Source of the DNA: Armatimonadota bacterium
Lineage (GTDB): Bacteria; Armatimonadota; Fimbriimonadia; Fimbriimonadales; Fimbriimonadaceae
Direction of reading: 5' to 3'
Assembly (NCBI GenBank): GCA_020161505.1
Contig: JAIUNY010000002.1
Location: forward strand, 1-64,000
Length of the DNA: 64,000 nt
Shown: in pieces, positions 1-64,000 of the stretch
How the letters are laid out: each line of letters starts with the position of its first letter
Numbering within the stretch: the stretch's first letter is position 1
Notes under the pieces: generated by a model
The model's database searches: none
Told to the model about the DNA's origin: nothing
The model's input: the letters and a program-made list of their open reading frames with translations, nothing else
Translations under genes and position numbers: made by a program

Positions 1-180
1 CCCTCACTCCGCACTCGGAATGAAGGCCCCGATCCCCTTTCTCAAGGAATACCAAAACCAATGAACACCCAACTCACCCCTCCTTCGGTGTCCACAGAAA
101 AGGGCTCACTCCAATTTAGCCCCCCCCACCCCCCTCAAAGTGTGCGTGCGCAGAGACGAATTTCCTGTACACTAACGAAC

Positions 181-579
181 ATGAAGTTAGGGTTGATTTA
201 TCTCGTAGTTGCAAGCTTCATCACGACTGGCACGGCTCTGTTTCAGTCTCCACCAAATGTTCAAGGTGGCTGTCCTGCAACGAAAGGTACAAAGCAGCTG
301 GCTGGTAAGGAGTGGAATCCGTTTCTCCCGCTATGTGAAAGCCCCTGTAATCAGACGTTGGTTGGTAGCTACACGTCATCGGTATGGTCTGCTCCATGCT
401 ACTTCGGTACATCTCCGAATGGGTCAGAGTTTGAGCTGTGGGAGATAGACGTATATCGTACAACTTGCCAGCATGGCAAGATGCACTATGACTGCCAGAG
501 TAAAATGGCTAGCCCGTATACGTGCGCGCTCCATCGCTCATACACATGTCCATCGAGTACTTGCGCCCCGGTATATTGA
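181..579 (+). CDS. Cys-rich small exported protein (cassette A, gene 1)
   Basis: This encodes a 132-residue protein of no family I recognise. Residues 1-20 form a hydrophobic signal peptide (MKLGLIYLVVASF...), so it should be exported. The mature part has nine Cys (31, 52, 56, 73, 96, 105, 115, 123, 128), which suggests disulfides. W69, C73, C105, C115, C123 and C128 fall at exactly the same residue numbers as in the protein at 14712-15116. The final block has the form C-x9-C-x7-C-P-x2-T-C in both. A longer reading from position 61 would put a Pro/Ser-rich stretch ahead of the signal peptide, so I start at 181. The stop is 5 bases before a pseudopilin gene. Local GC is clearly below that of the neighbouring housekeeping genes. 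Confidence 0.75.
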   Translation: MKLGLIYLVVASFITTGTALFQSPPNVQGGCPATKGTKQLAGKEWNPFLPLCESPCNQTLVGSYTSSVWSAPCYFGTSPNGSEFELWEIDVYRTTCQHGKMHYDCQSKMASPYTCALHRSYTCPSSTCAPVY

Positions 580-584
580 CACAG

Positions 585-1181
585 ATGAGGCACAGAGCGT
601 TTACCTTGGTTGAGGTAATCGCTGTCGCCGCGATTCTGATCATAATGCTGGGCCTGATTGTACCAGTGTTCTCGAATGCTAACGATAGAGCTCATCTCGC
701 AACGGATACTGCGAATTTGCGTCAGGTGGGGCTAGGCATGAGCTTGTACCTTGAGAGTTCAGAGAGCACAGTTAGGGAGCTTGCAGTGTTTGCAAATACC
801 TTCGACAGCCCAGAACTTCTGCAAAGCAAGAGAGACTCCACAGCAAGTGGTTATGCTGTGGAGTATGCAAATCTCGTGCTAAAGCGCTTTGACCCTAGCC
901 ACAAGTATCTACTCATCAAGCCCAGAGTATCACTGCTTGGTGCCGATGCCTTCGGCTTGCACACAGAGGAGTGCGTGCTGAATGATCCAAGTGCTGGCTG
1001 GGCAATTATCGCCGAAGGGATGCGCCCTGGAGAAATCTTGCCAAAACCACGCAATCGATATTTGAGACTTAACAACGATACGTCTGTCGTCAATGAGTCA
1101 GCACCGTTACGCTCGAAAGGGACTGGATACGAACTGCACCTGCAGGACATTTTCTGCCCTGCGCTACGAAAATCGGAATAG
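585..1181 (+). CDS. type IV pilin-like / pseudopilin protein (cassette A, gene 2)
   Basis: This 198-residue protein begins with a prepilin signal: a short basic leader (MRHRA), then FTLVEV and a hydrophobic helix to about residue 29. The conserved Glu is the fifth mature residue (E10). Such proteins are cleaved and N-methylated by prepilin peptidase and assemble as minor pilins or pseudopilins. The helix is followed by LRQVG and a globular part with a late NDTSVV segment, reminiscent of the DGSV-type segment in the pseudopilin at 14086-14736. I start at 585 because the upstream in-frame start at 522 would place 21 residues before the leader and overlap the previous gene. It lies 5 bases after the Cys-rich gene and 3 bases before the membrane protein gene, which indicates one operon. 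Confidence 0.85.
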   Translation: MRHRAFTLVEVIAVAAILIIMLGLIVPVFSNANDRAHLATDTANLRQVGLGMSLYLESSESTVRELAVFANTFDSPELLQSKRDSTASGYAVEYANLVLKRFDPSHKYLLIKPRVSLLGADAFGLHTEECVLNDPSAGWAIIAEGMRPGEILPKPRNRYLRLNNDTSVVNESAPLRSKGTGYELHLQDIFCPALRKSE

Positions 1182-1184
1182 GCT

Positions 1185-1595
1185 ATGAAGCACATATCAC
1201 CCCTCGTGACGCATCTCGGAGTTGTCTTTGCTGCAATCCTGACTCTTCCGATGGTGCCCTTAGTGCTTCAAGGGAGGTTCGAGTTCTTCTTTGTCCCGGC
1301 ATTGCAGGCGCTAGCTGTCGGCTTTGTGTCTGCCTGGCTCACGGAAAGAAGTCGACTATCCAAAGTGCCAGCCTCGTTAGCATTTGCTGGCCTCGTTGCT
1401 GCGTTTCAGTTGGCTATTGCGCTAGTGGGATTGCTATTCAAGCCGAGTCTCTATTATCTAATGGGTGAACCAGTGTACTGGGGTGCTTTGGCCCTCGGGG
1501 CGGGATTTTCTTGGGCTTCCGGGCTCCTGGGCTGGCTGGTCTTGTGGCTTCACAATGGGCGGAAGCCTGTGCTGACATTTGGGTTAAGTAGGTAG
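1185..1595 (+). CDS. four-helix membrane protein (cassette A, gene 3)
   Basis: This 136-residue hydrophobic protein has about four predicted membrane helices (near residues 8-28, 35-52, 63-85 and 94-122) and no motif of a known family. It closes the cassette with only 3 bases after the pseudopilin gene. The protein in the same position of cassette B (13703-14110, 135 residues) has similar length and topology, and both carry a basic segment around SAWLTERSR or LLTWAMVRSR after the second helix. That resemblance is loose. A role as a membrane partner of the pseudopilin is inference from gene order alone. Confidence 0.7.
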   Translation: MKHISPLVTHLGVVFAAILTLPMVPLVLQGRFEFFFVPALQALAVGFVSAWLTERSRLSKVPASLAFAGLVAAFQLAIALVGLLFKPSLYYLMGEPVYWGALALGAGFSWASGLLGWLVLWLHNGRKPVLTFGLSR

Positions 1596-1751
1596 ATGTT
1601 CAGCGGATGGCTTACAACTCAAGAGCTTGTTGAAACCAGGATCTCTGATTCAATGACAGACGACAGTTCACGGGTATTTTGTGCGATTAGGAGGCCCACC
1701 ACTGAGGGCTGGTATCGAGTAGCCGAATTCTCTCCCAGTAGAAAGCTTTGA
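1596..1751 (+). CDS. 51-residue ORF abutting the cassette A membrane gene
   Basis: An ATG begins on the base after the preceding stop and opens 51 codons ending at TGA (1749-1751). The product starts MFSGWLTTQELVETRISD and ends AEFSPSRKL. It is soluble, with Trp, Tyr and Cys, and looks more protein-like than random read-through. It shares no motif with a family I know. It could be a small fourth gene of the cassette or the remnant of a longer gene cut off at its 3' end. I see no counterpart beside cassette B. Confidence 0.4.
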   Translation: MFSGWLTTQELVETRISDSMTDDSSRVFCAIRRPTTEGWYRVAEFSPSRKL

Positions 1752-1763
1752 TCAGCCAACCTC

Positions 1764-2738
1764 CTAAACGGCCGCAAGTGCGCCCTTGGCGGCGACGGAT
1801 CGGTATGCCGCCAGAGCGACACGCGACGCCCAAATTCCATCTTCAACGGTTGCCATGGGAGGGGTGCCATGAAGGCAGGCCCGCACGAAATCATCGACCA
1901 TGAGCTGGTCCGCGTTGCTGCCGCTGCCGTAAAGACGAAGTCCATTTTCTTGCGAAACCCCAACGCCTTGAACGAAGAGATCCGCCTCGATGACGCCTTT
2001 GGTACCCACGACATTCAGCGCGACGTTGCCCCACGTGCGGTAGCCCTTCGGCTTGTTCCAGCTTGAGTCGAGCGTGGCAAAGCGACCACTCGCAAACTCG
2101 ATGGTGACCATCGCTGTGTCTTCCCAGCTTTGACCGTAATGGTTGTGGCCGATTTGTGCTTGAACCGCAACGGGGTCTTCGCCGAGGAGGCGTCGGAGGA
2201 GATCGGCGACGTGAACGACATGGTCGATCATGGCTCCACCGCCGGAGAGGCTGGGATCGACAAACCATCCAAACGGACAGGTTCCCTGATTCGTGGCGCA
2301 AACGCTGAGCACCGTGCCGATTTCCTGATTGGCCAGCTTGCCCATAAGATGGGTGAAGTTTGGTGAATGAGGGCAAGGGAAAGCCGTGGCGAAGACTTTG
2401 TCTTTGCCGGCAATCGCGGACCGGATGTCGTCAATCGCTGACTCCTCGCCGGCAATCGGCTTCTCGCAGAGGACATGGCACCCCGCATCGGCAGCGGCAG
2501 AAATGTGGTTCGCGTGCTTCAGATTCTCGCTGCAGATGACCGCAGCGTCAGTCTCCTTGAGGAGGGCTGCTTGATCGGCAAAGAACGGGATGCCCCTTTG
2601 CTCCGCAAACGCTTTGCCCCGAGCGGCATCATCATCCCACAAACCCACCACTTCCGATTCCGGATTGGCTTGACTACACGCAACAAAGCTCGGGGCGTGA
2701 ACGTGGGCGGCGCTAAGGATTCCGATGCGCAAAGGCAT
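1764..2738 (-). CDS. Gfo/Idh/MocA family NAD(P)-dependent oxidoreductase
   Basis: This 324-residue protein has the two-domain layout of the family. The Rossmann start is RIGILSAAHVHAPSF, with A-A-H in place of the usual GxGxxG turn. The signature CEKPI lies at residues 91-95, with the EKP Lys typical of sugar and inositol dehydrogenases. A C-terminal alpha/beta domain contains GGGAMIDHVVH, which carries the expected catalytic-region Asp and His. The substrate is probably a sugar or cyclitol but cannot be named. It shares strand with the isochorismatase-like gene upstream (30-base gap) and may be cotranscribed with it. Its stop is 12 bases from the small ORF converging from the left. Confidence 0.85.
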   Translation of the reverse strand: MPLRIGILSAAHVHAPSFVACSQANPESEVVGLWDDDAARGKAFAEQRGIPFFADQAALLKETDAAVICSENLKHANHISAAADAGCHVLCEKPIAGEESAIDDIRSAIAGKDKVFATAFPCPHSPNFTHLMGKLANQEIGTVLSVCATNQGTCPFGWFVDPSLSGGGAMIDHVVHVADLLRRLLGEDPVAVQAQIGHNHYGQSWEDTAMVTIEFASGRFATLDSSWNKPKGYRTWGNVALNVVGTKGVIEADLFVQGVGVSQENGLRLYGSGSNADQLMVDDFVRACLHGTPPMATVEDGIWASRVALAAYRSVAAKGALAAV

Positions 2739-2768
2739 GGTTCGATTATGCCCGCTGGCTTGGGTGAA

Positions 2769-3320
2769 CTACCCGGCGGTCTCTTTGACGATCTGCAAGA
2801 TGTCTCGAAATTGCGGATCCTCGGCATCTTGGAGCCATTCGTAGACGACCGATTCGCTGTGGACGATCCACGCTCCGGCATCGCTGAGGCGCTGCCAGGT
2901 GATGTCATTGGCCTCTTGGGTACGGCTGGTGACGGCGTCTTTCACCACAAACACCTCGAAGTCGGCCGCGAGGAGATCCAGGGCAGTTTGGGTGACGCAG
3001 ATATGACTCTCGACGCCGACGAGAACGACTTGGGGGAGGTCTGCTTCGAGGAGTTTTGCGGCAAGTTCGTCGGAACCAAATGCGGAGAAGGCGGTCTTCG
3101 GGAAGGCGGGTTCGCTCAGAAGTGCGGCAAGTTCGGGGTTGGTGCCTCCCATCTTGTCGGGGACTTGCTCCGTGGCGAGGATCGGGACGGCAAGAGCCTT
3201 GGCAACTTGGGCGACGAAGTGGGCGCGCTTTTCGACCGCCTCAATTCCCAGGCAGACTCGGGAGAACTTGGGCTGCATGTCGATGATGAGAAGAAGGCTC
3301 TCGCCGCGCAGGAGTCGCAT
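2769..3320 (-). CDS. isochorismatase-like cysteine hydrolase
   Basis: This 183-residue protein belongs to the isochorismatase-like hydrolase superfamily. The catalytic triad is visible as D14 (LLIIDMQ), K75 (AFPKTAFS) and C108 (SHICVTQTA). The compact size and the ESHICVTQTA stretch resemble the ISOC/YcaC-like branch, whose substrates are poorly known, rather than true isochorismatases. An in-frame start 48 bases upstream would add a Trp/Gly/Asn-rich extension that lacks family character, so I start at MRLLRGES. It is divergent from the LD-carboxypeptidase gene, with 81 bases between. Confidence 0.8.
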   Translation of the reverse strand: MRLLRGESLLLIIDMQPKFSRVCLGIEAVEKRAHFVAQVAKALAVPILATEQVPDKMGGTNPELAALLSEPAFPKTAFSAFGSDELAAKLLEADLPQVVLVGVESHICVTQTALDLLAADFEVFVVKDAVTSRTQEANDITWQRLSDAGAWIVHSESVVYEWLQDAEDPQFRDILQIVKETAG

Positions 3321-3401
3321 GGTGTGGAGTGTACGCTGATTCCCTGCTCCCGCCCATGACGGGATCAACCTTCAACGCGAGACTTCGGTAAAGTTCCCGG
3401 T

Positions 3402-4331
3402 ATGACGCCGATCAAGCCGCGCCGATTGGGGCCGGGGAGCCATATTCGCATCGTTTCGCCCGCCAGCAACATCACTCCGGAACAAACCGAGGACGGGATC
3501 AAGTGGCTTGAGAACGAGGGCTACCAGGTGACGCTGGGCGAGAACGTCTACACGAAGTTCCATTATCTCGCGGGGACCGACGAGCAGCGAGCGGGGGATT
3601 TCATGGCGGCGATCGACGATCCGAGCGTGGATGCGATCATGTGCTCTCGCGGTGGATACGGCTGCGCGCGCCTCATGCCGATGCTCGACTTTGACAAAAT
3701 CGCTGCCTCGCGCAAGGCCATCTGTGGATTCAGTGATGTCACGACGCTTCACCTCGCCCAGCAAAAACGCGGCGCGGTGAGTCTGCACGCGCCCATGCTT
3801 ATCACTCTGAGCGTGGAGCGCGAGCCGTGGGTGATGGAGAGTCTGAGCAACTGTCTCAAGGGCGAAAATCCTATTCCCGAGACCGCGAAGAAAGGCGAAA
3901 CCTTGGTTGGTGGATCTGCGGAAGGCGTGGTCGAAGGCGGCTGCCTGTGCCTCCTGACGGACAGCTTCCACACCGATTATGAGATCGATTGGTCTGGAAA
4001 GATTGTGGTGATTGAAGACGTCGATGAGAACCCGCACAGGATCGACGCGATGTTCACGAATCTGGTGAACAACGGATATCTGGCGGGAGCCGCCGGGATC
4101 GTGATCGGCGAGATGACAGGCACCGATGAGCGGTCGGACGAGAAGATTGGCCGTTGGCCCTGGAGGGAGATCATTGCGGATCGAATCGCTCCGCTCGGTA
4201 TTCCCGCCATTGTGAACTTCCCGTTTGGGCACATGAAAACGATGCTCTCGCTCCCGCTTGGCGTGAGGGCAAGGCTGGACGCGGATTCTGGTACTCTTAC
4301 CTATCTGGAGCCGCATATGGCGGACGCCTGA
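3402..4331 (+). CDS. ldcA: LD-carboxypeptidase (peptidase family S66)
   Basis: This enzyme removes the terminal D-alanine from murein tetrapeptides during peptidoglycan recycling. At 309 residues it has the usual family length. The Ser-Glu-His triad can be placed: S111 in GFSDVT, E205 in VVIEDVDENPHRID and H277 in FPFGHMK. The preceding SRGGYG stretch at residues 82-87 is also typical. No signal peptide is seen, which suits the cytoplasmic members. The gene stands alone on its strand between a divergent hydrolase and the glycosidase-like gene that starts 35 bases downstream. Confidence 0.9.
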   Translation: MTPIKPRRLGPGSHIRIVSPASNITPEQTEDGIKWLENEGYQVTLGENVYTKFHYLAGTDEQRAGDFMAAIDDPSVDAIMCSRGGYGCARLMPMLDFDKIAASRKAICGFSDVTTLHLAQQKRGAVSLHAPMLITLSVEREPWVMESLSNCLKGENPIPETAKKGETLVGGSAEGVVEGGCLCLLTDSFHTDYEIDWSGKIVVIEDVDENPHRIDAMFTNLVNNGYLAGAAGIVIGEMTGTDERSDEKIGRWPWREIIADRIAPLGIPAIVNFPFGHMKTMLSLPLGVRARLDADSGTLTYLEPHMADA

Positions 4332-4366
4332 ACGCATAAGACCGAATGGTCTTTTTTGGTGTGAGC

Positions 4367-5797
4367 ATGAACAAGTGGACAGTCAATCGCGCATGGAGTC
4401 TGGTGGCCCTCGGGCTGGGGCTGTTGAGTCAAGCCACCGCGCAGGCTCAGAGTTGGGAGCGCCTCGTTGCCCCAGGTCTGACGTACCGCATGGAGGTTGA
4501 CCTCGGTCTGCCGCGTGTGATCCACGCTCTTCGTTACACGCCGGGCGTTGGGAACATCTCCTCACGACCCGAACTTGCGGGAGGCGCGGTCTTTGTGCCC
4601 GATGATGCGACGAAGGGCCGCGAAGCAGTGACGGCCACCATGGCTCGAACCGAGGCCCTCGCTGGAATCAACGCTGACTTTTTCCCCTGGACGGGCGACC
4701 CCTTGGGTGCGATGGTGCGCAACGGCGAAATCATCAGCACGCCATATAAGGGTCGATCCGTGTTTGCCTGGGGCAACAAATATAGTTTCAGCGGAGTGGT
4801 TGAGGCCCGCGGCTTCTTCACCGATGGCATCACGCGGATCAACCTTCAGGGTGTGAATGAAGAGTGCCTCACGAACAGTGCCGTGCTCTTCACGTCGGCA
4901 GCCGGGATGGCGGTAGCCAAAGAAGCCTCGCTTCATGCGGTTCTCGAACCGACGGGTCCGCTCCAAATGGGCAAGAAAGTCACGGCGAAGATTCGCGAAC
5001 TTGTCCCAGGGGTGAACCGGGTGGCGGTGGAACAGGGCACGATGGTTCTCACGGCCCACGGCGACCAAGCCGCTCTGCTGAGCCAAATTGGTCGTGGCGG
5101 CAACGTCGAGTTCCAAGTGGATTTCACCGGCCTGGATGCAGCGAAGACCACTCACATCATCGCAGGGGGGCCGCTCCTGGTGAGCAACGGCAAGCTGAAT
5201 GTCAACAACGTTGCCGAAAAGTTCTCGGCGGATTTCACCACGAAGCGTCATCCGCGCACCGCGATCGGGGCGACCAAAGAAGGCGACATCTGGCTCGTCG
5301 TCATCGACGGCCGCCAGCTGATGAGTCGAGGCGCCACGTTGGAGGAAGTCGGGCTGATCATGCAGCGACTGGGGTGCGTTCACGCGATCAATCTGGATGG
5401 CGGGGGAAGCTCCACGCTTGCCCTGACGGGAATGGTGGTGAATCGACCGAGCGACGGAACAGAACGACCGGTCTCAAATGGCGTTTTCCTTTTCGGAGAG
5501 CTCCCCGCGCAGCCGGTTGATGCGAACCTGGTCATCAAGGGCGTGCCCCGATTGAACCAAGGTGAAAGCGCGACTTTTGCCGTCATCAACAGTCGAGGCG
5601 AGCGATTGCCCCAGCGCGATGTGATCTGGTCGGCGCAAGGTGCGGCCTGGATCGATCAAGCCGGGGTGCTGCGGGCTCATGCCAACGGAAAGGCAACGAT
5701 CACCGCGTGGGTTTCCGGCGTCAAGGTCAGCGTGGAAATCACGGTGGATGCAGTCGCCCCGACGCCTCCGGCGAATAGCGGCGGCGGTCGAAACTAG
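4367..5797 (+). CDS. exported phosphodiester glycosidase-like protein (NAGPA/DUF2233 type) with Big-like C-terminus
   Basis: The 476-residue product starts with a signal peptide (MNKWTVNRAWSLVALGLGLL...TAQAQ). The middle shows the phosphodiester N-acetylglucosaminidase-type fold: AGINADFF early, IAGGPLLV, then RTAIGATKEGDIWLVVIDGR and NLDGGGSSTL, which holds the usual Asp-Gly-Gly-Gly site. The last 90 residues read as a bacterial Ig-like (Big_2-like) domain ending in a Gly/Asn tail. Homologues in bacteria act on cell-surface polymers, but the substrate here is unknown. An upstream in-frame ATG at 4346 adds seven residues and is less likely. Confidence 0.85.
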   Translation: MNKWTVNRAWSLVALGLGLLSQATAQAQSWERLVAPGLTYRMEVDLGLPRVIHALRYTPGVGNISSRPELAGGAVFVPDDATKGREAVTATMARTEALAGINADFFPWTGDPLGAMVRNGEIISTPYKGRSVFAWGNKYSFSGVVEARGFFTDGITRINLQGVNEECLTNSAVLFTSAAGMAVAKEASLHAVLEPTGPLQMGKKVTAKIRELVPGVNRVAVEQGTMVLTAHGDQAALLSQIGRGGNVEFQVDFTGLDAAKTTHIIAGGPLLVSNGKLNVNNVAEKFSADFTTKRHPRTAIGATKEGDIWLVVIDGRQLMSRGATLEEVGLIMQRLGCVHAINLDGGGSSTLALTGMVVNRPSDGTERPVSNGVFLFGELPAQPVDANLVIKGVPRLNQGESATFAVINSRGERLPQRDVIWSAQGAAWIDQAGVLRAHANGKATITAWVSGVKVSVEITVDAVAPTPPANSGGGRN

Positions 5798-5903
5798 GAC
5801 CAAAGCCCGCTGGATTTGAACCTCCACGATTTCTTGGCATCTTCCAGATTGAAATACCGGTAAGACAGTCCAAGCGCGGAATCTTCGCGTTTGGACTCTC
5901 CTT

Positions 5904-8900
5904 ATGCTCTTTACGTCACTCGCAGCCATCGCCTTGGGTCAAAGCCTTGGCGAAGAAGTTCGATTGATGCGCTACCCAGATATCAGCGGGAACCAGGTCG
6001 TGTTTACGTACGCGTCCGATCTCTGGCTTGCTGATCTCAACGGGGGAGCGGCACGTCGACTCACCTCCCATCCGGGAATCGAACAACACGCGAAGTTCTC
6101 GCCCGACGGCAAATGGATCGCCTTTTCTGGTCAATACGATGGGGGAATGGATGTTTACAAGATCCCCGTCACGGGTGGAACCCCGACTCGTCTGACCTAC
6201 GAAAACGGTACCGAATTCGTCCGGGAGTGGACGAACGACGGCAAAAAGGTCGCCTACGCCTCAAACTACGGCAACCACACCACACGCATGTCGCGACTGT
6301 GGTTTGTCGATGCTGATGGCGGCATGCCGGAGCGCACCGCGGTTCAGGAGTCGTTCGATGTCAGCTTCTCGCCCGACGGAAGCCAGATGGCGTTCACCCG
6401 GGCGAACAGCCACGTTTTTAACTGGCGACGCTATCGCGGCGGAACCCAGGGGCGCATTGCGTTCTGGGATTTTGCGAAGAAGACTTACACAGAAATCCCG
6501 ACCGGTCGCGAGCAAAGCTACTTCCCCATGTGGGTCGGCGACAAGGTGTTTTTCATCAGCGACAAAAATCAGCTGACGCAGAATCTCTACAGCTACGACA
6601 CCAAATCGAAAAAGAGCACCCAGCTCACCAAGTTCGATGACGGCGACATCCGCTGGCCTTCAACGGATGGCAAGACGATCGTGTTCGAGCGCAATCTGCG
6701 CCTCTTCTCGATGGACATTGCCACGGGCGCGATCAAGCAACTCGATCCTCGCGTGTCGGGTGACGATGTGGCGATGCGTCCTCGGTTTGTCCCCGGAAGC
6801 AACTCGATCGGCGGGATGGCTTTGAGCCCGAGCGGCAAGCGACTGGTCGTCGAAGCTCGCGGTGAAGTCTTCAGCGTTCCGGCTCGAAGTGGGGAAACCC
6901 GCAACATGAGCCGAACCTCGGGGGCTCGGGAGAATCAGCTCAGCTGGAGCAACGATGGTCAGTTCGTGTACTACATGACCGACAAGTCGGGTGAGTGGCA
7001 ACTGGTTCGCCAGCCTCAAATGGGCGGCGCGGAGGAGGTCATCAAGCTTCCGACCACGACTCCGGTTTCGACGTACAGCCTGGCGCCGAACGGCGATCTT
7101 GTGGCGTACCGAACGATCGACTTTGCGTGGCACATCTTTGATATCAAGACTGGTAAGTCTACAAAGGTCTTCCAGGACATGGGAGCCCCGCGAAATATTG
7201 ACTGGTCAGCCGACAGCAAGTGGCTCACCTATGCAAAGACTCTCCCGAACCTGATGCAAGGCATCATGCTCTACGATGTCACGTCGGGCAAGGAGCACCA
7301 AGTCACGAGCGGCGTCTTTATGGACAATGCGCCGAGCTTTGACCTGACGGGCAAGTACCTCTATTTCATCTCGGGTCGAGACTATGCGCCTGGATTTGGG
7401 GTTCAGGGAGCCCACCTGGAGCAAGGCGAGATTGACCGGGTTTACATGGCCACTCTGAGTGCCGACACGGCGAACCCTCTGGCTCCGGAAGAGGATGAAG
7501 AGCCGGTGAAGGCATCGGGCGATGCTCCGGCAGCCGCTCCGGCTGCACCATCGGGAGACGGAATGAAGGTGGATGTCGAAGGGCTCGAAAGCCGAGTCAT
7601 CGCGCTTCCTTATCCGGTTTCGAGCTACGGCGGGGTGATCGGCGTCCGGGATGGCGTGATCGTTTCCACGGGATCCGGCGAACTGAGCCTCTTCAATCTC
7701 CGCGCCCGCGTGCCACAGACGATTATGCCGACCCCGCAAGTGGGTGTCTTCAACGCGGATCGAACGAAGATTGCTTACCTTTTGGGTGGACAGATCTCGA
7801 TCACCGATGTGCGACCGGGCGTCCAAGTGGGTGCGGGGCGCGTGGATACCAGCGCGGTCGGCCACGTGGTTGATCCTCGCCAGGAGTTCAAGCAGATCTT
7901 CCGAGATGCTTGGCGCTACAACCGCGATCAGTTCTACGACAAGGATATGCTCGGGCTCGATTGGAACGCGATCGGGAAGAAGTACGAGGCCATGCTGCCT
8001 TACGCCGGTGATCGAAGTGACCTGGACTACATCCTTGGTCAGTTGATCGGCGAACTTGGCACGGGTCACGCCTACAACACTCCGGCTCCTGCAGGAAGCG
8101 ACCCCATGTCGCAACCAGCTGGATTCCTTGGTGCAGACTTGGTGAACGAAGGTGGCAAGGTGAAGATGTCCAAGATCTACCGAGGCCCGAGCTATCTGCC
8201 AACCGGCCGAGGCCCCTTGGGCGCCCTGGGCGTCAACGTGAAGGATGGCGAGTTCATCCTCGCGATCAACGGTCAGCCGGTGACGGCTGAGACGGGTGTG
8301 ACTCCTCACCTCATCGGCAAAATCAACAAGCGCGTGACGCTCACTGTCAACGACAAGCCGACGATGGACGGGGCACGCACCGTGAATGTCGTTCCGACGG
8401 CCAATGAGTCGCAGCTTCGCTACCAAACCTGGGTGGATGAACGACGAAATCTCGTTCACAAGCTCAGCGACGGCAAGATCGGCTACATGCACGTCCCCGA
8501 CACCAGCGTCATGGGAATCATCATGTTTGTCCGCGGCTTCTACTCGGAGCAAGACAAGCAGGCATGGGTGATCGATGAGCGCTACAACGGTGGCGGCTTC
8601 ATTCCGACCTTCTTCATCGAGTATCTGCAACGCGAAGCCAACAACACGTTCGGCCCGCGCCACGGTGCCAACGTGAACCTGCCGAGCGCTCTGAACGGAC
8701 CGAAGGCGATGCTGATCAACGAACACGCGGGATCGGGCGGCGACCTGTTGCCGTATCTGTTCAAAAAGTCTGGTCTTGGGCCGCTCATCGGCACCCGAAC
8801 CTGGGGCGGTCTGGTGGGGATCCAAGGAACCTACGGGCTCCTCGGCGGCAGCGGCGTGACCGCGCCAGGCTTTGGAATCTACGATCCGCAAACCGGAAAG

Positions 8901-9077
8901 TGGATCGCCGAGAACACCGGCGTCGATCCGGACATCTTCGTGGATGACACTCCCGAAGTGGCCGCGAAGGGTCAGGATGTCCAACTTGAGCGAGCCGTTG
9001 AATATCTCAAGGGCGAACTCAAGAAGACGAAGCCCCTTCAGCCGCGCCCTGCGGCACCAAAAGTCGGCGGGAATTAA
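5904..9077 (+). CDS. tricorn-type serine protease
   Basis: This 1057-residue protein has the tricorn layout. A six-bladed WD40-like propeller comes first (RYPDISGNQVVFTYASDLW; FSPDGKWIAFSGQYDG). A second propeller follows, then a C1 helical domain, a PDZ domain (near GALGVNVKDGEFILAINGQPV) and an S41-like catalytic domain. Candidate catalytic residues are H722 (GTGHAY), S944 (AGSGGD) and E1003 (AENTGVDPD). Tricorn degrades peptides downstream of larger proteases. The N-terminus (MLFTSLAAIALGQSLGEE) looks like a short signal peptide, so it may act in the periplasm. An acidic/Ala/Pro linker at about 530-555 separates the propellers from the rest. A strong terminator follows. Confidence 0.9.
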   Translation: MLFTSLAAIALGQSLGEEVRLMRYPDISGNQVVFTYASDLWLADLNGGAARRLTSHPGIEQHAKFSPDGKWIAFSGQYDGGMDVYKIPVTGGTPTRLTYENGTEFVREWTNDGKKVAYASNYGNHTTRMSRLWFVDADGGMPERTAVQESFDVSFSPDGSQMAFTRANSHVFNWRRYRGGTQGRIAFWDFAKKTYTEIPTGREQSYFPMWVGDKVFFISDKNQLTQNLYSYDTKSKKSTQLTKFDDGDIRWPSTDGKTIVFERNLRLFSMDIATGAIKQLDPRVSGDDVAMRPRFVPGSNSIGGMALSPSGKRLVVEARGEVFSVPARSGETRNMSRTSGARENQLSWSNDGQFVYYMTDKSGEWQLVRQPQMGGAEEVIKLPTTTPVSTYSLAPNGDLVAYRTIDFAWHIFDIKTGKSTKVFQDMGAPRNIDWSADSKWLTYAKTLPNLMQGIMLYDVTSGKEHQVTSGVFMDNAPSFDLTGKYLYFISGRDYAPGFGVQGAHLEQGEIDRVYMATLSADTANPLAPEEDEEPVKASGDAPAAAPAAPSGDGMKVDVEGLESRVIALPYPVSSYGGVIGVRDGVIVSTGSGELSLFNLRARVPQTIMPTPQVGVFNADRTKIAYLLGGQISITDVRPGVQVGAGRVDTSAVGHVVDPRQEFKQIFRDAWRYNRDQFYDKDMLGLDWNAIGKKYEAMLPYAGDRSDLDYILGQLIGELGTGHAYNTPAPAGSDPMSQPAGFLGADLVNEGGKVKMSKIYRGPSYLPTGRGPLGALGVNVKDGEFILAINGQPVTAETGVTPHLIGKINKRVTLTVNDKPTMDGARTVNVVPTANESQLRYQTWVDERRNLVHKLSDGKIGYMHVPDTSVMGIIMFVRGFYSEQDKQAWVIDERYNGGGFIPTFFIEYLQREANNTFGPRHGANVNLPSALNGPKAMLINEHAGSGGDLLPYLFKKSGLGPLIGTRTWGGLVGIQGTYGLLGGSGVTAPGFGIYDPQTGKWIAENTGVDPDIFVDDTPEVAAKGQDVQLERAVEYLKGELKKTKPLQPRPAAPKVGGN

Positions 9078-9101
9078 CTTTCTGCCCTCAAAAAGTTAGA
9101 G

Positions 9102-9141
9102 AAAGCCTCCGATGAAACATTCGGAGGCTTTCCGTTTTTTT
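9102..9141 (+). terminator. rho-independent terminator after the tricorn gene
   Basis: A perfect 11-base inverted repeat (AAAGCCTCCGA at 9102-9112 with TCGGAGGCTTT at 9121-9131) encloses an 8-base loop. Seven T's follow at 9135-9141. It separates the tricorn gene from the PilB-type gene. Confidence 0.93.
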
Positions 9142-9192
9142 ACGGTGCCCCGCGAGTTGAGTTCACAACGCAACTTTGAGAAGGACTAACCA

Positions 9193-12100
9193 ATGGGCGA
9201 AAGATTTAGCTGGGACAAGCTCCTGCGACGCGGCAAGCAGGACGAGGACAACACGATCAATATCACGCCGAACGAGGAGCCGATGGCTCCCGTTGCGTCG
9301 TTGAAATCGACGACCCCCGTTGCTCAAAGCGTTCCGCTTGCGAAAGCGTCTCCGGACACGATGGCTCCGCCTCCGATGGCGCAAGAACCAACCGCTCCGA
9401 AGGCTCCGCTGGTGATCGAGTGGAATCAGTATCAGCAAATCGCTGAGTCGGCCCAGCCTCCGGTCGAAGCGGCAGCGGCTCCCGCGCCGCCGACCGTCGC
9501 TCCGCCTGTTCCTGCATCGCATCCGGTGGCGCAAGCTCCTGCAGGTCACGAAACCTCAGAGGTCGCTCATGCCTTTTGGAACAAGATGGGCAGCGAAACC
9601 GCTGAAGCTCTGCACAGTACGCCAGCCGCCGTCCCTCCTGCTCCCGCCGCTGGGATCAACTTGGGCTGGGACGATGTGGAACTCACGCCTGCCGAACGCG
9701 CGGCGGGTAAGACCGGCGAACTTCCCCCTGTCGCCTCCATTCCAACCGCTCCGGAGATTCCTACTCCGGTTCAACCCCTGATTTCTGAAATCCCGCCTGC
9801 CGTCGCTCCCATGACGCCCGCCCCCGCTGAGGAGGCTCCGGCCGGAGTGGTCGAGGCGGACATCTTCCAACCGATTCAGGTTGAGCTCTTGGGTGCCTCG
9901 ACTCCCGAGTGGGCTGCCCCTGCTCCGGTGGAGGCAGCTATCCCCGCTCCTCTTGCTCCGGAATCCATTGCTCCCGCGAGCGATTTTCCCGGTTTCGGAA
10001 CCTCCGAGGTTCCCCCGGCTCCGGCGGCCGAAGTCGAAGTACCTCCCACCGTCGAGCCGCTGGTGGAAGCCACCTCCGCCCCGGTTTCAGAACTCAAGCC
10101 CGCCAGTGAAGGCCTGCAGCCGATAGAAGTGGGCGAGCCACGATGGCTTGGAACCCCAAGCTCTCATAGCGAAGAAAAGCCTCGGCTGATGGGCTTCGGT
10201 GAGGGCACAAGGGTGCTGGGAAGCACTTCTGAACCGATCAGTCAAGAAACGTCTAGCCCGGCGGAACCCGCGCCTGTGGAGGGAACCCGGGTGACGGAGG
10301 CCCCGGTGGCGAATCCTTGGGCCTCTCTCACAAAGCCCGTCGAAACACCGACGGAGGCTCCTGCGGCGTCTGCCTGGAATCTGCCACCCGTGACCGCTCC
10401 AGCTCCCGAGGTACCGGTGAGCGAGGAAGCCCCGCAAACTTCCGCCTGGAATCTCCCCCCGGTGACGCCGGTGGTGTCGGAAGTGCCGACTCTGGAAATT
10501 CTCCCGACTGAACCAGCAGAAGCGGCCCCCGCGCCGGTCGAGCCTCCTGCTTCTGAGGTTACTCTGGAAGCGCCGATCGCCTCGGCCTGGAACATGCCTC
10601 CGGTCGCAGAACCAGCCCAAGAGGAGACGATCAACGAATTGCCACCGATTGCCGCCCCGATCGAGGAGACAACCTCCGCGTGGGGTCAAATCGACACGGC
10701 TCCAGCAGCAGAGGCCCCGACGATTGAGGCCCCGGCTGCGGAAGCCCCCTTCTCCTGGTCTCAGATCAGCGAAGCTGCGCCCGTGATGCCGGCACCGATC
10801 ATGGTGGAGGAGCCCTTGGTGGCCGAACTCCCTCCGGTCGCCGAGCCGATCGCCCCGGCTTCGGACGCCCCTCCGGCATCCATGGCCCCGAGCGTGCCGC
10901 CGGTTTTCGAGTCTCCGGGTGAGGTGACCTCTTCCGAAACAAAAGCTCCGGAAGTGCTGGCCGAGGCTTCGCAGGTTCCTGCGAACGAGGTTCCGTCGAT
11001 CTTCACGACGCCTCCGGCCGCTGAGGTTCCTGCCCCAGAGGCTCCAGCCGCATCGAGCGACGTGCCGAGCATCTTCACGACGCCTCCGGCATCGGAAACG
11101 TCCGCTGCACCCCCCAGCGATCCATCGGCGATTCCACCCGCCTACGCCAAGCGTTCCGCTGATGACCTCTCCGTCCAGAAGGCCCGCGACAATCGACTTG
11201 GCGATCTGCTGGTCGGCAACAAACTCATCACGCAGAAGCAGCTGGATCGTGCTCTGGAGCGACAGAAGGAGACCAACGAGCGGTTGGGGCAGATTCTGAT
11301 CGCTATGCAAACGATGAGCGAGAAGCGCTTGCTTCAAGTGCTCTCTGCGCAAAAAGGCGTGAGTCCGTGGCACCTGGAGACCGATGCCCCGACCCAGGAA
11401 GCCGTGGCCCTCGTTCCTGAGCAGATGTGCCGCATCTTCCAGGTGATTCCGGTTGCGATTCGGGGTGACCTCCTCCTCCTCGCCATGCGCGACACCGAGG
11501 ATATCGAGGCCATTGAAGCGATTCGCAACCACACCAAGCGACGCATCGAACCCGTTCTCGCCGATGAAGCCCGTCTGGCTTACACCATCGACAAATCGTT
11601 CGGAATTGCCGAGACCCGGCGTCTCGCGGCAATGGATGAACTCGTCGGTGAAGCGCTGCACGGAGTGGACAATTCTCGTCCGCTTGGTACCCAGGAACGC
11701 GCGATCCTGAGCGAGGAAGACACGCGTCCCGTCGTGGGTCTGGTCAATCAGATCATCGAGGACGGAATCCGGATGCGGGCGAGTGACGTCCACATCGAGC
11801 CCGGCTACGAGAAGATCGAGATCCGCTATCGACTGGATGGTCGCCTGACCACCGTCCGTGATCTCCCGATCGAGCTCTTGCCGATGCTGGTGGCTCGGGT
11901 CAAGATTCTCTCCGAACTGGATATCGTCGAATACCGTATGCCTCAGGACGGGCGCATCACGGCCCAATTCGGCCCTCATGTGGTCGATCTGCGAGTGAGC
12001 GTGCTCCCGAACTACCACGGCCCCCGGGTGGTGCTGCGGATTCTCGACAAGTCGGTCGGTCTGAAGAAGCTGACCGATCTTGGATTCGAAGACCGGAACT

Positions 12101-12936
12101 TGAGCCTGTTCAAGGACTTGGTGGCGAAGCCCTACGGCTTGTTTCTCGTCACAGGCCCGACAGGATCGGGCAAGACGACGACCCTCTATTCCGCGCTCAA
12201 CGAGCTTCGCGATACCGCGACGAACATCATGACGTGCGAAGATCCGGTGGAATACGACCTTGCCGGAATCAATCAGTCGCAGGTGAACGAGAAAGTTGGA
12301 TTGACGTTCGCTCACCAGCTTCGCGCGATTCTTCGCCAGGATCCCGACGTGGTGTTGGTCGGAGAAATCCGGGACAAGGAGACGGCTGAGACCGCGATTC
12401 GTGCCGCGATGACCGGTCACATGGTGCTCTCGACGCTCCACTGCAACGATGCGCCTGGCGCGATTCCCCGCTTGCTGGATATGGGCGTGGATCCGTACCT
12501 GCTGAGTACGGCGTTGGTCGGCACGATGAGCCAGCGATTGGTGCGCGTCCTGTGTTCGCACTGCAAGACGGAAGACGATGCAACCGCTGAGGAAACCGAG
12601 ACGATGGCCAAGCTGTTTGGTGTGCCGGATGTGAAGAAGATCTGGCGAGCCAACGGCTGCGATGAGTGCTACAACACGGGATACAAGGGCCGCATGGCGG
12701 TTCACGAGATCCTGCCGGTCGCTGAGGAGATCGCCCACCTGATTGCGGAGCGGGCTCCGATGGAGACTCTGCGCACGCGAGCCGGTTACTATGGCTATCT
12801 GCCGATGCAGCAAGATGCAGCGGCCCGGGTTCTGCGCGGCGAAACGACGTTGGAAGAAGCCAAGAGGCTGATCTCCTTCGACACGTTCGAGAAGCTCGAT
12901 GCTCCTCGTTCGCTGGAGTGGAAGTCGGCGAGCTAA
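9193..12936 (+). CDS. pilB: PilB/GspE-type secretion ATPase with a long disordered N-terminal region
   Basis: The C-terminal half is a hexameric ATPase that drives type IV pilus extension or type II secretion. A MshEN-like domain begins near residue 667 (NRLGDLLVGNKLI). Walker A (GPTGSGKT) is at 988-995, and Walker B (DVVLVGEIRD) begins at 1052. The zinc tetracysteine is C1121, C1124, C1156 and C1159 (CSHC and CDEC). The family is usually 500-600 residues. Here about 650 Pro/Ala/Glu-rich residues precede it, with repeated motifs such as SAWNLPPV and VPSIFTTPPA. The extreme N-terminus (MGERFSWDKLLRRGKQDED) is charged and aromatic. An AAGGA Shine-Dalgarno lies upstream. It sits between the two pseudopilin cassettes. 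PilB rather than GspE is not certain. Confidence 0.92.
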   Translation: MGERFSWDKLLRRGKQDEDNTINITPNEEPMAPVASLKSTTPVAQSVPLAKASPDTMAPPPMAQEPTAPKAPLVIEWNQYQQIAESAQPPVEAAAAPAPPTVAPPVPASHPVAQAPAGHETSEVAHAFWNKMGSETAEALHSTPAAVPPAPAAGINLGWDDVELTPAERAAGKTGELPPVASIPTAPEIPTPVQPLISEIPPAVAPMTPAPAEEAPAGVVEADIFQPIQVELLGASTPEWAAPAPVEAAIPAPLAPESIAPASDFPGFGTSEVPPAPAAEVEVPPTVEPLVEATSAPVSELKPASEGLQPIEVGEPRWLGTPSSHSEEKPRLMGFGEGTRVLGSTSEPISQETSSPAEPAPVEGTRVTEAPVANPWASLTKPVETPTEAPAASAWNLPPVTAPAPEVPVSEEAPQTSAWNLPPVTPVVSEVPTLEILPTEPAEAAPAPVEPPASEVTLEAPIASAWNMPPVAEPAQEETINELPPIAAPIEETTSAWGQIDTAPAAEAPTIEAPAAEAPFSWSQISEAAPVMPAPIMVEEPLVAELPPVAEPIAPASDAPPASMAPSVPPVFESPGEVTSSETKAPEVLAEASQVPANEVPSIFTTPPAAEVPAPEAPAASSDVPSIFTTPPASETSAAPPSDPSAIPPAYAKRSADDLSVQKARDNRLGDLLVGNKLITQKQLDRALERQKETNERLGQILIAMQTMSEKRLLQVLSAQKGVSPWHLETDAPTQEAVALVPEQMCRIFQVIPVAIRGDLLLLAMRDTEDIEAIEAIRNHTKRRIEPVLADEARLAYTIDKSFGIAETRRLAAMDELVGEALHGVDNSRPLGTQERAILSEEDTRPVVGLVNQIIEDGIRMRASDVHIEPGYEKIEIRYRLDGRLTTVRDLPIELLPMLVARVKILSELDIVEYRMPQDGRITAQFGPHVVDLRVSVLPNYHGPRVVLRILDKSVGLKKLTDLGFEDRNLSLFKDLVAKPYGLFLVTGPTGSGKTTTLYSALNELRDTATNIMTCEDPVEYDLAGINQSQVNEKVGLTFAHQLRAILRQDPDVVLVGEIRDKETAETAIRAAMTGHMVLSTLHCNDAPGAIPRLLDMGVDPYLLSTALVGTMSQRLVRVLCSHCKTEDDATAEETETMAKLFGVPDVKKIWRANGCDECYNTGYKGRMAVHEILPVAEEIAHLIAERAPMETLRTRAGYYGYLPMQQDAAARVLRGETTLEEAKRLISFDTFEKLDAPRSLEWKSAS

Positions 12937-12960
12937 ATTAAGGCAAGCTCAGCGAGGAAT

Positions 12961-13001
12961 ACCGCCTCTCGGCTCGATGAGCCGAGGGGCGGTTTTGTTT
13001 T
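12961..13001 (+). terminator. rho-independent terminator after the PilB-type gene
   Basis: A 15-base stem with one mismatch (ACCGCCTCTCGGCTC at 12961-12975 with 12979-12993) closes a 3-base loop. TTTTGTTTTGG follows. Confidence 0.92.
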
Positions 13002-13020
13002 GGTCGGGTAGCCTCCGGGC

Positions 13021-13746
13021 ATGACTCTGCTCGCGGCGGTGGCGATCTTAGCGGCGATGATCGCGAGCGTGGCGGGGTTTGGGATCGGGAGCCTGCTGAC
13101 GCCCGCGCTGGCGATTCAAACCGGGATGGGGGTGGCGGTGGCGGCGGTTTCGCTGCCGCACTTTGTCGCGACGGTGGTGCGGGCGTGGAGGCTGCGCGAC
13201 GAGATCGATTGGTCTTTTTTGCGTACGTTTGGCGTGACGAGCGCGGTGGGGAGCCTGGCGGGAGCAGGGATCGCGGCAATTTGGGGAGCGTCGTGGCTGG
13301 GGTTTATCCTTGGTGGCCTGATGCTCTTTGTTGGCTCCATGGGGTTGCTCGGCCTGACCTCGAAGTTCGTTCTGCCGGAGAAGTGGACGCTGCTGGGGGG
13401 CCTGGTCAGCGGGGTGTTTGGCGGCCTAGTGGGGAACCAAGGCGGAGTGAGAAGCGCGGCGATGCTGGGGAGCGACCTGAAGAAAGAAGCCTTTGTCGCC
13501 ACGGCCACCGCCACCGGCGTGATCGTGGATCTGGCGCGGCTGCCGGTCTATCTCGCCGTGTATGCGCGAGAGCTTCCGGCATTGTGGCGGGAGATCGGGG
13601 TGATGACAGTCGGGGTGGTTATCGGCACCTTCCTGGGCGTCCCGGTGCTGAAGCGTATCCCGGAGGCGACATTCCGCAAGGTCGTTTCCGGGATTATTTT
13701 GTTTATTGGACTATTCGTTCTTTATCGTCACGTTTCGTCTGCTTGA
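13021..13746 (+). CDS. TSUP (TauE/SafE) family permease
   Basis: This 241-residue integral membrane protein has about seven or eight hydrophobic segments and the two-repeat character of the TSUP family. The first repeat has GFGIGSLLTPAL near the N-terminus. The second has GLVSGVFGGLVGNQGGVRSAAML, the usual Gly-rich re-entrant motif. Family members export or import sulfite, sulfonates or organic acids, and the substrate here cannot be read from sequence. Its 3' end overlaps the convergent gene at 13703-14110 by 44 bases. Confidence 0.85.
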   Translation: MTLLAAVAILAAMIASVAGFGIGSLLTPALAIQTGMGVAVAAVSLPHFVATVVRAWRLRDEIDWSFLRTFGVTSAVGSLAGAGIAAIWGASWLGFILGGLMLFVGSMGLLGLTSKFVLPEKWTLLGGLVSGVFGGLVGNQGGVRSAAMLGSDLKKEAFVATATATGVIVDLARLPVYLAVYARELPALWREIGVMTVGVVIGTFLGVPVLKRIPEATFRKVVSGIILFIGLFVLYRHVSSA

Positions 13747-14110
13747 GGAAGAGCCAAAATGCCGTGGCCGAGCCCGCGACGACTGCAACCACCGACGTGA
13801 GAATGAAGATCAATGCGTCACGTCGCACATCCACACCTGGCGGTGCGGACTGAGCAGTGCGCACCGCACTCAGCCCCTCTGAAGCCAGGCTCACGAGAAT
13901 CGCGGTTCCGATAACCGCCACCCAGGTTCGTGAACGAACCATCGCCCAAGTCAACAAAGCACTCAACACGGCGAGTTTAGGCATCATCATCAAGACATAG
14001 CCCAGTGCGTCCGTCCGAAATCGGATGGGATAGGTCGCGTAGCGCACTGCAACGACCCATACGCATATACAGAGGAAAGACAGAATTAACGCCCGCGCTG
14101 TTCTGTCCAA
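13703..14110 (-). CDS. four-helix membrane protein (cassette B, gene 3)
   Basis: This 135-residue protein has about four membrane helices and a basic C-terminus (KQTKRDDKERIVQ). It begins with TTG, supported by GAGGAA eight bases upstream. The start lies inside the end of the pseudopilin gene (25-base overlap), so the two are probably translationally coupled. Length, topology and position in the cassette match the protein at 1185-1595. No known family was recognised. The 3' end runs 44 bases into the convergent TSUP gene. Confidence 0.7.
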   Translation of the reverse strand: MDRTARALILSFLCICVWVVAVRYATYPIRFRTDALGYVLMMMPKLAVLSALLTWAMVRSRTWVAVIGTAILVSLASEGLSAVRTAQSAPPGVDVRRDALIFILTSVVAVVAGSATAFWLFLKQTKRDDKERIVQ

Positions 14111-14736
14111 TTCTTGTATTCCTCGGTTTCGGTGAAGAAGAGCAGACTCGGTGTTCTGCCACCCTGACCAGACTCATCCTGAATCGTGTCCTTATGGGGA
14201 AACCTCTGCACGCTTCCATCATAAAGGAGCCTTCGATAGAAGCCTTTACTGAAGATCAGGGGATTTCCGGGCAGCGATAGCTCACTGATGCTCAAATCGA
14301 CGAGCCATCCGCCATCAGGAGCTTGTTCGGAAAATCGCCTACAGTTAGCCTGTACGCTCCATTCAAGAAACCCCGTAGGAGTCATTTTGTAGGGCAGCTG
14401 TGGCGCACCTCGCGCCATCCCTCGGTACGAATCTCGGACAACCTCTTCGGCAAGACCTTGCGGAAATGGATCCCTAGCAAATCCCAAGAGTCGCGAATCA
14501 ACCTGACCTCGAAGCACTAGAACGCTCGGCGAAAGTGGATACTCTCCAAAGTCGCTCCTATACATTTCTGCTGCCTGCCCCAATTGCCGGAGACTTTGCC
14601 GAGCCGATGAATCTTGGGCACTGGACTTGGACCTCGAAAATCCAACGAACACTAGACTAGCAAGAATCATGATCACCCCAATGACGACCAGAAGCTCGAA
14701 AAGCGTGAATCCTAGTCTGGAGTACTGACGAAGCAC
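14086..14736 (-). CDS. type IV pilin-like / pseudopilin protein (cassette B, gene 2)
   Basis: This 216-residue protein has a textbook prepilin start: a short basic leader to G9, cleavage before F10 (GFTLFELLVVIGV), Glu at mature position 5 (E14), then a hydrophobic helix. SLRQLGQAAEMYRSDFGEYPLS follows in the place where GspG/GspH-like pseudopilins have their first helix and loop. A YDGSV segment lies near residue 180. The start codon is GTG at 14736, inside the end of the Cys-rich gene. The protein is the positional and partly sequence-level counterpart of the pseudopilin at 585-1181. Confidence 0.87.
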   Translation of the reverse strand: MLRQYSRLGFTLFELLVVIGVIMILASLVFVGFSRSKSSAQDSSARQSLRQLGQAAEMYRSDFGEYPLSPSVLVLRGQVDSRLLGFARDPFPQGLAEEVVRDSYRGMARGAPQLPYKMTPTGFLEWSVQANCRRFSEQAPDGGWLVDLSISELSLPGNPLIFSKGFYRRLLYDGSVQRFPHKDTIQDESGQGGRTPSLLFFTETEEYKNWTEQRGR

Positions 14737-15116
14737 GTATCACCTGGGCAACTTTGTGGGTAGTAACTATGGCAAATGGGATTTGGATTGTCGGCGGCAT
14801 AACAAACCCACCGACTTCCATTTTCATAGATTAATGTCTTCTTGTAAAAATTCTGTGCCTCGAAAGGTTGCGTGGGAGGCTGTGGCTCACCTTCATTGCA
14901 TGCCCAAGTCCATTTGATAGCGATTGTGACTGGCCCAAAAAGTTGGGTTCGATCCAAATTTCCGCAATAAACGGTCGGCTCGTCTTCGAATTCTGCCGCA
15001 GAATGCTCTCTCGCTTGCTCCCTTTGCTCGATCTGCTCGTAAGTTAACTCGCCGGTGGCAGAGTAGGAACTGACTCCTGCGAGTACAACAATTGATAATA
15101 GTTCATTCACCTTCAT
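14712..15116 (-). CDS. Cys-rich small exported protein (cassette B, gene 1)
   Basis: This 134-residue protein starts with a signal-like segment (MKVNELLSIVVLAGVSSYSATG), then an acidic/Gln helix, then a Cys-containing domain. Cys are at 51, 73, 105, 115, 123 and 128. The last five share residue numbers with the protein at 181-579, as does W69. The closing pattern C-x9-C-x7-C-P-x2-T-C is identical. Outside these positions identity is low, so the two are anciently diverged or fast evolving. Its end overlaps the pseudopilin start by 25 bases. Hand-counted GC over 14821-14880 is 24 of 60, much lower than in flanking genes. Confidence 0.75.
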   Translation of the reverse strand: MKVNELLSIVVLAGVSSYSATGELTYEQIEQREQAREHSAAEFEDEPTVYCGNLDRTQLFGPVTIAIKWTWACNEGEPQPPTQPFEAQNFYKKTLIYENGSRWVCYAADNPNPICHSYYPQSCPGDTCFVSTPD

Positions 15117-15147
15117 GACTCAATCATATCAGGCTTTAACACTGATG

Positions 15148-16005
15148 TTAAATATTCGAATTAGCGTTTTTCCGGTAATGACCCGCGAGAATCCGGGAAT
15201 ACGCCCCGCTTTCGTACCACTTTTCAAGCTCATGGGCGCGGTGGACGGGCATGGGGTGGCTGCTCGTGACCCCGTAGAACATGAAGATCAGCATTTTGCC
15301 GATGCTGTCCATGAAGTTCATATCTTGGTACGCGCGTGCTTGATCGAGGAACGAGGTGTGGTCGGCCTCGTGGGCGAGGCGTGAAGGCCCGCCTGTGAGC
15401 ATCAGATTGGCCTGGGCAGAGAGCGTGAAGTCTTGCGCACAGAGCAACCCGGCTCGGTCGGCGGTGATTTCCGCCTGCCGCGACCACTCGAAGAAGGCAC
15501 TCATCAAGGCAATCTGCGCGACATCGCCGAGCCCGAGAGTCCGCCGTCCCAGCATCTCAAGGAGGGGCATCAGCACACTTGCGACTGATCGGTACAAAAT
15601 ATGACCGGCCTTGATATGGCCTAGCTCATGGCCGATCAGATGATACAGCTGCTGGTCGTCCAGCGTATCGAGCAACGAAGATCGAATGGTGATGTAGGGT
15701 CGCTCAATCCCACCGGCGAAGGCGTTCGGAAACGGGTTGCTCGTCAGATAGAGCTCTGGCTCCGGCATATCAAGAATGTCGCTGCACTCCCGGAGGATCT
15801 CATAGACGGTGGCGTACTGCTTCGGGCCACACCGGACACTCGTCGCCATGTTCCAGCAGTAGATCCAGCGATCAATTCCGCTCTCGTGAAACTTGCGGAT
15901 CACTTGGGGCAAAAGCGGGACTCGCTTGAGCGCCTCCAGTGCCTTGCGATCTGTCTCCGCGACAAAGGCGTCGCATGAAATGCCGGGGAAGGTGGTTCGC
16001 GCCAT
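15148..16005 (-). CDS. M48-family zinc metallopeptidase
   Basis: This 285-residue protein carries the gluzincin site HELGH at 126-130 and the third-ligand Glu in a QAEITADRAGLL stretch (E179). The order is that of M48 peptidases (HtpX/Oma1/YcaL group). PNAFAGG at 93-99 is also a family hallmark. No clear signal peptide is seen, and there is only one moderately hydrophobic stretch after the HELGH helix, so this looks like a soluble cytoplasmic form. Such enzymes act in protein quality control. It is on the same strand as the exported-protein gene upstream (59-base gap). Confidence 0.88.
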   Translation of the reverse strand: MARTTFPGISCDAFVAETDRKALEALKRVPLLPQVIRKFHESGIDRWIYCWNMATSVRCGPKQYATVYEILRECSDILDMPEPELYLTSNPFPNAFAGGIERPYITIRSSLLDTLDDQQLYHLIGHELGHIKAGHILYRSVASVLMPLLEMLGRRTLGLGDVAQIALMSAFFEWSRQAEITADRAGLLCAQDFTLSAQANLMLTGGPSRLAHEADHTSFLDQARAYQDMNFMDSIGKMLIFMFYGVTSSHPMPVHRAHELEKWYESGAYSRILAGHYRKNANSNI

Positions 16006-16064
16006 GAATCAACTCTTAGCTCATGCTACGTCGCAGCTTCCCCGGGGTTGCCAGCAGGAAGAAA

Positions 16065-16580
16065 CTACCCGTCCACGCGGACGATCAGGCTGCGCTCATT
16101 GAGGTCATTCGTGTAGATCCGTCCACTTTCCGCATTCACCTTGGTGCCTTGCGCGGGCTTCACATAGACCACACCTGAGGCCCCAAAGTTGCCATCTGGT
16201 CGCCCATTTTCCAGCTGATAGTTGATACTGAATCGGTACTGCACCCGGAATCGACCGTCGGGAAGCTTATTGACGATGGCGCTGTAGCTTCGATCGGCGA
16301 TCGTGAGCGTTCGATCCGCGTTCGTCATCTGAATCGCGTGTCCGCTCGAGACAGAGGCCTCAGTGCCTTCATAGCAGTAAAGCGTCGCCTTCGTAAACGT
16401 CTCCGCTGTCCCCGTCGAATACTCCAAGGAGACCTGATATGGGCCAGCTTCCACCGCAATCTGCCGATCTTCCACCTTCCCCTTGGTCAGATCGGGCCCG
16501 CTCACCTGCGAAGACACAAGCGGAGTCAGAGCCGGAACGGCAGCGAGAGCGAAACTAGCAAGCAAAACCTTTGTGGTCAT
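16065..16580 (-). CDS. exported protein of unknown function
   Basis: The 171-residue product begins with a signal peptide (MTTKVLLASFALAAVPALTPLVSSQ). The mature part is beta-rich and reads like a single all-beta domain (YQVSLEYSTGTAETFTKATLYCYEG; DGRFRVQYRFSINYQLENG). No family is recognised. It follows rpoN on the same strand after 47 bases and precedes the M48 gene. Confidence 0.7.
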   Translation of the reverse strand: MTTKVLLASFALAAVPALTPLVSSQVSGPDLTKGKVEDRQIAVEAGPYQVSLEYSTGTAETFTKATLYCYEGTEASVSSGHAIQMTNADRTLTIADRSYSAIVNKLPDGRFRVQYRFSINYQLENGRPDGNFGASGVVYVKPAQGTKVNAESGRIYTNDLNERSLIVRVDG

Positions 16581-16627
16581 GCAAGACCAGACGATTGTGC
16601 TTGCCGTTTTGGTACGTTGGTGCCTGG

Positions 16628-18058
16628 TTATCCGGTGCGGCGCATGCGACTGCTTAGGAGCTTGGTGCGATCTCGGTACTTGTTCACGGTTCGCCGCGCC
16701 ACCTTCACGCCTCGCTCTTCCAGCATCCGGGCGATGCGTTCATCACTCAGAGGGTTATTCGGGTTTTCGCTTTCCAGAATCTCCTCGATCATCCTCTGAA
16801 CCCGAAGCGCGGGTTTGAAGAAGATATCGAATCCAACGGTATCACCATTCACAATTTGGACAAACTTCCCTGCGGTGGCCCGGCTGATCGTGCTCTCATG
16901 GACGCCAAGATCCTTCGCGACTTGCGATCGGGTCAGGGGCATCAAGAAGCGATACTCGCCGGTTTTCACAAAGCCGCCCTGGTGCTCCACCAGATACTTC
17001 CCGATTCGAGCGAGCTGCTGACGGCGTTGGGTGAGGGCGTCCAAGAATCGCTGAGCGCGATCGACGAATTCGTTGACGTGACGTTTCTCCGCCGGATCGG
17101 CACTGCGCTTTTCCTCAAGCACTTTGCGACGTTTTTCGTAGGCCGGATTCACCCTCAGATGGATCGGCGAAGGACCAGGCACTTCGATGAGGAAGCCTGA
17201 CTCTTCAAGCGTGATGATGATGTCCGGCTGCGCGGGCATCGTTCGCTCCTTCACCGCGTGGCTGGAGTGCCCGGCAAATGATTCGCCCGGGAAGGGATTC
17301 AGGCTCAGGATGACATTGAGCGCCTCGTCCACCACCTCGGGAGCCGTGTTGTAGCATCGAGAGATGGCTCGCTTGTTGCGAGCAACCAGATCTTCCCAGT
17401 TTCGGCGCAGCATCACCCGGGCCAGTTTTTCGGCATCGGTGGTCGCGTTCCGGAGTTGAAGGAACAAACAGTCTCGAAGATCCTCCGCACCTACCCCCGC
17501 CGGTTCGCATTCGCGAAGAGCCGCGTAGACCAGTTCGGCATCTTCCAGAGCCATTTCACAGTCCAGAGCCGCTTCTTCGATGCTGCAGGTGATGTAGCCC
17601 CGCTCGTTGATGGAGCCGACCATATAGATCGCGAGATTCCAGAGGTGATCCGGGAGTCGGACGCGGAGCTGGGCCAGAAGGTGATCCCACAGACTATCCA
17701 CGCTGGAGGTGAGGTCGATCCAGTCCGGCTCGGTCTCATCGCGAGGAGTTGATCGGGTCAATTCGTAGTTTTCACCGCTGGGCTTGAGTTCGCTCGGTGC
17801 GACGGTTTTGAGAATCTCGTTGATCGTGAGGGGATCTTCGTAGTCGTCGATTCGCTCCAGGGCCGGATTCTCCATCAGCTCCGAGTCGATGGCTTGATCC
17901 AACTCGACTCCCGAGAGCTGGAGCAGCTGGCTCCCCAAAACAACCTTGGGATCCACTCGTTGGCTGGTGTTCAGCCGTGTCTTGGCGCTGGTTCGTAATC
18001 CGTGTCTCACCGCAATCTCCGTGTGTGGTTGGTGGTTCCGCATCCGTGCGGCCAACAC
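16628..18058 (-). CDS. rpoN: RNA polymerase sigma-54 factor
   Basis: This directs RNA polymerase to -24/-12 promoters that need an AAA+ activator. The 476-residue protein has the Gln/Leu-rich activator-interacting region (LGSQLLQLSGVELDQAIDSELMENPALE), an acidic linker and the core-binding region. The C-terminal DNA-binding part ends in the RpoN box (ARRTVNKYRD) about 15 residues before the end. The start at 18058 is GTG, and an in-frame ATG at 18043 is equally possible. No enhancer-binding activator gene is present in the window, so its regulon here is not evident. Confidence 0.94.
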   Translation of the reverse strand: MLAARMRNHQPHTEIAVRHGLRTSAKTRLNTSQRVDPKVVLGSQLLQLSGVELDQAIDSELMENPALERIDDYEDPLTINEILKTVAPSELKPSGENYELTRSTPRDETEPDWIDLTSSVDSLWDHLLAQLRVRLPDHLWNLAIYMVGSINERGYITCSIEEAALDCEMALEDAELVYAALRECEPAGVGAEDLRDCLFLQLRNATTDAEKLARVMLRRNWEDLVARNKRAISRCYNTAPEVVDEALNVILSLNPFPGESFAGHSSHAVKERTMPAQPDIIITLEESGFLIEVPGPSPIHLRVNPAYEKRRKVLEEKRSADPAEKRHVNEFVDRAQRFLDALTQRRQQLARIGKYLVEHQGGFVKTGEYRFLMPLTRSQVAKDLGVHESTISRATAGKFVQIVNGDTVGFDIFFKPALRVQRMIEEILESENPNNPLSDERIARMLEERGVKVARRTVNKYRDRTKLLSSRMRRTG

Positions 18059-18444
18059 TCTTGATCTTCGGAGGGTGAGAGAGGGGTTTAGATGATGCTT
18101 TTACGAGGATTCATCGCCGCTGGGTGGTTTGGCATGGGTGGATTCAACCGTATTGCGCAGCAACCCACCGAAATCCCGATTCGGCGGTGGGAGCTCTTTC
18201 GCTCATTGCCTCAATCACTTCTCGGCCCGTAGCACGGCAACACCTCTGCACGGAGATGAGTGCCCCGAGCCCGCGAGGGTCGGGTTCTGCCGCCTCTCAA
18301 CACGGAGACGAGCGAGGCGATCACACTTTGCCAAGCAATCTAGCTGCTTCCCCCAGCTTGAGCGCGACAGCACCACTCGCCGAACCCAAAGTGTGAGGAT
18401 GAGTCGCAATGAAGCCGCAATTTTCACCCCAGCGCCCGGGTCTT

Positions 18445-18496
18445 GTACTCGCCCTCTCCGAGCGTGTCTCGGGGAGGGTCCAAAGGCCGGGAGGTG
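18445..18496 (+). repeat. dispersed palindromic repeat, copy 1
   Basis: The core reads CGCCCTCTCCGAG, a short loop, then CTCGGGGAGGG, followed by CCAAAGGCCGGGAGG. The arms can pair over about nine bases. Near-identical copies lie at 22761-22813 and 22936-22989, and an inverted one at 44181-44211. Confidence 0.75.
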
Positions 18497-18544
18497 CCGC
18501 ACCCCACCTCGCCACGAACAAATGAACCCGCGACGACTCGTTCT

Positions 18545-18570
18545 CGACCTTGAGAGGATCGGGGCACCCC
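18545..18570 (-). repeat. diverged single copy of the inverted-repeat end found at 28186-28425
   Basis: The 3' half, GGATCGGGGCACCC, is the same as the right-hand inverted repeat at 28399-28425. The middle six bases differ, and I see no partner arm close by. Confidence 0.5.
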
Positions 18571-18606
18571 CCACGGGCGGTCCCCCGTGAGGTGCCATAA
18601 GAAAGC

Positions 18607-20703
18607 CTAGTAGTGCCAGTCCAGATCTTCCGCCTGCTTCGCATGGCGGATGATGAAGTCCCGACGCGGCTCGACCTTATCGCCCATCAGACGGCTGAAC
18701 ATCGCCTCGACCTCGGCATCGAATTCCTTATCGTAATTCACCCGAGTTAGGAACCGAGTCTCCGGATCCATCGTGGTGTCCGCGAGTTCGTCCGCGTTCA
18801 TCTCACCCAGACCCTTAAAGCGGCTCACCGAAACATTCTTGATCTTCAGGCCCTTGATGATCTCGTCTCGCTCTTCCAGCGTCATCGCGTAGAACCGCTC
18901 ATCCTTACCCGCGCGGATCACGTAGAGGGGCGGCTGAGCAAAGTAGAGATACCCTTCCGTGATCAACGGCTTCATGTAGCGATAGAAGAACGTGAGCAGC
19001 AACGTGCGAATGTGCTCGCCATCCACGTCGGCGTCCGTCATGATGATGATCTTGTGATAGCGCAGCTTTTCGAGGTCGAAGTGCTCGTTCTTCTTGCTCT
19101 TGCTCTCGGCGTCCATCGGCTGTTCGCCCTCATCCACCTGACCGCGACCCGTGGAGATATCAATTCCCGCACCCAGCGCGGCGATCAGCGACTTAATCTC
19201 CTCGTTGTCCAGGGCCTTGTCAATCCGAGCGCGCTCGACGTTCAGAATCTTGCCTCGCAGAGGAAGAACCGCTTGCGTCATCCGGTCGCGGGCGCCCTTT
19301 ACCGTGCCGCCTGCCGAGTCGCCTTCAACCAGGAACAACTCACACTCGGTCGAATTCTTGCTCACGCAGTCGCTCAGTTTGCCCGGAAGGCCAAAACTGT
19401 CCATCGCCGAACTCCGCTTGACCGCTTCCGCTGCCTTGCGAGCAGCCTCACGCGCCCGCTGAGCCGTCTGAGACTTCTCAACAATCCGCTTGCCAACCGC
19501 AGGATTCTCTTCCAGATAGGTCGCCAAACCATCGCCCACGAGCGAGTTTGTTGCACCCTGAACTTCGGGGGTCACGAGCTTGACCTTGTCCTGGGAGTTG
19601 TAGCTCGGATTCTGAATCTTCAGCGAGATCACCGCGCTCACGCCTTCTGCGACATCATCTGCCGTGAAGTTCTTGTCCTTCTCCTTCAGAATGTTCATCT
19701 TCCGGGCGTAGCTATTGATCACCCGAGTCAGAGCCTGACCAAAACCGGAAACGTGGGTTCCTCCGTCGGGTTGGTGGATGTTGTTGCAGTAAGCCAGGAT
19801 ATTCGTGTGGAATCCCGTGTTGTACTGAATCGCCACCTCGATCTCCATATCCTCCCGGACTCGGTGGAAATAGATCGGCTTGTGGATCGAATCCTCTGAC
19901 TCGTTCACGTCTTCAACAAGCTGAACAATGCCTCGCTCGAAGAAATACTCTTCGTTCGTATCCGGAGCGTTTTCGTTCTCAAAAATGAATCGAACCGAAG
20001 GGTTCAGGTACGCAAGCTCCTTCATCCGGCGACGAATGATCGTCGGATCATGCTCGGTCGCCGTGAGGGCCGTGCCATCCGGTTTCCACTGCTGCTTGGT
20101 GCCGGTGGAATCCGCTTTGCCGATCACCGTAACTTCGGTCTTCGGCACACCGGCTTCGTATCGCTGCTGATAAACCTTGCCGTCGCGCTTGACCGTCGAG
20201 AGCATCCACGCCGAGAGCGCGTTCGTACAGCTGATCCCGACGCCGTGGAGACCACCCGAAACCTTGTATCCGCCGCCATCCCCGAACTTACCGCCCGCGT
20301 GGAGCTTGGTCATGATGACCTGGAGCGCACTTACCCCTTCCTTCTTGTGGATGTCGACCGGAATCCCCCGACCGTTGTCCTCTACGCTGATCGAGCCGTC
20401 GGTGTACATCACCACGGTGATCGTGTCGCAGTGACCCGCCATCGCTTCGTCCACTGCGTTGTCCAACGCCTCGCGGAACATCTGGTGGAGACCTTTCTTG
20501 CCGTTGTCCCCCACATACATGCCCGGGCGCTTTCGAACCGCTTCCAAGCCCTCAAGCACCGTGATGCTGCTCGCATCATAGTTGCCTTCAACCTTCTTGG
20601 TCAGCTTGTCGTCTTCGGTCGCCTCGCGGGAAGTTTGGCTTTCCTCAACCGGGGTCGTAGACTCCTCGTCGGGCGTCTGATCCAGATCTTTCTCGTCACT
20701 CAT
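18607..20703 (-). CDS. gyrB: DNA gyrase subunit B
   Basis: This is the ATPase subunit of the type II topoisomerase that introduces negative supercoils. The 698-residue protein has the GHKL ATPase motifs (FREALDNAVDEAMAGH; DNGRGIPVDIH; GGLHGVGISCTNALS). It also has the transducer region and a TOPRIM domain with LVEGDSAGG and TDADVDGEHIRTLLLTFFYR. The C-terminal region ends PRRDFI...DLDWHY. An acidic extension of about 40 residues precedes the usual N-terminus. The ATG at 20703 is preferred, and a GTG at 20712 adds three residues. No clear Shine-Dalgarno is present. A hairpin with a U-run lies directly upstream. ParE is less likely because KILNVERARIDKAL is GyrB-like. Confidence 0.93.
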   Translation of the reverse strand: MSDEKDLDQTPDEESTTPVEESQTSREATEDDKLTKKVEGNYDASSITVLEGLEAVRKRPGMYVGDNGKKGLHQMFREALDNAVDEAMAGHCDTITVVMYTDGSISVEDNGRGIPVDIHKKEGVSALQVIMTKLHAGGKFGDGGGYKVSGGLHGVGISCTNALSAWMLSTVKRDGKVYQQRYEAGVPKTEVTVIGKADSTGTKQQWKPDGTALTATEHDPTIIRRRMKELAYLNPSVRFIFENENAPDTNEEYFFERGIVQLVEDVNESEDSIHKPIYFHRVREDMEIEVAIQYNTGFHTNILAYCNNIHQPDGGTHVSGFGQALTRVINSYARKMNILKEKDKNFTADDVAEGVSAVISLKIQNPSYNSQDKVKLVTPEVQGATNSLVGDGLATYLEENPAVGKRIVEKSQTAQRAREAARKAAEAVKRSSAMDSFGLPGKLSDCVSKNSTECELFLVEGDSAGGTVKGARDRMTQAVLPLRGKILNVERARIDKALDNEEIKSLIAALGAGIDISTGRGQVDEGEQPMDAESKSKKNEHFDLEKLRYHKIIIMTDADVDGEHIRTLLLTFFYRYMKPLITEGYLYFAQPPLYVIRAGKDERFYAMTLEERDEIIKGLKIKNVSVSRFKGLGEMNADELADTTMDPETRFLTRVNYDKEFDAEVEAMFSRLMGDKVEPRRDFIIRHAKQAEDLDWHY

Positions 20704-20712
20704 GGGGGTCAC

Positions 20713-20735
20713 AAAAATGAGGCGATTTCCGCCTC
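20713..20735 (-). terminator. terminator-like hairpin directly upstream of gyrB
   Basis: Read on the minus strand, GAGGCG, a 5-base loop and CGCCTC are followed by ATTTTT. The U-run ends at 20713, next to the possible GTG start of gyrB at 20712. It may end transcripts from the GNAT gene. If the gyrB promoter lies further upstream, it would sit in the gyrB leader. Confidence 0.55.
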
Positions 20736-20809
20736 GTCGAATACTCGTAGGATACCCGGGATCGGGAACCTCATTTAAGGACGCACAGAGCGGCCCAGAG
20801 GGCGCGAAA

Positions 20810-21379
20810 TCACGCCTTCCAGCTTTTGTTTCCGCCGCTCAAAGAAAGCCATCGTTCTCTCGTCAAAAACGTCATCACGTGGTCGTGGTACGCGCCGCGT
20901 TTCCAATACTCACCCGGAATAATCCCCGCGATTTCGTACCCCGACTTCGCCTGCATTTTCGCGCTCAACTGGTTACCACCCAAGTATCCGCTCCGCAGAA
21001 TCCGCAGCCCCAGCACGGTGAACGCATACCACGCTCTCAGTTGGGCCGCTTCGGTGCCATACCCCTGCCCCCGATACTCCTTCGGCCCGATCAACGACCC
21101 CGAATGAGCGGTTTTGTGCTTGTGGTCAATCCGATGCAGATCCGAGTTGCCGATGTGGGTGCCGTCCAGCAGCTCAATCGCAAACAGGAACTCCTCCTTG
21201 TTCTTGCTCGTCACCGAGTCGAACCAATTCTTCTCTTGCAACCGGGACATCGGCTCATCGCCGCCAAGAATCCACTCGCTCACGTCCGGATCGTTGATCC
21301 AACGCAGGCAATTCTCAAAGTGCTTCGCCTCATCCAGAGGCACCAGACGCACCCGCTCCGATTCCCAGCCGTATCCCAT
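20810..21379 (-). CDS. GNAT family N-acetyltransferase (RimJ/RimL-like)
   Basis: This 189-residue protein has the RimJ/RimL-type start (SERVRLVPLDEAKHFENCLRW) and INDPDVSEW. The acetyl-CoA motif is GPKEYRGQGYGTEAAQLRAWYAF (residues 98-120), followed by LGLRILRSGYLGGNQLSAKMQAKSGYEIAG. Members acetylate N-terminal amines of ribosomal proteins or small amines, and the acceptor here is unknown. It is upstream of gyrB on the same strand and divergent from serS, with 85 bases between. Confidence 0.85.
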   Translation of the reverse strand: MGYGWESERVRLVPLDEAKHFENCLRWINDPDVSEWILGGDEPMSRLQEKNWFDSVTSKNKEEFLFAIELLDGTHIGNSDLHRIDHKHKTAHSGSLIGPKEYRGQGYGTEAAQLRAWYAFTVLGLRILRSGYLGGNQLSAKMQAKSGYEIAGIIPGEYWKRGAYHDHVMTFLTRERWLSLSGGNKSWKA

Positions 21380-21464
21380 CCAACCAGTCTACCGCCCGGA
21401 TTTATGCCGGGTCACTTGCCGGGGCTGGGGCGATTTTTGGCTCCCCTGGTACTCTCGGGGGGCC

Positions 21465-22742
21465 ATGCTCGACCGAAAACTGATTCGAGAAAACCCCGAT
21501 GCCGTCCGTGCCGGAGCCGCCCGAAAGGGAATCCAAGCCCCTGTCGATGAATTCTTGCGCGTAGACGAGTCATGGCGATCCATCCTGCGCGAACTGGAGC
21601 AATCCCAGGCGGAGATGAACCGAATCAGTAAGTCGATCGGCCAACTCATGGCGAGCGGTCAGAAGGACGAGGCCGAAAAGGCCAAAGCCGAAACCGCCGC
21701 GATCAAAGAGAAAATCAAATCTCTGGAGCCCCAAGAGCGCGAGCTGGAAGCCCAACTCAACGCCCTCGAACTCCAGTTCCCCAACATGCCCCACCCCACC
21801 GTTCCCGACGGAAAAACTCCCGAGGAAAACGTCGAGGTTCGCGCCTGGGGCACCAAGCCCGAAGGCACCTTCAAAGCTCACTGGGAGATCGCCGACGAAC
21901 TCAAGCTCATCGACTTTGAAGCAGCCAGCAAGATTTCCGGCTCCGGATTCGCCGTTTACACGGGCTGGGGATCCAAGCTGGTGCGCGCGCTCATCAACTT
22001 CATGCTCGATCTTCAAAGCGATCGCAACGGCTACTCGGAGGTCTATCCGCCCGCGCTTGTCACCAGCGAATCGCTGGTGGGAACCGGCAACCTGCCCAAG
22101 TTCGCCGACGATCTCTACTCCACCAAGGACGATCTCTGGCTGATCCCCACCGCCGAGGTGCCCGTCACCAACCTGCTCCGCGATGAGATCCTGGAGCCGT
22201 GGCAACTGCCGATCAAGTACGCCGCCTACACGCCCTGCTTCCGCCGAGAAGCTGGTGCGGCAGGTCGCGACACGCGTGGCATTCTGCGCATGCACCAGTT
22301 CGACAAGATTGAGCTGGTCAAATACTGCGCCGCCGAGGTGAGCTACGATGAGCTTGAGAGCCTGGTCGAAGATGCCGAAAGCGTTCTCCAAGCCCTCGGC
22401 TTGCACTACCGGGTTCTACTCCTGTGCGCCGGGGATATGGGCGACAAAGGCTGCAAGTGCTACGACCTCGAAGTCTGGGCTCCTGGTGAGGGTCGCTACC
22501 TCGAAGTCAGTTCCTGCACGAACTTCGAAGCCTTCCAAGCCCGCCGCGCCAACATCCGGTATCGCCCGACCGAAGGTGCCAGCCCCGAGCCGGTGCACAT
22601 CCTCAACGGCTCCGGTCTTGCGGTTCCTCGCCTGCTCGTCGCTCTGCTCGAGACGTACCGCCAAGAAGACGGCTCCATCGCCATCCCCGAACCCCTTCGC
22701 CGCTACCTCGGCACCGACGTCATCCCGGCTCCCGGGAACTGA
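21465..22742 (+). CDS. serS: serine--tRNA ligase
   Basis: This class II aminoacyl-tRNA synthetase charges tRNA-Ser. The 425-residue protein begins MLDRKLIRENPDAVRAGAAR. A long antiparallel coiled-coil tRNA-binding arm covers residues 40-100. The class II motifs follow: motif 2 around PCFRREAGAAGRDTRG and motif 3 NGSGLAVPRLLVALLETY. LIPTAEVPVTNL is also diagnostic. The frame stays open upstream to 21114, but that sequence is antisense to the GNAT gene, so I start at 21465. Confidence 0.95.
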   Translation: MLDRKLIRENPDAVRAGAARKGIQAPVDEFLRVDESWRSILRELEQSQAEMNRISKSIGQLMASGQKDEAEKAKAETAAIKEKIKSLEPQERELEAQLNALELQFPNMPHPTVPDGKTPEENVEVRAWGTKPEGTFKAHWEIADELKLIDFEAASKISGSGFAVYTGWGSKLVRALINFMLDLQSDRNGYSEVYPPALVTSESLVGTGNLPKFADDLYSTKDDLWLIPTAEVPVTNLLRDEILEPWQLPIKYAAYTPCFRREAGAAGRDTRGILRMHQFDKIELVKYCAAEVSYDELESLVEDAESVLQALGLHYRVLLLCAGDMGDKGCKCYDLEVWAPGEGRYLEVSSCTNFEAFQARRANIRYRPTEGASPEPVHILNGSGLAVPRLLVALLETYRQEDGSIAIPEPLRRYLGTDVIPAPGN

Positions 22743-22760
22743 GGCTGACTGCTAAGTCTT

Positions 22761-22813
22761 GGACTCGCCCTCTCCGAGCTTGCCTCGGGGAGCGTGGCCA
22801 AAGGCCGGGGGGG
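22761..22813 (+). repeat. dispersed palindromic repeat, copy 2
   Basis: GGACTCGCCCTCTCCGAG, CTTGC, CTCGGGGAG, then GGCCAAAGGCCGGGG. The stem is nine base pairs with one G-T wobble. Confidence 0.8.
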
Positions 22814-22935
22814 CTGGCGTGAAAGTGACTCCGGCGCGGGCGGCCCCCCTCCATGCCTTCCCCAAGGGATGAGGGAGAAACCGTGATTGAGAGCTTGTTG
22901 GCTTTACCTGAGCTTGGCCCCCGGAGCTGATTCTC

Positions 22936-22989
22936 GGACTCGCCCTCTCCGAGCTTGCCTCGGGGAGGGTGGCCAAAGGCCGGGAGGGG
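22936..22989 (+). repeat. dispersed palindromic repeat, copy 3
   Basis: This is nearly identical to copy 2 over about 50 bases and in the same orientation 175 bases further on. It differs by GGGTGG for GCGTGG after the hairpin and in the length of the final G-run. Confidence 0.8.
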
Positions 22990-23023
22990 CCAGCTCACCA
23001 CCCCATTGAGCTGCCGCGACCCC

Positions 23024-25315
23024 CTACGGCTGAGCCCGAGCGATTGGCAGAATCCGCAGACCCGTGAGCGTCGCCTTCTGAGCCCCCCGGTTCACAATCC
23101 GGATGTACCGCCCCTGAACCGTCTCGGCGAACACCGTCCCCGTTAGACGATTCCCGTTCTTCACCCCGTACTTGCGGAAGAACCGCGCGCCATCCGCTTC
23201 GCGGAACCACACCTGGGCGATCTCGGGGCGCTGACTCGTTTTGTAGAATGACATCTCATATTGGGCCAATGGCGCGCTTGCCAAGACATCGAATTCGATC
23301 CCGCCAAACAACCGATCCCGACCCAAATCGATCTCCAGCCACTGCTCAGGAAAGAGATCAAGCGTCGTGGCCGGATCACCATCCACAAGCGCAATCAACT
23401 CCGCGGGGAACCGCCCGGCCGAATCCACCACGAGCTTGTCCCGAGCCAAATCCTCCTTCAAATCCAAGGGGTCGCTGGGCAAGGAGAACCGAACCTCTAC
23501 CGAAGGCATCCCCGAGTTTCCTCGGTACATCCAATCCGCAAGCTGCCAGGCCGCGACCCAAGCCGTCGCCGACGCCCCGCCCCGAGTAGCCCGAACCAAA
23601 AGCCAGGATCCAGAGCCATCCCGCTGAACGTTCTTGAGTAACGGCTCGCGCTTCTCCGGACTCAGAACCGCGATTCCGCCCGACCGCGTGTTGTCTTTGG
23701 CCAACGCGGGTCCAAGACCGCTCGGCGACCACGCGAACACTTCGATATCCGCGTTTGAAAGCGGTCGACCGCCCAGCGTCGCCGCCCGCACCATCAGGCC
23801 AGCACCGAGCTTCGACCACGGGGTCTCCCGGGCCGCACCACGCTTGCCAAGATTCGCCTGCAGGTATCCCACTTCTGTTCGACTCAGCAGCCCATTCTCC
23901 CAAAGCGGAATTGGGTCACCGACCGGTCGGGTGGTGTCATGCGGCGGAAGCTCCAGCGCAGGAACCCTCAACCCATCGTCCCGCGTATCCGGGAGCCAGC
24001 CATAGTGGAACGGCACTTCCGGATCAAACGGTGCCGCATCGCTCGGAGGCTTCGCCATCCCGGCGCTGAACGGAGACATCGCCCGACTGGTTCGGATCAG
24101 GGCATCCATCATGGGATTCCCGGCATCTAAGTTGCTCAAATCCACTCGGACGTCCGCACTCGCGGGATCCAGCACCATGCGCAGCCGCTCCTGAGCCCCG
24201 TGCGGAGCAAATCCATACCGACTGAAAGGCAATAATTGACCGTTCAGTCTCCGCAGAATCATCTGGTACAGCCCCAACACTTCGCCCTTCGGGGCGAGCT
24301 GCCGGAGTTTGGTGAGACCGGCATCATCAGCTTCAAAACTCACCCCGAGACCACCGACTCTTGCCTCAAGGGCGTTGTTGCTCGGAGTGTTGTCGCCGGT
24401 CAGTTCAAGTTCTGCCCGAATATCGGGCTGACCCGGGATGGTTTCCAGAGGATTGATAGCCACATTGAAGGGGATCAAGCGCGTCTGCCCCGGCTCCAGA
24501 GCAGGAACCGGAACACTGATCGCCCCCAACTTCCCCGCCGTCACCGAAAGCCTGGTTTCGCTGGTCGTCACCGTTCCGATGTTCTTGACCACCGCCCGCC
24601 AGGATCTCTCCCAGCCCGGGGTGGAGGTTGGCTGAGTCGGCTCAACCACCAAGAGAGCCAGGTCTGCGCCATCCGCTTCGCCTTGCTCGACCTCAACTTC
24701 CAGCCGGGGACGCTCCGCCGACCATTCGCCACTCAAAACCGCAAATTCTTGCTGAGACTCCAAGCGAAACCCAAAGTTCCGCGTAGGATTGTCGATCATC
24801 GCCTGAACCGCTTGGGCCAGCCCATCGACAATCAAAAAGTCCCCGTCTTCCCGCACGACAAAGCCATTGATTCGTCGGGCATCTTGCTCAGCAGAGGCTC
24901 CAGCGCTCGCCCAGCGCAGCCCCTGGCGCCCGGTCAGGCCATCTTTCCAAGTCGATTCGCCCATCGGAGGATTCGCCGGGTCAATTCGGTCGAATCGCAT
25001 CGTTCGACCCGAGCCCTCTGCCCACGGCTGAAGCATTCGACTGATGATGAGATCCGTGGGAACCGTGCCCCGCGACATCCTCAGCACCAGCCGAGCCGAC
25101 TTCACCCGACTCCCCGCAGGGTAGGCGTAGTCGAGATGCGGGAACCGGAATAAACCGACTTTCCCTGGCCCCACCACCACTGCAGGCTCACGTCCGAAAT
25201 TGGTATCGGGAGCCGACCGGTCCAAAAACGTGTCCGCGACCGGGCTCAGCAGGTGACGGGGAATCTCCGGCTCTCCGACCTGACCCAGCAAATACGCGAG
25301 GGGCAACATAAGCAT
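23024..25315 (-). CDS. large exported protein with DNRLRE-like, CARDB-like and F5/8-type-like regions
   Basis: This 763-residue protein begins with a short hydrophobic leader (MLMLPLAYLLGQVGEPEIP). Residues about 25-210 resemble the DNRLRE domain of bacterial surface proteins (SPVADTFLDRSAPDTNFG; ARLVLRMSRG; GFRLESQQ). A CARDB-like region follows (WRAVVKNIGTVTTSETRLSV; LEPGQTRLIPFNVAINP). The last 150 residues (AGRFPAELIALVDGDPATTLDL...GRYIRIVNRG) resemble a discoidin or F5/8-type carbohydrate-binding fold. The middle is unassigned. No catalytic motif is visible, so a structural or binding role is likely. In-frame upstream starts to 25369 lack support. Confidence 0.8.
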   Translation of the reverse strand: MLMLPLAYLLGQVGEPEIPRHLLSPVADTFLDRSAPDTNFGREPAVVVGPGKVGLFRFPHLDYAYPAGSRVKSARLVLRMSRGTVPTDLIISRMLQPWAEGSGRTMRFDRIDPANPPMGESTWKDGLTGRQGLRWASAGASAEQDARRINGFVVREDGDFLIVDGLAQAVQAMIDNPTRNFGFRLESQQEFAVLSGEWSAERPRLEVEVEQGEADGADLALLVVEPTQPTSTPGWERSWRAVVKNIGTVTTSETRLSVTAGKLGAISVPVPALEPGQTRLIPFNVAINPLETIPGQPDIRAELELTGDNTPSNNALEARVGGLGVSFEADDAGLTKLRQLAPKGEVLGLYQMILRRLNGQLLPFSRYGFAPHGAQERLRMVLDPASADVRVDLSNLDAGNPMMDALIRTSRAMSPFSAGMAKPPSDAAPFDPEVPFHYGWLPDTRDDGLRVPALELPPHDTTRPVGDPIPLWENGLLSRTEVGYLQANLGKRGAARETPWSKLGAGLMVRAATLGGRPLSNADIEVFAWSPSGLGPALAKDNTRSGGIAVLSPEKREPLLKNVQRDGSGSWLLVRATRGGASATAWVAAWQLADWMYRGNSGMPSVEVRFSLPSDPLDLKEDLARDKLVVDSAGRFPAELIALVDGDPATTLDLFPEQWLEIDLGRDRLFGGIEFDVLASAPLAQYEMSFYKTSQRPEIAQVWFREADGARFFRKYGVKNGNRLTGTVFAETVQGRYIRIVNRGAQKATLTGLRILPIARAQP

Positions 25316-25363
25316 GATTCTAGCGTAAAGACGATCCGCCGAACCCGACGCATCATTCTCCAC

Positions 25364-25400
25364 CAACAAAACGGCCCCTCAGGTCTTCACCCGAGGGGCC
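25364..25400 (-). terminator. rho-independent terminator after the beta-barrel-like gene
   Basis: On the minus strand GGCCCCTC (25400-25393), a 12-base loop and GAGGGGCC (25380-25373) are followed by GTTTTGTT. It lies 22 bases past the stop of the gene at 25422-25925. Confidence 0.85.
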
Positions 25401-25421
25401 ATCTCGCTCGAACAAGCTCGG

Positions 25422-25925
25422 TTAGAACTTGTAGCCGACGTAAGCACCGAGGCCGGTCGCGCGTGCGCCTGCGGCCGAATCGGTGTAGGTGAAGGCCAGT
25501 TCGCCGAACAGGTGATCGCCGAGCTCCTTGCCTGCGCCTGCGCGAACCGCCCAGACCGTCTTCGTGCTCGTGAGGTCAACAATCGCGACGCCCACGCCGA
25601 AGAAGGTGTAGCTGCGATTCACATCGCCTTCGCCATAGAATCGTTGGTTAACCGTGATCGGGAAGGCATTGCCCTTCGCGCCCGAACCAGACTTGCCGAA
25701 CCAATCGAACGAGACCACCGTTTGGGCCCCTTCGAGGATGCGGAAGCTCGTGTGGAAGTCCATGCCCACACCGATGTAGCTCGGAGCGATGTCGCGCATG
25801 CGAGCATCCACCGGATAAACATAACCAAGTCGGAGGGAAACATCATTCGGAGTTTCCAGGAAATTCACCTGGGCCGAGCTGATAGCAGCCATTCCCAGAG
25901 CGGCAAAAAGGGTCATTCGCTTCAT
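25422..25925 (-). CDS. outer-membrane beta-barrel-like protein
   Basis: This 167-residue protein has a signal peptide (MKRMTLFAALGMAAISSAQ). It then has alternating amphipathic strands (VSLRLGYVYPVDARM; YIGVGMDFHTSF; VVSFDWFGKSG; RSYTFFGVGVAIVDL; FGELAFTYTDS). It ends GLGAYVGYKF, with the terminal Phe expected of proteins inserted by the BAM complex. This suggests a small barrel of about eight strands in the outer membrane. Function is unknown. It is monocistronic, with its own terminator. Confidence 0.75.
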   Translation of the reverse strand: MKRMTLFAALGMAAISSAQVNFLETPNDVSLRLGYVYPVDARMRDIAPSYIGVGMDFHTSFRILEGAQTVVSFDWFGKSGSGAKGNAFPITVNQRFYGEGDVNRSYTFFGVGVAIVDLTSTKTVWAVRAGAGKELGDHLFGELAFTYTDSAAGARATGLGAYVGYKF

Positions 25926-26063
25926 ATGTGCTCATCCATTGAGGAACCTTGAAACAAGGAACCTGTAAGGCGCCCATGTGCGTCTGGGCGTCTCCATTCT
26001 ACTGATCTAGACGGCTCACGTCAAATGCTCGGCGCAACTAGGCGGCGGTAAACTCAAAATTCC

Positions 26064-28139
26064 ATGGCCCATCTGCTGTTTGAACTCGGTTGCGAGGAGC
26101 TTCCCGCCTCGTTTGTCGCCAAGGCTCTGCGCGACCTCGAAGAGGCCATCACCCGAGGTTTGAACGGAGCACGCCTGGAGTTCGGTCAATCCGAAACCTA
26201 CGCCACCCCGCGAAGACTGATCGTCGCGGTGAACCAAATCCAAGACCGACAAGCCGACTCGATCAAGGAAAGCCGTGGGCCTTCTGCCAGCGCCGCGTTT
26301 GACTCGGACGGAAATCCGAGCAAGGCTCTCCAAGGATTCTGCCGGGGTCAAGGCATCGACCCCAGCCAAGTCGTCAACGATGGCGAATACGTTTGGGCCA
26401 AGATTCCCGTCCCGGGAAGAGCCGCCTCCGAAATCCTCGCCGAGATCCTGCCCGCCGCCGTCCGGGGCCTCACCTTCGAAAAGACCATGCGATGGGGCCA
26501 CTCCCGCATGAGATTCGCCCGACCCATCCGCTGGATGCTCGCCCTCCTCGATGGACAAGTCGTTCCGTTCGAGATCGAGGGCGTCAGCAGCAGCAACACC
26601 AGCCGTGGCCACCGATTTGCCGCACCAGAGCCGTTCGAGGTCAACTCGCTCGACGCTCTGCTTTCCGAACTGCGCTCTCGAAATGTCGAGCCCGATTCCG
26701 CCAATCGAGAATCCATGCTCCGCGAGCAAGCCGTCGCTCGCGCTTCGGGCACCCCCGACCTCCCCGAATCCCTGGTCGATGAAAACGTCTATCTCACCGA
26801 ATGGCCCCAAGCCCATGAAGGCTCGTTTGACGAGGCCTACCTGAACCTCCCCGACCCCGTGCTCGTCACCGCCATGGCGAAGCACCAGCGATTCTTCCCC
26901 GTCCGCAATTCCGATGGATCGCTCCAAAACAAGTTCATCGCCATCCGCAATCACGGCGAAGAATCGAACGTCAAGGCGGGCAACGAATGGGTGCTCAACG
27001 CCCGTTTCAACGACGCCACCTTCTTCTACCGCGAGGACCAAAACAAGTCGATGGATGAGTTCCTTGCCGCCACCGAGCGAATGCTTTTCCAAGAAAAGCT
27101 CGGCACAGTGCGCGATCGATCCCATCGCCTCAGCGCCCTTGCCCGGTTCGTCGTCGCCAGCGCGGGGTTAGGAACGACCGCCGAAGACCATGCCGCCAAA
27201 GCAGGTCTCTACGCCAAAGCCGACCTGAGCACAGGCCTCGTCAGCGAACTCAGTTCCCTCCAGGGCATCATCGGCGGCGAGTACGCCCGCCGCGAGGGAT
27301 TCGCCGAAGAAGTTTGCTGGGCCATCGCCTCGCAGTACGATCTGGGTAAACAAGCCGGGCGCGATGATCTGGCTTCCCGCATCGCCATCGCCCTCGTCGC
27401 CGCCGATCAGGTGGACAAGCTCGCCGGATTCCTCGGCCTCGGCCTGATCCCCAAGGGCAGCAGCGATCCGTTCGGTCTCCGCCGCGCCGCCACCCTCCTC
27501 GTCGAAGCCTCCAGGCTCTGGCCCGAGGGCCTCGGCGACCTGCAAGCCCCGCTCGCCCAAGCTTTTGATCTCTATCGCGCTGAAGGACAAACCCTCGACG
27601 AAGCAGGCGCAAAAACCGCGCTGGCCGATCTCCTCTGCGGGCGCTACGAGGCCCTCTTCCCCGCCGTCCGACACGATCTTATGGCAGGTGCGCTCGCGGG
27701 ACGAACCCTCGCCGAGGTCGCGCAGCCGAACCTGATCGTCTTCCGCACCGAAGCCCTTGCCCTTCTCGCCGACGACGTCGCAACTCTGCAAACCCTGAGC
27801 CGCCCCGTGAACATTCTCGCCAGCGCCGAGAAGAAGAGCGATTTCTCGCTCCCCGGTACCCTCGATGCCGCCGGTCTGAAATCGTGCGAAGGCGAGGCGC
27901 TCGCCGCAGCTCTGCCCGACGCAGCCAAGGCGATGCAATCCGCCGTTGCTCAGCACGACGCGCGATCCGCTGTCAATGCGCTCCAAGCCCTCGCCGCCCC
28001 GATCCATGCCTTCTTCGAGAACACCATGGTGATGGACGAGGATCTTGCGGTCCGAGGTCAACGCCTCCAGCTTCTGAGCGAAACCCGCCAGATCATCCGC
28101 ACCATCGGAGACATCAGCGCGATCGTGATTGAAGGCTAA
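26064..28139 (+). CDS. glyS: glycine--tRNA ligase beta subunit
   Basis: This is the large subunit of the heterotetrameric (alpha2beta2) bacterial glycyl-tRNA synthetase. It binds tRNA-Gly. At 691 residues it has the usual length, and the start is canonical (MAHLLFELGCEELPASFV). Other family segments are ATPRRLIVAV, MRWGHSRMRFARPIRWM, HQRFFPVRNSDGSLQNKFI and DPFGLRRAA. The C-terminal anticodon-binding-like helical domain is present. The alpha-subunit gene (glyQ) is not in the window. Two-subunit GlyRS is one of the traits that argue for a non-actinobacterial bacterium. Confidence 0.95.
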   Translation: MAHLLFELGCEELPASFVAKALRDLEEAITRGLNGARLEFGQSETYATPRRLIVAVNQIQDRQADSIKESRGPSASAAFDSDGNPSKALQGFCRGQGIDPSQVVNDGEYVWAKIPVPGRAASEILAEILPAAVRGLTFEKTMRWGHSRMRFARPIRWMLALLDGQVVPFEIEGVSSSNTSRGHRFAAPEPFEVNSLDALLSELRSRNVEPDSANRESMLREQAVARASGTPDLPESLVDENVYLTEWPQAHEGSFDEAYLNLPDPVLVTAMAKHQRFFPVRNSDGSLQNKFIAIRNHGEESNVKAGNEWVLNARFNDATFFYREDQNKSMDEFLAATERMLFQEKLGTVRDRSHRLSALARFVVASAGLGTTAEDHAAKAGLYAKADLSTGLVSELSSLQGIIGGEYARREGFAEEVCWAIASQYDLGKQAGRDDLASRIAIALVAADQVDKLAGFLGLGLIPKGSSDPFGLRRAATLLVEASRLWPEGLGDLQAPLAQAFDLYRAEGQTLDEAGAKTALADLLCGRYEALFPAVRHDLMAGALAGRTLAEVAQPNLIVFRTEALALLADDVATLQTLSRPVNILASAEKKSDFSLPGTLDAAGLKSCEGEALAAALPDAAKAMQSAVAQHDARSAVNALQALAAPIHAFFENTMVMDEDLAVRGQRLQLLSETRQIIRTIGDISAIVIEG

Positions 28140-28185
28140 GGGTGCTCTGACGTACCAGGAAAATCCCTAAGAAAAAGAAACTGGT

Positions 28186-28425
28186 GGGTGCCCCGATCCC
28201 TTCAGGGTCGGGAGACCAGTCCCCGCACAGCGGACGACTTTCAATCGACGCCCGCCACCAAGTCTCCCGATTTGGGGGAGGGTGCCTAACGGGCGGAAGA
28301 GCGAAATCCGGATCCTCGAAGAGGATTCGGGGGGCTGGAGACCTAGGTGCCCGCTACCGAGATGTTCCCGCCCATCGCCTCAGTCGAGAATCCCGTGTCC
28401 CGACCCTAAAGGGATCGGGGCACCC
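28186..28425. repeat. MITE-like element with 27-base terminal inverted repeats
   Basis: The left end (28186-28212, starting GGGTGCCCCGATCCC) and the reverse complement of the right end (28399-28425) agree at 26 of 27 positions. They enclose about 186 bases with further internal palindromes and no credible gene. The element fills most of the gap between glyS and the convergent DUF5107-like gene. I see no clear target-site duplication. A diverged end is found at 18545-18570. Whether it is transposon-derived or a structured RNA or terminator unit is open. Confidence 0.65.
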
Positions 28426-28449
28426 AAGTGCCTCACAACCGCCCGAATC

Positions 28450-30258
28450 CTACCGACCTGCCGACACCTGGACAACCCTTGCCAGCTGCGCCAACCACGC
28501 ATCATCCGGGAACACTCCCAGCAAGTGCTGAATCGCCGCAATCTCCGCCTTCCGCCACGGGAACGGCGGCTGGATCGGCGCCTTCGCGGCAAGCACCAAG
28601 TGCTCCCGCGCCGTGGCGTCCATCCGGGTCGAGCGAATCAACTGATCCGCCAGCAGAAGCCGGAGCATCGGAAACTCGCCATGCCGGAAGACCTCGTCGG
28701 CGAACCGCGCCAGGGCTTCCGTCATCCCGCACAGAATCAACAAACAGGCTACATCCTGAACCGCATCCGGGCTCGCCGCGACCGGCTTCATCAAGGGATG
28801 AGGCTCCTTGTGCGGAGATTCCGGCTGACTCAGGAAGCTTTCCGCACGCAAAATCGGCTCCATCGGAGCGAGAAAGTGGGCGTTCATCAAGTCCCCTCGC
28901 TCTTCGCCTTGCTCGTAGAGCGCTCCCTCCCGACGAACCGCCGCTTTCATCCACCACAGCAGATGATCCTCGGCCAGGAACCCCAGTGCCTTGTCCAGCG
29001 AGGCGTCGGCATCCGCCCAGCGACGAGCCCGCATCGCCACAAGCGCATCGCCCAAATGCGCCAGCCCCTCGGCGCCTGTCACCCGAGTGAAGGGATGAAA
29101 AGCGATCTCCTCACCCACCTGAACCAATTCCAGGCTCGGCCCGATGAGACGATCAATTTGCCGCGAGAGAGTGGCCGCGGACTCGACGGGATCTTCGCCC
29201 GGAGTCGCTCGGTAAGTTCCCGGAGCCAAAACATCGCCCGGATTCAGCCGCAAAGTCTCCGAGTGATCTGCCGCGCGCAAGACCACCCCCACGGCCGGAG
29301 AGGGCAAGCCCGTCAAATCGGCATCCGAGACGATCTCTGAGTTCAGCTCGGTGGCTGCCTCAAAGGTCTGTCCCAATTCGGTCTCCAAGAAGGTCACTCC
29401 GCGCCAGTAAGTCGTGGAAATCTGCGTCTTCAGATGGCCCTTGTCCAGGTGGATCGCCGCTTCTCGGCTGGCCGCTCTGAGGCCACCGAGCCCACTATGA
29501 GGGACAAGGCGCACCTTGACCTCATCGGTGCGACGGGCCCCGAGCAAGGCCGCGCCCTGGCGGGCCAGAAGCCGCACACCTGCCTCGTTCGTATCCGCGA
29601 CTTCGATCTCGCCAGGATTCCAGATCGCCGTGAATCCTCCATCTCGGTCGGAGTCGTACGCCGAAATCTGCCCTGGACGCTTGCTCAAAACGACCGAATC
29701 GAATCCAGCCACCAGAAAACCCGCCTGCCCAGGCTGGCTCTGGAGAGAACGGTTGTGAAGGCGCAGATCGAGCACGATCTCCGCTCGATCTGGGTGAAGC
29801 GTCACTCCGAAGTGCGTGTCGAGTTCGCGCCCAAGCTCGAACATCATCACGCCGCCCGGTTGGTCATCGTCGCTCGGCTCATGAACGCGCAGATCGACCG
29901 GTCCGAGGGCATTGGTCCGCTCCGAACCCGCCATAAACTGGATCCCGTGATGCCACTCCACGCCGCGAAGCCCGCTTTCGGCCACGAGCATCGACTCCAG
30001 CCGAGGCAAAATCTCGAATCGGGTTCGCTTGTCCGTGACCTGGATCAACCGCCCACCGAGACTCGGCGCGACCACCACCTTCAGGAAAGAATTCTCGAGA
30101 ATCGCGACCGGAATGGAACTCGTCTGGGTGGCCCCCGTGTTACGAAGAAGCAGAGCCGGATAGGCAGCAAACGTCTCTGGCCGCTCCGGGTTCAGGGCAA
30201 TCGTCTCCAAAACCGGAACGATGAGATCAAGAGTATCTTCGTAAACGTGGACGGGCAT
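28450..30258 (-). CDS. DUF5107-like protein (mutarotase-like fold, helical C-terminus)
   Basis: This 602-residue protein has a beta-rich N-terminal two thirds with sequence typical of DUF5107 or galactose-mutarotase-like domains (LKVVVAPSLGGRLIQVTDKRT; RGVEWHHGIQFM). About 250 helical residues follow (LGDALVAMRARRWADADASLDKAL), which may form TPR-like repeats. No signal peptide is seen. Proteins of this kind occur in sugar-metabolism loci and are often longer (about 1000 residues), so the helical part is short here. The catalytic status is unknown. Confidence 0.7.
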   Translation of the reverse strand: MPVHVYEDTLDLIVPVLETIALNPERPETFAAYPALLLRNTGATQTSSIPVAILENSFLKVVVAPSLGGRLIQVTDKRTRFEILPRLESMLVAESGLRGVEWHHGIQFMAGSERTNALGPVDLRVHEPSDDDQPGGVMMFELGRELDTHFGVTLHPDRAEIVLDLRLHNRSLQSQPGQAGFLVAGFDSVVLSKRPGQISAYDSDRDGGFTAIWNPGEIEVADTNEAGVRLLARQGAALLGARRTDEVKVRLVPHSGLGGLRAASREAAIHLDKGHLKTQISTTYWRGVTFLETELGQTFEAATELNSEIVSDADLTGLPSPAVGVVLRAADHSETLRLNPGDVLAPGTYRATPGEDPVESAATLSRQIDRLIGPSLELVQVGEEIAFHPFTRVTGAEGLAHLGDALVAMRARRWADADASLDKALGFLAEDHLLWWMKAAVRREGALYEQGEERGDLMNAHFLAPMEPILRAESFLSQPESPHKEPHPLMKPVAASPDAVQDVACLLILCGMTEALARFADEVFRHGEFPMLRLLLADQLIRSTRMDATAREHLVLAAKAPIQPPFPWRKAEIAAIQHLLGVFPDDAWLAQLARVVQVSAGR

Positions 30259-30401
30259 ACCTTCAGTTTTTGCGGGGGTCTGTCACAATAGGAGAGATTC
30301 TGTGATGTTCTACCCGGTTCGGCGCGTCTGATCCCTGGGGGAACAAGACCTCGGTCACCCACCATGGGCCGCCGGGGATAAGCTACGGATCGCAACGACT
30401 T

Positions 30402-30905
30402 ATGTCAGCAAAAAGCACCAAGAGCACCAAGTCAAAGAAGACAACCGCGCCGTCACCGGCTCGCGGATTCGGGTTTGCCCTGTTCAAGTGGTTCCTGGTT
30501 CCCGTGGGAGTTGCTGCGGCAGGTTTCTATTTCATAGGCCCGCAAATCGGGTCCGTTCCAGCCCTGGAAGCGACGGCAAAAGACGTGACCAGCGCCGTAC
30601 AAGGCGCGGCGGCGAAGGCCCCGGTCGCCTCGGCCGCTCGGGTCGCACCCAGTTCTGCTGAAGAGGAGCCCAGGGTCAAGCTGAACGTGAAAGTCGAAGA
30701 AGACGACGGCAAGGAGCGCAAAAAGAAGGAGCAGCGGGAAGAGACCGCTTACTTCACTCCCGATGCTTCGCAGACGCTGGAACGCCCGAGCAACCAGCGT
30801 CGGACCTCCAGCGAGGAAGACACCGCTCCGCCCAGCGGCGAAGACACCACCCTGGGTGATGATCCCGCAGGCACCCCTCCCCCTTCAAACACCGGTGGCT
30901 GGTAA
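30402..30905 (+). CDS. membrane-anchored low-complexity protein
   Basis: This 167-residue protein starts with a Ser/Thr/Lys-rich segment (MSAKSTKSTKSKKTT). A single membrane helix follows (residues 24-46, FALFKWFLVPVGVAAAGFYFIG). The rest is a disordered Ala, then Lys/Glu, then Pro/Ser/Asp-rich tail ending NTGGW. No domain is recognised. It is probably an inner-membrane protein with its tail outside. The stop lies 8 bases from the end of the convergent HD gene. Confidence 0.6.
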   Translation: MSAKSTKSTKSKKTTAPSPARGFGFALFKWFLVPVGVAAAGFYFIGPQIGSVPALEATAKDVTSAVQGAAAKAPVASAARVAPSSAEEEPRVKLNVKVEEDDGKERKKKEQREETAYFTPDASQTLERPSNQRRTSSEEDTAPPSGEDTTLGDDPAGTPPPSNTGGW

Positions 30906-30913
30906 GGGTATCT

Positions 30914-31474
30914 CTACAGGGATCCACGCAGATCAAGCGCGTCCGCGTCTCGTTGCAGAGCCTGGATTACCAGGTCGATCAATTCTTTGAGCTCAAGATC
31001 CAAGAGTTCTGCGCCCCGCCTCACATCGTCACGGTTGACCCCAGCGGCAAAGTTCGCCGTCTTGAACTTCTTCATTACGCTGCTTGACTCCAAATCCAGC
31101 ACTGATTTGGAGGGGCGCACGTAAACGCACGCCGTGATCAGACCGCTGAGTTCGTCCACGGCGAACAGAGCCCGGGCCAGCGGGCGATCCGGCTCGACGC
31201 CGGTTTTTCCGGGATAGTGCGCCGCGATAGCATCAAGGATCTCTTCATCTACCCCCTTTTCTCGGAGTAAGTCGAGTCCCCACAACGGGTGCTCATCGGG
31301 GTGCTGCTCGTAGTCAAAGTCGTGCAGCAGACCAGCCATTCCCCATTTCTCTGCATCGTAGCCACCGCGCTCGGCAAAGAACCTCATCGCCGATTCCACA
31401 CTCAGCATGTGCTTGCGCAGCGATTCGCTCGGGGTGTGTTCGTGCATCAACGCCAGGGCTTCGTCTCGGGTCAT
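30914..31474 (-). CDS. HD-domain phosphohydrolase
   Basis: This 186-residue protein has an HD-superfamily metal site. The ligands can be placed as H22 (LRKHMLS), the HD pair in GLLHDFDYEQHPDEHP, a following H in AIAAHYPG, and D in ALFAVDELSGL. The family hydrolyses phosphate esters of nucleotides or similar substrates. This subtype (predicted hydrolase, HDIG type) has no assigned substrate. It is divergent from the DapA-like gene with 53 bases between. Confidence 0.83.
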   Translation of the reverse strand: MTRDEALALMHEHTPSESLRKHMLSVESAMRFFAERGGYDAEKWGMAGLLHDFDYEQHPDEHPLWGLDLLREKGVDEEILDAIAAHYPGKTGVEPDRPLARALFAVDELSGLITACVYVRPSKSVLDLESSSVMKKFKTANFAAGVNRDDVRRGAELLDLELKELIDLVIQALQRDADALDLRGSL

Positions 31475-31527
31475 CGTGATGCCAGGTTACCGGGCTTTTG
31501 ATCGTCCCCGCCGCGTAGAATGTGCCG

Positions 31528-32376
31528 ATGACCCCGATTCTCTGGCCCGCCAGCGTGACTCCCTTCGATGCCCATGGACAGGTGGATCGAGGCGATCTCG
31601 CGAAGCTGATCGCTTGGTTTCGGAATGCGGGCTGCAATGGGGTTGTCCTCGCCGGAACCAACGGCGAAGGCCCGAGTCTGAGTGCCGTCGAGAAACGTGA
31701 TCTGGTGCGCACGGGCGTTGAACTCACAGATGGCTTGCCGATCACGCTGGGAATCGCCACGCCGAGCCTGCATGAAGCCAAGTGGCTCGCCTCCCAGGCC
31801 GGGAAGGCAGGGGCTCAGCATGTGCTCGTGATGGCCCCCGGCTACTTTCAGAACTGCGCCGAATCGGCGATTTTGGACTGGTTCCGGGCAGTGGCCGATG
31901 CCGCCACGTGCTCCGTGATCGCCTACAACTTCCCCAAGTACACCGGATTCACGATGACTCCGGAGTTTGTCGGGCGGCTGGCGGAGCATGGCAATGTGGT
32001 CGGATTCAAAGATAGCTCTGGGGAGGTCGCCAACCTGGCGACGTACCGCTCGGCGGCTCCTGAGGCAACGCTCCTGGTTGGGGACGAGACGATTCTGCCC
32101 GAGGCGATGACGGCGGGTTGGAATGGAAGCATCTCCGGAGCATCAAACGTGGTCGGGAATTGGCTCTCACAATGGCTCGAAAATCCGAGCGAAGAGCGGT
32201 GGAAACTGCTCGAAAGTGCCCTCAGAATCATCCGAAAAGGGCCTCAACCGGCTCTCAACAAGGCCGTTTTGGCCGAGCTGGGTGTCATTTCTCGGCCCGA
32301 TGTGCGGCTTCCTTTGACCTCGGTTGACCCCGCGGAATGCTTGCAAGTCCTGCGGGACCGGCTTGGAATTCGGTGA
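31528..32376 (+). CDS. dihydrodipicolinate synthase / N-acetylneuraminate lyase family aldolase
   Basis: This 282-residue class I aldolase is of the DapA/NanA superfamily. It has LAGTNGEGPSLS near residue 40 (usual GTTGE), the Tyr in AYNFPKYTG, and the Schiff-base Lys in VGFKDSSG. Residues after it (LLVGDETILPEAMTAGWNGSISG) match the barrel's C-terminal Gly-rich strand. Substrate assignment between dihydrodipicolinate synthesis, sialic acid cleavage and keto-sugar-acid lyases is not possible from sequence. The presence of a NanE-kinase fusion at 50798 makes a lyase role worth testing. An earlier GTG at 31522 adds two residues. Confidence 0.85.
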   Translation: MTPILWPASVTPFDAHGQVDRGDLAKLIAWFRNAGCNGVVLAGTNGEGPSLSAVEKRDLVRTGVELTDGLPITLGIATPSLHEAKWLASQAGKAGAQHVLVMAPGYFQNCAESAILDWFRAVADAATCSVIAYNFPKYTGFTMTPEFVGRLAEHGNVVGFKDSSGEVANLATYRSAAPEATLLVGDETILPEAMTAGWNGSISGASNVVGNWLSQWLENPSEERWKLLESALRIIRKGPQPALNKAVLAELGVISRPDVRLPLTSVDPAECLQVLRDRLGIR

Positions 32377-32390
32377 TTTTGGAGTATATA
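32363..32390 (+). promoter_or_regulatory. sigma-70-type promoter of the copper operon
   Basis: TTGGAA (32363-32368) and TATATA (32385-32390) are separated by 16 bases. The predicted transcription start is only a few bases before the csoR ATG at 32402, so the message would be nearly leaderless. The operator palindrome overlaps the -10 box. Confidence 0.6.
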
Positions 32391-32403
32391 CCCCTGTGGG
32401 TAT
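32388..32403. promoter_or_regulatory. CsoR-type operator overlapping the csoR promoter and start
   Basis: ATACCC-CTGT-GGGTAT is a perfect inverted repeat. GC-rich palindromes flanked by A/T of this form are bound by CsoR and RcnR-type repressors. It covers the end of the -10 box through the start codon. Confidence 0.65.
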
Positions 32404-32701
32404 GACGACAACAACCACCGCACTTGACCGCAGGCTCGCCCGGATCGAAGGCCAGGTGGCGGGACTGCGCCGCATGCTTGCCGAAGACCAGTACTGCCTT
32501 GAAATCCTTACGCAGCTCAGTGCCACGAAGTCGGCTTTGGAACAAGTGGGAGTTGAAATTGTCACCCGACACGTTGATCGGTGCATCGTTGGGTCGGGCT
32601 GTTGCGATAAAAGCGAGTCTCCCCATCCTCACGCCCAAGCCATGAGCCACGACGAATTGATGGACGAGCTGCGCACCGCCCTCGCCCGAGTCCTCCGATA
32701 A
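32402..32701 (+). CDS. csoR: CsoR-type copper-sensing repressor
   Basis: This 99-residue all-helical repressor of the CsoR/RcnR family starts RRLARIEGQVAGLRRML. Cu(I)-binding residues of the CsoR type are present: C32 (YCLEIL), H57 and C61 (TRHVDRC), the C-H-C pattern. Without copper it should hold the operon off. Copper binding releases DNA. The frame is open upstream to 32324, but the ATG at 32402 fits the family and the promoter. It is followed by copZ and copA and flanked by two palindromes. Confidence 0.9.
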   Translation: MTTTTTALDRRLARIEGQVAGLRRMLAEDQYCLEILTQLSATKSALEQVGVEIVTRHVDRCIVGSGCCDKSESPHPHAQAMSHDELMDELRTALARVLR

Positions 32702-32703
32702 AC

Positions 32704-32716
32704 ACCCCCAGGGGGT
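32704..32716. promoter_or_regulatory. second palindrome of the CsoR-operator type upstream of copZ
   Basis: ACCCCC-A-GGGGGT, followed by AT, lies between the csoR stop and the copZ start. The arms resemble those of the operator at 32388-32403 but with a one-base spacer. It may be an internal operator. Confidence 0.5.
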
Positions 32717-32725
32717 ATCAACACC

Positions 32726-32935
32726 ATGACCACCACTCTCACCATCGAAGGAATGTCTTGCCAAAACTGCGTCCGCCACGCCCGCGAAGCTCTGTTGGGA
32801 GTTGAAGGCGTGATGGAGGCCAGCGTGACCCTGGAACCAGGGATTGCAGAAGTCACCCACGAAGAGACGGTTGCCCTTGAGTCGCTGATCGCGGCGATCG
32901 AAGATGAAGGCTACACCGCTCAGCCCCTCGGGTAA
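32726..32935 (+). CDS. copZ: copper chaperone (HMA domain)
   Basis: This 69-residue single heavy-metal-associated domain carries the Cu(I)-binding GMSCQNC loop (Cys 12 and 15) and the beta-alpha-beta-beta-alpha-beta length of CopZ/Atx1. It should deliver Cu(I) to the ATPase encoded 3 bases downstream and may also hand copper to CsoR. Confidence 0.92.
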   Translation: MTTTLTIEGMSCQNCVRHAREALLGVEGVMEASVTLEPGIAEVTHEETVALESLIAAIEDEGYTAQPLG

Positions 32936-32938
32936 CCC

Positions 32939-35089
32939 ATGCCGGAAACCACCCTGGGCGTCGATGGGATGACCTGCGCGGCGTGCGTCGCGCGGGTGGA
33001 GCGGAAGCTCAAATCGGTGCCGGGAGTGGAGCTTGTTGAGGTCAGTTTTGCGACCCATACGGCGCGGATCGTCCACGAGGGAGCCCCGCAGGAGCTTCTT
33101 GAGCAAGCGGTTGAGAAAGCGGGCTACGGAATTCGCGAACTGACTCCCGAGTCGGATCCGAGCCAGGTTCTGCTCGATCGAAGCACGGCGAAAAGAGCGG
33201 ATGTGATCCTCGCGAGCGTCCTGGCGCTCCCGATTTTTGTCATCTCCATGGCCAGCCACATGAGGCCGGAGTGGGTGAATTGGGCTCTGGGAGTGCTGAC
33301 CACCATCGTGATGGCCTCTCCGGGGCGAGGGATTTACGTCACAGCGTGGCGAAATATTCGCCACAAAACGACCACCATGGACACCCTCATCGCTCTGGGA
33401 ACCCTGGCGGCCTGGGGCATGAGCGTCTATGGCCTGCTCGCCTACCGCGACATGCACAGCCAGAGCATGCATGTGTATTTTGAATCGTCGGCCGTGATCG
33501 TGACCCTGGTTCTGCTTGGTCGGGCGATTGAAGCCGGCGCGACCTCGGCGATGTCGCAGGCGATCGCGAAACTCAAAAAGCTCACTCCCGAGCTTGCCAC
33601 CCGTATTCTCCCCGACGGAACGCACGAGCACGTGGCCCCGAGTCTGCTCCGCGTTGGGGACGCTATCCTGATTCGTCCCGGCGAGCGCGTGCCGGCAGAC
33701 GCAGAGATCCGCGAGGGCTTCAGTGCTCTTGACGAATCAATGATGACCGGCGAGCCGTTCCCGGTCGAGCGTGGCATCGGAGATCCGATCACCGGAGGCA
33801 CTCTGAACGGAGACGGAGCCCTCATCGCGCGCGTCACGGCGGCGAGTCGGCAGTCGATGCTTGCTCAGATCATCTCGATGGTGGAGCGCGCCCAAGGTTC
33901 AAAGGCACCGATTCAGCAACTCGCTGACCGTGTCGCGGCGATCTTTGTCCCGATCGTCCTCGCCTTGGCGGCGGTGGCTTTTCTCGGTACGGGAATCTTT
34001 GTTCAAGACTGGGAGCAGGCCTCAATCCGAGCGGTTGCCGTGCTGGTGATCGCGTGCCCGTGCGCGCTGGGGCTAGCCACTCCCACCGCGATTGTCGCGG
34101 GAATCGGACGGGCCGCTGAGTTGGGACTCCTGATCAAAAGCGGCGACGTTCTCCAGCGAGCGGCGGGTATCCGAGACGTCTTGTTCGATAAAACCGGCAC
34201 TCTCACCGAGGGGAAGCCTCGCTTGGCGAGTCTGCATCTTGCCGCAGAGGCTGAAAATGAGAACGAGCTGATCTGCCGAGCCGGTGCTCTGGAAAGCGCG
34301 AGCGAACACCCACTCGCGAAGGCCATCCTGGCGGAAGTCCAGTCGCGCGATCTGATCCTCCCCGAGGCGACCGAGGTGAGCGCCGTTCGCGGAGCCGGAC
34401 TCACGGGCAAGATCGACGGGAGAGCATTTACTCTCTCTAAGCCAAGCCCGAGCGAAGAGCTTGATCCTCTCACGGAACGCTGGATCGAGCGAGAGCGCGA
34501 GCTTGGCCGGACGGTCACCCTTCTCTTCCAGAACAAGGAGCTGCTCGGCGGATTCGCCTTCGAGGACACGATTCGTCCCTCTGCACCAGCGGCGATCACG
34601 GCGCTTGGGGCCCTTGGAATCTCTTCCGAAATGGCGACGGGGGATCACGAGCGGGCGGCGCGATCCGTGGCTCGCGCGGTGGGAATCTCGGAAGTTGCGT
34701 TCGACCAAAGCCCCTCGGACAAGCTGGAACACGCCACGCATCGACGCCTCGCGATGGTCGGTGACGGCATCAACGATGCTCCCGTTCTGGCCCAAGCCGA
34801 GGTGGGGATTGCCCTGCGCAGCGGCAGCGACATCGCCCGGGAAGCCGCCGACATCACCCTGATCCACCATGATTTGATGGGTGTGCCGCGTGCGCTTGCC
34901 CTCAGTCGCGAGACCCTGAGGGTCATCAAACAGAACCTGGGATGGGCGTTTGGCTACAACGTGGTGATGATTCCCCTCGCGATGCTTGGGATGCTGAATC
35001 CGATGCTCGCGGCAGGCGCGATGGCAATCTCCAGCATCAGCGTGGTGCTGAATTCACTCAGGCTCCGACGCTGGAAGGCGAAGTTCTAG
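32939..35089 (+). CDS. copA: P1B-type copper-exporting ATPase
   Basis: This 716-residue Cu(I) export pump has one N-terminal HMA domain (GMTCAAC, C13 and C16). Membrane helices follow, with the CPC metal site at 373-375 (IACPCALGLATP). The phosphorylated Asp is D417 in DKTGTLTEG. HP in the ASEHPLAKAI segment and GDGINDAP starting at 608 complete the set. It is the last gene of csoR-copZ-copA, and its end overlaps the convergent haem-protein gene by 4 bases. CPC fits Cu(I) or Ag(I) specificity. Confidence 0.94.
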   Translation: MPETTLGVDGMTCAACVARVERKLKSVPGVELVEVSFATHTARIVHEGAPQELLEQAVEKAGYGIRELTPESDPSQVLLDRSTAKRADVILASVLALPIFVISMASHMRPEWVNWALGVLTTIVMASPGRGIYVTAWRNIRHKTTTMDTLIALGTLAAWGMSVYGLLAYRDMHSQSMHVYFESSAVIVTLVLLGRAIEAGATSAMSQAIAKLKKLTPELATRILPDGTHEHVAPSLLRVGDAILIRPGERVPADAEIREGFSALDESMMTGEPFPVERGIGDPITGGTLNGDGALIARVTAASRQSMLAQIISMVERAQGSKAPIQQLADRVAAIFVPIVLALAAVAFLGTGIFVQDWEQASIRAVAVLVIACPCALGLATPTAIVAGIGRAAELGLLIKSGDVLQRAAGIRDVLFDKTGTLTEGKPRLASLHLAAEAENENELICRAGALESASEHPLAKAILAEVQSRDLILPEATEVSAVRGAGLTGKIDGRAFTLSKPSPSEELDPLTERWIERERELGRTVTLLFQNKELLGGFAFEDTIRPSAPAAITALGALGISSEMATGDHERAARSVARAVGISEVAFDQSPSDKLEHATHRRLAMVGDGINDAPVLAQAEVGIALRSGSDIAREAADITLIHHDLMGVPRALALSRETLRVIKQNLGWAFGYNVVMIPLAMLGMLNPMLAAGAMAISSISVVLNSLRLRRWKAKF

Positions 35090-35793
35090 TCGTCTTCGCG
35101 CTCCGACTCACGTTCGCGGTGCCGCTCTTCCCGCCTTTCGGATCGCGGCAGAACCTTTTGCAGGTAGGCAGCCATCTCCGAACCACGCGATCCGAGAGGA
35201 TCCGGCCGACTCGATTTCTGGGCGATTTCCTGCATCTCCTCAAGCACATGCGACCAGGAGTCATCGCCGTGGAAGAGGGGCATGGCACCATGGCACGTAC
35301 CACAGTTCTCGCTGATCAAAGCCTTGGTTTGGCGTTCGGCGACTGTGGTCGCGGGCAATGAGGCAAAGGTTTGGGCGGGTCGGGCAATGGTTCCCAGCAT
35401 GACCAGGGTGGCCAAAAACAGAATCACTCCTACGGCGCGGAGGCGGTTGCCCCACTCTTGTGCGAATCGGAGGATCACCACCTTCCCGACAAGAAGGATG
35501 CCGATGATCCAGCCGAGAGCCAGGTGGATCCAAGTCGCAGTGTCAGCGGTTTCTCCTTCGAGGAATGGGATGCGCGGAATCATTCTCGCCATGAGGGCGA
35601 GGTAGATAAGAACAAACCCATAGCCCAGCACCCGGTGAACCATGCGCCAGAAAGGTGGAGCCGAGGTCTTGCCATGAGGATCCGGACCACCCGGATCAGG
35701 AACCATGGGGAATGTCCAAAGCCAGAGTTGGAGCACCGTCGCGGCGAACCCGAGAACCAGGAACGCCACTCCGAGAGTAGCGTTGGTGATCAT
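35086..35793 (-). CDS. membrane protein with a C-terminal c-type haem site
   Basis: This 235-residue protein has about four membrane helices (residues 5-27, 49-69, 86-106, 116-136). A periplasmic segment carries a single CGTCH haem-attachment motif, followed by SWSHVLEEMQE and a charged tail of Arg/Glu/Ser. The helix bundle loosely resembles cytochrome b561-like or DUF420-type proteins. Met ligands downstream (EEMQE, GSEMAAYLQ) could complete the haem. Its partner in electron transfer is not evident. It converges on copA. Confidence 0.7.
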   Translation of the reverse strand: MITNATLGVAFLVLGFAATVLQLWLWTFPMVPDPGGPDPHGKTSAPPFWRMVHRVLGYGFVLIYLALMARMIPRIPFLEGETADTATWIHLALGWIIGILLVGKVVILRFAQEWGNRLRAVGVILFLATLVMLGTIARPAQTFASLPATTVAERQTKALISENCGTCHGAMPLFHGDDSWSHVLEEMQEIAQKSSRPDPLGSRGSEMAAYLQKVLPRSERREERHRERESEREDD

Positions 35794-35818
35794 GATTCTA
35801 TCCTACTCGATACAGAAT

Positions 35819-35862
35819 GAGCCCCGCGGGTGATGTCCTCTCAATCACGAAATGCGGGGCTC
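35819..35862 (-). terminator. hairpin after the PEP-CTERM gene
   Basis: GAGCCCCGC (35819-35827) pairs perfectly with GCGGGGCTC (35854-35862), and GTGAT/ATCAC can pair inside. On the minus strand only a weak T-containing run follows, so termination is likely but not certain. Confidence 0.5.
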
Positions 35863-35884
35863 GGCGACGCGGAAACGCGGTAGG

Positions 35885-36529
35885 TTAGGCTTTTCTCTTT
35901 CGACGGGCTACGGTTGCCGCCACCAATCCGAGAAGGCCGAGTGTCGCGGGTTCCGGAACAGGAGTGGCATCAAGCAAGAAGTGGTCGAATCCGGCATAGG
36001 TGCTTCCGGTCGTGCTCACGCGGATGGAAAGAGTTTCACCGATCCCGGCACCGCTGGCTCCCGTGGTGAATGTCATTTGGTAGGCGTCGAGCACAGTGCT
36101 CCCCGGGCCTGTGGTTGTTTTGGTTGCGAGAAGGGTGCCACCCGTCACGGCGCCGCTGGCAACTGTTCCGCCTGCAAACAACTCAACAATCAAGCTTTGC
36201 CCTGCCGTGTAACCTGCCCGGTAGTCCAGGGTGTACGTCGTCTCGGGCAGCACGACGTGGCTGAGAGCTTGGGCGATCGAGTAGCCGGTATAGACGAATC
36301 CGATCTGGTTGCCGACCTTGTTGACCGCTCCTGTGTACCAAACGCCGATGTCTTGCGAGCCGCTTGGACGACTGTTGAAAGTCCAGCCAGGGACGCCGCC
36401 CTGGGCTGAGTAAGTGAAAGAGCCCGAACCGAGCGCAGGATCCTCGAAGGAATGGTTGACAATGTTGATTGGCGCGGCGGAGGCCAGTCCAGCTCCGGCA
36501 ACGAAACAAGCCAGCAAGAGGTGTCGCAT
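35885..36529 (-). CDS. PEP-CTERM sorting-domain protein
   Basis: This 214-residue exported protein has a signal peptide (MRHLLLACFVAGAGLASAA) and a beta-sandwich body. The opening INIVNHSFEDPALG and FDHFLLDATP are typical of PEP-CTERM proteins with a carbohydrate-binding-like fold. The C-terminus carries the sorting signal: VPEPATLGLLGLVAATVA followed by RRKRKA. Exosortase (EpsH/XrtA) should cleave at this tripartite signal. No exosortase gene is in the window. Function is unknown, probably extracellular or matrix-associated. Confidence 0.87.
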   Translation of the reverse strand: MRHLLLACFVAGAGLASAAPINIVNHSFEDPALGSGSFTYSAQGGVPGWTFNSRPSGSQDIGVWYTGAVNKVGNQIGFVYTGYSIAQALSHVVLPETTYTLDYRAGYTAGQSLIVELFAGGTVASGAVTGGTLLATKTTTGPGSTVLDAYQMTFTTGASGAGIGETLSIRVSTTGSTYAGFDHFLLDATPVPEPATLGLLGLVAATVARRKRKA

Positions 36530-36612
36530 GACGAAATCATGCTAACAAATGCCTGGAAAAACTTGAAGTTCTGATCGTGATTTTCCGTGAACTCAAAGAG
36601 AATTGATCCGTC

Positions 36613-36650
36613 AAAGAAACCAAAGCCCCGGCGAGATACTTGCCGGGGCT
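36613..36650 (-). terminator. rho-independent terminator after gdhA
   Basis: On the minus strand AGCCCCGGC (36650-36642), a 9-base loop and GCCGGGGCT (36632-36624) are followed by TTGGTTTCTTT. It lies 27 bases beyond the gdhA stop. Confidence 0.83.
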
Positions 36651-36677
36651 CTGGTTTTTGTGGCGGCGGGAATCTGC

Positions 36678-37928
36678 CTAGGGGAAGATTCCGCGCATCA
36701 GGGTGGCGTCGGAGACGCGCTTGACGCCGATGATCATGGCGGCGGTGCGCATGTCGGTTTTGTGGAGATGCATCATCTCCGCGACACCCGCGTAAGCTGC
36801 TCGCATGATCCGGGCGAGGCGGTCGTTGACTTGCTCTTCTTCCCAGAAGAAGTTCTGCAGGTCTTGCACCCATTCGAAGTAGCTGACAACCACGCCGCCG
36901 GCGTTCGCGAGGATATCCGGCACCACGATGATGCCCTTGTCAGCGAGGATTTGGTCGGCTTCGAGAGTCGTCGGGCCGTTGGCTCCTTCCACGATCAGCT
37001 TGGCCTTAATGTTCGGTGCGTTCTCCTTCGTGATCTGCGCCTGAATCGCGGCGGGGATCAAGATGTCGCACTCGAGCTCCAAGAGTTCCTTGTTCGTGAT
37101 CTTGGTGCAGTCCTGATAGTTCTGGATGCCGCCTTCGACGCCGGAATACTTGATGTAGAGATCGTTGATCGGGAGGCCGTTGGGGTTGTAGATTCCGCCC
37201 GTGCCATCGCTGATCGCGATGACCTTGGCGCCTTCACGCTCGGCCAACCGTGCGGCGACCGAACCCACGTTTCCGAATCCTTGCACGACCACACGCGCTC
37301 CTTCGAGCGGCATGTTCATCATCTTGCAAGCCTCAATCGTGCACACAATCACGCCTCGACCGGTTGCTTCCACACGACCCTCGGATCCTCCGAGTTCGAG
37401 CGGCTTGCCCGTGACCACGCCGGGAACCGTGTATCCGGCTTGCATGGAATACGTGTCCATGATCCATCCCATGACCTTCGCGTTGGTGCCAATGTCGGGA
37501 GCGGGGATATCGCTGCGCTCACCGACCACGATGTTGATTTCCGTGATGAAGCGTCGCGTCAGCTTCTCCAACTCGCGGATCGAGAGTTCTTTCGTGTTGA
37601 CCTTGACACCGCCCTTCGCACCGCCATAGGGGATGTTGACGACCGCGCATTTCCAGGTCATCCACATCGCCAGAGCGGTGGTTTCGCTCACGTCAACGTC
37701 GGGGTGGAATCGCAAGCCGCCTTTTGTCGGGCCGCGACTCTGGTTGTGTTGTACGCGATAGCCTTCGAAAACGCGCACTTCTCCGCTGTCCATGAGAACA
37801 GGGAAATTCACCGTCACTGCTCGCTTGGGTCGAGCCAGTACCTCTACGAGGCCATCATCGAGATCGAGATACCGTGCCGCAACGCGCAGTTGCTGGCGAG
37901 CCATACCCAAAACGTCATATTCGCTCAT
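36678..37928 (-). CDS. gdhA: Glu/Leu/Phe/Val-family dehydrogenase (glutamate dehydrogenase)
   Basis: This interconverts glutamate with 2-oxoglutarate and ammonia. The 416-residue protein has the hexameric-GDH signature VNIPYGGAKGGVKV with its catalytic Lys. Also present are GPTKGGLRFHPDV with the substrate Lys, APDIGTNAKVMGW, and the Rossmann motif VVQGFGNVGSVAA. Length and motifs match NAD(P)-GDH of the GdhA2/RocG class. The gene starts 6 bases after mreD, so it is probably cotranscribed with the cell-shape genes, an unusual arrangement. A terminator follows. Confidence 0.93.
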   Translation of the reverse strand: MSEYDVLGMARQQLRVAARYLDLDDGLVEVLARPKRAVTVNFPVLMDSGEVRVFEGYRVQHNQSRGPTKGGLRFHPDVDVSETTALAMWMTWKCAVVNIPYGGAKGGVKVNTKELSIRELEKLTRRFITEINIVVGERSDIPAPDIGTNAKVMGWIMDTYSMQAGYTVPGVVTGKPLELGGSEGRVEATGRGVIVCTIEACKMMNMPLEGARVVVQGFGNVGSVAARLAEREGAKVIAISDGTGGIYNPNGLPINDLYIKYSGVEGGIQNYQDCTKITNKELLELECDILIPAAIQAQITKENAPNIKAKLIVEGANGPTTLEADQILADKGIIVVPDILANAGGVVVSYFEWVQDLQNFFWEEEQVNDRLARIMRAAYAGVAEMMHLHKTDMRTAAMIIGVKRVSDATLMRGIFP

Positions 37929-37934
37929 AGTCGT

Positions 37935-38411
37935 TCAGACCACCTTTGGTCGGAGCAATTTACGAACGAGCGCGAAGATCGGCATTGCGACTACGCCGTT
38001 GTAGATTGCCGATAGGATTGTATCCCGCAATGCCACGCCTAAGGCGGGCGGCGGGGCTAAGATCACCAAGATCATGCCCGCAATCAGGCTTCCGAGCGCC
38101 ACGAGCAGGGCTCCCGACCGCCATTCGGGCTCATATTTGCTCATGGAGCCGCTGAAATATCCGGCCAGCACCCGACTCAGCGCGTAGTGCGTGAGAGTCG
38201 CGCCGCTGAGCGCCCCCAGAACGAGACCGCTCCAGAATCCGGCAAGAGCCCCGGCGGAGGGTCGCGAGACGAGAGCCAGGCTCAGAGCCACAACAAGGGG
38301 GAGATCAATGCGTCCGCCAAACAGGTTCATCCGGGCGAGGAGAGTGACCTGAACGCAACAAGCGAGCGCAATCACAACCGCCCAGGCGACAGCATTCAAG
38401 AAGCTTTTCAC
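37935..38411 (-). CDS. mreD: rod shape-determining protein MreD
   Basis: This 158-residue polytopic membrane protein has about five helices. It starts [27 protein letters not shown] and has the GRIDLPLVVALSLAL segment expected in the second helix of MreD. Together with MreB and MreC it positions the cell-wall elongation machinery. The start overlaps the mreC stop by 4 bases. Confidence 0.87.
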   Translation of the reverse strand: MKSFLNAVAWAVVIALACCVQVTLLARMNLFGGRIDLPLVVALSLALVSRPSAGALAGFWSGLVLGALSGATLTHYALSRVLAGYFSGSMSKYEPEWRSGALLVALGSLIAGMILVILAPPPALGVALRDTILSAIYNGVVAMPIFALVRKLLRPKVV

Positions 38412-39223
38412 TTCAGAATCACCACCTCTTTCGTCATTCCGATGCGGGCACTGGGGAGAATGAACACCCGGCGCACGCCAAAATCCACGTCGCGGAATGT
38501 CTCGGTGACGGTGCCAATTTTGATGCCTCGGGGGATGAATTCGCTGTAGCCTGTCGTGACGACGTTGGCACCGGGCGCGATCTCGAGCCCTGCGTCATCG
38601 AAGACATCCATGACCAAGCGCTGCGAAGTCTGACCCTTCACCAGACCCGGTACCGGAGCCAAGCCTTGCACCAATCCTCCGACCTGGACAGCGCTCGATG
38701 TCAGGAGGGTGGCCTGACACGTGTTCTTGCTCACCGTGCTCACCACGGCGAGAAGTCCGTTCACGGTAACCACCGGCAGATTCGGCTGGACGCCCTGCGC
38801 CTCGCCTGCGCTGAGGGTCACGCGGTTGTCGTACGGGACGTAGGCAATGATGTCGGCAAAAATCTTCTGTTTTCCCAGCCCGGGCAAGTTCATCGTGCCC
38901 CGGAGGTCGCGGATTCGGGATTCCTGAGCATCGGCCGAGTCGAGGTAGTTGCGAACCGCCGTGAGTTCGTCGCGGAGCTTTTGGTTCTCCGTTCTCAGCT
39001 GGTTTGCATCTCGCACGCCTGACCAAAACGTCGCCGACTGATCACCGAGGCCATCCAGTCCGACGATCACCGGCTTGAGTGGCGTTTGGATGAGTCTGGA
39101 GACAGGATCAAGCGATCCGCCGGCTCGGGCGCGATTCTGGAGCACCCCGAGCGCAACGGAGAGAATGATGAGGATGACGAGGAACGCGATCTCGCGTCTC
39201 GGTTCGTGCTCTAGCCTCTCGAT
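38408..39223 (-). CDS. mreC: rod shape-determining protein MreC, probably with a non-canonical start
   Basis: MreC is a bitopic protein whose periplasmic beta-domains link MreB to wall synthases. The coiled coil ([20 protein letters not shown]) and the beta-domain ([20 protein letters not shown]...[17 protein letters not shown]) are clear. The first ATG/GTG/TTG is the GTG at 39145, which falls after the membrane helix. In frame upstream lies a good N-terminus, [13 protein letters not shown] then [13 protein letters not shown]. No ATG, GTG or TTG occurs between the upstream stop in mreB and 39145. An ATC at 39223, with GGAG five bases before it, is the best candidate start and gives 271 residues. 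It overlaps the end of mreB. Confidence 0.85.
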
Positions 39224-40275
39224 GCTTTCTCCAGCATCCGACGAATCGCCGGATTTTCGTTGAGAAGATCCAGCATTCGACCTGTGCCGATCGCCACGCA
39301 GCTGAGGGGATCACGCGCGATGATGACCGGCATGCCGGTTTCTTGGCTGATCAGTTGATCCAGCCCGCGGATTAGGGCTCCGCCCCCCGCAATGTAAATT
39401 CCGTTGTCCACACAGTCGGCGGCGAGCTCGGGCGGGGTGGCCTCAAGCGTGAGCTTGACCGCTTCCACAATCTCCTGAATCGGCTCGTGGATGGCGTCAC
39501 GAATTTCAACGCTGGTGATTTCCGTGCTCCTTGGCAGACCGGTAATGAGGTCTCGGCCCTTGACCACCATCGAGAGCTCCTGGACGAGAGGAAAGGCGGA
39601 GCCGATCTCGATTTTGACTTGCTCGGCCGTGCGCTCTCCGATGAACAAGTTGTAGGCCCGCCGGATGTACGCAGCAATTGCTTCGTCGATTTCGTCGCCC
39701 GCCGTGCGGACGCTGCGACTGTGCACAATGCCGGCAAGCGAGATCACCGCGACTTCGGTAGTTCCTCCGCCGATATCCACGATCATGGATCCCACCGGTT
39801 CTTCGATGGGGAGCCCGGCACCGATTGCTGCAGCCATGGGCTCTTCGATCACGTAGGCTTTGTTCGCGCCGCTTTTTTTGCAAGCGTCGATGACGGCGTC
39901 ACGCTCGACTTCGGTGACTCCGCTCGGAATGCCCACAACGACGGTGGTGTAGAAGTTCATTCCGCGCTTTGCTTTCTTCACAAAGTGCCGAATCATCTCA
40001 AGGGTTTGGTCGTAGTCGGCAATCACGCCATCGCGGAGAGGTCGAGTGGCGACGATGTTGGCGGGGGTTCGGCCGAGCATCCGCTTCGCCTCCTCTCCCA
40101 CCGCAAGAGGCTTGCCCGTGTCCTTGTTGATCGCGACGACACTTGGCTCACGAATCACGATGCCCCGCCCCGCCACGTGGACAAGGGTGTTTGCCGTGCC
40201 GAGATCAATGCCGATGTCGCGGGTGAACTTGCTCGTCAGCCCTCTGAGCCAGGAGTGATAAGCTCCATCAGCCAC
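39211..40275 (-). CDS. mreB: rod shape-determining protein MreB
   Basis: This bacterial actin organises lateral wall synthesis. The 354-residue protein has the actin-type nucleotide motifs: phosphate 1 [15 protein letters not shown], phosphate 2 [16 protein letters not shown] and adenosine [26 protein letters not shown] is also typical. Start is GTG at 40275, with AAGGAG nine bases upstream. A 12-base-pair inverted repeat brackets that ribosome-binding site and includes the start codon. It begins the order mreB-mreC-mreD-gdhA. Confidence 0.95.
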
Positions 40276-40301
40276 GAGGAAGAACTCCTTCGTGGCTGAT
40301 G
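40266..40301 (-). promoter_or_regulatory. hairpin enclosing the mreB ribosome-binding site and start codon
   Basis: In the mRNA sense the arms CATCAGCCACGA and TCGTGGCTGATG are perfect 12-base complements around a 12-base loop. The loop carries most of AAGGAG and the 3' arm contains the GTG start. Folded, it should hinder initiation. Confidence 0.6.
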
Positions 40302-40374
40302 CCAGATGGGATCAAGCCCACTGCCTGGCGATCCCAAAGTTGGTTGAGACGAGACAATCTGAGTGTCCGAACCC

Positions 40375-40740
40375 TTATCGACCGCCTGCTCCACCAGCTG
40401 CCGAGAATCCGGTCGGAACCGGAGGGCCACCGCCGCCCGGGGCACCGGCAGGTGCTCCGCCGCGCGGGCTTCCGCCGGGGAATCCGCCAGGACCACCAGG
40501 GCCACCGAATCCGCTAGGGCCACCAGGCCCTCCGGCAGATCCACCGCCGCCTTGACCGGCATTCGGCAGGGCATTGGCGTAGGAGACGGAACCTTCGGGA
40601 AGAGCAACGTCCGCCGTCGGTACGGTCGTCACGGCCGGCTCAGTCATCGCCGGACGCATAGTGAAATAGAACGCGAGGGCGCATCCGAGCGCCACGACCA
40701 CGGCAACGATTGAGAAAATGAGGTTTGTCTGGTCTTTCAA
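40375..40740 (-). CDS. small membrane-anchored Gly/Pro-rich protein
   Basis: This 121-residue protein has an N-terminal membrane helix (residues 7-28, LIFSIVAVVVALGCALAFYF). A Thr/Val/Pro linker and a 55-residue Gly/Pro-rich tail with repeated GGPGGP-like units follow. No known domain is present. The tail is probably outside the cytoplasm. It is upstream of mreB on the same strand with 99 bases between, so cotranscription is possible. Confidence 0.6.
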   Translation of the reverse strand: MKDQTNLIFSIVAVVVALGCALAFYFTMRPAMTEPAVTTVPTADVALPEGSVSYANALPNAGQGGGGSAGGPGGPSGFGGPGGPGGFPGGSPRGGAPAGAPGGGGPPVPTGFSAAGGAGGR

Positions 40741-40800
40741 AGCCGACTCCTATGCAGGCGATTGTAGCACGATTCCCACGCAGATTTCATACCAATAATC

Positions 40801-42354
40801 TTAGTGTCGGAAGTGCCGCACACCAGTCAGAACCATTGTGAGGCCTAATTCGTTCGCGCGGGCAATGACATCGCCATCTTTTTTGCTTCCGCCCGGCTGA
40901 ATGATCGCCTTGACGCCAGCCGCCGCAGCTGTCTCGATGCTGTCGGGGAACGGGAAGAACGCGTCGCTCGCCAGGGCAGCGGTGGGGGCCAAAGCGCCCG
41001 CCTGCTCCAGAGCGAGGCGAACGGATTGCACCCGGTTCATCTGGCCCGCGCCGACCCCCAAAAGGCGAGCCGAATCCGCAAGCACGATGGCGTTGCTCTT
41101 GACATGAGGCACGATTCGCCATGCCATCCGGAGAGCCTCCCACTCTTCTTCGGTCGGCTGGCGATCTGTCGCGACCACCCATTCCTTGCCCGGATCTTCG
41201 TCGGATTGCTGCACCAAGATGCCTCCGCGGATTCCACGGAGGGTCAAGATTGGGGTGCTCGGGGAGAGTTGGGCGGTCAGGAGACGAACATCTTGACCCC
41301 AGCCGCTCCGATCCCGGAAGATGGCAAGCGCCTCCTCAGTGATCTCCGTACCAATCACGACCTCAAGGAAGTTGCCCTTCTCCGCCATTGCTTCAGCGGC
41401 AATGGTGTCGATTGGGCCGTGGAACGCGGCAATTCCCCCAAAGGCGCTCACAGGATCACTGGCCTTGGCTTTGCGGTAGCTATCGCCGAGATCCGATCCC
41501 AAGGCGGCACCGCAGGGATTTCCGTGCTTGATGATCGCGCAGGAGCCTTGCGGGAGGTCGCACACCAGTTCCCAAGCCGCATCGGCGTCGAGGATATTGT
41601 TGTAGCTCAGTTCTTTGCCCCACACCTGGGTGGCACCAGCGATGCCTCCGCCTTGCAGGGGGTCGCGGTAGAGTGCCGCGCTCTGGTGCGGATTTTCGCC
41701 GTAGCGCATGGTTTGCTGACGACGGAATCCGAAGGTCGCGGTTTCGCTGAGATCCTCGGCACCAGCCTGAGTGCTCAGATAGCGGGCGATCATGGAGTCG
41801 TAAAAAGCGGTGTGACGGAAGGCTTTTGCACTCAGAGCCAAACGGTGGTCGGCAAGGTTGCCTGACTTGGCCGTCTCCAAAACTGCATCGTAGTCTTGAG
41901 GATCAACCACCACCGCAACGTTCGCGAAGTTCTTGGCGGAGGCTCGCACCATGGCGGGGCCTCCGATATCGATCGACTCAACAGCCTGGTCAAGGGTCGG
42001 ATTGCCGCTGACGGTCTTCTCAAAAGCATAGAGATTCACCGCGACGATTTCGATCGGGACGATGCCTGCTTCTTCCATTTGCTGCCGATGGGATTCCTTG
42101 CGCAGATCGCCCAAGAGTCCCCCGTGCACCTTGGGATGCAGGGTTTTGACTCGACCATCGAGCATCTCAGGAAAGTCGGTGACTTGGCTCACGTCGACCA
42201 CCGTGAGGCCCGCCTCGCGCAGGGCCGCAGCTGTGCCTCCGGTGCTCACAAGTTCAAAGCCAAGGTCGGAAAGGCCTTGGGCAAAGGGGACGAGTCCCGT
42301 TTTGTCGGTGACGCTCAGGAGGGCTCGGGGCATGGTGCGTGGTTTACCCGCCAT
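40801..42354 (-). CDS. purH: bifunctional AICAR formyltransferase / IMP cyclohydrolase
   Basis: This catalyses the last two steps of purine synthesis, AICAR to FAICAR to IMP. The 517-residue protein has the cyclohydrolase domain first (ALLSVTDKTGLVPFAQGL; STGGTAAALREAG; RVKTLHPKVHGG). The transformylase domain follows (RYGENPHQSAALYRDP; CAIIKHGNPCGAA; KSNAIVLAD; near the end IIQPGGSKKDGDVI). The start at 42354 or at 42333 (MPRALLSV) cannot be decided. It follows the Ig-like gene by 11 bases and may be cotranscribed with it. Confidence 0.95.
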   Translation of the reverse strand: MAGKPRTMPRALLSVTDKTGLVPFAQGLSDLGFELVSTGGTAAALREAGLTVVDVSQVTDFPEMLDGRVKTLHPKVHGGLLGDLRKESHRQQMEEAGIVPIEIVAVNLYAFEKTVSGNPTLDQAVESIDIGGPAMVRASAKNFANVAVVVDPQDYDAVLETAKSGNLADHRLALSAKAFRHTAFYDSMIARYLSTQAGAEDLSETATFGFRRQQTMRYGENPHQSAALYRDPLQGGGIAGATQVWGKELSYNNILDADAAWELVCDLPQGSCAIIKHGNPCGAALGSDLGDSYRKAKASDPVSAFGGIAAFHGPIDTIAAEAMAEKGNFLEVVIGTEITEEALAIFRDRSGWGQDVRLLTAQLSPSTPILTLRGIRGGILVQQSDEDPGKEWVVATDRQPTEEEWEALRMAWRIVPHVKSNAIVLADSARLLGVGAGQMNRVQSVRLALEQAGALAPTAALASDAFFPFPDSIETAAAAGVKAIIQPGGSKKDGDVIARANELGLTMVLTGVRHFRH

Positions 42355-42365
42355 GCCGCGATTTG

Positions 42366-44021
42366 TTACCGACGAGTCCCGCCGTCGTTGGTGATCGTTC
42401 GACTCGGAGGATCAGCGGCAGCACCACCGGTGGTTCCTGCGCCATCGCCGGTTGGAGGTTCGACCGTCGGGCCGTCTTCCTCCGGCTCTACGGGCGGCTG
42501 TTTCAGCTTCACCGCGATCGTCTTACTGACGGAAAGCCCATCGGCATCATAGACGGTGAGCGTGAAGCTCGTGTCCTTGGTGACGGCAAACTCTCGGCGA
42601 TCGTTGAGCGCCGTGATCTCCTCTTCGCCCGCTTCGGACTTGAGCACGATGCGTACAGCGTTTGTGGCTTGCCACGAAACGGTGACTCTGGAATCGAGCG
42701 GATCGACCTCGGTGGGGTCTGCGGCAAACCGGACAATCGTGGCTTTCGACTCTTTGACGAAGGTCACATTGATTGTGGACTGAACCTCCTGACCACTGGC
42801 GTTTCGGGCAATGAGCGTGTATTTGACGACCTTCCGTCCGGCGCCTTGGATGTCGTCGGGCGGGGACATCACCTGGATTTTCTTCGCCTTGGGATCAACC
42901 TGACCGAAGGGCTCGATGTAAGCGTAGGTCGTGGCGTCGTTGACGTCGTACTCGAGGGTTACCGAGGAGCCGAGAGGAACCGTGGCCTTTTCCGGAGCAA
43001 ATCGTTCGATTTTGGGGAGGGGCACCACCGGGGGCTCTTTGACCTCGATGACGATCTCCCGAGGGTCGCTCGCGCGCTCACCGGAAACGGCGCGCAGCGT
43101 GAAAATCAGTCGACCAACCTTGTCGGGCGTGATCGTCGTCTCTCCGTCGGGGGGCAGTTGCTCAGTCGTTTCGCCGTTCGAGGAAAGGCTCACCGAGCCA
43201 GCCTCGGAGGTTTGCCAGCTGAGTTCGATCGCCTCGCCCAGGACGACTTGCTGGGGAGAGGCGGTGAAGGAATCGACGCGCGGAGGTTTGGGGATCGTGA
43301 TGAGCCAGCCAATGAAGACCACCAGAATCGCTGCGAGCGCCAACAGAGGCCCTGGAGCAATGATGGGTCGAAGCTCGACCTGCGCTTGGGTGGAGATTGC
43401 GACGGCAGGGTTGCTGATGTTGCGAGCGCTCACCGTGACGGCAGCGAGGGACGATCCCGAGAACATCGGGAGCTTGGTAGCGGTGGCGTTGATGTTCACC
43501 GTTTTCTGCTGCCCCGGAGCCAATGTCAGGGATTCCTCCTCGATTTCGTAAGCCATCGCATCGTCGACGTCACTGACAAAAATCTGGAGCGACTGCTCGG
43601 TGTTGCCCAGGTTCATCACCGTGGCCTCGAAGGCGGTGATTTTGTTGAGGGGGGTCACCGCTGACTTGCGGGGGTTCAGGTCGATGCTGAGGTGATGGAA
43701 CGACTGAATGGTGAGCGAGCACTGAATGGTTTTGCTCTCGCCCGAATCGAGGGAGCGCACCTTGACGACAAATGGATAAGTTCCGGCGGCGCTGTTGCTG
43801 TCGCGAGCCGGCTTGACGAAAAACCTCTCGACGACTTGCTCTTCGGAGTCAATTTTCACGGTGGGGACAGGGATCGCTGTCCATTCGTAGTCGAGACCCT
43901 CCAGGGAGATCTCGAATTCTTCCTTCTCCGCCCCTTCGTTTTTGATCTCCACGGCCACGGGCATTGACGTGCCTGGTTCAACGGTGAGGTCATCCGTTGA
44001 GAGTCGAACAGTGAAGCCCAT
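42366..44021 (-). CDS. Ig-like-fold membrane protein
   Basis: This 551-residue protein has two beta-sandwich regions of CARDB/NPCBM-associated type at the N-terminus (TVEPGTSMPVAVEIKNEGAE; TAFEATVMNLGNTEQSL). A single membrane helix follows at about 228-248 (LLALAAILVVFIGWLITI). Three further Ig-like repeats then each start with a form of P-x-V/I-x-x-F-x-A (PRVDSFTASPQQV; PKIERFAPEKATV; ATIVRFAADPTEV). An acidic/Pro tail ends it. No signal peptide precedes the first domains. The frame is open far upstream, but only the ATG at 44021 gives protein-like sequence. Role unknown. Confidence 0.75.
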   Translation of the reverse strand: MGFTVRLSTDDLTVEPGTSMPVAVEIKNEGAEKEEFEISLEGLDYEWTAIPVPTVKIDSEEQVVERFFVKPARDSNSAAGTYPFVVKVRSLDSGESKTIQCSLTIQSFHHLSIDLNPRKSAVTPLNKITAFEATVMNLGNTEQSLQIFVSDVDDAMAYEIEEESLTLAPGQQKTVNINATATKLPMFSGSSLAAVTVSARNISNPAVAISTQAQVELRPIIAPGPLLALAAILVVFIGWLITIPKPPRVDSFTASPQQVVLGEAIELSWQTSEAGSVSLSSNGETTEQLPPDGETTITPDKVGRLIFTLRAVSGERASDPREIVIEVKEPPVVPLPKIERFAPEKATVPLGSSVTLEYDVNDATTYAYIEPFGQVDPKAKKIQVMSPPDDIQGAGRKVVKYTLIARNASGQEVQSTINVTFVKESKATIVRFAADPTEVDPLDSRVTVSWQATNAVRIVLKSEAGEEEITALNDRREFAVTKDTSFTLTVYDADGLSVSKTIAVKLKQPPVEPEEDGPTVEPPTGDGAGTTGGAAADPPSRTITNDGGTRR

Positions 44022-44087
44022 AGGTTCCTTGATTGTAGCATCGGCCTCGCGGATTTGCGGGGACGCGTTTTCTCGTAGAATGGACGC

Positions 44088-45452
44088 ATGGGCGTCGGGT
44101 TGGTTTTGGCACTGAGTTGGGCGGGCGGGGCGCTTGCCGGTGCCGATGTCTCGGGGTTTGGTGGTGAGCTGTCCCCTTCTCTCTCCCCGAGGGAAGCTCG
44201 GAGAGGGCGAGATTTGAGGGTTGGGTGGTTTGGCTTTCGCATCGGTGAGCCCAATTTGCGGGACAGAGGGGTTTCCCCAATCTCGCTCGATGAAATCGCT
44301 GAACACACGAAGGGCACGGTCTCGGTGCAAACCTTTACCCAAGACTTGACTCCTCCAGAGCTGCTGCCGCTGGGCGGATACACGGCTCGAAACGGGGCGT
44401 TGGCTCAGCCAGGGGGCGAAAAGCTGGGGGCTCATATCCTGGTGCTGAGCCAGGGAAGAACCAAGGTCGCCCTCGTCGCCTGCGAGATGCTCACCATCCC
44501 AGAAAGCCTTCGCAAGGAAGTGGCGAGCCGGATCTGGCCGGAGGCGCAGGTGCTCCTGGTGGCGACTCACACCCACTGCGCGCCGGATAGCCAAATGCTG
44601 AACGAGCGGATGACCTTCCGGATCCCCGGGATTGCACCCTTCAACCGGCGATGGCTCGATTGGTACGCGGCCCGTATTGCCGGGGGAATACGGCAGGCTC
44701 TCGACCAGAAACCTGTGCCGAAATCGCTGCTCGTGACCCGGGGATTCTCGGAGATGGTGAGATCGAGGCGAAAGGGTGTGCCGGTGGATCAGAGCCTTTA
44801 CACGCTTCGCGATGACGCAGGAAACAAACTTCTGATGACGTTTGGGGCCCATGCGACCCTGTTCGATGAGACCGAGTTGACGCCGCAAGGCGATTGGCCA
44901 GGACGGCTGATGGGGCTGACGGGCGGCCTGGTCTTCCCTGGCGCGATTGGGAATGCGTCTCCGGCGCCTCCGGATGATCCCTCTCCTGCGGTTCGGGCCT
45001 CGACGATGGCCAGGAACCTCTTTGATGAGCCTCCGTTTCATTCGTTTGCGGTAGATGTCCTTCGATGGGAGAGTGAGGCAATCTCCCTGCCCACGCCGAT
45101 TCCTCACCCGGAATTTGCGGCGGCGAACAAGGTCAACGACGGGCTCGCGCAGTTGGTGGTCAGTCGATTTGCCCCTCCCGCAGCCCGGTTGAGCGTGGTT
45201 CGGCTAGGCAATACGCTGCTGATCGGCGTACCCGGAGAACCTTCAACTCCGGTGGCAAGGATGCTGGAAGAGACGGCGCGGAAGCACGGCTTTCAGGCGA
45301 TCGTGGTGAGCCACGCGAATGGTTGGGTGGGCTACATTCTGGATCCTGAGGACTACAAACGGGGCGGCTACGAAGCGACTCTCATGTTCCATGGCCCCGA
45401 TCTGTCGCTCCGGCTCAATGAGGCTCTCGCTCGACTGATTGGTCGGCTCTAA
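44088..45452 (+). CDS. neutral/alkaline ceramidase-like exported hydrolase
   Basis: This 454-residue protein has a signal peptide (MGVGLVLALSWAGGALAGA) and a body like the N-terminal domain of neutral ceramidases. TPPELLPLGGYTARNG comes near residue 90, then VALVACEML and the metal-site stretch ATHTHCAPD. A late PGEPSTPVARMLEE segment and SHANGWVGYILDPEDY follow. Such proteins hydrolyse N-acyl linkages, but the substrate here is unknown. Residues about 26-42, between the signal and the domain, are encoded by a copy of the dispersed palindromic repeat read in frame. It converges with the MscS gene (4-base overlap). Confidence 0.75.
   Translation: MGVGLVLALSWAGGALAGADVSGFGGELSPSLSPREARRGRDLRVGWFGFRIGEPNLRDRGVSPISLDEIAEHTKGTVSVQTFTQDLTPPELLPLGGYTARNGALAQPGGEKLGAHILVLSQGRTKVALVACEMLTIPESLRKEVASRIWPEAQVLLVATHTHCAPDSQMLNERMTFRIPGIAPFNRRWLDWYAARIAGGIRQALDQKPVPKSLLVTRGFSEMVRSRRKGVPVDQSLYTLRDDAGNKLLMTFGAHATLFDETELTPQGDWPGRLMGLTGGLVFPGAIGNASPAPPDDPSPAVRASTMARNLFDEPPFHSFAVDVLRWESEAISLPTPIPHPEFAAANKVNDGLAQLVVSRFAPPAARLSVVRLGNTLLIGVPGEPSTPVARMLEETARKHGFQAIVVSHANGWVGYILDPEDYKRGGYEATLMFHGPDLSLRLNEALARLIGRL
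44181..44211 (-). repeat. dispersed palindromic repeat inside a coding sequence, copy 4
   Basis: The reverse complement begins CTCGCCCTCTCCGAG and matches copies 2 and 3 with one difference in the first 29 bases. It is read in frame in the ceramidase-like gene as approximately LSPREARRGRD. Confidence 0.75.
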
Positions 45453-46300
45453 GTTGGGTCGTCGGCTTGACTGCTCGTAACCCGGCGAAGCGGTATGCCA
45501 AACGCCCAGCCTCGGGTGCGGAACTCGCTGAGAATCGTGTTGTTGAGCTCACTTTTCACGCGAACCCAGCTGCGAACATCTGTCACCGTGACCCAGAGGG
45601 AGAACTCGATCCCGGAGTCGGTGAAGGCATTCATCCGCACCGCAGGTTCAAGGTCTGGGCTGACTTCGGGGTGATGGGTGGCCGCGGCGAGCATCACGGC
45701 TTCGACTTCCGAGTCGGGGGCCTCGAACGGAACGCGGAAGGTGACATCAAACGACTTCCAGGCTCCCTGGAAGTTCCAGTTGACCACATCCCCATTGAGA
45801 ACCATCGAGTTCGGGAGCACGAGCATGGAGCCATCGAGAAGCTGGATCATGGTGGAGTAGGTGCTGATCCGGCGGACGTCGCCGACCCGGCCTTCAACTT
45901 CGACTCGGTCGCCGGGCTTGATCGGGCGCGTGAAGATGAGGATCAGGCCGCCGATGAAGTTCTTCGCCAGATCCTGGAGGCCGAGTCCGACCCCGACACC
46001 GAGAGCTCCGCTGAAGACGGCTAGGCTCGTGAGGTTGAGCCCAAGGAGCCCGAGCAGGATCGAATATCCGATCAGGATGGAGATGTAGTAGCCCACCGTC
46101 ACGACGGCGTTGGTGACTCCGGCATCCGCATCGGGAGCGCGATTCATCAGGCGACGGAGAAGCCGCTTGAACATCCGGCAGAGTGCGAGCACCGCGAAGG
46201 GTCCAACAACAATGAGAATCAGGCGGAGAGGCGTGAGTTTGTACCCGAGCGCATCAAAAAGCTCTTGACTCAGCCACTCTCTCACCGCCGTCAGATCCAT
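45449..46300 (-). CDS. mscS: MscS-family small-conductance mechanosensitive channel
   Basis: This 283-residue protein has three membrane helices. The pore-lining third helix has the Ala/Gly pattern of the family (LAVFSGALGVGVGLGLQDLAKNFIGGLILI). The beta domain starts PGDRVEVEGRVGDVRRISTYSTMIQLLDG and continues VLPNSMVLNGDVVNW. A C-terminal alpha/beta domain completes the MscS fold. It releases solutes on hypo-osmotic shock. Family members are numerous, so this may be a paralogue rather than the main channel. Confidence 0.88.
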   Translation of the reverse strand: MDLTAVREWLSQELFDALGYKLTPLRLILIVVGPFAVLALCRMFKRLLRRLMNRAPDADAGVTNAVVTVGYYISILIGYSILLGLLGLNLTSLAVFSGALGVGVGLGLQDLAKNFIGGLILIFTRPIKPGDRVEVEGRVGDVRRISTYSTMIQLLDGSMLVLPNSMVLNGDVVNWNFQGAWKSFDVTFRVPFEAPDSEVEAVMLAAATHHPEVSPDLEPAVRMNAFTDSGIEFSLWVTVTDVRSWVRVKSELNNTILSEFRTRGWAFGIPLRRVTSSQADDPT

Positions 46301-46353
46301 TGCGCCCTAGTGTCTTGCGCAGACCCGCTGAAAAGCAACCCTTCGGTGACTCG

Positions 46354-46977
46354 TTAGGGCTTCGTGGCGACGGCGTCTTCCATTTCGACCACGGCGTGGG
46401 CCACGGCTTGGTCGAGCACGCTCAGCTTGAGGGGCGTGGCAATGCCTTTGGCACGAGCGATGGCCTCGGCATAGAAATCGCGCTGTTTAAGCGATTCGGC
46501 GTAGCTCTCAGGAATCGTGTCGAGGAGCATGGCCTCTCGGCGAGCTTCCTTCCAGATCATGAAGACGCGGTACTGCTCGAAGTACGGGGCGTCTGGGTCG
46601 CCTTCGTGCTTTTTGGCGTCGACCATTTCCTCGATGCGCACGGCGACGCACTGGAACGCATCCCGCGCCTTGCCTTTTTCACCGAGGAGGATCGGGAGGA
46701 ATCCTTTGACAAATTGGTAGGTTCCGTCGTTGAGGTTGAGGGTGAATTTCACCGTCCACGTCGCGACGAGGAAGCAAGCGAGAAGCAAAAAGGCACCAGC
46801 GATGATCTCGGGGATGAACGGTTTCTTGAACCCGTAGAGGCCGTGGGCCATGATCGCGGCGGGAATGAGCGATCCGAGGATGCCCCAGAGTCGTTGACGA
46901 TTCGGGGTTTGCCACCGCAAAAGGTGCCCTTCGTCTTCTTGTCGTTCTTCCAAATACCCAGCCATCTTTCGAACCAT
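46354..46977 (-). CDS. membrane protein of unknown function
   Basis: This 207-residue protein has an acidic N-terminus, two closely spaced membrane helices (about residues 33-50 and 56-78), and a soluble helical C-terminal domain of about 125 residues (RIEEMVDAKKHEGDPDAPYFEQY; PLKLSVLDQAVAHAVVEMED). No family is recognised. It is upstream of the MscS gene on the same strand with 53 bases between. A second in-frame Met at residue 5 is a possible start. Confidence 0.65.
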   Translation of the reverse strand: MVRKMAGYLEERQEDEGHLLRWQTPNRQRLWGILGSLIPAAIMAHGLYGFKKPFIPEIIAGAFLLLACFLVATWTVKFTLNLNDGTYQFVKGFLPILLGEKGKARDAFQCVAVRIEEMVDAKKHEGDPDAPYFEQYRVFMIWKEARREAMLLDTIPESYAESLKQRDFYAEAIARAKGIATPLKLSVLDQAVAHAVVEMEDAVATKP

Positions 46978-47259
46978 TGCCGGTCGATCACACGTCCGGC
47001 ACCCTCGTCACCCGGGTTTATTGTACGTAACGTTGCGGATAAAACCAAATCGAAGGCGCTCAGCCTCGCGGCTAGTCCGGGACGGGCGAGGGGGGATTGG
47101 TAAACTGTGTTTGTGCCGGAGATCCCCCCGCGACCTGGTTCAGGTGGGCACGATCCAACGCCGGATGACGGTGTGGTCAATGTCCTTTCGCACGGGAAGA
47201 TCGAGAGCCTGATTTGAGAAATCAGTGCCCGCCCGGTGATCGATCCGAAGGAAGAATCC

Positions 47260-48678
47260 ATGGCGAACGAGAATTTTGATGCCGATCTGATTGTCATCGG
47301 AGCAGGCCCCGGCGGATACGTCGCCGCAATCCGAGCCGCGCAACTGGGCGCGAAAGTCATTTGTGTCGAGAAGGAATATCTGGGTGGCACCTGTCTGAAC
47401 TGGGGATGCATCCCGAGCAAGGCGATGATCGCCTCGGTTGAGCGGATGCAAGATGCCAAGCACGGAGCCGATCTCGGCGTCGTGATCGACGGCACCATCA
47501 GCATGGACTTCAAGAAGATGATGGAGCGCAAGGAGAAGATCGTCCAAACCCAGCGCGGAGGCGTCGGCTACCTCTTCAAGAAGAACAAGATTGAGCACGT
47601 CGAAGGCTTCGCGAAGTTTGTGGATGCTCACACGATCGAGGTCGAGAAGGACGGCAACAAGAAGACCCTTCGTGCGAAGAATTTTGTCCTCGCCATGGGC
47701 TCCAGCGTGATCCACATCCCGGTTCCTGGTCTCGATGGACGACGCGCCGAGGGCGTGTGGACTTCTGACGATGCGGTGACCGCCGACCATGTTCCGGGTC
47801 GCATGCTGATCCTGGGTGGCGGAGCAGTCGGGGTTGAGTTCAGCTATGTCTTCAGCGGCGTGGGCAGCGAAGTGACTCTGGTCGAGATGATGCCGACTCT
47901 GATTCCGATGTTTGACGAAGAGCTGGGCAAGGAGCTCGGCAAGCAACTCGGTCGAAACGGCGTGAAGGTCAAGACTGGCGCAGCGCTCGAAAAGTGCGAG
48001 AAGGTCGCGGGCGGCTGGAAGTGCACGGTCAAGACCGGCAACCAAGTCGAAGAAATCGAAGTGGACGTGGTTCTGCTCGGGGTCGGTCGCAAGGCAAACA
48101 CCGATGGCATGAACCTGGAAGGCATCGGTGTGAAGCTCCACCGACGGGGCGTCGAGGTGATCGATGACACCCTGCAAACCCATGTGCCGAACATCTACGC
48201 GATTGGCGACGTGACCGGCCGAATTCAGCTGGCACACGTGGCGAGCCACGAGGGCATCATTGCGGTTCACAACATCCTGGAAGGCAAGGCTGAGAAGGCT
48301 CAGTACAAGGCGGTTCCGAACTGCGTGTACACGGTGCCGGAAGTTGCGAGCGTCGGCCTGACCGAAGAGCAAGCGAAGACACAAGGCTACGACGTGAAGA
48401 TCGGCAAGGCCACCTTCCGACCGAATGGAAAGGCGATGGCGGCGGGTCACCAAGATGGCTTCGTCAAGGTTGTGGTGGATGCCAAGTACGGCGAAATCCT
48501 CGGCCTGCACATGATCGGCAGCCATGTCACGGACATGATCCACGAAGGCGTCGCGGCGCTGAATCTGGAGGCTACTCTGGACTCCATGATCATGTCGATC
48601 CACGCTCACCCGACGATGGCGGAAGTCGTGCTGGAAGCCTACGAAGACGCGCACGGTCTGGCAATTCACAAGGCGTAA
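47260..48678 (+). CDS. lpdA: dihydrolipoyl dehydrogenase
   Basis: This flavoenzyme (E3) reoxidises lipoyl groups of 2-oxoacid dehydrogenases or the glycine cleavage system, using NAD+. The 472-residue protein shows the FAD-binding GAGPGGYVAA near residue 14 and the redox-active disulfide GGTCLNWGCIPSK (C45 and C50). The NAD site is ILGGGAVGVEFSYVF. The catalytic His-Glu pair lies in HAHPTMAEVVLEAY at the C-terminus. GGAAG-like sequence precedes the ATG. A GTG 24 bases upstream is less likely. No partner E1 or E2 gene is nearby. Confidence 0.95.
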   Translation: MANENFDADLIVIGAGPGGYVAAIRAAQLGAKVICVEKEYLGGTCLNWGCIPSKAMIASVERMQDAKHGADLGVVIDGTISMDFKKMMERKEKIVQTQRGGVGYLFKKNKIEHVEGFAKFVDAHTIEVEKDGNKKTLRAKNFVLAMGSSVIHIPVPGLDGRRAEGVWTSDDAVTADHVPGRMLILGGGAVGVEFSYVFSGVGSEVTLVEMMPTLIPMFDEELGKELGKQLGRNGVKVKTGAALEKCEKVAGGWKCTVKTGNQVEEIEVDVVLLGVGRKANTDGMNLEGIGVKLHRRGVEVIDDTLQTHVPNIYAIGDVTGRIQLAHVASHEGIIAVHNILEGKAEKAQYKAVPNCVYTVPEVASVGLTEEQAKTQGYDVKIGKATFRPNGKAMAAGHQDGFVKVVVDAKYGEILGLHMIGSHVTDMIHEGVAALNLEATLDSMIMSIHAHPTMAEVVLEAYEDAHGLAIHKA

Positions 48679-48700
48679 GATCGAGTCTGTCGCGAGGTTC

Positions 48701-48738
48701 AACGCCCCTGGTTCCGACTGGAGCCGGGGGCGTTTTCT
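48701..48738 (+). terminator. rho-independent terminator after lpdA
   Basis: AACGCCCC with a few inner pairs and GGGGGCGTT form the stem, and TTTTCTCT follows. The convergent toxin gene ends at the next base (48739). Confidence 0.8.
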
Positions 48739-49224
48739 CTACGGCTTTGCCAGTTGCTTCGCGAGATCTTTCCGCAGCATGTAGAGCTTGAGAGGAGCAT
48801 GCTCGAATCGAGCGAAGCCAATGCGCTCGTTCTTTGCGTCGATCACCAGCATCCGCACCCCGATCTCCTCTGAGACCTCGAGGGTTCTGCGCATCGCGTG
48901 CTTGATCAGCATCGATCCAAGCTTTTGTCCCTGGAGTGTCTGATCAACGGCGAGTCTTGCCAAGAGAATTGCGGGGATCGGATGCTTGGGGAGCCCTGCC
49001 TTTGCCCGAGCGGGCGCATCTTCGTAGGCGATTGACGTTGCTGCGAGGCTGTAGTAGGCAAGAACCCGGTTGTCTTGAACCACGACGAAGGTTGCGGCGG
49101 CACCACTGGCATGGTTGGAGAGGGCGAATTGCTTCAAGTACCGATTCAGGTCTTCATCCGTACAATCGAAATCTTCCGCTATATGGTTCTTCTGGATCGG
49201 TTCCGGTGCTCGCCAGTCGCTCAT
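48739..49224 (-). CDS. GNAT toxin of a TacT/AtaT-type toxin-antitoxin system
   Basis: Toxins of this group acetylate aminoacyl-tRNA and stop translation. The 161-residue protein has the typical start (DFDCTDEDLNRYLKQFA) and the ASGAAATFVVVQDNRVLAYYSLA strand. The acetyl-CoA loop region is ILLARLAVDQTLQGQKLGSMLI. A Tyr near the C-terminus (LKLYMLRKDL) matches the catalytic Tyr. Its start overlaps the stop of the DUF1778-type gene by 4 bases, the usual antitoxin-first order. Confidence 0.9.
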   Translation of the reverse strand: MSDWRAPEPIQKNHIAEDFDCTDEDLNRYLKQFALSNHASGAAATFVVVQDNRVLAYYSLAATSIAYEDAPARAKAGLPKHPIPAILLARLAVDQTLQGQKLGSMLIKHAMRRTLEVSEEIGVRMLVIDAKNERIGFARFEHAPLKLYMLRKDLAKQLAKP

Positions 49225-49598
49225 GCGGGAAAGTCCGGAGTCTCTCTGAGAAATCGCCTTAGTGCTTCATTCTCCTTCGGCGGCGCGTCGAGCTCCTGGA
49301 CGAGGCGGTCGTATTCCTCCTTGCTCACGATGATCTTGGGCATGGCAGCGACGATCTCCTCGGCTTGGGGCAGGAGTTCGGAGAGAATGAACTGACTGAC
49401 GTTCATCCATCGCGCCCGAGCGGCTTCGGTGAGAAGGTATTTCTGTTCCGGCGTGACGCGGATGGTGATGACCTCCTCTTTCCGAGCGCGAGGCTTCCTG
49501 GCGCGGGGCTGAGTTTTGAGCGTGCTCGAGTCGTCCTCGATCACCTTGTAGGGGATCGCCGCTTCGGCAACCTGATCTGTCTCTTGGTCTTTCTTCAT
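49221..49598 (-). CDS. DUF1778 (TacA-type) ribbon-helix-helix antitoxin
   Basis: This 125-residue protein has a variable charged N-terminus of about 40 residues. The DUF1778 ribbon-helix-helix follows (EEVITIRVTPEQKYLLTEAARARWMNVSQFIL). The C-terminal toxin-neutralising tail is SKEEYDRLVQELDAPPKENEALRRFL. It should bind its own promoter with the toxin. The N-terminus is longer than in TacA itself. Overlapping palindromes lie 8-24 bases upstream of the ATG. Confidence 0.88.
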   Translation of the reverse strand: MKKDQETDQVAEAAIPYKVIEDDSSTLKTQPRARKPRARKEEVITIRVTPEQKYLLTEAARARWMNVSQFILSELLPQAEEIVAAMPKIIVSKEEYDRLVQELDAPPKENEALRRFLRETPDFPA

Positions 49599-49605
49599 TT
49601 TTGTC

Positions 49606-49622
49606 TATACAATGTATATACA
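49606..49622. promoter_or_regulatory. overlapping palindromes, probable operator of the toxin-antitoxin pair
   Basis: TATACA-A-TGTATA (49606-49618) and TGTATATACA (49613-49622) are both perfect inverted repeats and share six bases. They lie in an AT-rich spot just upstream of the antitoxin start and 65 bases before the divergent HIT gene. Confidence 0.6.
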
Positions 49623-49686
49623 CTATTTCCCCATTCGAAATGCCCACATACCCACGAGAATCGGGATTTCAGGCACAATCAGAGGC

Positions 49687-50187
49687 ATGGCGGATCAGCT
49701 TTGGGCTCCTTGGAGGTTCGACTACATCACCCGCGCCGACGAGACCAATAAGGTCGGCTGCATCTTCGTCGATCTCCCGGCGCAGGATGATGACGCCACG
49801 AACCTGATCCTCCACCGTGGCACCCATGCCTTCGTCATCTTGAACCGCTATCCCTACTCCAGCGGTCATCTGATGGTCGCTCCGTACAAGCACACAGCGG
49901 AAATGAGCGAACTCAGCGACGAGGAACTTTTGGAGATCAATCAGCTAGTGCGCGACGCCACCCGATGGATCAGCGCGGCTTACAAACCTCACGGATTCAA
50001 CATCGGGGTGAACCTCGGCAAAGCGGGTGGCGCAGGGATTCCGACGCATATCCACTGGCATGTTGTCCCGCGCTGGGAAGGGGATACCAACTTCATGACT
50101 TCGGTGGGCGAGGTACGGGTGATTCCGCAGTCTTTGGAGAGCACCTATTCCCTGCTGCGCTCGGTGGTGGAAGCGGAGGGCGCATGA
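49687..50187 (+). CDS. HIT-family nucleotide hydrolase or transferase
   Basis: This 166-residue histidine-triad protein starts [17 protein letters not shown], the typical start of Ap4A-phosphorylase-like HIT proteins, and has [18 protein letters not shown]. The triad H121-I-H123-W-H125-V-V is intact, with the middle His as the nucleophile. It probably cleaves dinucleoside polyphosphates or nucleotide conjugates. The ATG at 49687 is chosen because the upstream open frame is unlike the family. Its stop overlaps the next start (ATGA). Confidence 0.88.
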
Positions 50188-50801
50188 TCGAAACCCTTGA
50201 TGAGCTCAGAGAGCGAGCCTTCTGCTGCATCGATTGCGATCTCTGCGAGACCCGCACCAATGTCGTCTTCGGCGAGGGAGATCCGCGATCCCCGCTGGTT
50301 CTCGTCGGGGAAGGCCCGGGTGAAGAGGAAGACAAGAGCGGTCGACCGTTTGTCGGCAGGGCGGGCAAGCTCCTCGACAAGGCGATTCTCGAGGCGGGGC
50401 TCACCAGGGAGCAGGTTTACATCTGCAATACGGTGAAGTGCCGCGCCGCCGATTGGTCGACCGGAAAGCCTCAGAACCGGGCCCCGTTGCCTGCGGAAGT
50501 CGAAGCCTGTCGGCAGTGGCTGATCCCTCAGCTCGGGTTGATCCAGCCCTGGGTGATTCTGTGCATTGGCGCCCCCAGCGCGAAGAATCTCATCAAAAAG
50601 GACTTTAAAATCACCCAAGAGCGAGGCAAGTACTTCCGGTGCGACTTCTCCAAAGTCGCCATGGCAGCCTTGCACCCGAGCTACATCATTCGGCAACAAA
50701 GGCCGGGGAATGACGGCGGATTTTCGCTCCTCGTGGACGATATCAAGCTGGCCTGGGAAACCGCGTGCAAGCTGCGAGACGAACAGGGAGGCCCGGAGTG
50801 A
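50184..50801 (+). CDS. udg: family 4 uracil-DNA glycosylase (4Fe-4S)
   Basis: This removes uracil from DNA in base-excision repair. The 205-residue enzyme has the family 4 motifs: GEGPGEEED (residues 42-50), [13 protein letters not shown] and HPSYIIR (164-170). The four cluster Cys are C18 and C21 (CDLC), C86 and C109, the usual spacing. It sits in an overlapping operon with the HIT gene (ATGA) and the downstream fusion gene (GTGA), so the three are translationally coupled. Confidence 0.92.
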
Positions 50802-52267
50802 CTGTCTCCGAGTTGAGAGCCCTCCTGCAGAACGCAGCGCTCATCGCAAGCGTTCAGGCCCCTCCGGGATCTCCGCTCGATTCGCCCGAGAGCATCGTCG
50901 CCATGGCTCAAGCAAGCCTGGAACAAGGTGTGCGAGTGCTACGGCTTCAAGGAGTGGAGAACATCCGTGCGGTGCGCAACGCCTGTCCGGGTGTGCCGAT
51001 CATCGGGCTGATCAAGCGCGACTTTGGCGACTCGCCGATTTACATCACGCCGACGGCCCACGAGGTACAAGAACTTGTTGAGGCCGCGTGCGAAGTCATC
51101 GCCCTCGACGCCACGCAGCGAGTCCGCCCTGGCGGGGAGAGTCTGGAAAGCCTGGTGAATCTGATCCACGCCAGCGGACGGCTGGCGATGGGGGATTGCG
51201 ATACGCAGGCTTCGGCGGAGTTTGCTCTCGCGGCAGGATGCGAGATCGTCAGTTCCACCCTCAGTGGATACACGGATGAGTCCCCGGCCTCGCCTGGCCC
51301 GGATATCCCTTTGATCCAAGCCATGCGAGGGCTCAGCGATGAGATCGTCGTGCTGGCGGAAGGGCGCTACGATGCGCCTTGGCAGTTGAGGGCGGCTCTG
51401 GCGAGCGGCGCGGACGGGATCGTGATGGGCGGGGCGCTCAATGATCCTCTCAAGAATACGTCGAAGTTCCTCGGGGCCACCAAACGATGGGCGGAGCCCG
51501 TTGCGGCATTTGATCTGGGAGGCACCTGGTTGCGCTACGCCCATGTTGCGGCTCTGGGGGAGATCATCCGCTCGGAGAGGATTCCTTTGCCCGAAACCCA
51601 TGAGGAGCGACTCGATTGGATGGCGGCGCAGGCGCAGTCGGATGATGTCAGGGCGGCGGGAATCTCGGCGGGCGGCGTGATTGTGGACGGAAAAGTCGCG
51701 AGCGCAAAGGGGTTCATTCCTGACTACGTGGGTCGCTCGCTCGACTTGAGCGACCACGGAATCCACACGGTAGCGATCAACGATGGGCTCGCAACGGGGT
51801 GGGGACATGCCCGATTTGCTCCTTGGGTTGGAGGGCGCGTGGCGACGCTTGCTCTGGGCACGGGAGTCGGCGCGGGGATTGCAGACGCCGAAGAGATTTT
51901 CACCACCGATGGCGACTATCCCCGGCTCAATGACTTGCTTACTCCGGATGGACGAACCGTCGAGGATCTTCTCGGTGGAATGAACCTCGGCGATGATCCG
52001 ACCCAGGCCGACCGCGAACCCTTGCTTCTGGCCCTGAGAATCGCTGCGGAAGCCGTGAAAATCGCCGCGCCGGATGTCGTGGTTTTGTGCGGAGGCGTGG
52101 GGCTCTCGCCGACTTTCCGGGCCGACTTTCTCGCCCTTTTAGCCAGCATGGGCTTGCGGGCGGAGTTCACTCCGTATGGCGCGGACGCTGGCTTGATCGG
52201 CGCGGCCAAGCTGGTTCTCGATCCGCCCCGGCAGTTTCGGGCTCAAGTGCTCTCCTGGCTTGATTGA
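50798..52267 (+). CDS. fusion of N-acylglucosamine-6-phosphate 2-epimerase (NanE) and ROK kinase
   Basis: This 489-residue protein joins two enzymes of amino-sugar catabolism. Residues 1-225 form a NanE-type TIM barrel (PIIGLIKRD, ITPTAHEV, VIALDAT at 100-106, GADGIVMGGAL) that converts ManNAc-6-P to GlcNAc-6-P. Residues 235-489 form a ROK sugar kinase with the phosphate loop DLGGTWLR at 239-246 and ALGTGVGAG at 352-360. It would phosphorylate ManNAc or GlcNAc. The Cys-rich zinc site common in ROK proteins is not visible. Start is GTG, overlapping the previous stop. No nanA is adjacent, though a DapA/NanA-family gene lies at 31528. Confidence 0.88.
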   Translation: MTVSELRALLQNAALIASVQAPPGSPLDSPESIVAMAQASLEQGVRVLRLQGVENIRAVRNACPGVPIIGLIKRDFGDSPIYITPTAHEVQELVEAACEVIALDATQRVRPGGESLESLVNLIHASGRLAMGDCDTQASAEFALAAGCEIVSSTLSGYTDESPASPGPDIPLIQAMRGLSDEIVVLAEGRYDAPWQLRAALASGADGIVMGGALNDPLKNTSKFLGATKRWAEPVAAFDLGGTWLRYAHVAALGEIIRSERIPLPETHEERLDWMAAQAQSDDVRAAGISAGGVIVDGKVASAKGFIPDYVGRSLDLSDHGIHTVAINDGLATGWGHARFAPWVGGRVATLALGTGVGAGIADAEEIFTTDGDYPRLNDLLTPDGRTVEDLLGGMNLGDDPTQADREPLLLALRIAAEAVKIAAPDVVVLCGGVGLSPTFRADFLALLASMGLRAEFTPYGADAGLIGAAKLVLDPPRQFRAQVLSWLD

Positions 52268-52286
52268 GGGCGCGCCGCAAGTCAAA

Positions 52287-52316
52287 TCGGCCCTGCCTCG
52301 TGAGAGACAGAGCCGA
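52287..52316 (-). terminator. hairpin after the nitroreductase gene
   Basis: TCGGC, CTG and CTC segments pair with GAG, CAG and GCCGA around a GTGA loop, with single mismatches between blocks. On the minus strand ATTTGACTT follows. The T-run is weak. Confidence 0.45.
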
Positions 52317-52341
52317 TGACGGAATGACACGGGATCGAAAA

Positions 52342-52959
52342 TCAGACGATCTTGACGTAGCGATCGAGCGGGTGCCGGAACTGCGGGAAGCCCTCTTCCG
52401 CCGGTCGACCGAGGGAGACAATCGCGGGGATTTGCACGTTTTCGCCGAGACCAAACATCTCCTTGACCTTAGCCGGATCGAACCCAAGCATCGGCGAGGT
52501 GGCGTATCCGTGCGACTGAGCAGCGAGAAGCAGGTACGCCATGAAGCTGTAGCCTTGGCTGCGTCCCCACCAGTGGAGATCGGCGGCGGAGTATCCGGCG
52601 AAGTGGTCGCGGATGCTCTTGGCGGTCTCGTCGACGCGGTCGGCCATGCCGGGGTGGACGGTGTCTTCCAGAGTTGCGATCACGTCGTCCATGTCCGTCG
52701 CGATCACGAAGGTCACGGCCGAGCTTCCGACCTGGCGCTGACCATAGGCGGCCTCTTGGAGCTTGGCAAGGGTGTCCTTGTCCTTCACGGCGATGATTCG
52801 CCACGGCTGGAGGTTCCAGGGCGTGGGGGCCGTTCCCGCCACGCGGATCAGTTCGTTGATCGTCTCGTCGCTCACCGCTTCATCGGTGTACTTTCGGATG
52901 GAAACGCGGGCCTCGGCGGCCTGGGTGACGGTGAGTTGTTGAAATGCGGTGTTCGACAT
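52342..52959 (-). CDS. nitroreductase-family flavoprotein
   Basis: This 205-residue FMN-dependent oxidoreductase has the family start SIRKYTDEAVSDETINELIRVAGTAPTPWNLQPWRIIAV, where R-x-x-R-K-Y binds the FMN phosphate. The late LLAAQSHGYATSPMLGFDPAKVKEMFGL segment is also typical. It probably reduces quinones, nitro compounds or similar substrates with NAD(P)H. A near-perfect palindrome lies 33 bases upstream of the start and suggests control by a MarR- or TetR-type regulator, which is not encoded next to it. Confidence 0.87.
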   Translation of the reverse strand: MSNTAFQQLTVTQAAEARVSIRKYTDEAVSDETINELIRVAGTAPTPWNLQPWRIIAVKDKDTLAKLQEAAYGQRQVGSSAVTFVIATDMDDVIATLEDTVHPGMADRVDETAKSIRDHFAGYSAADLHWWGRSQGYSFMAYLLLAAQSHGYATSPMLGFDPAKVKEMFGLGENVQIPAIVSLGRPAEEGFPQFRHPLDRYVKIV

Positions 52960-52991
52960 GGTCTCTCTTTTCGCTTACGCTGAATCGTTTT

Positions 52992-53009
52992 TAGTTGTTG
53001 CAGCAACTA
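52992..53009. promoter_or_regulatory. palindrome upstream of the nitroreductase gene
   Basis: TAGTTG-TTGCAG-CAACTA has perfect six-base arms, and its centre is also nearly symmetric (TGCA). The form resembles MarR-family operators. It lies where the nitroreductase promoter should be. Confidence 0.55.
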
Positions 53010-53083
53010 TATGTATGATACCCGAAGCGGGCCTTTTGTGAGTACGACGGAACGGGGCTCATCATTCGCCGGGAGGAACAATC

Positions 53084-54145
53084 CTAGGGCTCGATGGTGA
53101 GAGTGCCGGGAGCTCCTTCTCGACCCTTGAGCGTGAGATGGATCGGCCGGAACTGCTTGATCACCCAGGCGATGGTGCTCAACCGCCTCGTGACGAGGGG
53201 TGTCGTGAAGGTCGATTTGCCCTCGGCCAGGCAAGCCAAGATCAACAGCTGATCGGCGAGGTAGGGATCCACCGTGGCACTGTGATCCAGAAAGCTCTCA
53301 AATTGCGCCCACGCCTGCTCGATCGTGCGATCGGCTCGCCCGCCCTTGGGGATCACCGACGTGAACGAACCTGTTCCCCGCTCGAACTGCACCCAAAACG
53401 TGATGCTCAGTCCCGGCTCTGGGCCGGAGAGTTCGTGGAATGCGGCTTCGCCCTCAAGACCTCGCCTGGTCAGGAGCTGCGCCGCGAGCGACACCGCATC
53501 GCTGGAGAACCTCTGCGCCATATCAACGCACGAGATTTCCGCGCCGCAGGCGACCCATTCGCCTCGGTTCCCCCAGGAGATCGCTTCGAGGGCGCTCGGC
53601 TCAATATCCATCGAGAATTCGCCTCGTCCGCCGTAGCCGAACCCAGCAGAGGTGAGTCCGGGGAAGAGATAGAGACCTTGAGCTCGGTGAGCCGCGCAGG
53701 TCGACTTGGCGAAGGCATCGAATACCAGCGTGTTGGGGTTATGGGTTTCGCCCCATAGGTGGATGCGGCTGTACGATCCCGTGCGGGCGAGAAGGGGCAA
53801 AACCGACTGAGCAACGATGAGGCAGTTTCCTGGGGTCTTGCCGGCTTGAAAGCGCGTGATGTCGAGATCCACATCGACGGCGCGCGGTGGGCGCTTGGGG
53901 GCGAAAAGAAGCTCCATGCTTCCAATGTCGTCGCCTCGAATCTCTGCCTTGGTGGACTGTCGGACGATCTCCAGAAAGGCGAGATCTTCGGGAGTCAGAC
54001 CAGGTTTGCGAGTCGCTCCGCGAATGGAGTGGAGCTTGAGAGGCAATTGCGTGAGGGCACTCATCACCACCGCACTGCGGAAAAGTGCTCCGCCTCCTTC
54101 GCCATGGCTCCCGTTCAGGCTCAGAGGCTCATCGAGTGCGCGCAT
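53084..54145 (-). CDS. RtcA-like protein (RNA 3'-terminal phosphate cyclase family)
   Basis: RtcA enzymes convert RNA 3'-phosphates to 2',3'-cyclic ends through an adenylylated His. The 353-residue protein has the family fold and signatures: GSHGEGGGALFRSAVVMSAL and HSIRGATRKPGLTPEDL at the N-terminus, GYGGRGEFSMDI in the middle and DPYLADQLLILACLAEGKSTF at the end. In characterised RtcA the catalytic His lies shortly after this last block in an H-x-x-T-N context. Here the corresponding segment reads TRRLSTIAW, with Arg in the His position by my alignment from memory. It may therefore not be a cyclase. No rtcB is adjacent. It follows the Cys-rich membrane protein gene by 10 bases. Confidence 0.85.
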   Translation of the reverse strand: MRALDEPLSLNGSHGEGGGALFRSAVVMSALTQLPLKLHSIRGATRKPGLTPEDLAFLEIVRQSTKAEIRGDDIGSMELLFAPKRPPRAVDVDLDITRFQAGKTPGNCLIVAQSVLPLLARTGSYSRIHLWGETHNPNTLVFDAFAKSTCAAHRAQGLYLFPGLTSAGFGYGGRGEFSMDIEPSALEAISWGNRGEWVACGAEISCVDMAQRFSSDAVSLAAQLLTRRGLEGEAAFHELSGPEPGLSITFWVQFERGTGSFTSVIPKGGRADRTIEQAWAQFESFLDHSATVDPYLADQLLILACLAEGKSTFTTPLVTRRLSTIAWVIKQFRPIHLTLKGREGAPGTLTIEP

Positions 54146-54155
54146 GAAACCGCTC

Positions 54156-55259
54156 TTAGATCTTGAGCTTCCAGATCAAGTATTCCAAGATCTTGACCGT
54201 GTAAGCCAGAGAGACCAGCGCCAGCACGAACAAGATGATGTAGTGATAGGGAATCACGCCCCCTTCCACGGACGTCGCTTGAACCGAGGCCTGAACATCT
54301 GGGGTCTGGGTAATCGTGACGGTTTGGTAGATCCGGTCGATGGAGCTGAGTCCGCCTTGGATCATCATCGCGAGGGGTTGCCACATCACGGCGAAGACGG
54401 CGATCACGGCCGTGCTCACCACCGGGAGCATCAGGCTGTACTTGTGCTTTTGGTGCTCGTTGTAGATGACGCACTGTCGGCATCGCTCTGCTTTTTGTGC
54501 GGCAGAGAGCTTGTGATTCTGAGGGATGAACTTGGAGGCGGCGACGATGTCGGCGGGAATCACCTTGTTGTCCATCGCGTTTTTGATGACGGACTCCTCA
54601 CACATACAACCCACGCGCTCTTTCCAACAGGTGCGCTTGGAGTGATAGATCGGACAGCGCTCTCGGACGAACTTTCGGCAATACGGCAACTGCCAACACT
54701 TGCCCATGAAGACATTGCGGATATCCCGCTCTTCCTTCACGCCTTTGCCGTACTTGAGCTGCTCTGCCTTCGCGCCGAGCTTGACCCGCATGCGCGTGCG
54801 GGTGATCACGTCCGCCAAGATCGCGAGGAACCCGACTCCGATCGCGGGATAGCCTGCATTCACCAGACCCTGGAGAGCTTTGCCCTGGAGCTCGTTCGCG
54901 GCCTGGGGGGCCATCATCGGGACGTACCACGACATCAAGGCCAGCGCAAAGCCAACGATGAGCATGATCGGGCCGCAGACTTCTTCGCCCCAAAACAACC
55001 AGAGCGCGCCCAAGCATGCCGCCAGCATGCCAAGAAGCGACGCCTGTTTGAACATTCCCTGGTAATTCAGGGCAGCGGTGATTTGGTCGGGAGTTGCCCC
55101 GCCGCTGCCAAAAAACTGCCAGAGCAAGACGCCGCAGCCGACCACTGCAGCGGCAAGACCACCATAGAAAAGAACCCTGGCAAGGCCATCGAGAACACTG
55201 TTCAGGCCTTCGGGCAGATTGTTCTGATATCGGACGTTGCCAGGATCGTTCTTCGCCAT
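54156..55259 (-). CDS. polytopic membrane protein with a Cys-rich (two-CW-like) domain
   Basis: This 367-residue protein has about four helices before residue 155, a soluble Cys-rich middle, and two more helices at the C-terminus. The middle reads CWQLPYCRKFVRERCPIY, then CWKERVGCMC, and later ERCRQCVIY. The CW...CPxY...CW...C pattern resembles the small two-CW type Cys domain found in some signalling proteins, which probably binds metal. The cytoplasmic or periplasmic side is not settled. It lies 10 bases after efp on the same strand. Function unknown. Confidence 0.72.
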   Translation of the reverse strand: MAKNDPGNVRYQNNLPEGLNSVLDGLARVLFYGGLAAAVVGCGVLLWQFFGSGGATPDQITAALNYQGMFKQASLLGMLAACLGALWLFWGEEVCGPIMLIVGFALALMSWYVPMMAPQAANELQGKALQGLVNAGYPAIGVGFLAILADVITRTRMRVKLGAKAEQLKYGKGVKEERDIRNVFMGKCWQLPYCRKFVRERCPIYHSKRTCWKERVGCMCEESVIKNAMDNKVIPADIVAASKFIPQNHKLSAAQKAERCRQCVIYNEHQKHKYSLMLPVVSTAVIAVFAVMWQPLAMMIQGGLSSIDRIYQTVTITQTPDVQASVQATSVEGGVIPYHYIILFVLALVSLAYTVKILEYLIWKLKI

Positions 55260-55269
55260 GGAGGGTGTA

Positions 55270-55839
55270 CTACTTCTTGACGCGTTCGAGGTAGTCGCCG
55301 GTACGAGTATCGACCTTTACAACATCCCCCGCTTTGAGGTGAAACGGAACTTGAACCACCGCGCCTGTTTCAAGAGTGGCAGGCTTGGTGGCTCCTCCTC
55401 CTACTGTATCACCCTTGAACGCTGGATCGGTTTCAGAAATTTCCAATTCGACAAAATTTGGCACTTCGTAGCCCAAAACTTCATCGCCCGCTTGGATGGC
55501 CAGCACTTCCATTTCCTCCTTGAGGAACTTAGCACTGTCGCCGAACTTAGATTCTTGAACCGGAATTTGCTCGTAGCTATCCAGATCCATCAGGATGAGC
55601 TCGGTGCCTTGTCGGTAAAGGAATTGGTAGTTCACCTTGTCGATGAACACAGGATCGACTTTTTCGCCGCTGCGGAAAGTCTTTTCAATCACGTTGCCTG
55701 TGCGCATTCGCTTCAATCGCGTCCGCACAAAAGCTCCGCCTTTTCCGGGCTTCACGTGTTGGAATTCGAGAATCTGATAGATCTCACCATCCATGTTGAA
55801 GGCCATTCCGTTCTTAAAATCGCTGGTATCTACTGCCAT
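55270..55839 (-). CDS. efp: elongation factor P
   Basis: EF-P relieves ribosome stalling at proline runs, which fits the Pro-rich proteins in this window. The 189-residue protein has the KOW-like N-domain (DTSDFKNGMAFNMDGEIYQILEFQHVKPGKGGAFVRT) and two OB domains (FVELEISETDPAFKGDT; VPFHLKAGDVVKVDTRTGDYLERV). The tip residue of loop I is Lys 33 (PGKGG), which may be modified. No epmA or epmB gene is nearby. Confidence 0.95.
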   Translation of the reverse strand: MAVDTSDFKNGMAFNMDGEIYQILEFQHVKPGKGGAFVRTRLKRMRTGNVIEKTFRSGEKVDPVFIDKVNYQFLYRQGTELILMDLDSYEQIPVQESKFGDSAKFLKEEMEVLAIQAGDEVLGYEVPNFVELEISETDPAFKGDTVGGGATKPATLETGAVVQVPFHLKAGDVVKVDTRTGDYLERVKK

Positions 55840-55954
55840 ACAGGTTGAACCGTCCGTGAGGTATCCGCTGATGGTATCACATCGCCCGAGTTGAACTCAG
55901 GGAGCCATGCGGGATGGACGCCTTCGGCGATGCCGTTGGTTACAGATTCGGTGG

Positions 55955-57091
55955 TTACAGTCGGCCGACGGGGTTGACTGGCTTCCCGTTCACACGGACC
56001 TCGAAGTGGAGGTGCGGACCGGTGGAGTATCCCGTGCTGCCCACAGCGGCGATGCGCTCGCCTTGCTTCACATCTTGCCCAACCCGGGCATAGAGCCGGG
56101 AGCAGTGGCCGTAGAGGGTAGAGATCCCGCCGCCATGGTCGATGACAATCGTGTTGCCGTAGCCCCGCAGATAGGCCGCCGTGATCACACGGCCCGAGCC
56201 TGCCGCCCTAATCGGCGTGCCGGTCGGCGCCGCCCAGTCGACGCCGGTGTGCATTTTTCGTCGACCACTGATCGGGTGGGTTCGATACCCAAACCCGCTC
56301 GACATGCGACCCGACACGGGCTGGATGAAGCGTCCGCGGAAGATCGCGACGCTGCCCGAGGTCCGGGCTTGGATTTCTGCGATCTGGGCTTCAAGGCGGC
56401 TGCTCTCCCGGAGCATTTCCTCAAGTTGATCTTCGAGGGCATCCTCTTGGGCCTTGAGAACGCTGAAGATCTTCTTCTTCTCGGCGCGGACGTTGGCCAG
56501 CTCAGCCATTTCTGCTTTCTGACGTTCACCCAATTCGGCGATGGTGACGACGACTCGGTCTTGCTCCTTTTTCTTAGCGAGAACCGCGTCGCGGATTACC
56601 CGGACATCGTTGAAAAGACCGCGATCTTTCTCGGCAATGCGCTCCAAGAGTGCTTTGCGAGAGGCGAGATCGGTGACGCTCTTGCTGGAGATCAGAATGC
56701 TGATCGGTGCCGATTCTCCGCTCACGTAGATCGCGCGGAGCCTCCGAGAGACTTTGCCCTTCACTTCGTCCAGCTCGGCGGTTTTCTCGGCAAGTTCCTC
56801 ACCTAACTTCGCCTGAGCCGACTTGCTCTTTTTCAGCTCAGACTCGGTGTCTTCGAGCTTGGCCTCGAGCTTTTCGAGCTTGCGATCCACCGAGTGGATC
56901 TCGTCCATCATCTCCTCTGTCTCCTCGGTTTTTTCGCGAAGCTCCGCACGGATCGATTCCCGCTTCTGCTTCACTTTCTTGAGGGTCTTGGAGAGAGTGT
57001 CTTGCTTCTTTTTGGCTGAGGATTGCTGCGCGCTCAGCGGAATCAGGCTGAGCATCATCAGCAACACGACGGCGAGCGAGAATCGTTTCAT
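55955..57091 (-). CDS. EnvC-like murein hydrolase activator / M23 peptidase
   Basis: This 378-residue exported protein has a signal peptide (MKRFSLAVVLLMMLSLIPLSAQQ) and a long coiled coil from about residue 30 to 245. A C-terminal M23 (LytM) domain follows. The zinc-site motifs are present: HTGVDWAAPTGTPI, with H and D, and GPHLHFEV, with H-x-H. It may therefore be an active endopeptidase rather than a degenerate activator such as E. coli EnvC. It is encoded directly after ftsX with a 4-base overlap, the arrangement expected for an FtsEX-controlled partner. Confidence 0.9.
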   Translation of the reverse strand: MKRFSLAVVLLMMLSLIPLSAQQSSAKKKQDTLSKTLKKVKQKRESIRAELREKTEETEEMMDEIHSVDRKLEKLEAKLEDTESELKKSKSAQAKLGEELAEKTAELDEVKGKVSRRLRAIYVSGESAPISILISSKSVTDLASRKALLERIAEKDRGLFNDVRVIRDAVLAKKKEQDRVVVTIAELGERQKAEMAELANVRAEKKKIFSVLKAQEDALEDQLEEMLRESSRLEAQIAEIQARTSGSVAIFRGRFIQPVSGRMSSGFGYRTHPISGRRKMHTGVDWAAPTGTPIRAAGSGRVITAAYLRGYGNTIVIDHGGGISTLYGHCSRLYARVGQDVKQGERIAAVGSTGYSTGPHLHFEVRVNGKPVNPVGRL

Positions 57092-57978
57092 CGCGGAATC
57101 TCCTTGACTTTCGGTTCACGAATGGCAAGATAGCTGCACCCGACGCCATAAACGGCGCCAGCGAGAATCAGCCAGAAAAGCGTACCCCCGAGGGCGAAAT
57201 TGGACATCGAGGCGGCGGGGATCGAGAATCGCACCAGACTCGCCAAGATGGAATGGGCCACCCAAAGCACTCCCGTTGCGAGTATCGCACCGAGAACTCC
57301 CTGAACAAGACCCTCCACGAGCAAGGGCGTCCAAACGGTTTGCCGGGTCGCTCCGACCAACTCCATGATTCGAATTTCTCGGCGGCGGGCGATCATGGTC
57401 AGGCGCACCGTGTTGTAAATCAGAATTCCGCCTGTGATGAGCATGAGGCCGCCGAGGACAAGGCCGACCCAGCGGATCGTGGACATTGTTTGATCGAGGA
57501 ACTCCTGCACCTCAGATTGATACTGGACACCGTCCTTCGGGGCGACTTCCGGCATTTTCTTCGCGGCGGCAGCGATGTCGTCGGCTTTGCTGAGCTTTGT
57601 GAAGGTGAGCGTGAAGGTGTCGGGCATCGGATTGTCGATTTCCAGTGCCGCGGTGATTCCAGGGTTCTCTTTCTTGAAGGTTTCCCAGACCTCTTTCTTC
57701 GACTGGAAAGTCACAGCTTTGATGCCGTCTAGCTTCTTGAGGCGCTCTCCGAGGGCTTTTGCCTGATCCGGAGTTGCTTCGTCACGGACGAAAACCTTCA
57801 TCTCGAACTTGCTCTCGACCTGAGCAGCGTACGAGGCAAGGCCGATGTACGCCGAGGTCAGGCCTCCGATGATGAAAAGGGCCATCGCGGCCGTGGTCAC
57901 AGCGGCGAAGGTCATCCACTTGTTTCTCCGGAGAGAAACCAGGGCCTCGGTGAGCAGAAACTCGAGCTGATCAAGCAT
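57088..57978 (-). CDS. ftsX: cell division protein FtsX
   Basis: This 296-residue four-helix permease has the FtsX N-terminus (LTEALVSLRRNKWMTFAAVTTAAMALFIIGG). The periplasmic loop starts KFEMKVFVRDEATPDQAKAL and contains DNPMPDTFTLTF. The MacB/FtsX-like core is RRREIRIMELVGATRQTVWTPLLVEG. With FtsE it transmits ATP hydrolysis to periplasmic murein hydrolases. The start overlaps ftsE by 8 bases and the stop overlaps the M23 gene by 4. Confidence 0.93.
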   Translation of the reverse strand: MLDQLEFLLTEALVSLRRNKWMTFAAVTTAAMALFIIGGLTSAYIGLASYAAQVESKFEMKVFVRDEATPDQAKALGERLKKLDGIKAVTFQSKKEVWETFKKENPGITAALEIDNPMPDTFTLTFTKLSKADDIAAAAKKMPEVAPKDGVQYQSEVQEFLDQTMSTIRWVGLVLGGLMLITGGILIYNTVRLTMIARRREIRIMELVGATRQTVWTPLLVEGLVQGVLGAILATGVLWVAHSILASLVRFSIPAASMSNFALGGTLFWLILAGAVYGVGCSYLAIREPKVKEIPR

Positions 57979-58795
57979 CGGTTCCCTCTTCGGAATCGGT
58001 CACTGAGGGCTCTGACGACGAAGAGGGCTCATCGTTCGGTTCAATGCCCCCGTTATGGTCGGCTTGCTCGTCGGCGGCGATTTCCTCAGGCGTGCGGTTG
58101 TCGATCCGGCCTGCCGACATGCGCAGAATGCGGTGTCCGACTCGCTCTACGACCGCCATGTCGTGAGTTGCCACGATCACCGTGGTGCCCCGGGCATGGA
58201 GGCTGAGCAAGAGGTCGGTGATTTCTACCGAGTGCTCGGGATCGAGATTGCCCGTGGGCTCATCCGCCAGCAAAAGCGGAGGGTCGTTGATCAGGGCCCG
58301 GGCGATGGCAACGCGCTGCTGCTCGCCTCCGCTGAGTTCGGTTGGGTAGGCGTCCGCGCGATGAAGAATGTTCACGCGTTCCAAGATGTCTGGCACTTCC
58401 TGGCGGACATCCGTGCGACTCTTACCGACGGCGCGCATCGCGTAGCCCACGTTTTCCCAGACCTTTTTGTTGGGCAGAAGCCCGAAATCCTGGGGGACGA
58501 TGCCCATTTTTCGGCGGAGGAACGGGATTTCATCCTTCGCCAGAGCCCCGACGTCCTGCGACTCGATCATCACCCTGCCTTTGGTCGGCTTGACCTGACC
58601 GCTGAGCACCTTGATGATCGTGCTCTTCCCCGAGCCGGTTTGTCCGCAGAGAAACACGAACTCGCCTTTCTCAATCTGAAAGGAGACTCCGCGCAGACCG
58701 GAAACAAAGTCGTTGTAGGCGACCTCGACGTGGTCAAAGGTGATATAGGGGGCCAGGGTCTGCATGATCGGAGGAGCGATCTCGCGCCAGGGCAT
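57971..58795 (-). CDS. ftsE: cell division ATP-binding protein FtsE with an acidic C-terminal extension
   Basis: This is an ABC ATPase with Walker [12 protein letters not shown]-loop [22 protein letters not shown], signature [16 protein letters not shown], Walker [13 protein letters not shown] and the H-loop ATHDMAVV. The core has the usual FtsE length. About 45 extra residues follow (from [17 protein letters not shown]), rich in Glu, Ser and Asp and probably disordered. The start at 58795 (MPWREIAPP) or 58765 ([10 protein letters not shown]) is unresolved. It is divergent from the thioesterase gene with 66 bases between. Confidence 0.92.
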
Positions 58796-58861
58796 GGTAC
58801 CTGACTCTTTCTGTGACGCACGAAGGCCCGCCAGAGCCCAATGGTTCGGGTGAAATAGGAC

Positions 58862-59290
58862 GTGCGCACCGTCACCGAAGAGCCAATTCGAGTTCGCTAT
58901 GGCGAAACCGATATGATGGGACATGCCTACTATGCCAACTATCTTTTCTGGCTGGAGCAAGCGCGCGGAGCCTGGTGCCGGGATCGTGGATTCACCTATC
59001 TCTCATTGGAAGAGCATGGTTTCAAGCTCCCGGTGACTGAGGTTTGGATCAAGTATCGGGGAGAGATTAAGTACGACGATCTCGTGATTGTTCGGATTTC
59101 GCTCGAGGAAACCCGGAGAGCGGCGGTGAAGTTCCGGTATGAGATCGTTCAGTCTGTAACAGGTCAGGTCGTGACAGAAGCCACGACGTGGCATGTCCTC
59201 GTGAGTTCGGCGATGAAAGCGGTGAGTATCCCTCCCGAGGTTCGAGGTTGGCTGGAACGTGACCCCGACGCGTTTGAAACCGTGGTCTGA
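58862..59290 (+). CDS. YbgC-family acyl-CoA thioesterase (hotdog fold)
   Basis: This 142-residue single hotdog domain has the 4-hydroxybenzoyl-CoA thioesterase/YbgC signature RVRYGETDMMGHAYYANYLFWLEQAR, where the Asp is catalytic. WIKYRGEIKYDDLVIVRI follows. The start is GTG. YbgC proteins hydrolyse short- or long-chain acyl-CoA and are often linked to the Tol-Pal system, but no tol gene is present here. Confidence 0.88.
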   Translation: MRTVTEEPIRVRYGETDMMGHAYYANYLFWLEQARGAWCRDRGFTYLSLEEHGFKLPVTEVWIKYRGEIKYDDLVIVRISLEETRRAAVKFRYEIVQSVTGQVVTEATTWHVLVSSAMKAVSIPPEVRGWLERDPDAFETVV

Positions 59291-59312
59291 GCCCTGGTTT
59301 TCCCGTAAATCG

Positions 59313-59341
59313 TGCAACTTACAAAGTGGAATCGCTATAGT
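59313..59341 (+). promoter_or_regulatory. candidate promoter of the zinc metalloprotease gene
   Basis: TGCAAC (59313-59318) and TATAGT (59336-59341) are 17 bases apart. The ATG at 59350 lies only 8 bases after the -10 box, so the transcript would have almost no leader. The -35 box is a poor match. Confidence 0.45.
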
Positions 59342-59349
59342 CTCCTGAT

Positions 59350-62300
59350 ATGCGCGCGCGTCCAATCGCAGCGTCACGTTTCGGGGCGGTAGCACTCCTC
59401 GTGGCGATGACCACACTTTGGGCCAACGCAGCCCCGAGGCCTCAAGATGAAAAAGTCTTGCTCCGCTTCAAGGCTGATGTCGGTCAAACCATTCGTAGCA
59501 AGAGCACTTCAAAGATCGAAATGTCGGCTTTTGGCCAAACCTTGGTCATCGAGCAGGCTGGGGTCGGAGTGGTCGCAGTCAAGTCGGTCTCACCAGAGGG
59601 GCAAGTCACTCTCGAAAGCAAGACTGAGTCGATGAAGATGACCCTCAACGGCGAGGCTTTGCCGGAAGAGGAAGTCAGCGACGAGGTGACGACCACCGTT
59701 CATGCCGCGAACGGAGCGATCCTGAGCATCACCTCCACCGAAGAAGCTTCAGATGACCCAAATGCCTCGCTGAGCTCGCGGATTGCTTATGCGACCAACG
59801 TCGTGTTCTCGGACAACCCGGTCGGAGTGGGCGATACCTGGTCGACCGAGGTCAAGGGTGACGATAAAATCGGCACGCGCAACGCGAAGGTTGACTTCAC
59901 GCTCGAAGGCTTTGAAGATCGTGATGGTGTCAAGACCGCACGGATCAAGATCACCTTCCGCGAGACCACGGGATCCCCGGCGATTGCCGCTGATTCCACC
60001 CAGTGGGTCAGCGTGGCCTCCGGCGAGGTTGTGGAATCCAAGATCTCGCTGAAGGGCGCAGAATTTGATCTGCAAGGCCAAAAGGTGCCGATCACATTGA
60101 CCGGCGATTCGAACCGATTGAGCGGTAGCCAACTCGCATCGAGCGCCAACGCGAATCCGGCGGAAGAAGTCGAACTCGGCGAAATCGAAGAGAAGGTCAA
60201 GGAATTCGAGAAGATCGACGGCCTCTTCACGATGTACCGCAAGGTCACGGAAGGCCGCACCCAACTCTTCATCGAAGTGAAGAAGGATCAGCTCGACAAG
60301 CTCGTGATGCTCCAGACCACCGCCTCGACGGGTATTGGCAACGGACAAATCACGGCGGGCGATCCGATCAACGATCTGATGTTCTCGTTCCACCGAACGC
60401 CGAACAACCGCGTTGTGATGCGCGTGCCGAACTACGGTTTCCGCGCCGGTCGCGGGCTTGAGATCGACCGGGCGGTCGAGCGATCGTTCCCCGAGTCGTT
60501 CGTCGAGAGCTTCTCCATTGAGGCCGAGCAGGACGACAAGGTGTTGCTCGACTTTAGCAACTTCTTCCGATCCGATATCTCGCGCATCGGGGAGATGCTT
60601 CAGGGCGGCGGCAATCCGCTTCTGGGTGGCGGTGGCGGATCGTATTCCATCGACCGCGAGAACAGCTACGTTGAGACTCTGAAAAGCTTCCCGACCAACA
60701 TCTATGCCGAAACCGTGTTCAACTTCGTTGGACGCGGCGGTGGAGGCGGCGGAATTGCTGCGCTCCTCGGAGGCGGGGGCGGTGCCACGACCGCCGACGA
60801 CCGCAGCATGGTCATCCGCGTGAACTACAACATGTATCTGCTGCCGGTGGACAACGGCTACCAGCCGCGCATGTTCGATCCGCGCGTTGGATACTTCACG
60901 GTGGATCATCAAGATTTCAGCGACACCACCGCGATTGATCAGAAGCAGATGTTCATCACTCGATGGCATCTGGTGAAGAAGGATCCTTCGGCCGCGATGA
61001 GCGAGCCGGTTGAGCCGATCGTCTTCTGGATCGACAACGCGGTTCCGGCTGAGTTCCGTGAATCGGTGAAGAAGGGCATTCTGAGCTGGAACAAGGCGTT
61101 TGAATCCGCTGGGTTCAAGAACGCGGTTGTCGCCAAGCAGATGCCGGACAACGCCGAATTCGACCACGCGGACATGCGCTACAACGTGGTTCGCTGGGTG
61201 ACTTCGCCGAGCAGTGCTTACGCGATCGCTCTCTTCCGCACCAACCCTCTGACCGGGCAAATCCTGAACGCCAGCGTGACCGTGGATGCGAATATCGTTC
61301 GCGCCTTCGCGAGCGAATACGGTCAGTTTGTGCGGCCGGAAGCCTGGCAAGAGAAGCTCGCCAAAGCCCAGAAGGCCGCCGCGCACTCTCACCACGATTG
61401 CAACGACCCGACCAAGTGCACCCTCGTTCAAGAAGGTGCCCTGAACATGGCCACCGGTGCTCTCGCGGCGGCGATGGTGCAGGGAGTTCCGGGCGTTTCT
61501 CGTCTGGAGTACATCAACCAGTTCATCACGTGGCTGGTCGCCCACGAAGTGGGGCACAACATGGGTCTGCGACACAACTTTGTCGCCAGCACTCTGCTGG
61601 ATCTCAACCAACTCGCGGACGGAGCCACGGTGGACAAAGAGACCACCTCGGCTTCGGTCATGGACTACGTGGCGTTCAATCCTTCGGCACTGAATGGCAA
61701 GGCGAAGTTCTACGGCGAAGAAGTTGGTCGCTACGACGTCATGGCGATCGAGTTTGGCTACAAGCCGTTCGCGGGCAAGAGCACGATTGAAGAGCGGTTT
61801 GACCTCTCCCAAATCGCCGCCACTGGCACGCGAGACGGCCTCACATGGCTGGGCGATGAGTTTGCCGACTCGATTGATCCCTACGTCACTCGATTCGACC
61901 TCGCCAAGGATCCTCTGGCCTACTGGACGCGCATGGGGACGATGAGTCGAACCCTGCTCTTCCAACTCGACACCCACTCTCCGAAGGAAGGGCAAAGTTA
62001 CTTCAACTTCACCCGAGACTTCAACGTGCTCCTTGGCACCTATTCGCAATCGGCCGATCAGCTGACGCGATTCATTGGTGGCGTGCGATTCAGCCCCGCC
62101 TTCAAGGGCGACAAGGGTGGCCGCAAGCCGATCGAGAACATCGACGGAGCCAAGCAAAAGGCCGCTCTCAATCAGATCATGAAGATGATCTTTGCCGAGG
62201 ATTCCTTCGCGTTTCCGAAGCACTACTACCAAATGCTCGCGGGGAATCCCAAGGCGAGCCTGATCGAGGGCATTCTGACCGCAACCGATGATCGACCGAT

Positions 62301-62823
62301 GTTCGATCGCTTCGCGGGGATCCAGAGCCAGACCCTGAGCAGCCTGATGAATCCGGACACCTTGCGCCGCGTCGCGAACCAAGAGTTCGAAGCGGACAAG
62401 CCGGAGTCCACTCTGAGACTGATCGATCTGTTCGAGGCCGTGCGCGGCAATGTGTGGTCGGAACTCGCTACGGCGAAATCAACGAGCATGCTCCGCCGGC
62501 AACTCCAACGCGAGCACGCCGACGCCCTCATTCAGATGGTTCTGCAAAAGTCGGTGGTGACGGCGGAAGCCCGCGCCATCGCTTGGTCGCAGCTCCGCGC
62601 ACTCAAGACCAGCCTGGAAGCGCAGTCCGTGAAGACGACCGACAAGGTGACGGCTCTGCACTGGGCCGAGACTGCGGCCCGGATCGGTCGCGCCCTGAAC
62701 GCAGAGGACACAATCGGTGCTCAAGGCGGCGGTGGCGGCGGCAGCCTCCTCGACATGCTCCTGGGCGGCGCGCAGGGTGGCGCCAGCCAGTCGGGTACAG
62801 GCAAGTCGGGCGGACGCGGCTAA
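59350..62823 (+). CDS. large exported zinc-dependent metalloprotease (DUF5117/DUF4953-like)
   Basis: This 1157-residue protein has a signal peptide (ASRFGAVALLVAMTTLWANAAP). About 260 beta-rich residues follow that resemble DUF6263-type domains, then a DUF5117-like region. The metzincin-type catalytic domain has HEVGHNMGLRH (732-742), followed by a Met-turn-like SVMDYVAFN. Family members in many bacteria are secreted proteases of unknown substrate. Glycine runs interrupt the chain near 420 and 465 and at the C-terminus (GGGGGGS...GKSGGRG). The N-terminal 260 residues are an addition relative to the usual family layout. A strong terminator follows. Confidence 0.87.
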   Translation: MRARPIAASRFGAVALLVAMTTLWANAAPRPQDEKVLLRFKADVGQTIRSKSTSKIEMSAFGQTLVIEQAGVGVVAVKSVSPEGQVTLESKTESMKMTLNGEALPEEEVSDEVTTTVHAANGAILSITSTEEASDDPNASLSSRIAYATNVVFSDNPVGVGDTWSTEVKGDDKIGTRNAKVDFTLEGFEDRDGVKTARIKITFRETTGSPAIAADSTQWVSVASGEVVESKISLKGAEFDLQGQKVPITLTGDSNRLSGSQLASSANANPAEEVELGEIEEKVKEFEKIDGLFTMYRKVTEGRTQLFIEVKKDQLDKLVMLQTTASTGIGNGQITAGDPINDLMFSFHRTPNNRVVMRVPNYGFRAGRGLEIDRAVERSFPESFVESFSIEAEQDDKVLLDFSNFFRSDISRIGEMLQGGGNPLLGGGGGSYSIDRENSYVETLKSFPTNIYAETVFNFVGRGGGGGGIAALLGGGGGATTADDRSMVIRVNYNMYLLPVDNGYQPRMFDPRVGYFTVDHQDFSDTTAIDQKQMFITRWHLVKKDPSAAMSEPVEPIVFWIDNAVPAEFRESVKKGILSWNKAFESAGFKNAVVAKQMPDNAEFDHADMRYNVVRWVTSPSSAYAIALFRTNPLTGQILNASVTVDANIVRAFASEYGQFVRPEAWQEKLAKAQKAAAHSHHDCNDPTKCTLVQEGALNMATGALAAAMVQGVPGVSRLEYINQFITWLVAHEVGHNMGLRHNFVASTLLDLNQLADGATVDKETTSASVMDYVAFNPSALNGKAKFYGEEVGRYDVMAIEFGYKPFAGKSTIEERFDLSQIAATGTRDGLTWLGDEFADSIDPYVTRFDLAKDPLAYWTRMGTMSRTLLFQLDTHSPKEGQSYFNFTRDFNVLLGTYSQSADQLTRFIGGVRFSPAFKGDKGGRKPIENIDGAKQKAALNQIMKMIFAEDSFAFPKHYYQMLAGNPKASLIEGILTATDDRPMFDRFAGIQSQTLSSLMNPDTLRRVANQEFEADKPESTLRLIDLFEAVRGNVWSELATAKSTSMLRRQLQREHADALIQMVLQKSVVTAEARAIAWSQLRALKTSLEAQSVKTTDKVTALHWAETAARIGRALNAEDTIGAQGGGGGGSLLDMLLGGAQGGASQSGTGKSGGRG

Positions 62824-62845
62824 GTCTCGTTCCCCTCAAAACCAG

Positions 62846-62877
62846 CGCCCCGGAGATCGTTCTCCGGGGCGTTTTTC
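62846..62877 (+). terminator. rho-independent terminator after the metalloprotease gene
   Basis: CGCCCCGGAGA (62846-62856), loop TCGT and TCTCCGGGGCG (62861-62871) form a perfect 11-base-pair stem, followed by TTTTTCTTTT. Confidence 0.94.
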
Positions 62878-62898
62878 TTTTCAGACCGGTTGGTCCGG

Positions 62899-62927
62899 TT
62901 GGGTCGTGCAACTCTTGTGGCTTATAG
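62899..62927 (+). promoter_or_regulatory. candidate promoter of the TetR-family gene
   Basis: TTGGGT (62899-62904) and TTATAG (62922-62927) are separated by 17 bases. The palindrome at 62925-62940 overlaps the -10 box and the predicted start of transcription. Confidence 0.45.
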
Positions 62928-62940
62928 ACCGTCCTGTCTA
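62925..62940. promoter_or_regulatory. probable autoregulatory operator of the TetR-family gene
   Basis: TAGAC-CGTCCT-GTCTA is an inverted repeat with perfect five-base arms, ending 3 bases before the ATG. It resembles the TAGACC...GGTCTA boxes of NemR-like TetR regulators. Confidence 0.6.
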
Positions 62941-62943
62941 AAT

Positions 62944-63537
62944 ATGGCCGGCCGACCCCGTACCTTCCAGGAATCTGATGCGCTCGAACGCGCAATGCAC
63001 CTGTTTTGGGCGCAAGGGTACGAGGCTACGGGTCTCACACAACTGCTCGACCATATCGGCATGGCCCGTCAGAGCATGTACAACGTGTTCGGCGAAAAAC
63101 GATCGCTCTATCTGAAAGCGCTGCGACTCTACTCAGAGAAGTCCCTCGGCAAGCTCACGGCCAAGCTCGGGAGCGGCACGGGAACCTCGTACGACAGGCT
63201 GTGCGACGTGCTTTTGACCTTTGCCGACGATCCGGCAGAGGGGGAACCAACAGGCTGCTTGATCGTGAATGCGGCGTGCGAATTTGGCACAAAGGATCAG
63301 GAGATTGCCGCCGTGATCCGGCTCCATTGGAGCGAGGTTGAGGCCAAGCTCCTGGCTGGAGTGGAGGCGGCGATGCGTGAGGGCGATCTGCCGCCTGGCC
63401 TTGACCCCAACCGAGCCGCTCTCTTCCTTTCCCAAGTCCTCAACGGTCTGGCCGTGATGCAGAAGGCGGGACGCTCGCGTTTGGATCGCCGAGAAACCGC
63501 TACAGCGGCTCTGGAAGGCCTTCCCGTCAACGTCTGA
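62944..63537 (+). CDS. TetR/AcrR-family transcriptional regulator
   Basis: This 197-residue repressor has an N-terminal helix-turn-helix with family sequence GRPRTFQESDALERAMHLFWAQGYEATGLTQLLDHIGMARQSMYNVFGEKRSLYLKAL. A C-terminal ligand-binding helical domain includes GCLIVNAACEFG, as in TetR_C members near NemR/AcrR. The ATG at 62944 is chosen because the upstream open frame covers the operator. The natural target may be itself or an oxidoreductase gene elsewhere. No divergent gene is present. The nitroreductase operator at 52992 is different in sequence. Confidence 0.9.
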   Translation: MAGRPRTFQESDALERAMHLFWAQGYEATGLTQLLDHIGMARQSMYNVFGEKRSLYLKALRLYSEKSLGKLTAKLGSGTGTSYDRLCDVLLTFADDPAEGEPTGCLIVNAACEFGTKDQEIAAVIRLHWSEVEAKLLAGVEAAMREGDLPPGLDPNRAALFLSQVLNGLAVMQKAGRSRLDRRETATAALEGLPVNV

Positions 63538-63723
63538 GGGAGCCGCTCTTGGGCCCCGAGGGAGCAAAGAGGGAGCATTTCTCATCGTGACTTGACCGAG
63601 GTATCTGGAAACTTTTGTCACGGTTTGGTATCAGGGTCAAGAAGTGTTAAGCTGAAGATCAGGGATCGACGCTCCCTCGTTTTAAGCGATCGAGCGCCGG
63701 GAATCCCAACGGAGGGATATTCG

Positions 63724-64000
63724 GTGAAACAATATGCACCTGAACTTATTCGTAATGTGGCCATTGTAGGCCACGGCGGCTCGGGCAAAACCATGCTGGT
63801 CGAGCACATGCTCTACACCGCAGCCGCCGCAGACCGGGTTGGATCCGTCGAAGCTGGGAATACCCAAAGCGACTACGATCCACTCGAAATTCGACGCAAA
63901 ATCAGCGTCTCCGCCAGCGTTCTCCCCCTCGAATACCACGGCCACAAGATCAACTTGATCGACGTTCCTGGCTACCCCGATTTTATCGGTGAACTTCATG
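63724..64000 (+). CDS. EF-G-like translational GTPase (partial, runs off the window end)
   Basis: The first 92 codons are present. GTG start is supported by GGAGGG seven bases upstream (63711-63716). The G1 motif is GHGGSGKT in RNVAIVGHGGSGKTMLVEHML. EAGNTQSDYDPLEIRRKISVSAS fits the switch I region of EF-G proteins, and G3 is DVPGYPDF. GHGGSGKT in place of AHIDAGKT points to the EF-G2/FusA2-like branch rather than canonical EF-G. Its role in that branch is uncertain. Confidence 0.85.
   Translation, partial: MKQYAPELIRNVAIVGHGGSGKTMLVEHMLYTAAAADRVGSVEAGNTQSDYDPLEIRRKISVSASVLPLEYHGHKINLIDVPGYPDFIGELH

What the first reader, a model, noticed from the sequence alone, without database searches (positions are those of the whole stretch)
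181..15116. Two paralogous cassettes: Cys-rich exported protein, pseudopilin, four-helix membrane protein
Genes at 181-1595 (plus) and 15116-13703 (minus) have the same order and similar lengths: 132/134, 198/216 and 136/135 residues. In both, spacing is a few bases or overlapping. The first proteins are exported and Cys-rich, the second carry prepilin cleavage signals, and the third have about four membrane helices. A PilB/GspE-type ATPase gene lies between the cassettes. This suggests a small module in which a dedicated pseudopilin and membrane partner handle a disulfide-rich cargo or tip protein. I know of no described system with this layout. The link to the ATPase is by position only.
Basis: partly seen in the sequence, partly recalled or inferred. 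Interest (0 to 1): 0.75.

Follow-up and report, generated by a model that had tools for sequence, protein, structure and literature searches.

The report
Repeated secreted-protein–pseudopilin–membrane-protein cassette
The two gene triplets are members of an undescribed, many-copy module of the bacterial family Fimbriimonadaceae that pairs a disulfide-rich exported protein with its own dedicated pilin-like subunit and a small membrane protein, which offers a first handle on why these bacteria carry some 70 pilin-like genes.

Summary
Both triplets belong to one cassette family: exported Cys-rich protein, dedicated pseudopilin, 3-4-helix membrane protein. The genome holds seven cassettes. The family totals 32 loci in 18 genomes of one family (Fimbriimonadaceae), plus one named record, with no convincing copy elsewhere in 291 phylum genomes. 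Every Cys-rich gene is followed by such a pseudopilin. Held-out profiles show that the Cys-rich proteins and pseudopilins of both window cassettes are homologous to those of other species, and that cassette pseudopilins are distinct from the genome's roughly 59 other pilins. The membrane protein is conserved only in position and topology. Cys-rich and pseudopilin relatedness is correlated (Mantel r 0.59). In one species pair all three genes are under purifying selection. Cysteine covariation predicts a disulfide-bonded hairpin fold without Pfam or PDB match. The PilB-like ATPase between the cassettes is not linked to cassettes in other species. Most likely, each pseudopilin joins the cell's core T2SS or type IV pilus machine as a minor subunit and carries or displays its own Cys-rich protein (inference, about 0.5). 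A secreted toxin with membrane immunity protein is the main rival. One copy lies in the cultured type strain Fimbriimonas ginsengisoli.

The parts
181..579 (+). Cassette 1, gene 1: exported Cys-rich protein (132 aa; 9 Cys, 8 of them from the first framework Cys on; C-terminal CPSSTC)
   Evidence: Translation; held-out family profile E 3.8e-6; no Pfam, NCBIfam or PDB family
585..1181 (+). Cassette 1, gene 2: dedicated pseudopilin (198 aa, AFTLVE prepilin signal)
   Evidence: held-out cassette-pilin profile E 7e-11 versus more than 0.02 for 59 other pilins
1185..1595 (+). Cassette 1, gene 3: small membrane protein, 3-4 predicted helices (136 aa)
   Evidence: topology and position conserved, sequence homology not demonstrable
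14712..15116 (-). Cassette 2, gene 1: exported Cys-rich protein (134 aa, 6 Cys; C-terminal CPGDTC)
   Evidence: held-out profile E 1.2e-7; same-locus relative in another species beside the M48 peptidase gene
14086..14736 (-). Cassette 2, gene 2: dedicated pseudopilin (216 aa, GFTLFE prepilin signal, GTG start)
   Evidence: four nearest relatives in its own genome all lie in cassettes; held-out profile E 1.3e-29
13703..14110 (-). Cassette 2, gene 3: small membrane protein, 4 predicted helices (135 aa, TTG start)
1..113 (+). 3' end of an IS3-type transposase gene and element end, 5' of cassette 1 (not part of the module; contig starts here)
   Evidence: 113 bp identical to the IS3 end just 5' of another cassette, L021

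Best explanation
Each cassette is a self-contained accessory module for a filament machine that the cell makes from other genes. Gene 1 goes to the periplasm by the Sec pathway and folds into a small disulfide-bonded domain. Gene 2 is a dedicated minor pseudopilin processed by the prepilin peptidase. It is thought to join the growing pseudopilus or pilus of the core T2SS or type IV pilus machine through its conserved N-terminal helix, and to bind its own gene-1 partner with its variable globular domain. The filament then exports the Cys-rich protein through the secretin or displays it at the tip. Gene 3 is thought to hold or stage the pseudopilin-cargo pair in the inner membrane. Several cassettes in one genome would let one machine carry several different tips or cargoes. 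Shown: gene content, homology of genes 1 and 2, correlated divergence of genes 1 and 2, purifying selection in one species pair, cysteine covariation, presence of T2SS and T4P operons. Inferred: binding, filament entry, export or display, and the role of gene 3.
For: Seven cassettes in the own genome. 33 of 33 Cys-rich genes have an adjacent cassette-type pseudopilin; gene 3 is found wherever the downstream DNA is held. The C-terminal profile of other species' cassette pilins picks exactly the seven own cassette pilins out of 66. Cys-rich and pilin similarity matrices correlate, r=0.59, 0 of 5,000 permutations; membrane protein against Cys-rich 0.44 and against pilin 0.38. dN/dS is 0.04-0.06 for all three genes between G002 and G004. 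Cys2 and the Cys before the NG turn co-occur 19/0/0/9, and one Cys lies on one or the other side of that turn (11 and 16 members, one exception). The genome has a GspF-G-H-I-J-K-L-M...D operon and a PilM-N-O-Q-B-C type operon.
Against: No interaction or localisation data. The Cys-rich model is uninformative (pLDDT 44) and no complex was modelled. The pilin model is weak (pLDDT 65) and its best PDB match, type IV pilin PilA4, is not significant (E 1.2). The membrane partner diverges too fast to prove homology. Cassettes are not next to the core operons, so use of those machines is inferred. Most genomes carry one or no cassette, so the module is dispensable.
Confidence: 0.5

Rival explanations
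1. A contact- or secretion-dependent toxin with immunity protein: gene 1 is a disulfide-rich antibacterial protein, gene 2 its dedicated pseudopilin delivery subunit, gene 3 a four-helix immunity protein.
For: Several divergent copies per genome, patchy distribution and GC below the surrounding DNA in 30 of 31 loci. Gene 3 diverges fastest. Some cassettes have a second membrane gene behind the first, one with an in-frame stop (L109, L067, L173), as expected of spare immunity genes.
Against: In the one close species pair all three genes are under strong purifying selection, with no sign of an arms race. No PADLOC family match for the six window proteins and no Pfam toxin family for 19 Cys-rich members. 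Shiga-toxin model hits for one member at E 0.0036 are judged chance. No orphan gene-1 copies away from a pilin were found.
Confidence: 0.18
2. A self-contained surface fibre or adhesin: the pseudopilin forms its own short filament capped by the Cys-rich protein, with gene 3 as platform protein, independent of the core machines.
For: Compact transferable unit; every cassette has its own membrane protein. F. ginsengisoli has fimbriae and was described as non-motile, so attachment was proposed (PMC4072686).
Against: No ATPase or secretin in any cassette; gene 3 is only about 130 aa and shares no Pfam match with GspF/PilC or other platform proteins.
Confidence: 0.15
3. A secreted peptide signal or redox partner with gene 3 as receptor or membrane enzyme, the pseudopilin serving a sensing role.
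For: Gene 3 is an integral membrane protein with variable sequence. A related arrangement, L026, has a membrane-anchored protein with a CPTC motif beside a pilin and a Cys-rich protein.
Against: Gene 3 has no conserved catalytic residues and no family match.
Confidence: 0.1
4. Passenger genes drifting on mobile DNA without cellular function.
For: Low GC; IS3 copies directly 5' of two cassettes, one apparently missing the start of its signal peptide (L021); broken copies L066 and L104.
Against: dN/dS 0.04-0.06 at a shared locus in two species, even cysteine numbers and perfect cysteine covariation, same gene order across genera.
Confidence: 0.04

Closest known systems
PilY1 / minor pilin clusters of type IVa pili (Myxococcus xanthus; PMC7541494)
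   Same: Several clusters in one genome, each coding minor pilins with a secreted partner protein that serves as priming and tip complex on a shared core machine
   Different: [quoted passage not shown] Here there is a ~110-residue Cys-rich protein, one pilin and a membrane protein; no PilY1 match in this genome (weak negative because no control genome rang)
T2SS pseudopilus tip complex (XcpU-X / GspH-K; PMC6211770)
   Same: Minor pseudopilins on a filament that pushes folded exoproteins through a secretin; the genome has such an operon
   Different: Cassette pilins are scattered away from the operon and are paired one-to-one with a putative cargo; they match GspG/GspH models only at the N-terminal helix and far below cut-offs
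Verru_Chthon cassette (NCBIfam TIGR02596, TIGR02600)
   Same: Named repeated cassette including a prepilin-type protein, in another phylum (description from memory and from the model name)
   Different: Window pilin B scores 18.8 bits against a cut-off of 70, over the N-terminus only; no protein A match in this genome (weak negative)
Expanded PulG-type (COG2165) pseudopilins of Fimbriimonas and other Armatimonadota
   Same: Same N-terminal region and general layout; 79 such genes reported in F. ginsengisoli (PMC4072686), about 70 here
   Different: Cassette pilins form a separate C-terminal family with fixed partners

Membership tests
Type IV pilin / pseudopilin superfamily (gene 2) | Class III signal: short basic leader, [GA]FTLxE, ~20-residue hydrophobic helix | tested here: met
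   Sequence of both proteins and of the other cassettes; Pfam N_methyl 17.8 and 21.1 bits, just under the 21.2 cut-off; N-terminal helix in the model
Type IV pilin / pseudopilin superfamily (gene 2) | Globular C-terminal pilin fold | tested here: inconclusive
   pLDDT 65; best PDB match is a type IV pilin but E 1.2
T2SS major pseudopilin GspG | Score above TIGR01710 cut-off | tested here: not met
   22.0 and 37.8 bits against 88.85
PilY1 / minor pilin priming module | PilY1 protein plus FimU, PilV, PilW, PilX | tested here: not met
   No PilY1 Pfam match in genome (no positive control); one pilin per cassette
PilY1 / minor pilin priming module | Complex of partner and pilin at the filament tip | not testable with these tools
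   Needs pull-down or cryo-ET
Verru_Chthon cassette | Proteins A and D above model cut-offs | tested here: not met
   A absent (no positive control); D 18.8 bits against 70
Toxin-immunity module | Known toxin or immunity domain | tested here: not met
   No Pfam or PADLOC matches of significance
Toxin-immunity module | Gene 1 toxic, gene 3 protective | not testable with these tools
   Needs expression assay

The most novel reading that the evidence does not exclude
A new class of exchangeable 'one cargo, one pseudopilin' units: one shared filament machine is re-tipped by many scattered cassettes, each bringing its own disulfide-rich effector or adhesin and a membrane escort, which would explain part of the unexplained pilin expansion in Armatimonadota and possibly other phyla.
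Probability: 0.35. Interest if true: 0.8.

Novelty: new variant of a known kind. Interest (0 to 1): 0.62.

Why it matters
Armatimonadota carry dozens of pilin-like genes per genome without known roles (79 counted in F. ginsengisoli, PMC4072686). Here a defined subset has fixed partners, a new protein family with a predicted disulfide pattern, and a copy in a cultured type strain. If the pseudopilins are cargo- or tip-specific adaptors, substrate choice by type IV filament machines would be modular and transferable, which can be tested directly.

Tried and rejected
ATPase link: rejected, since long PilB-like homologues lie far from cassettes in the other species and are present where cassettes are absent. 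Phage origin: no relatives in viral contigs. Flanking repeats or an obvious insertion mechanism: upstream and downstream DNA of the seven cassettes shares only the IS3 end of two copies; only one cassette sits beside tRNA genes. Structure of the Cys-rich protein with five sequences: failed (pLDDT 44). Pilin fold search: not significant. Search outside the family: one hit with three stops inside (G281), rejected. Literature: no paper found that holds the searched pilin and Cys-rich or Fimbriimonadaceae terms together. A first automatic anchoring of the cysteine pattern misplaced several rows and was replaced by anchors set by hand.

Full report
Setting. The window is the first 64 kb of contig C11 of a 3.14 Mb genome in 38 contigs. 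A third relative, G128, has a single contig of 5,231,762 bp, exactly the published length of Fimbriimonas ginsengisoli Gsoil 348 (PMC4072686). The family is therefore taken to be Fimbriimonadaceae, Armatimonadota.

Observation. The six genes are as described. Direct BLASTP between the two cassettes gives no significant similarity for genes 1 and 3 and E 0.013 for gene 2, so the word paralogous needed testing. A search of the genome with pseudopilin B gave 70 pilin matches. Only four besides itself aligned over most of the protein, and all four proved to be in the same three-gene arrangement. A Cys-rich profile then found exactly seven cassettes in the genome (the seventh on contig C3).

Held-out tests. 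A profile built only from other species' Cys-rich proteins ranks the seven own ones first among 2,824 ORFs from the fetched stretches (E 1.4e-16 to 3.8e-6; next 0.077). A profile built from other species' cassette pilins, without the N-terminal helix, ranks the seven own cassette pilins first among 66 pilins (E 1.6e-31 to 7e-11; next 0.024). Genes 1 and 2 are thus homologous across cassettes, and gene 2 is a dedicated family. The same test fails for gene 3, which is conserved in length, position and 3-4 predicted helices only. Helix counts come from a simple hydropathy threshold.

Distribution. Searching 291 phylum genomes gave credible matches only in one family: 32 loci in 18 genomes, with seven copies here, five in G014, three in G007 and one or two elsewhere. 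A named record (L173, CRAIB_MAG79) adds one. Every member has a pseudopilin directly behind it, or behind an inserted membrane gene in two cases (L162, L113). Gene 3 is present in every case where the contig continues. Three same-genus genomes (G001, G005, G006) gave no match.

Movement and age. At the M48 peptidase gene next to window cassette 2, one other species (G007) has the related cassette at the same place, while in the six other same-genus genomes the M48 gene is followed by unrelated genes and no cassette. Subtypes shared between species (L019-L157 in different genera, L020-L103, L021-L101) are 34-43% identical in gene 1, often closer than copies within a genome, and showed no shared flanking genes in the DNA held. 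So cassettes are old, divergent lineages that move or are lost as units. Their GC lies below the surrounding DNA in 30 of 31 loci. No recombinase belongs to them; an IS3-type element ends just 5' of two of the seven.

Joint evolution and selection. Similarity matrices of genes 1 and 2 correlate with r=0.59 (0 of 5,000 permutations as high), gene 3 with gene 1 at 0.44 and with gene 2 at 0.38. Permutations do not remove shared species history, so this shows joint inheritance, not contact. Between G002 and G004 dN/dS is 0.06, 0.04 and 0.06 for genes 1, 2 and 3, within the range of flanking genes.

Gene 1. A signal peptide-like start is present in most members. From the first conserved cysteine the count is 8 in most and 6 or 10 in several. 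Nearly all end in CPxx(S/T)C or a close variant. In 28 members, anchored by hand, the second cysteine and the cysteine before the conserved NG turn are both present (19) or both absent (9), never one alone. One further cysteine lies either 4-5 residues before that position or just behind the turn, almost never both. This is what disulfide partners and cross-strand neighbours in a beta-hairpin would show (inference; the sequences are related, so the Fisher values overstate independence). No Pfam or PDB sequence relative exists. One member touches Shiga toxin A models at E 0.0036; without support from the other 18 members I treat this as chance.

Machinery. The genome encodes a T2SS-type operon on C27 (GspF, G, H, K, PilN/PilO-like L and M, secretin with GspD N0) and a T4P-type operon on C1, with four secretins in all (C1 assignments rest on gene order and the secretin and ATPase matches). 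The ATPase in the window has MshEN and T2SSE domains behind a roughly 650-residue low-complexity extension. Same-genus genomes with and without cassettes have such long ATPases, in G002 and G004 more than a megabase from the cassette. The position between the window cassettes is therefore accidental.

Mechanism. Best reading: accessory minor-pseudopilin modules, one partner each, served by the common machine. The analogy is with PilY1/minor pilin clusters (PMC7541494) and with the T2SS tip complex (PMC6211770), but membership in either is not met. A toxin-immunity reading remains open, because gene 3 diverges fastest and is sometimes followed by a second membrane gene. Neither contact, export nor toxicity has been shown.

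Noticed in passing
L021 (G000:C29:20000-28500), 3373-5977: A cassette with an IS3-type element ending about 14 bp 5' of the Cys-rich gene; the protein lacks a full signal peptide compared with its relative L101, so this copy may be truncated by the insertion.
   Followed up: partly
L026 (G000:C24:500-7000), about 1900-3300 minus strand: Variant arrangement: membrane-anchored protein with a CPTC motif, pilin, then a Cys-rich exported protein; no Pfam match for the first or last.
   Followed up: partly
L066 (G000:C2:33000-39500), about 2700-3680 minus strand: A probable eighth cassette whose Cys-rich gene appears frameshifted: the CPPAVC tail lies in another frame.
   Followed up: partly
L067 (G000:C3:58800-63000), 3' of the membrane gene: A second small membrane-protein gene follows, interrupted by an in-frame stop; similar second membrane genes follow the cassettes in L109 and L173.
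   Followed up: partly
L156 (G014:C1:1199500-1209500): Two related cassettes in tandem, the clearest recent duplication.
   Followed up: partly
window 9193-12936: PilB-like ATPase with MshEN (c-di-GMP binding type) domain and an N-terminal extension of about 650 residues rich in Pro, Ala and Glu; long forms also occur in the other genomes of the genus.
   Followed up: partly
whole genome G000: About 70 prepilin-type genes, most coding 280-360 residue proteins scattered as single genes; their function is unknown.
   Followed up: no
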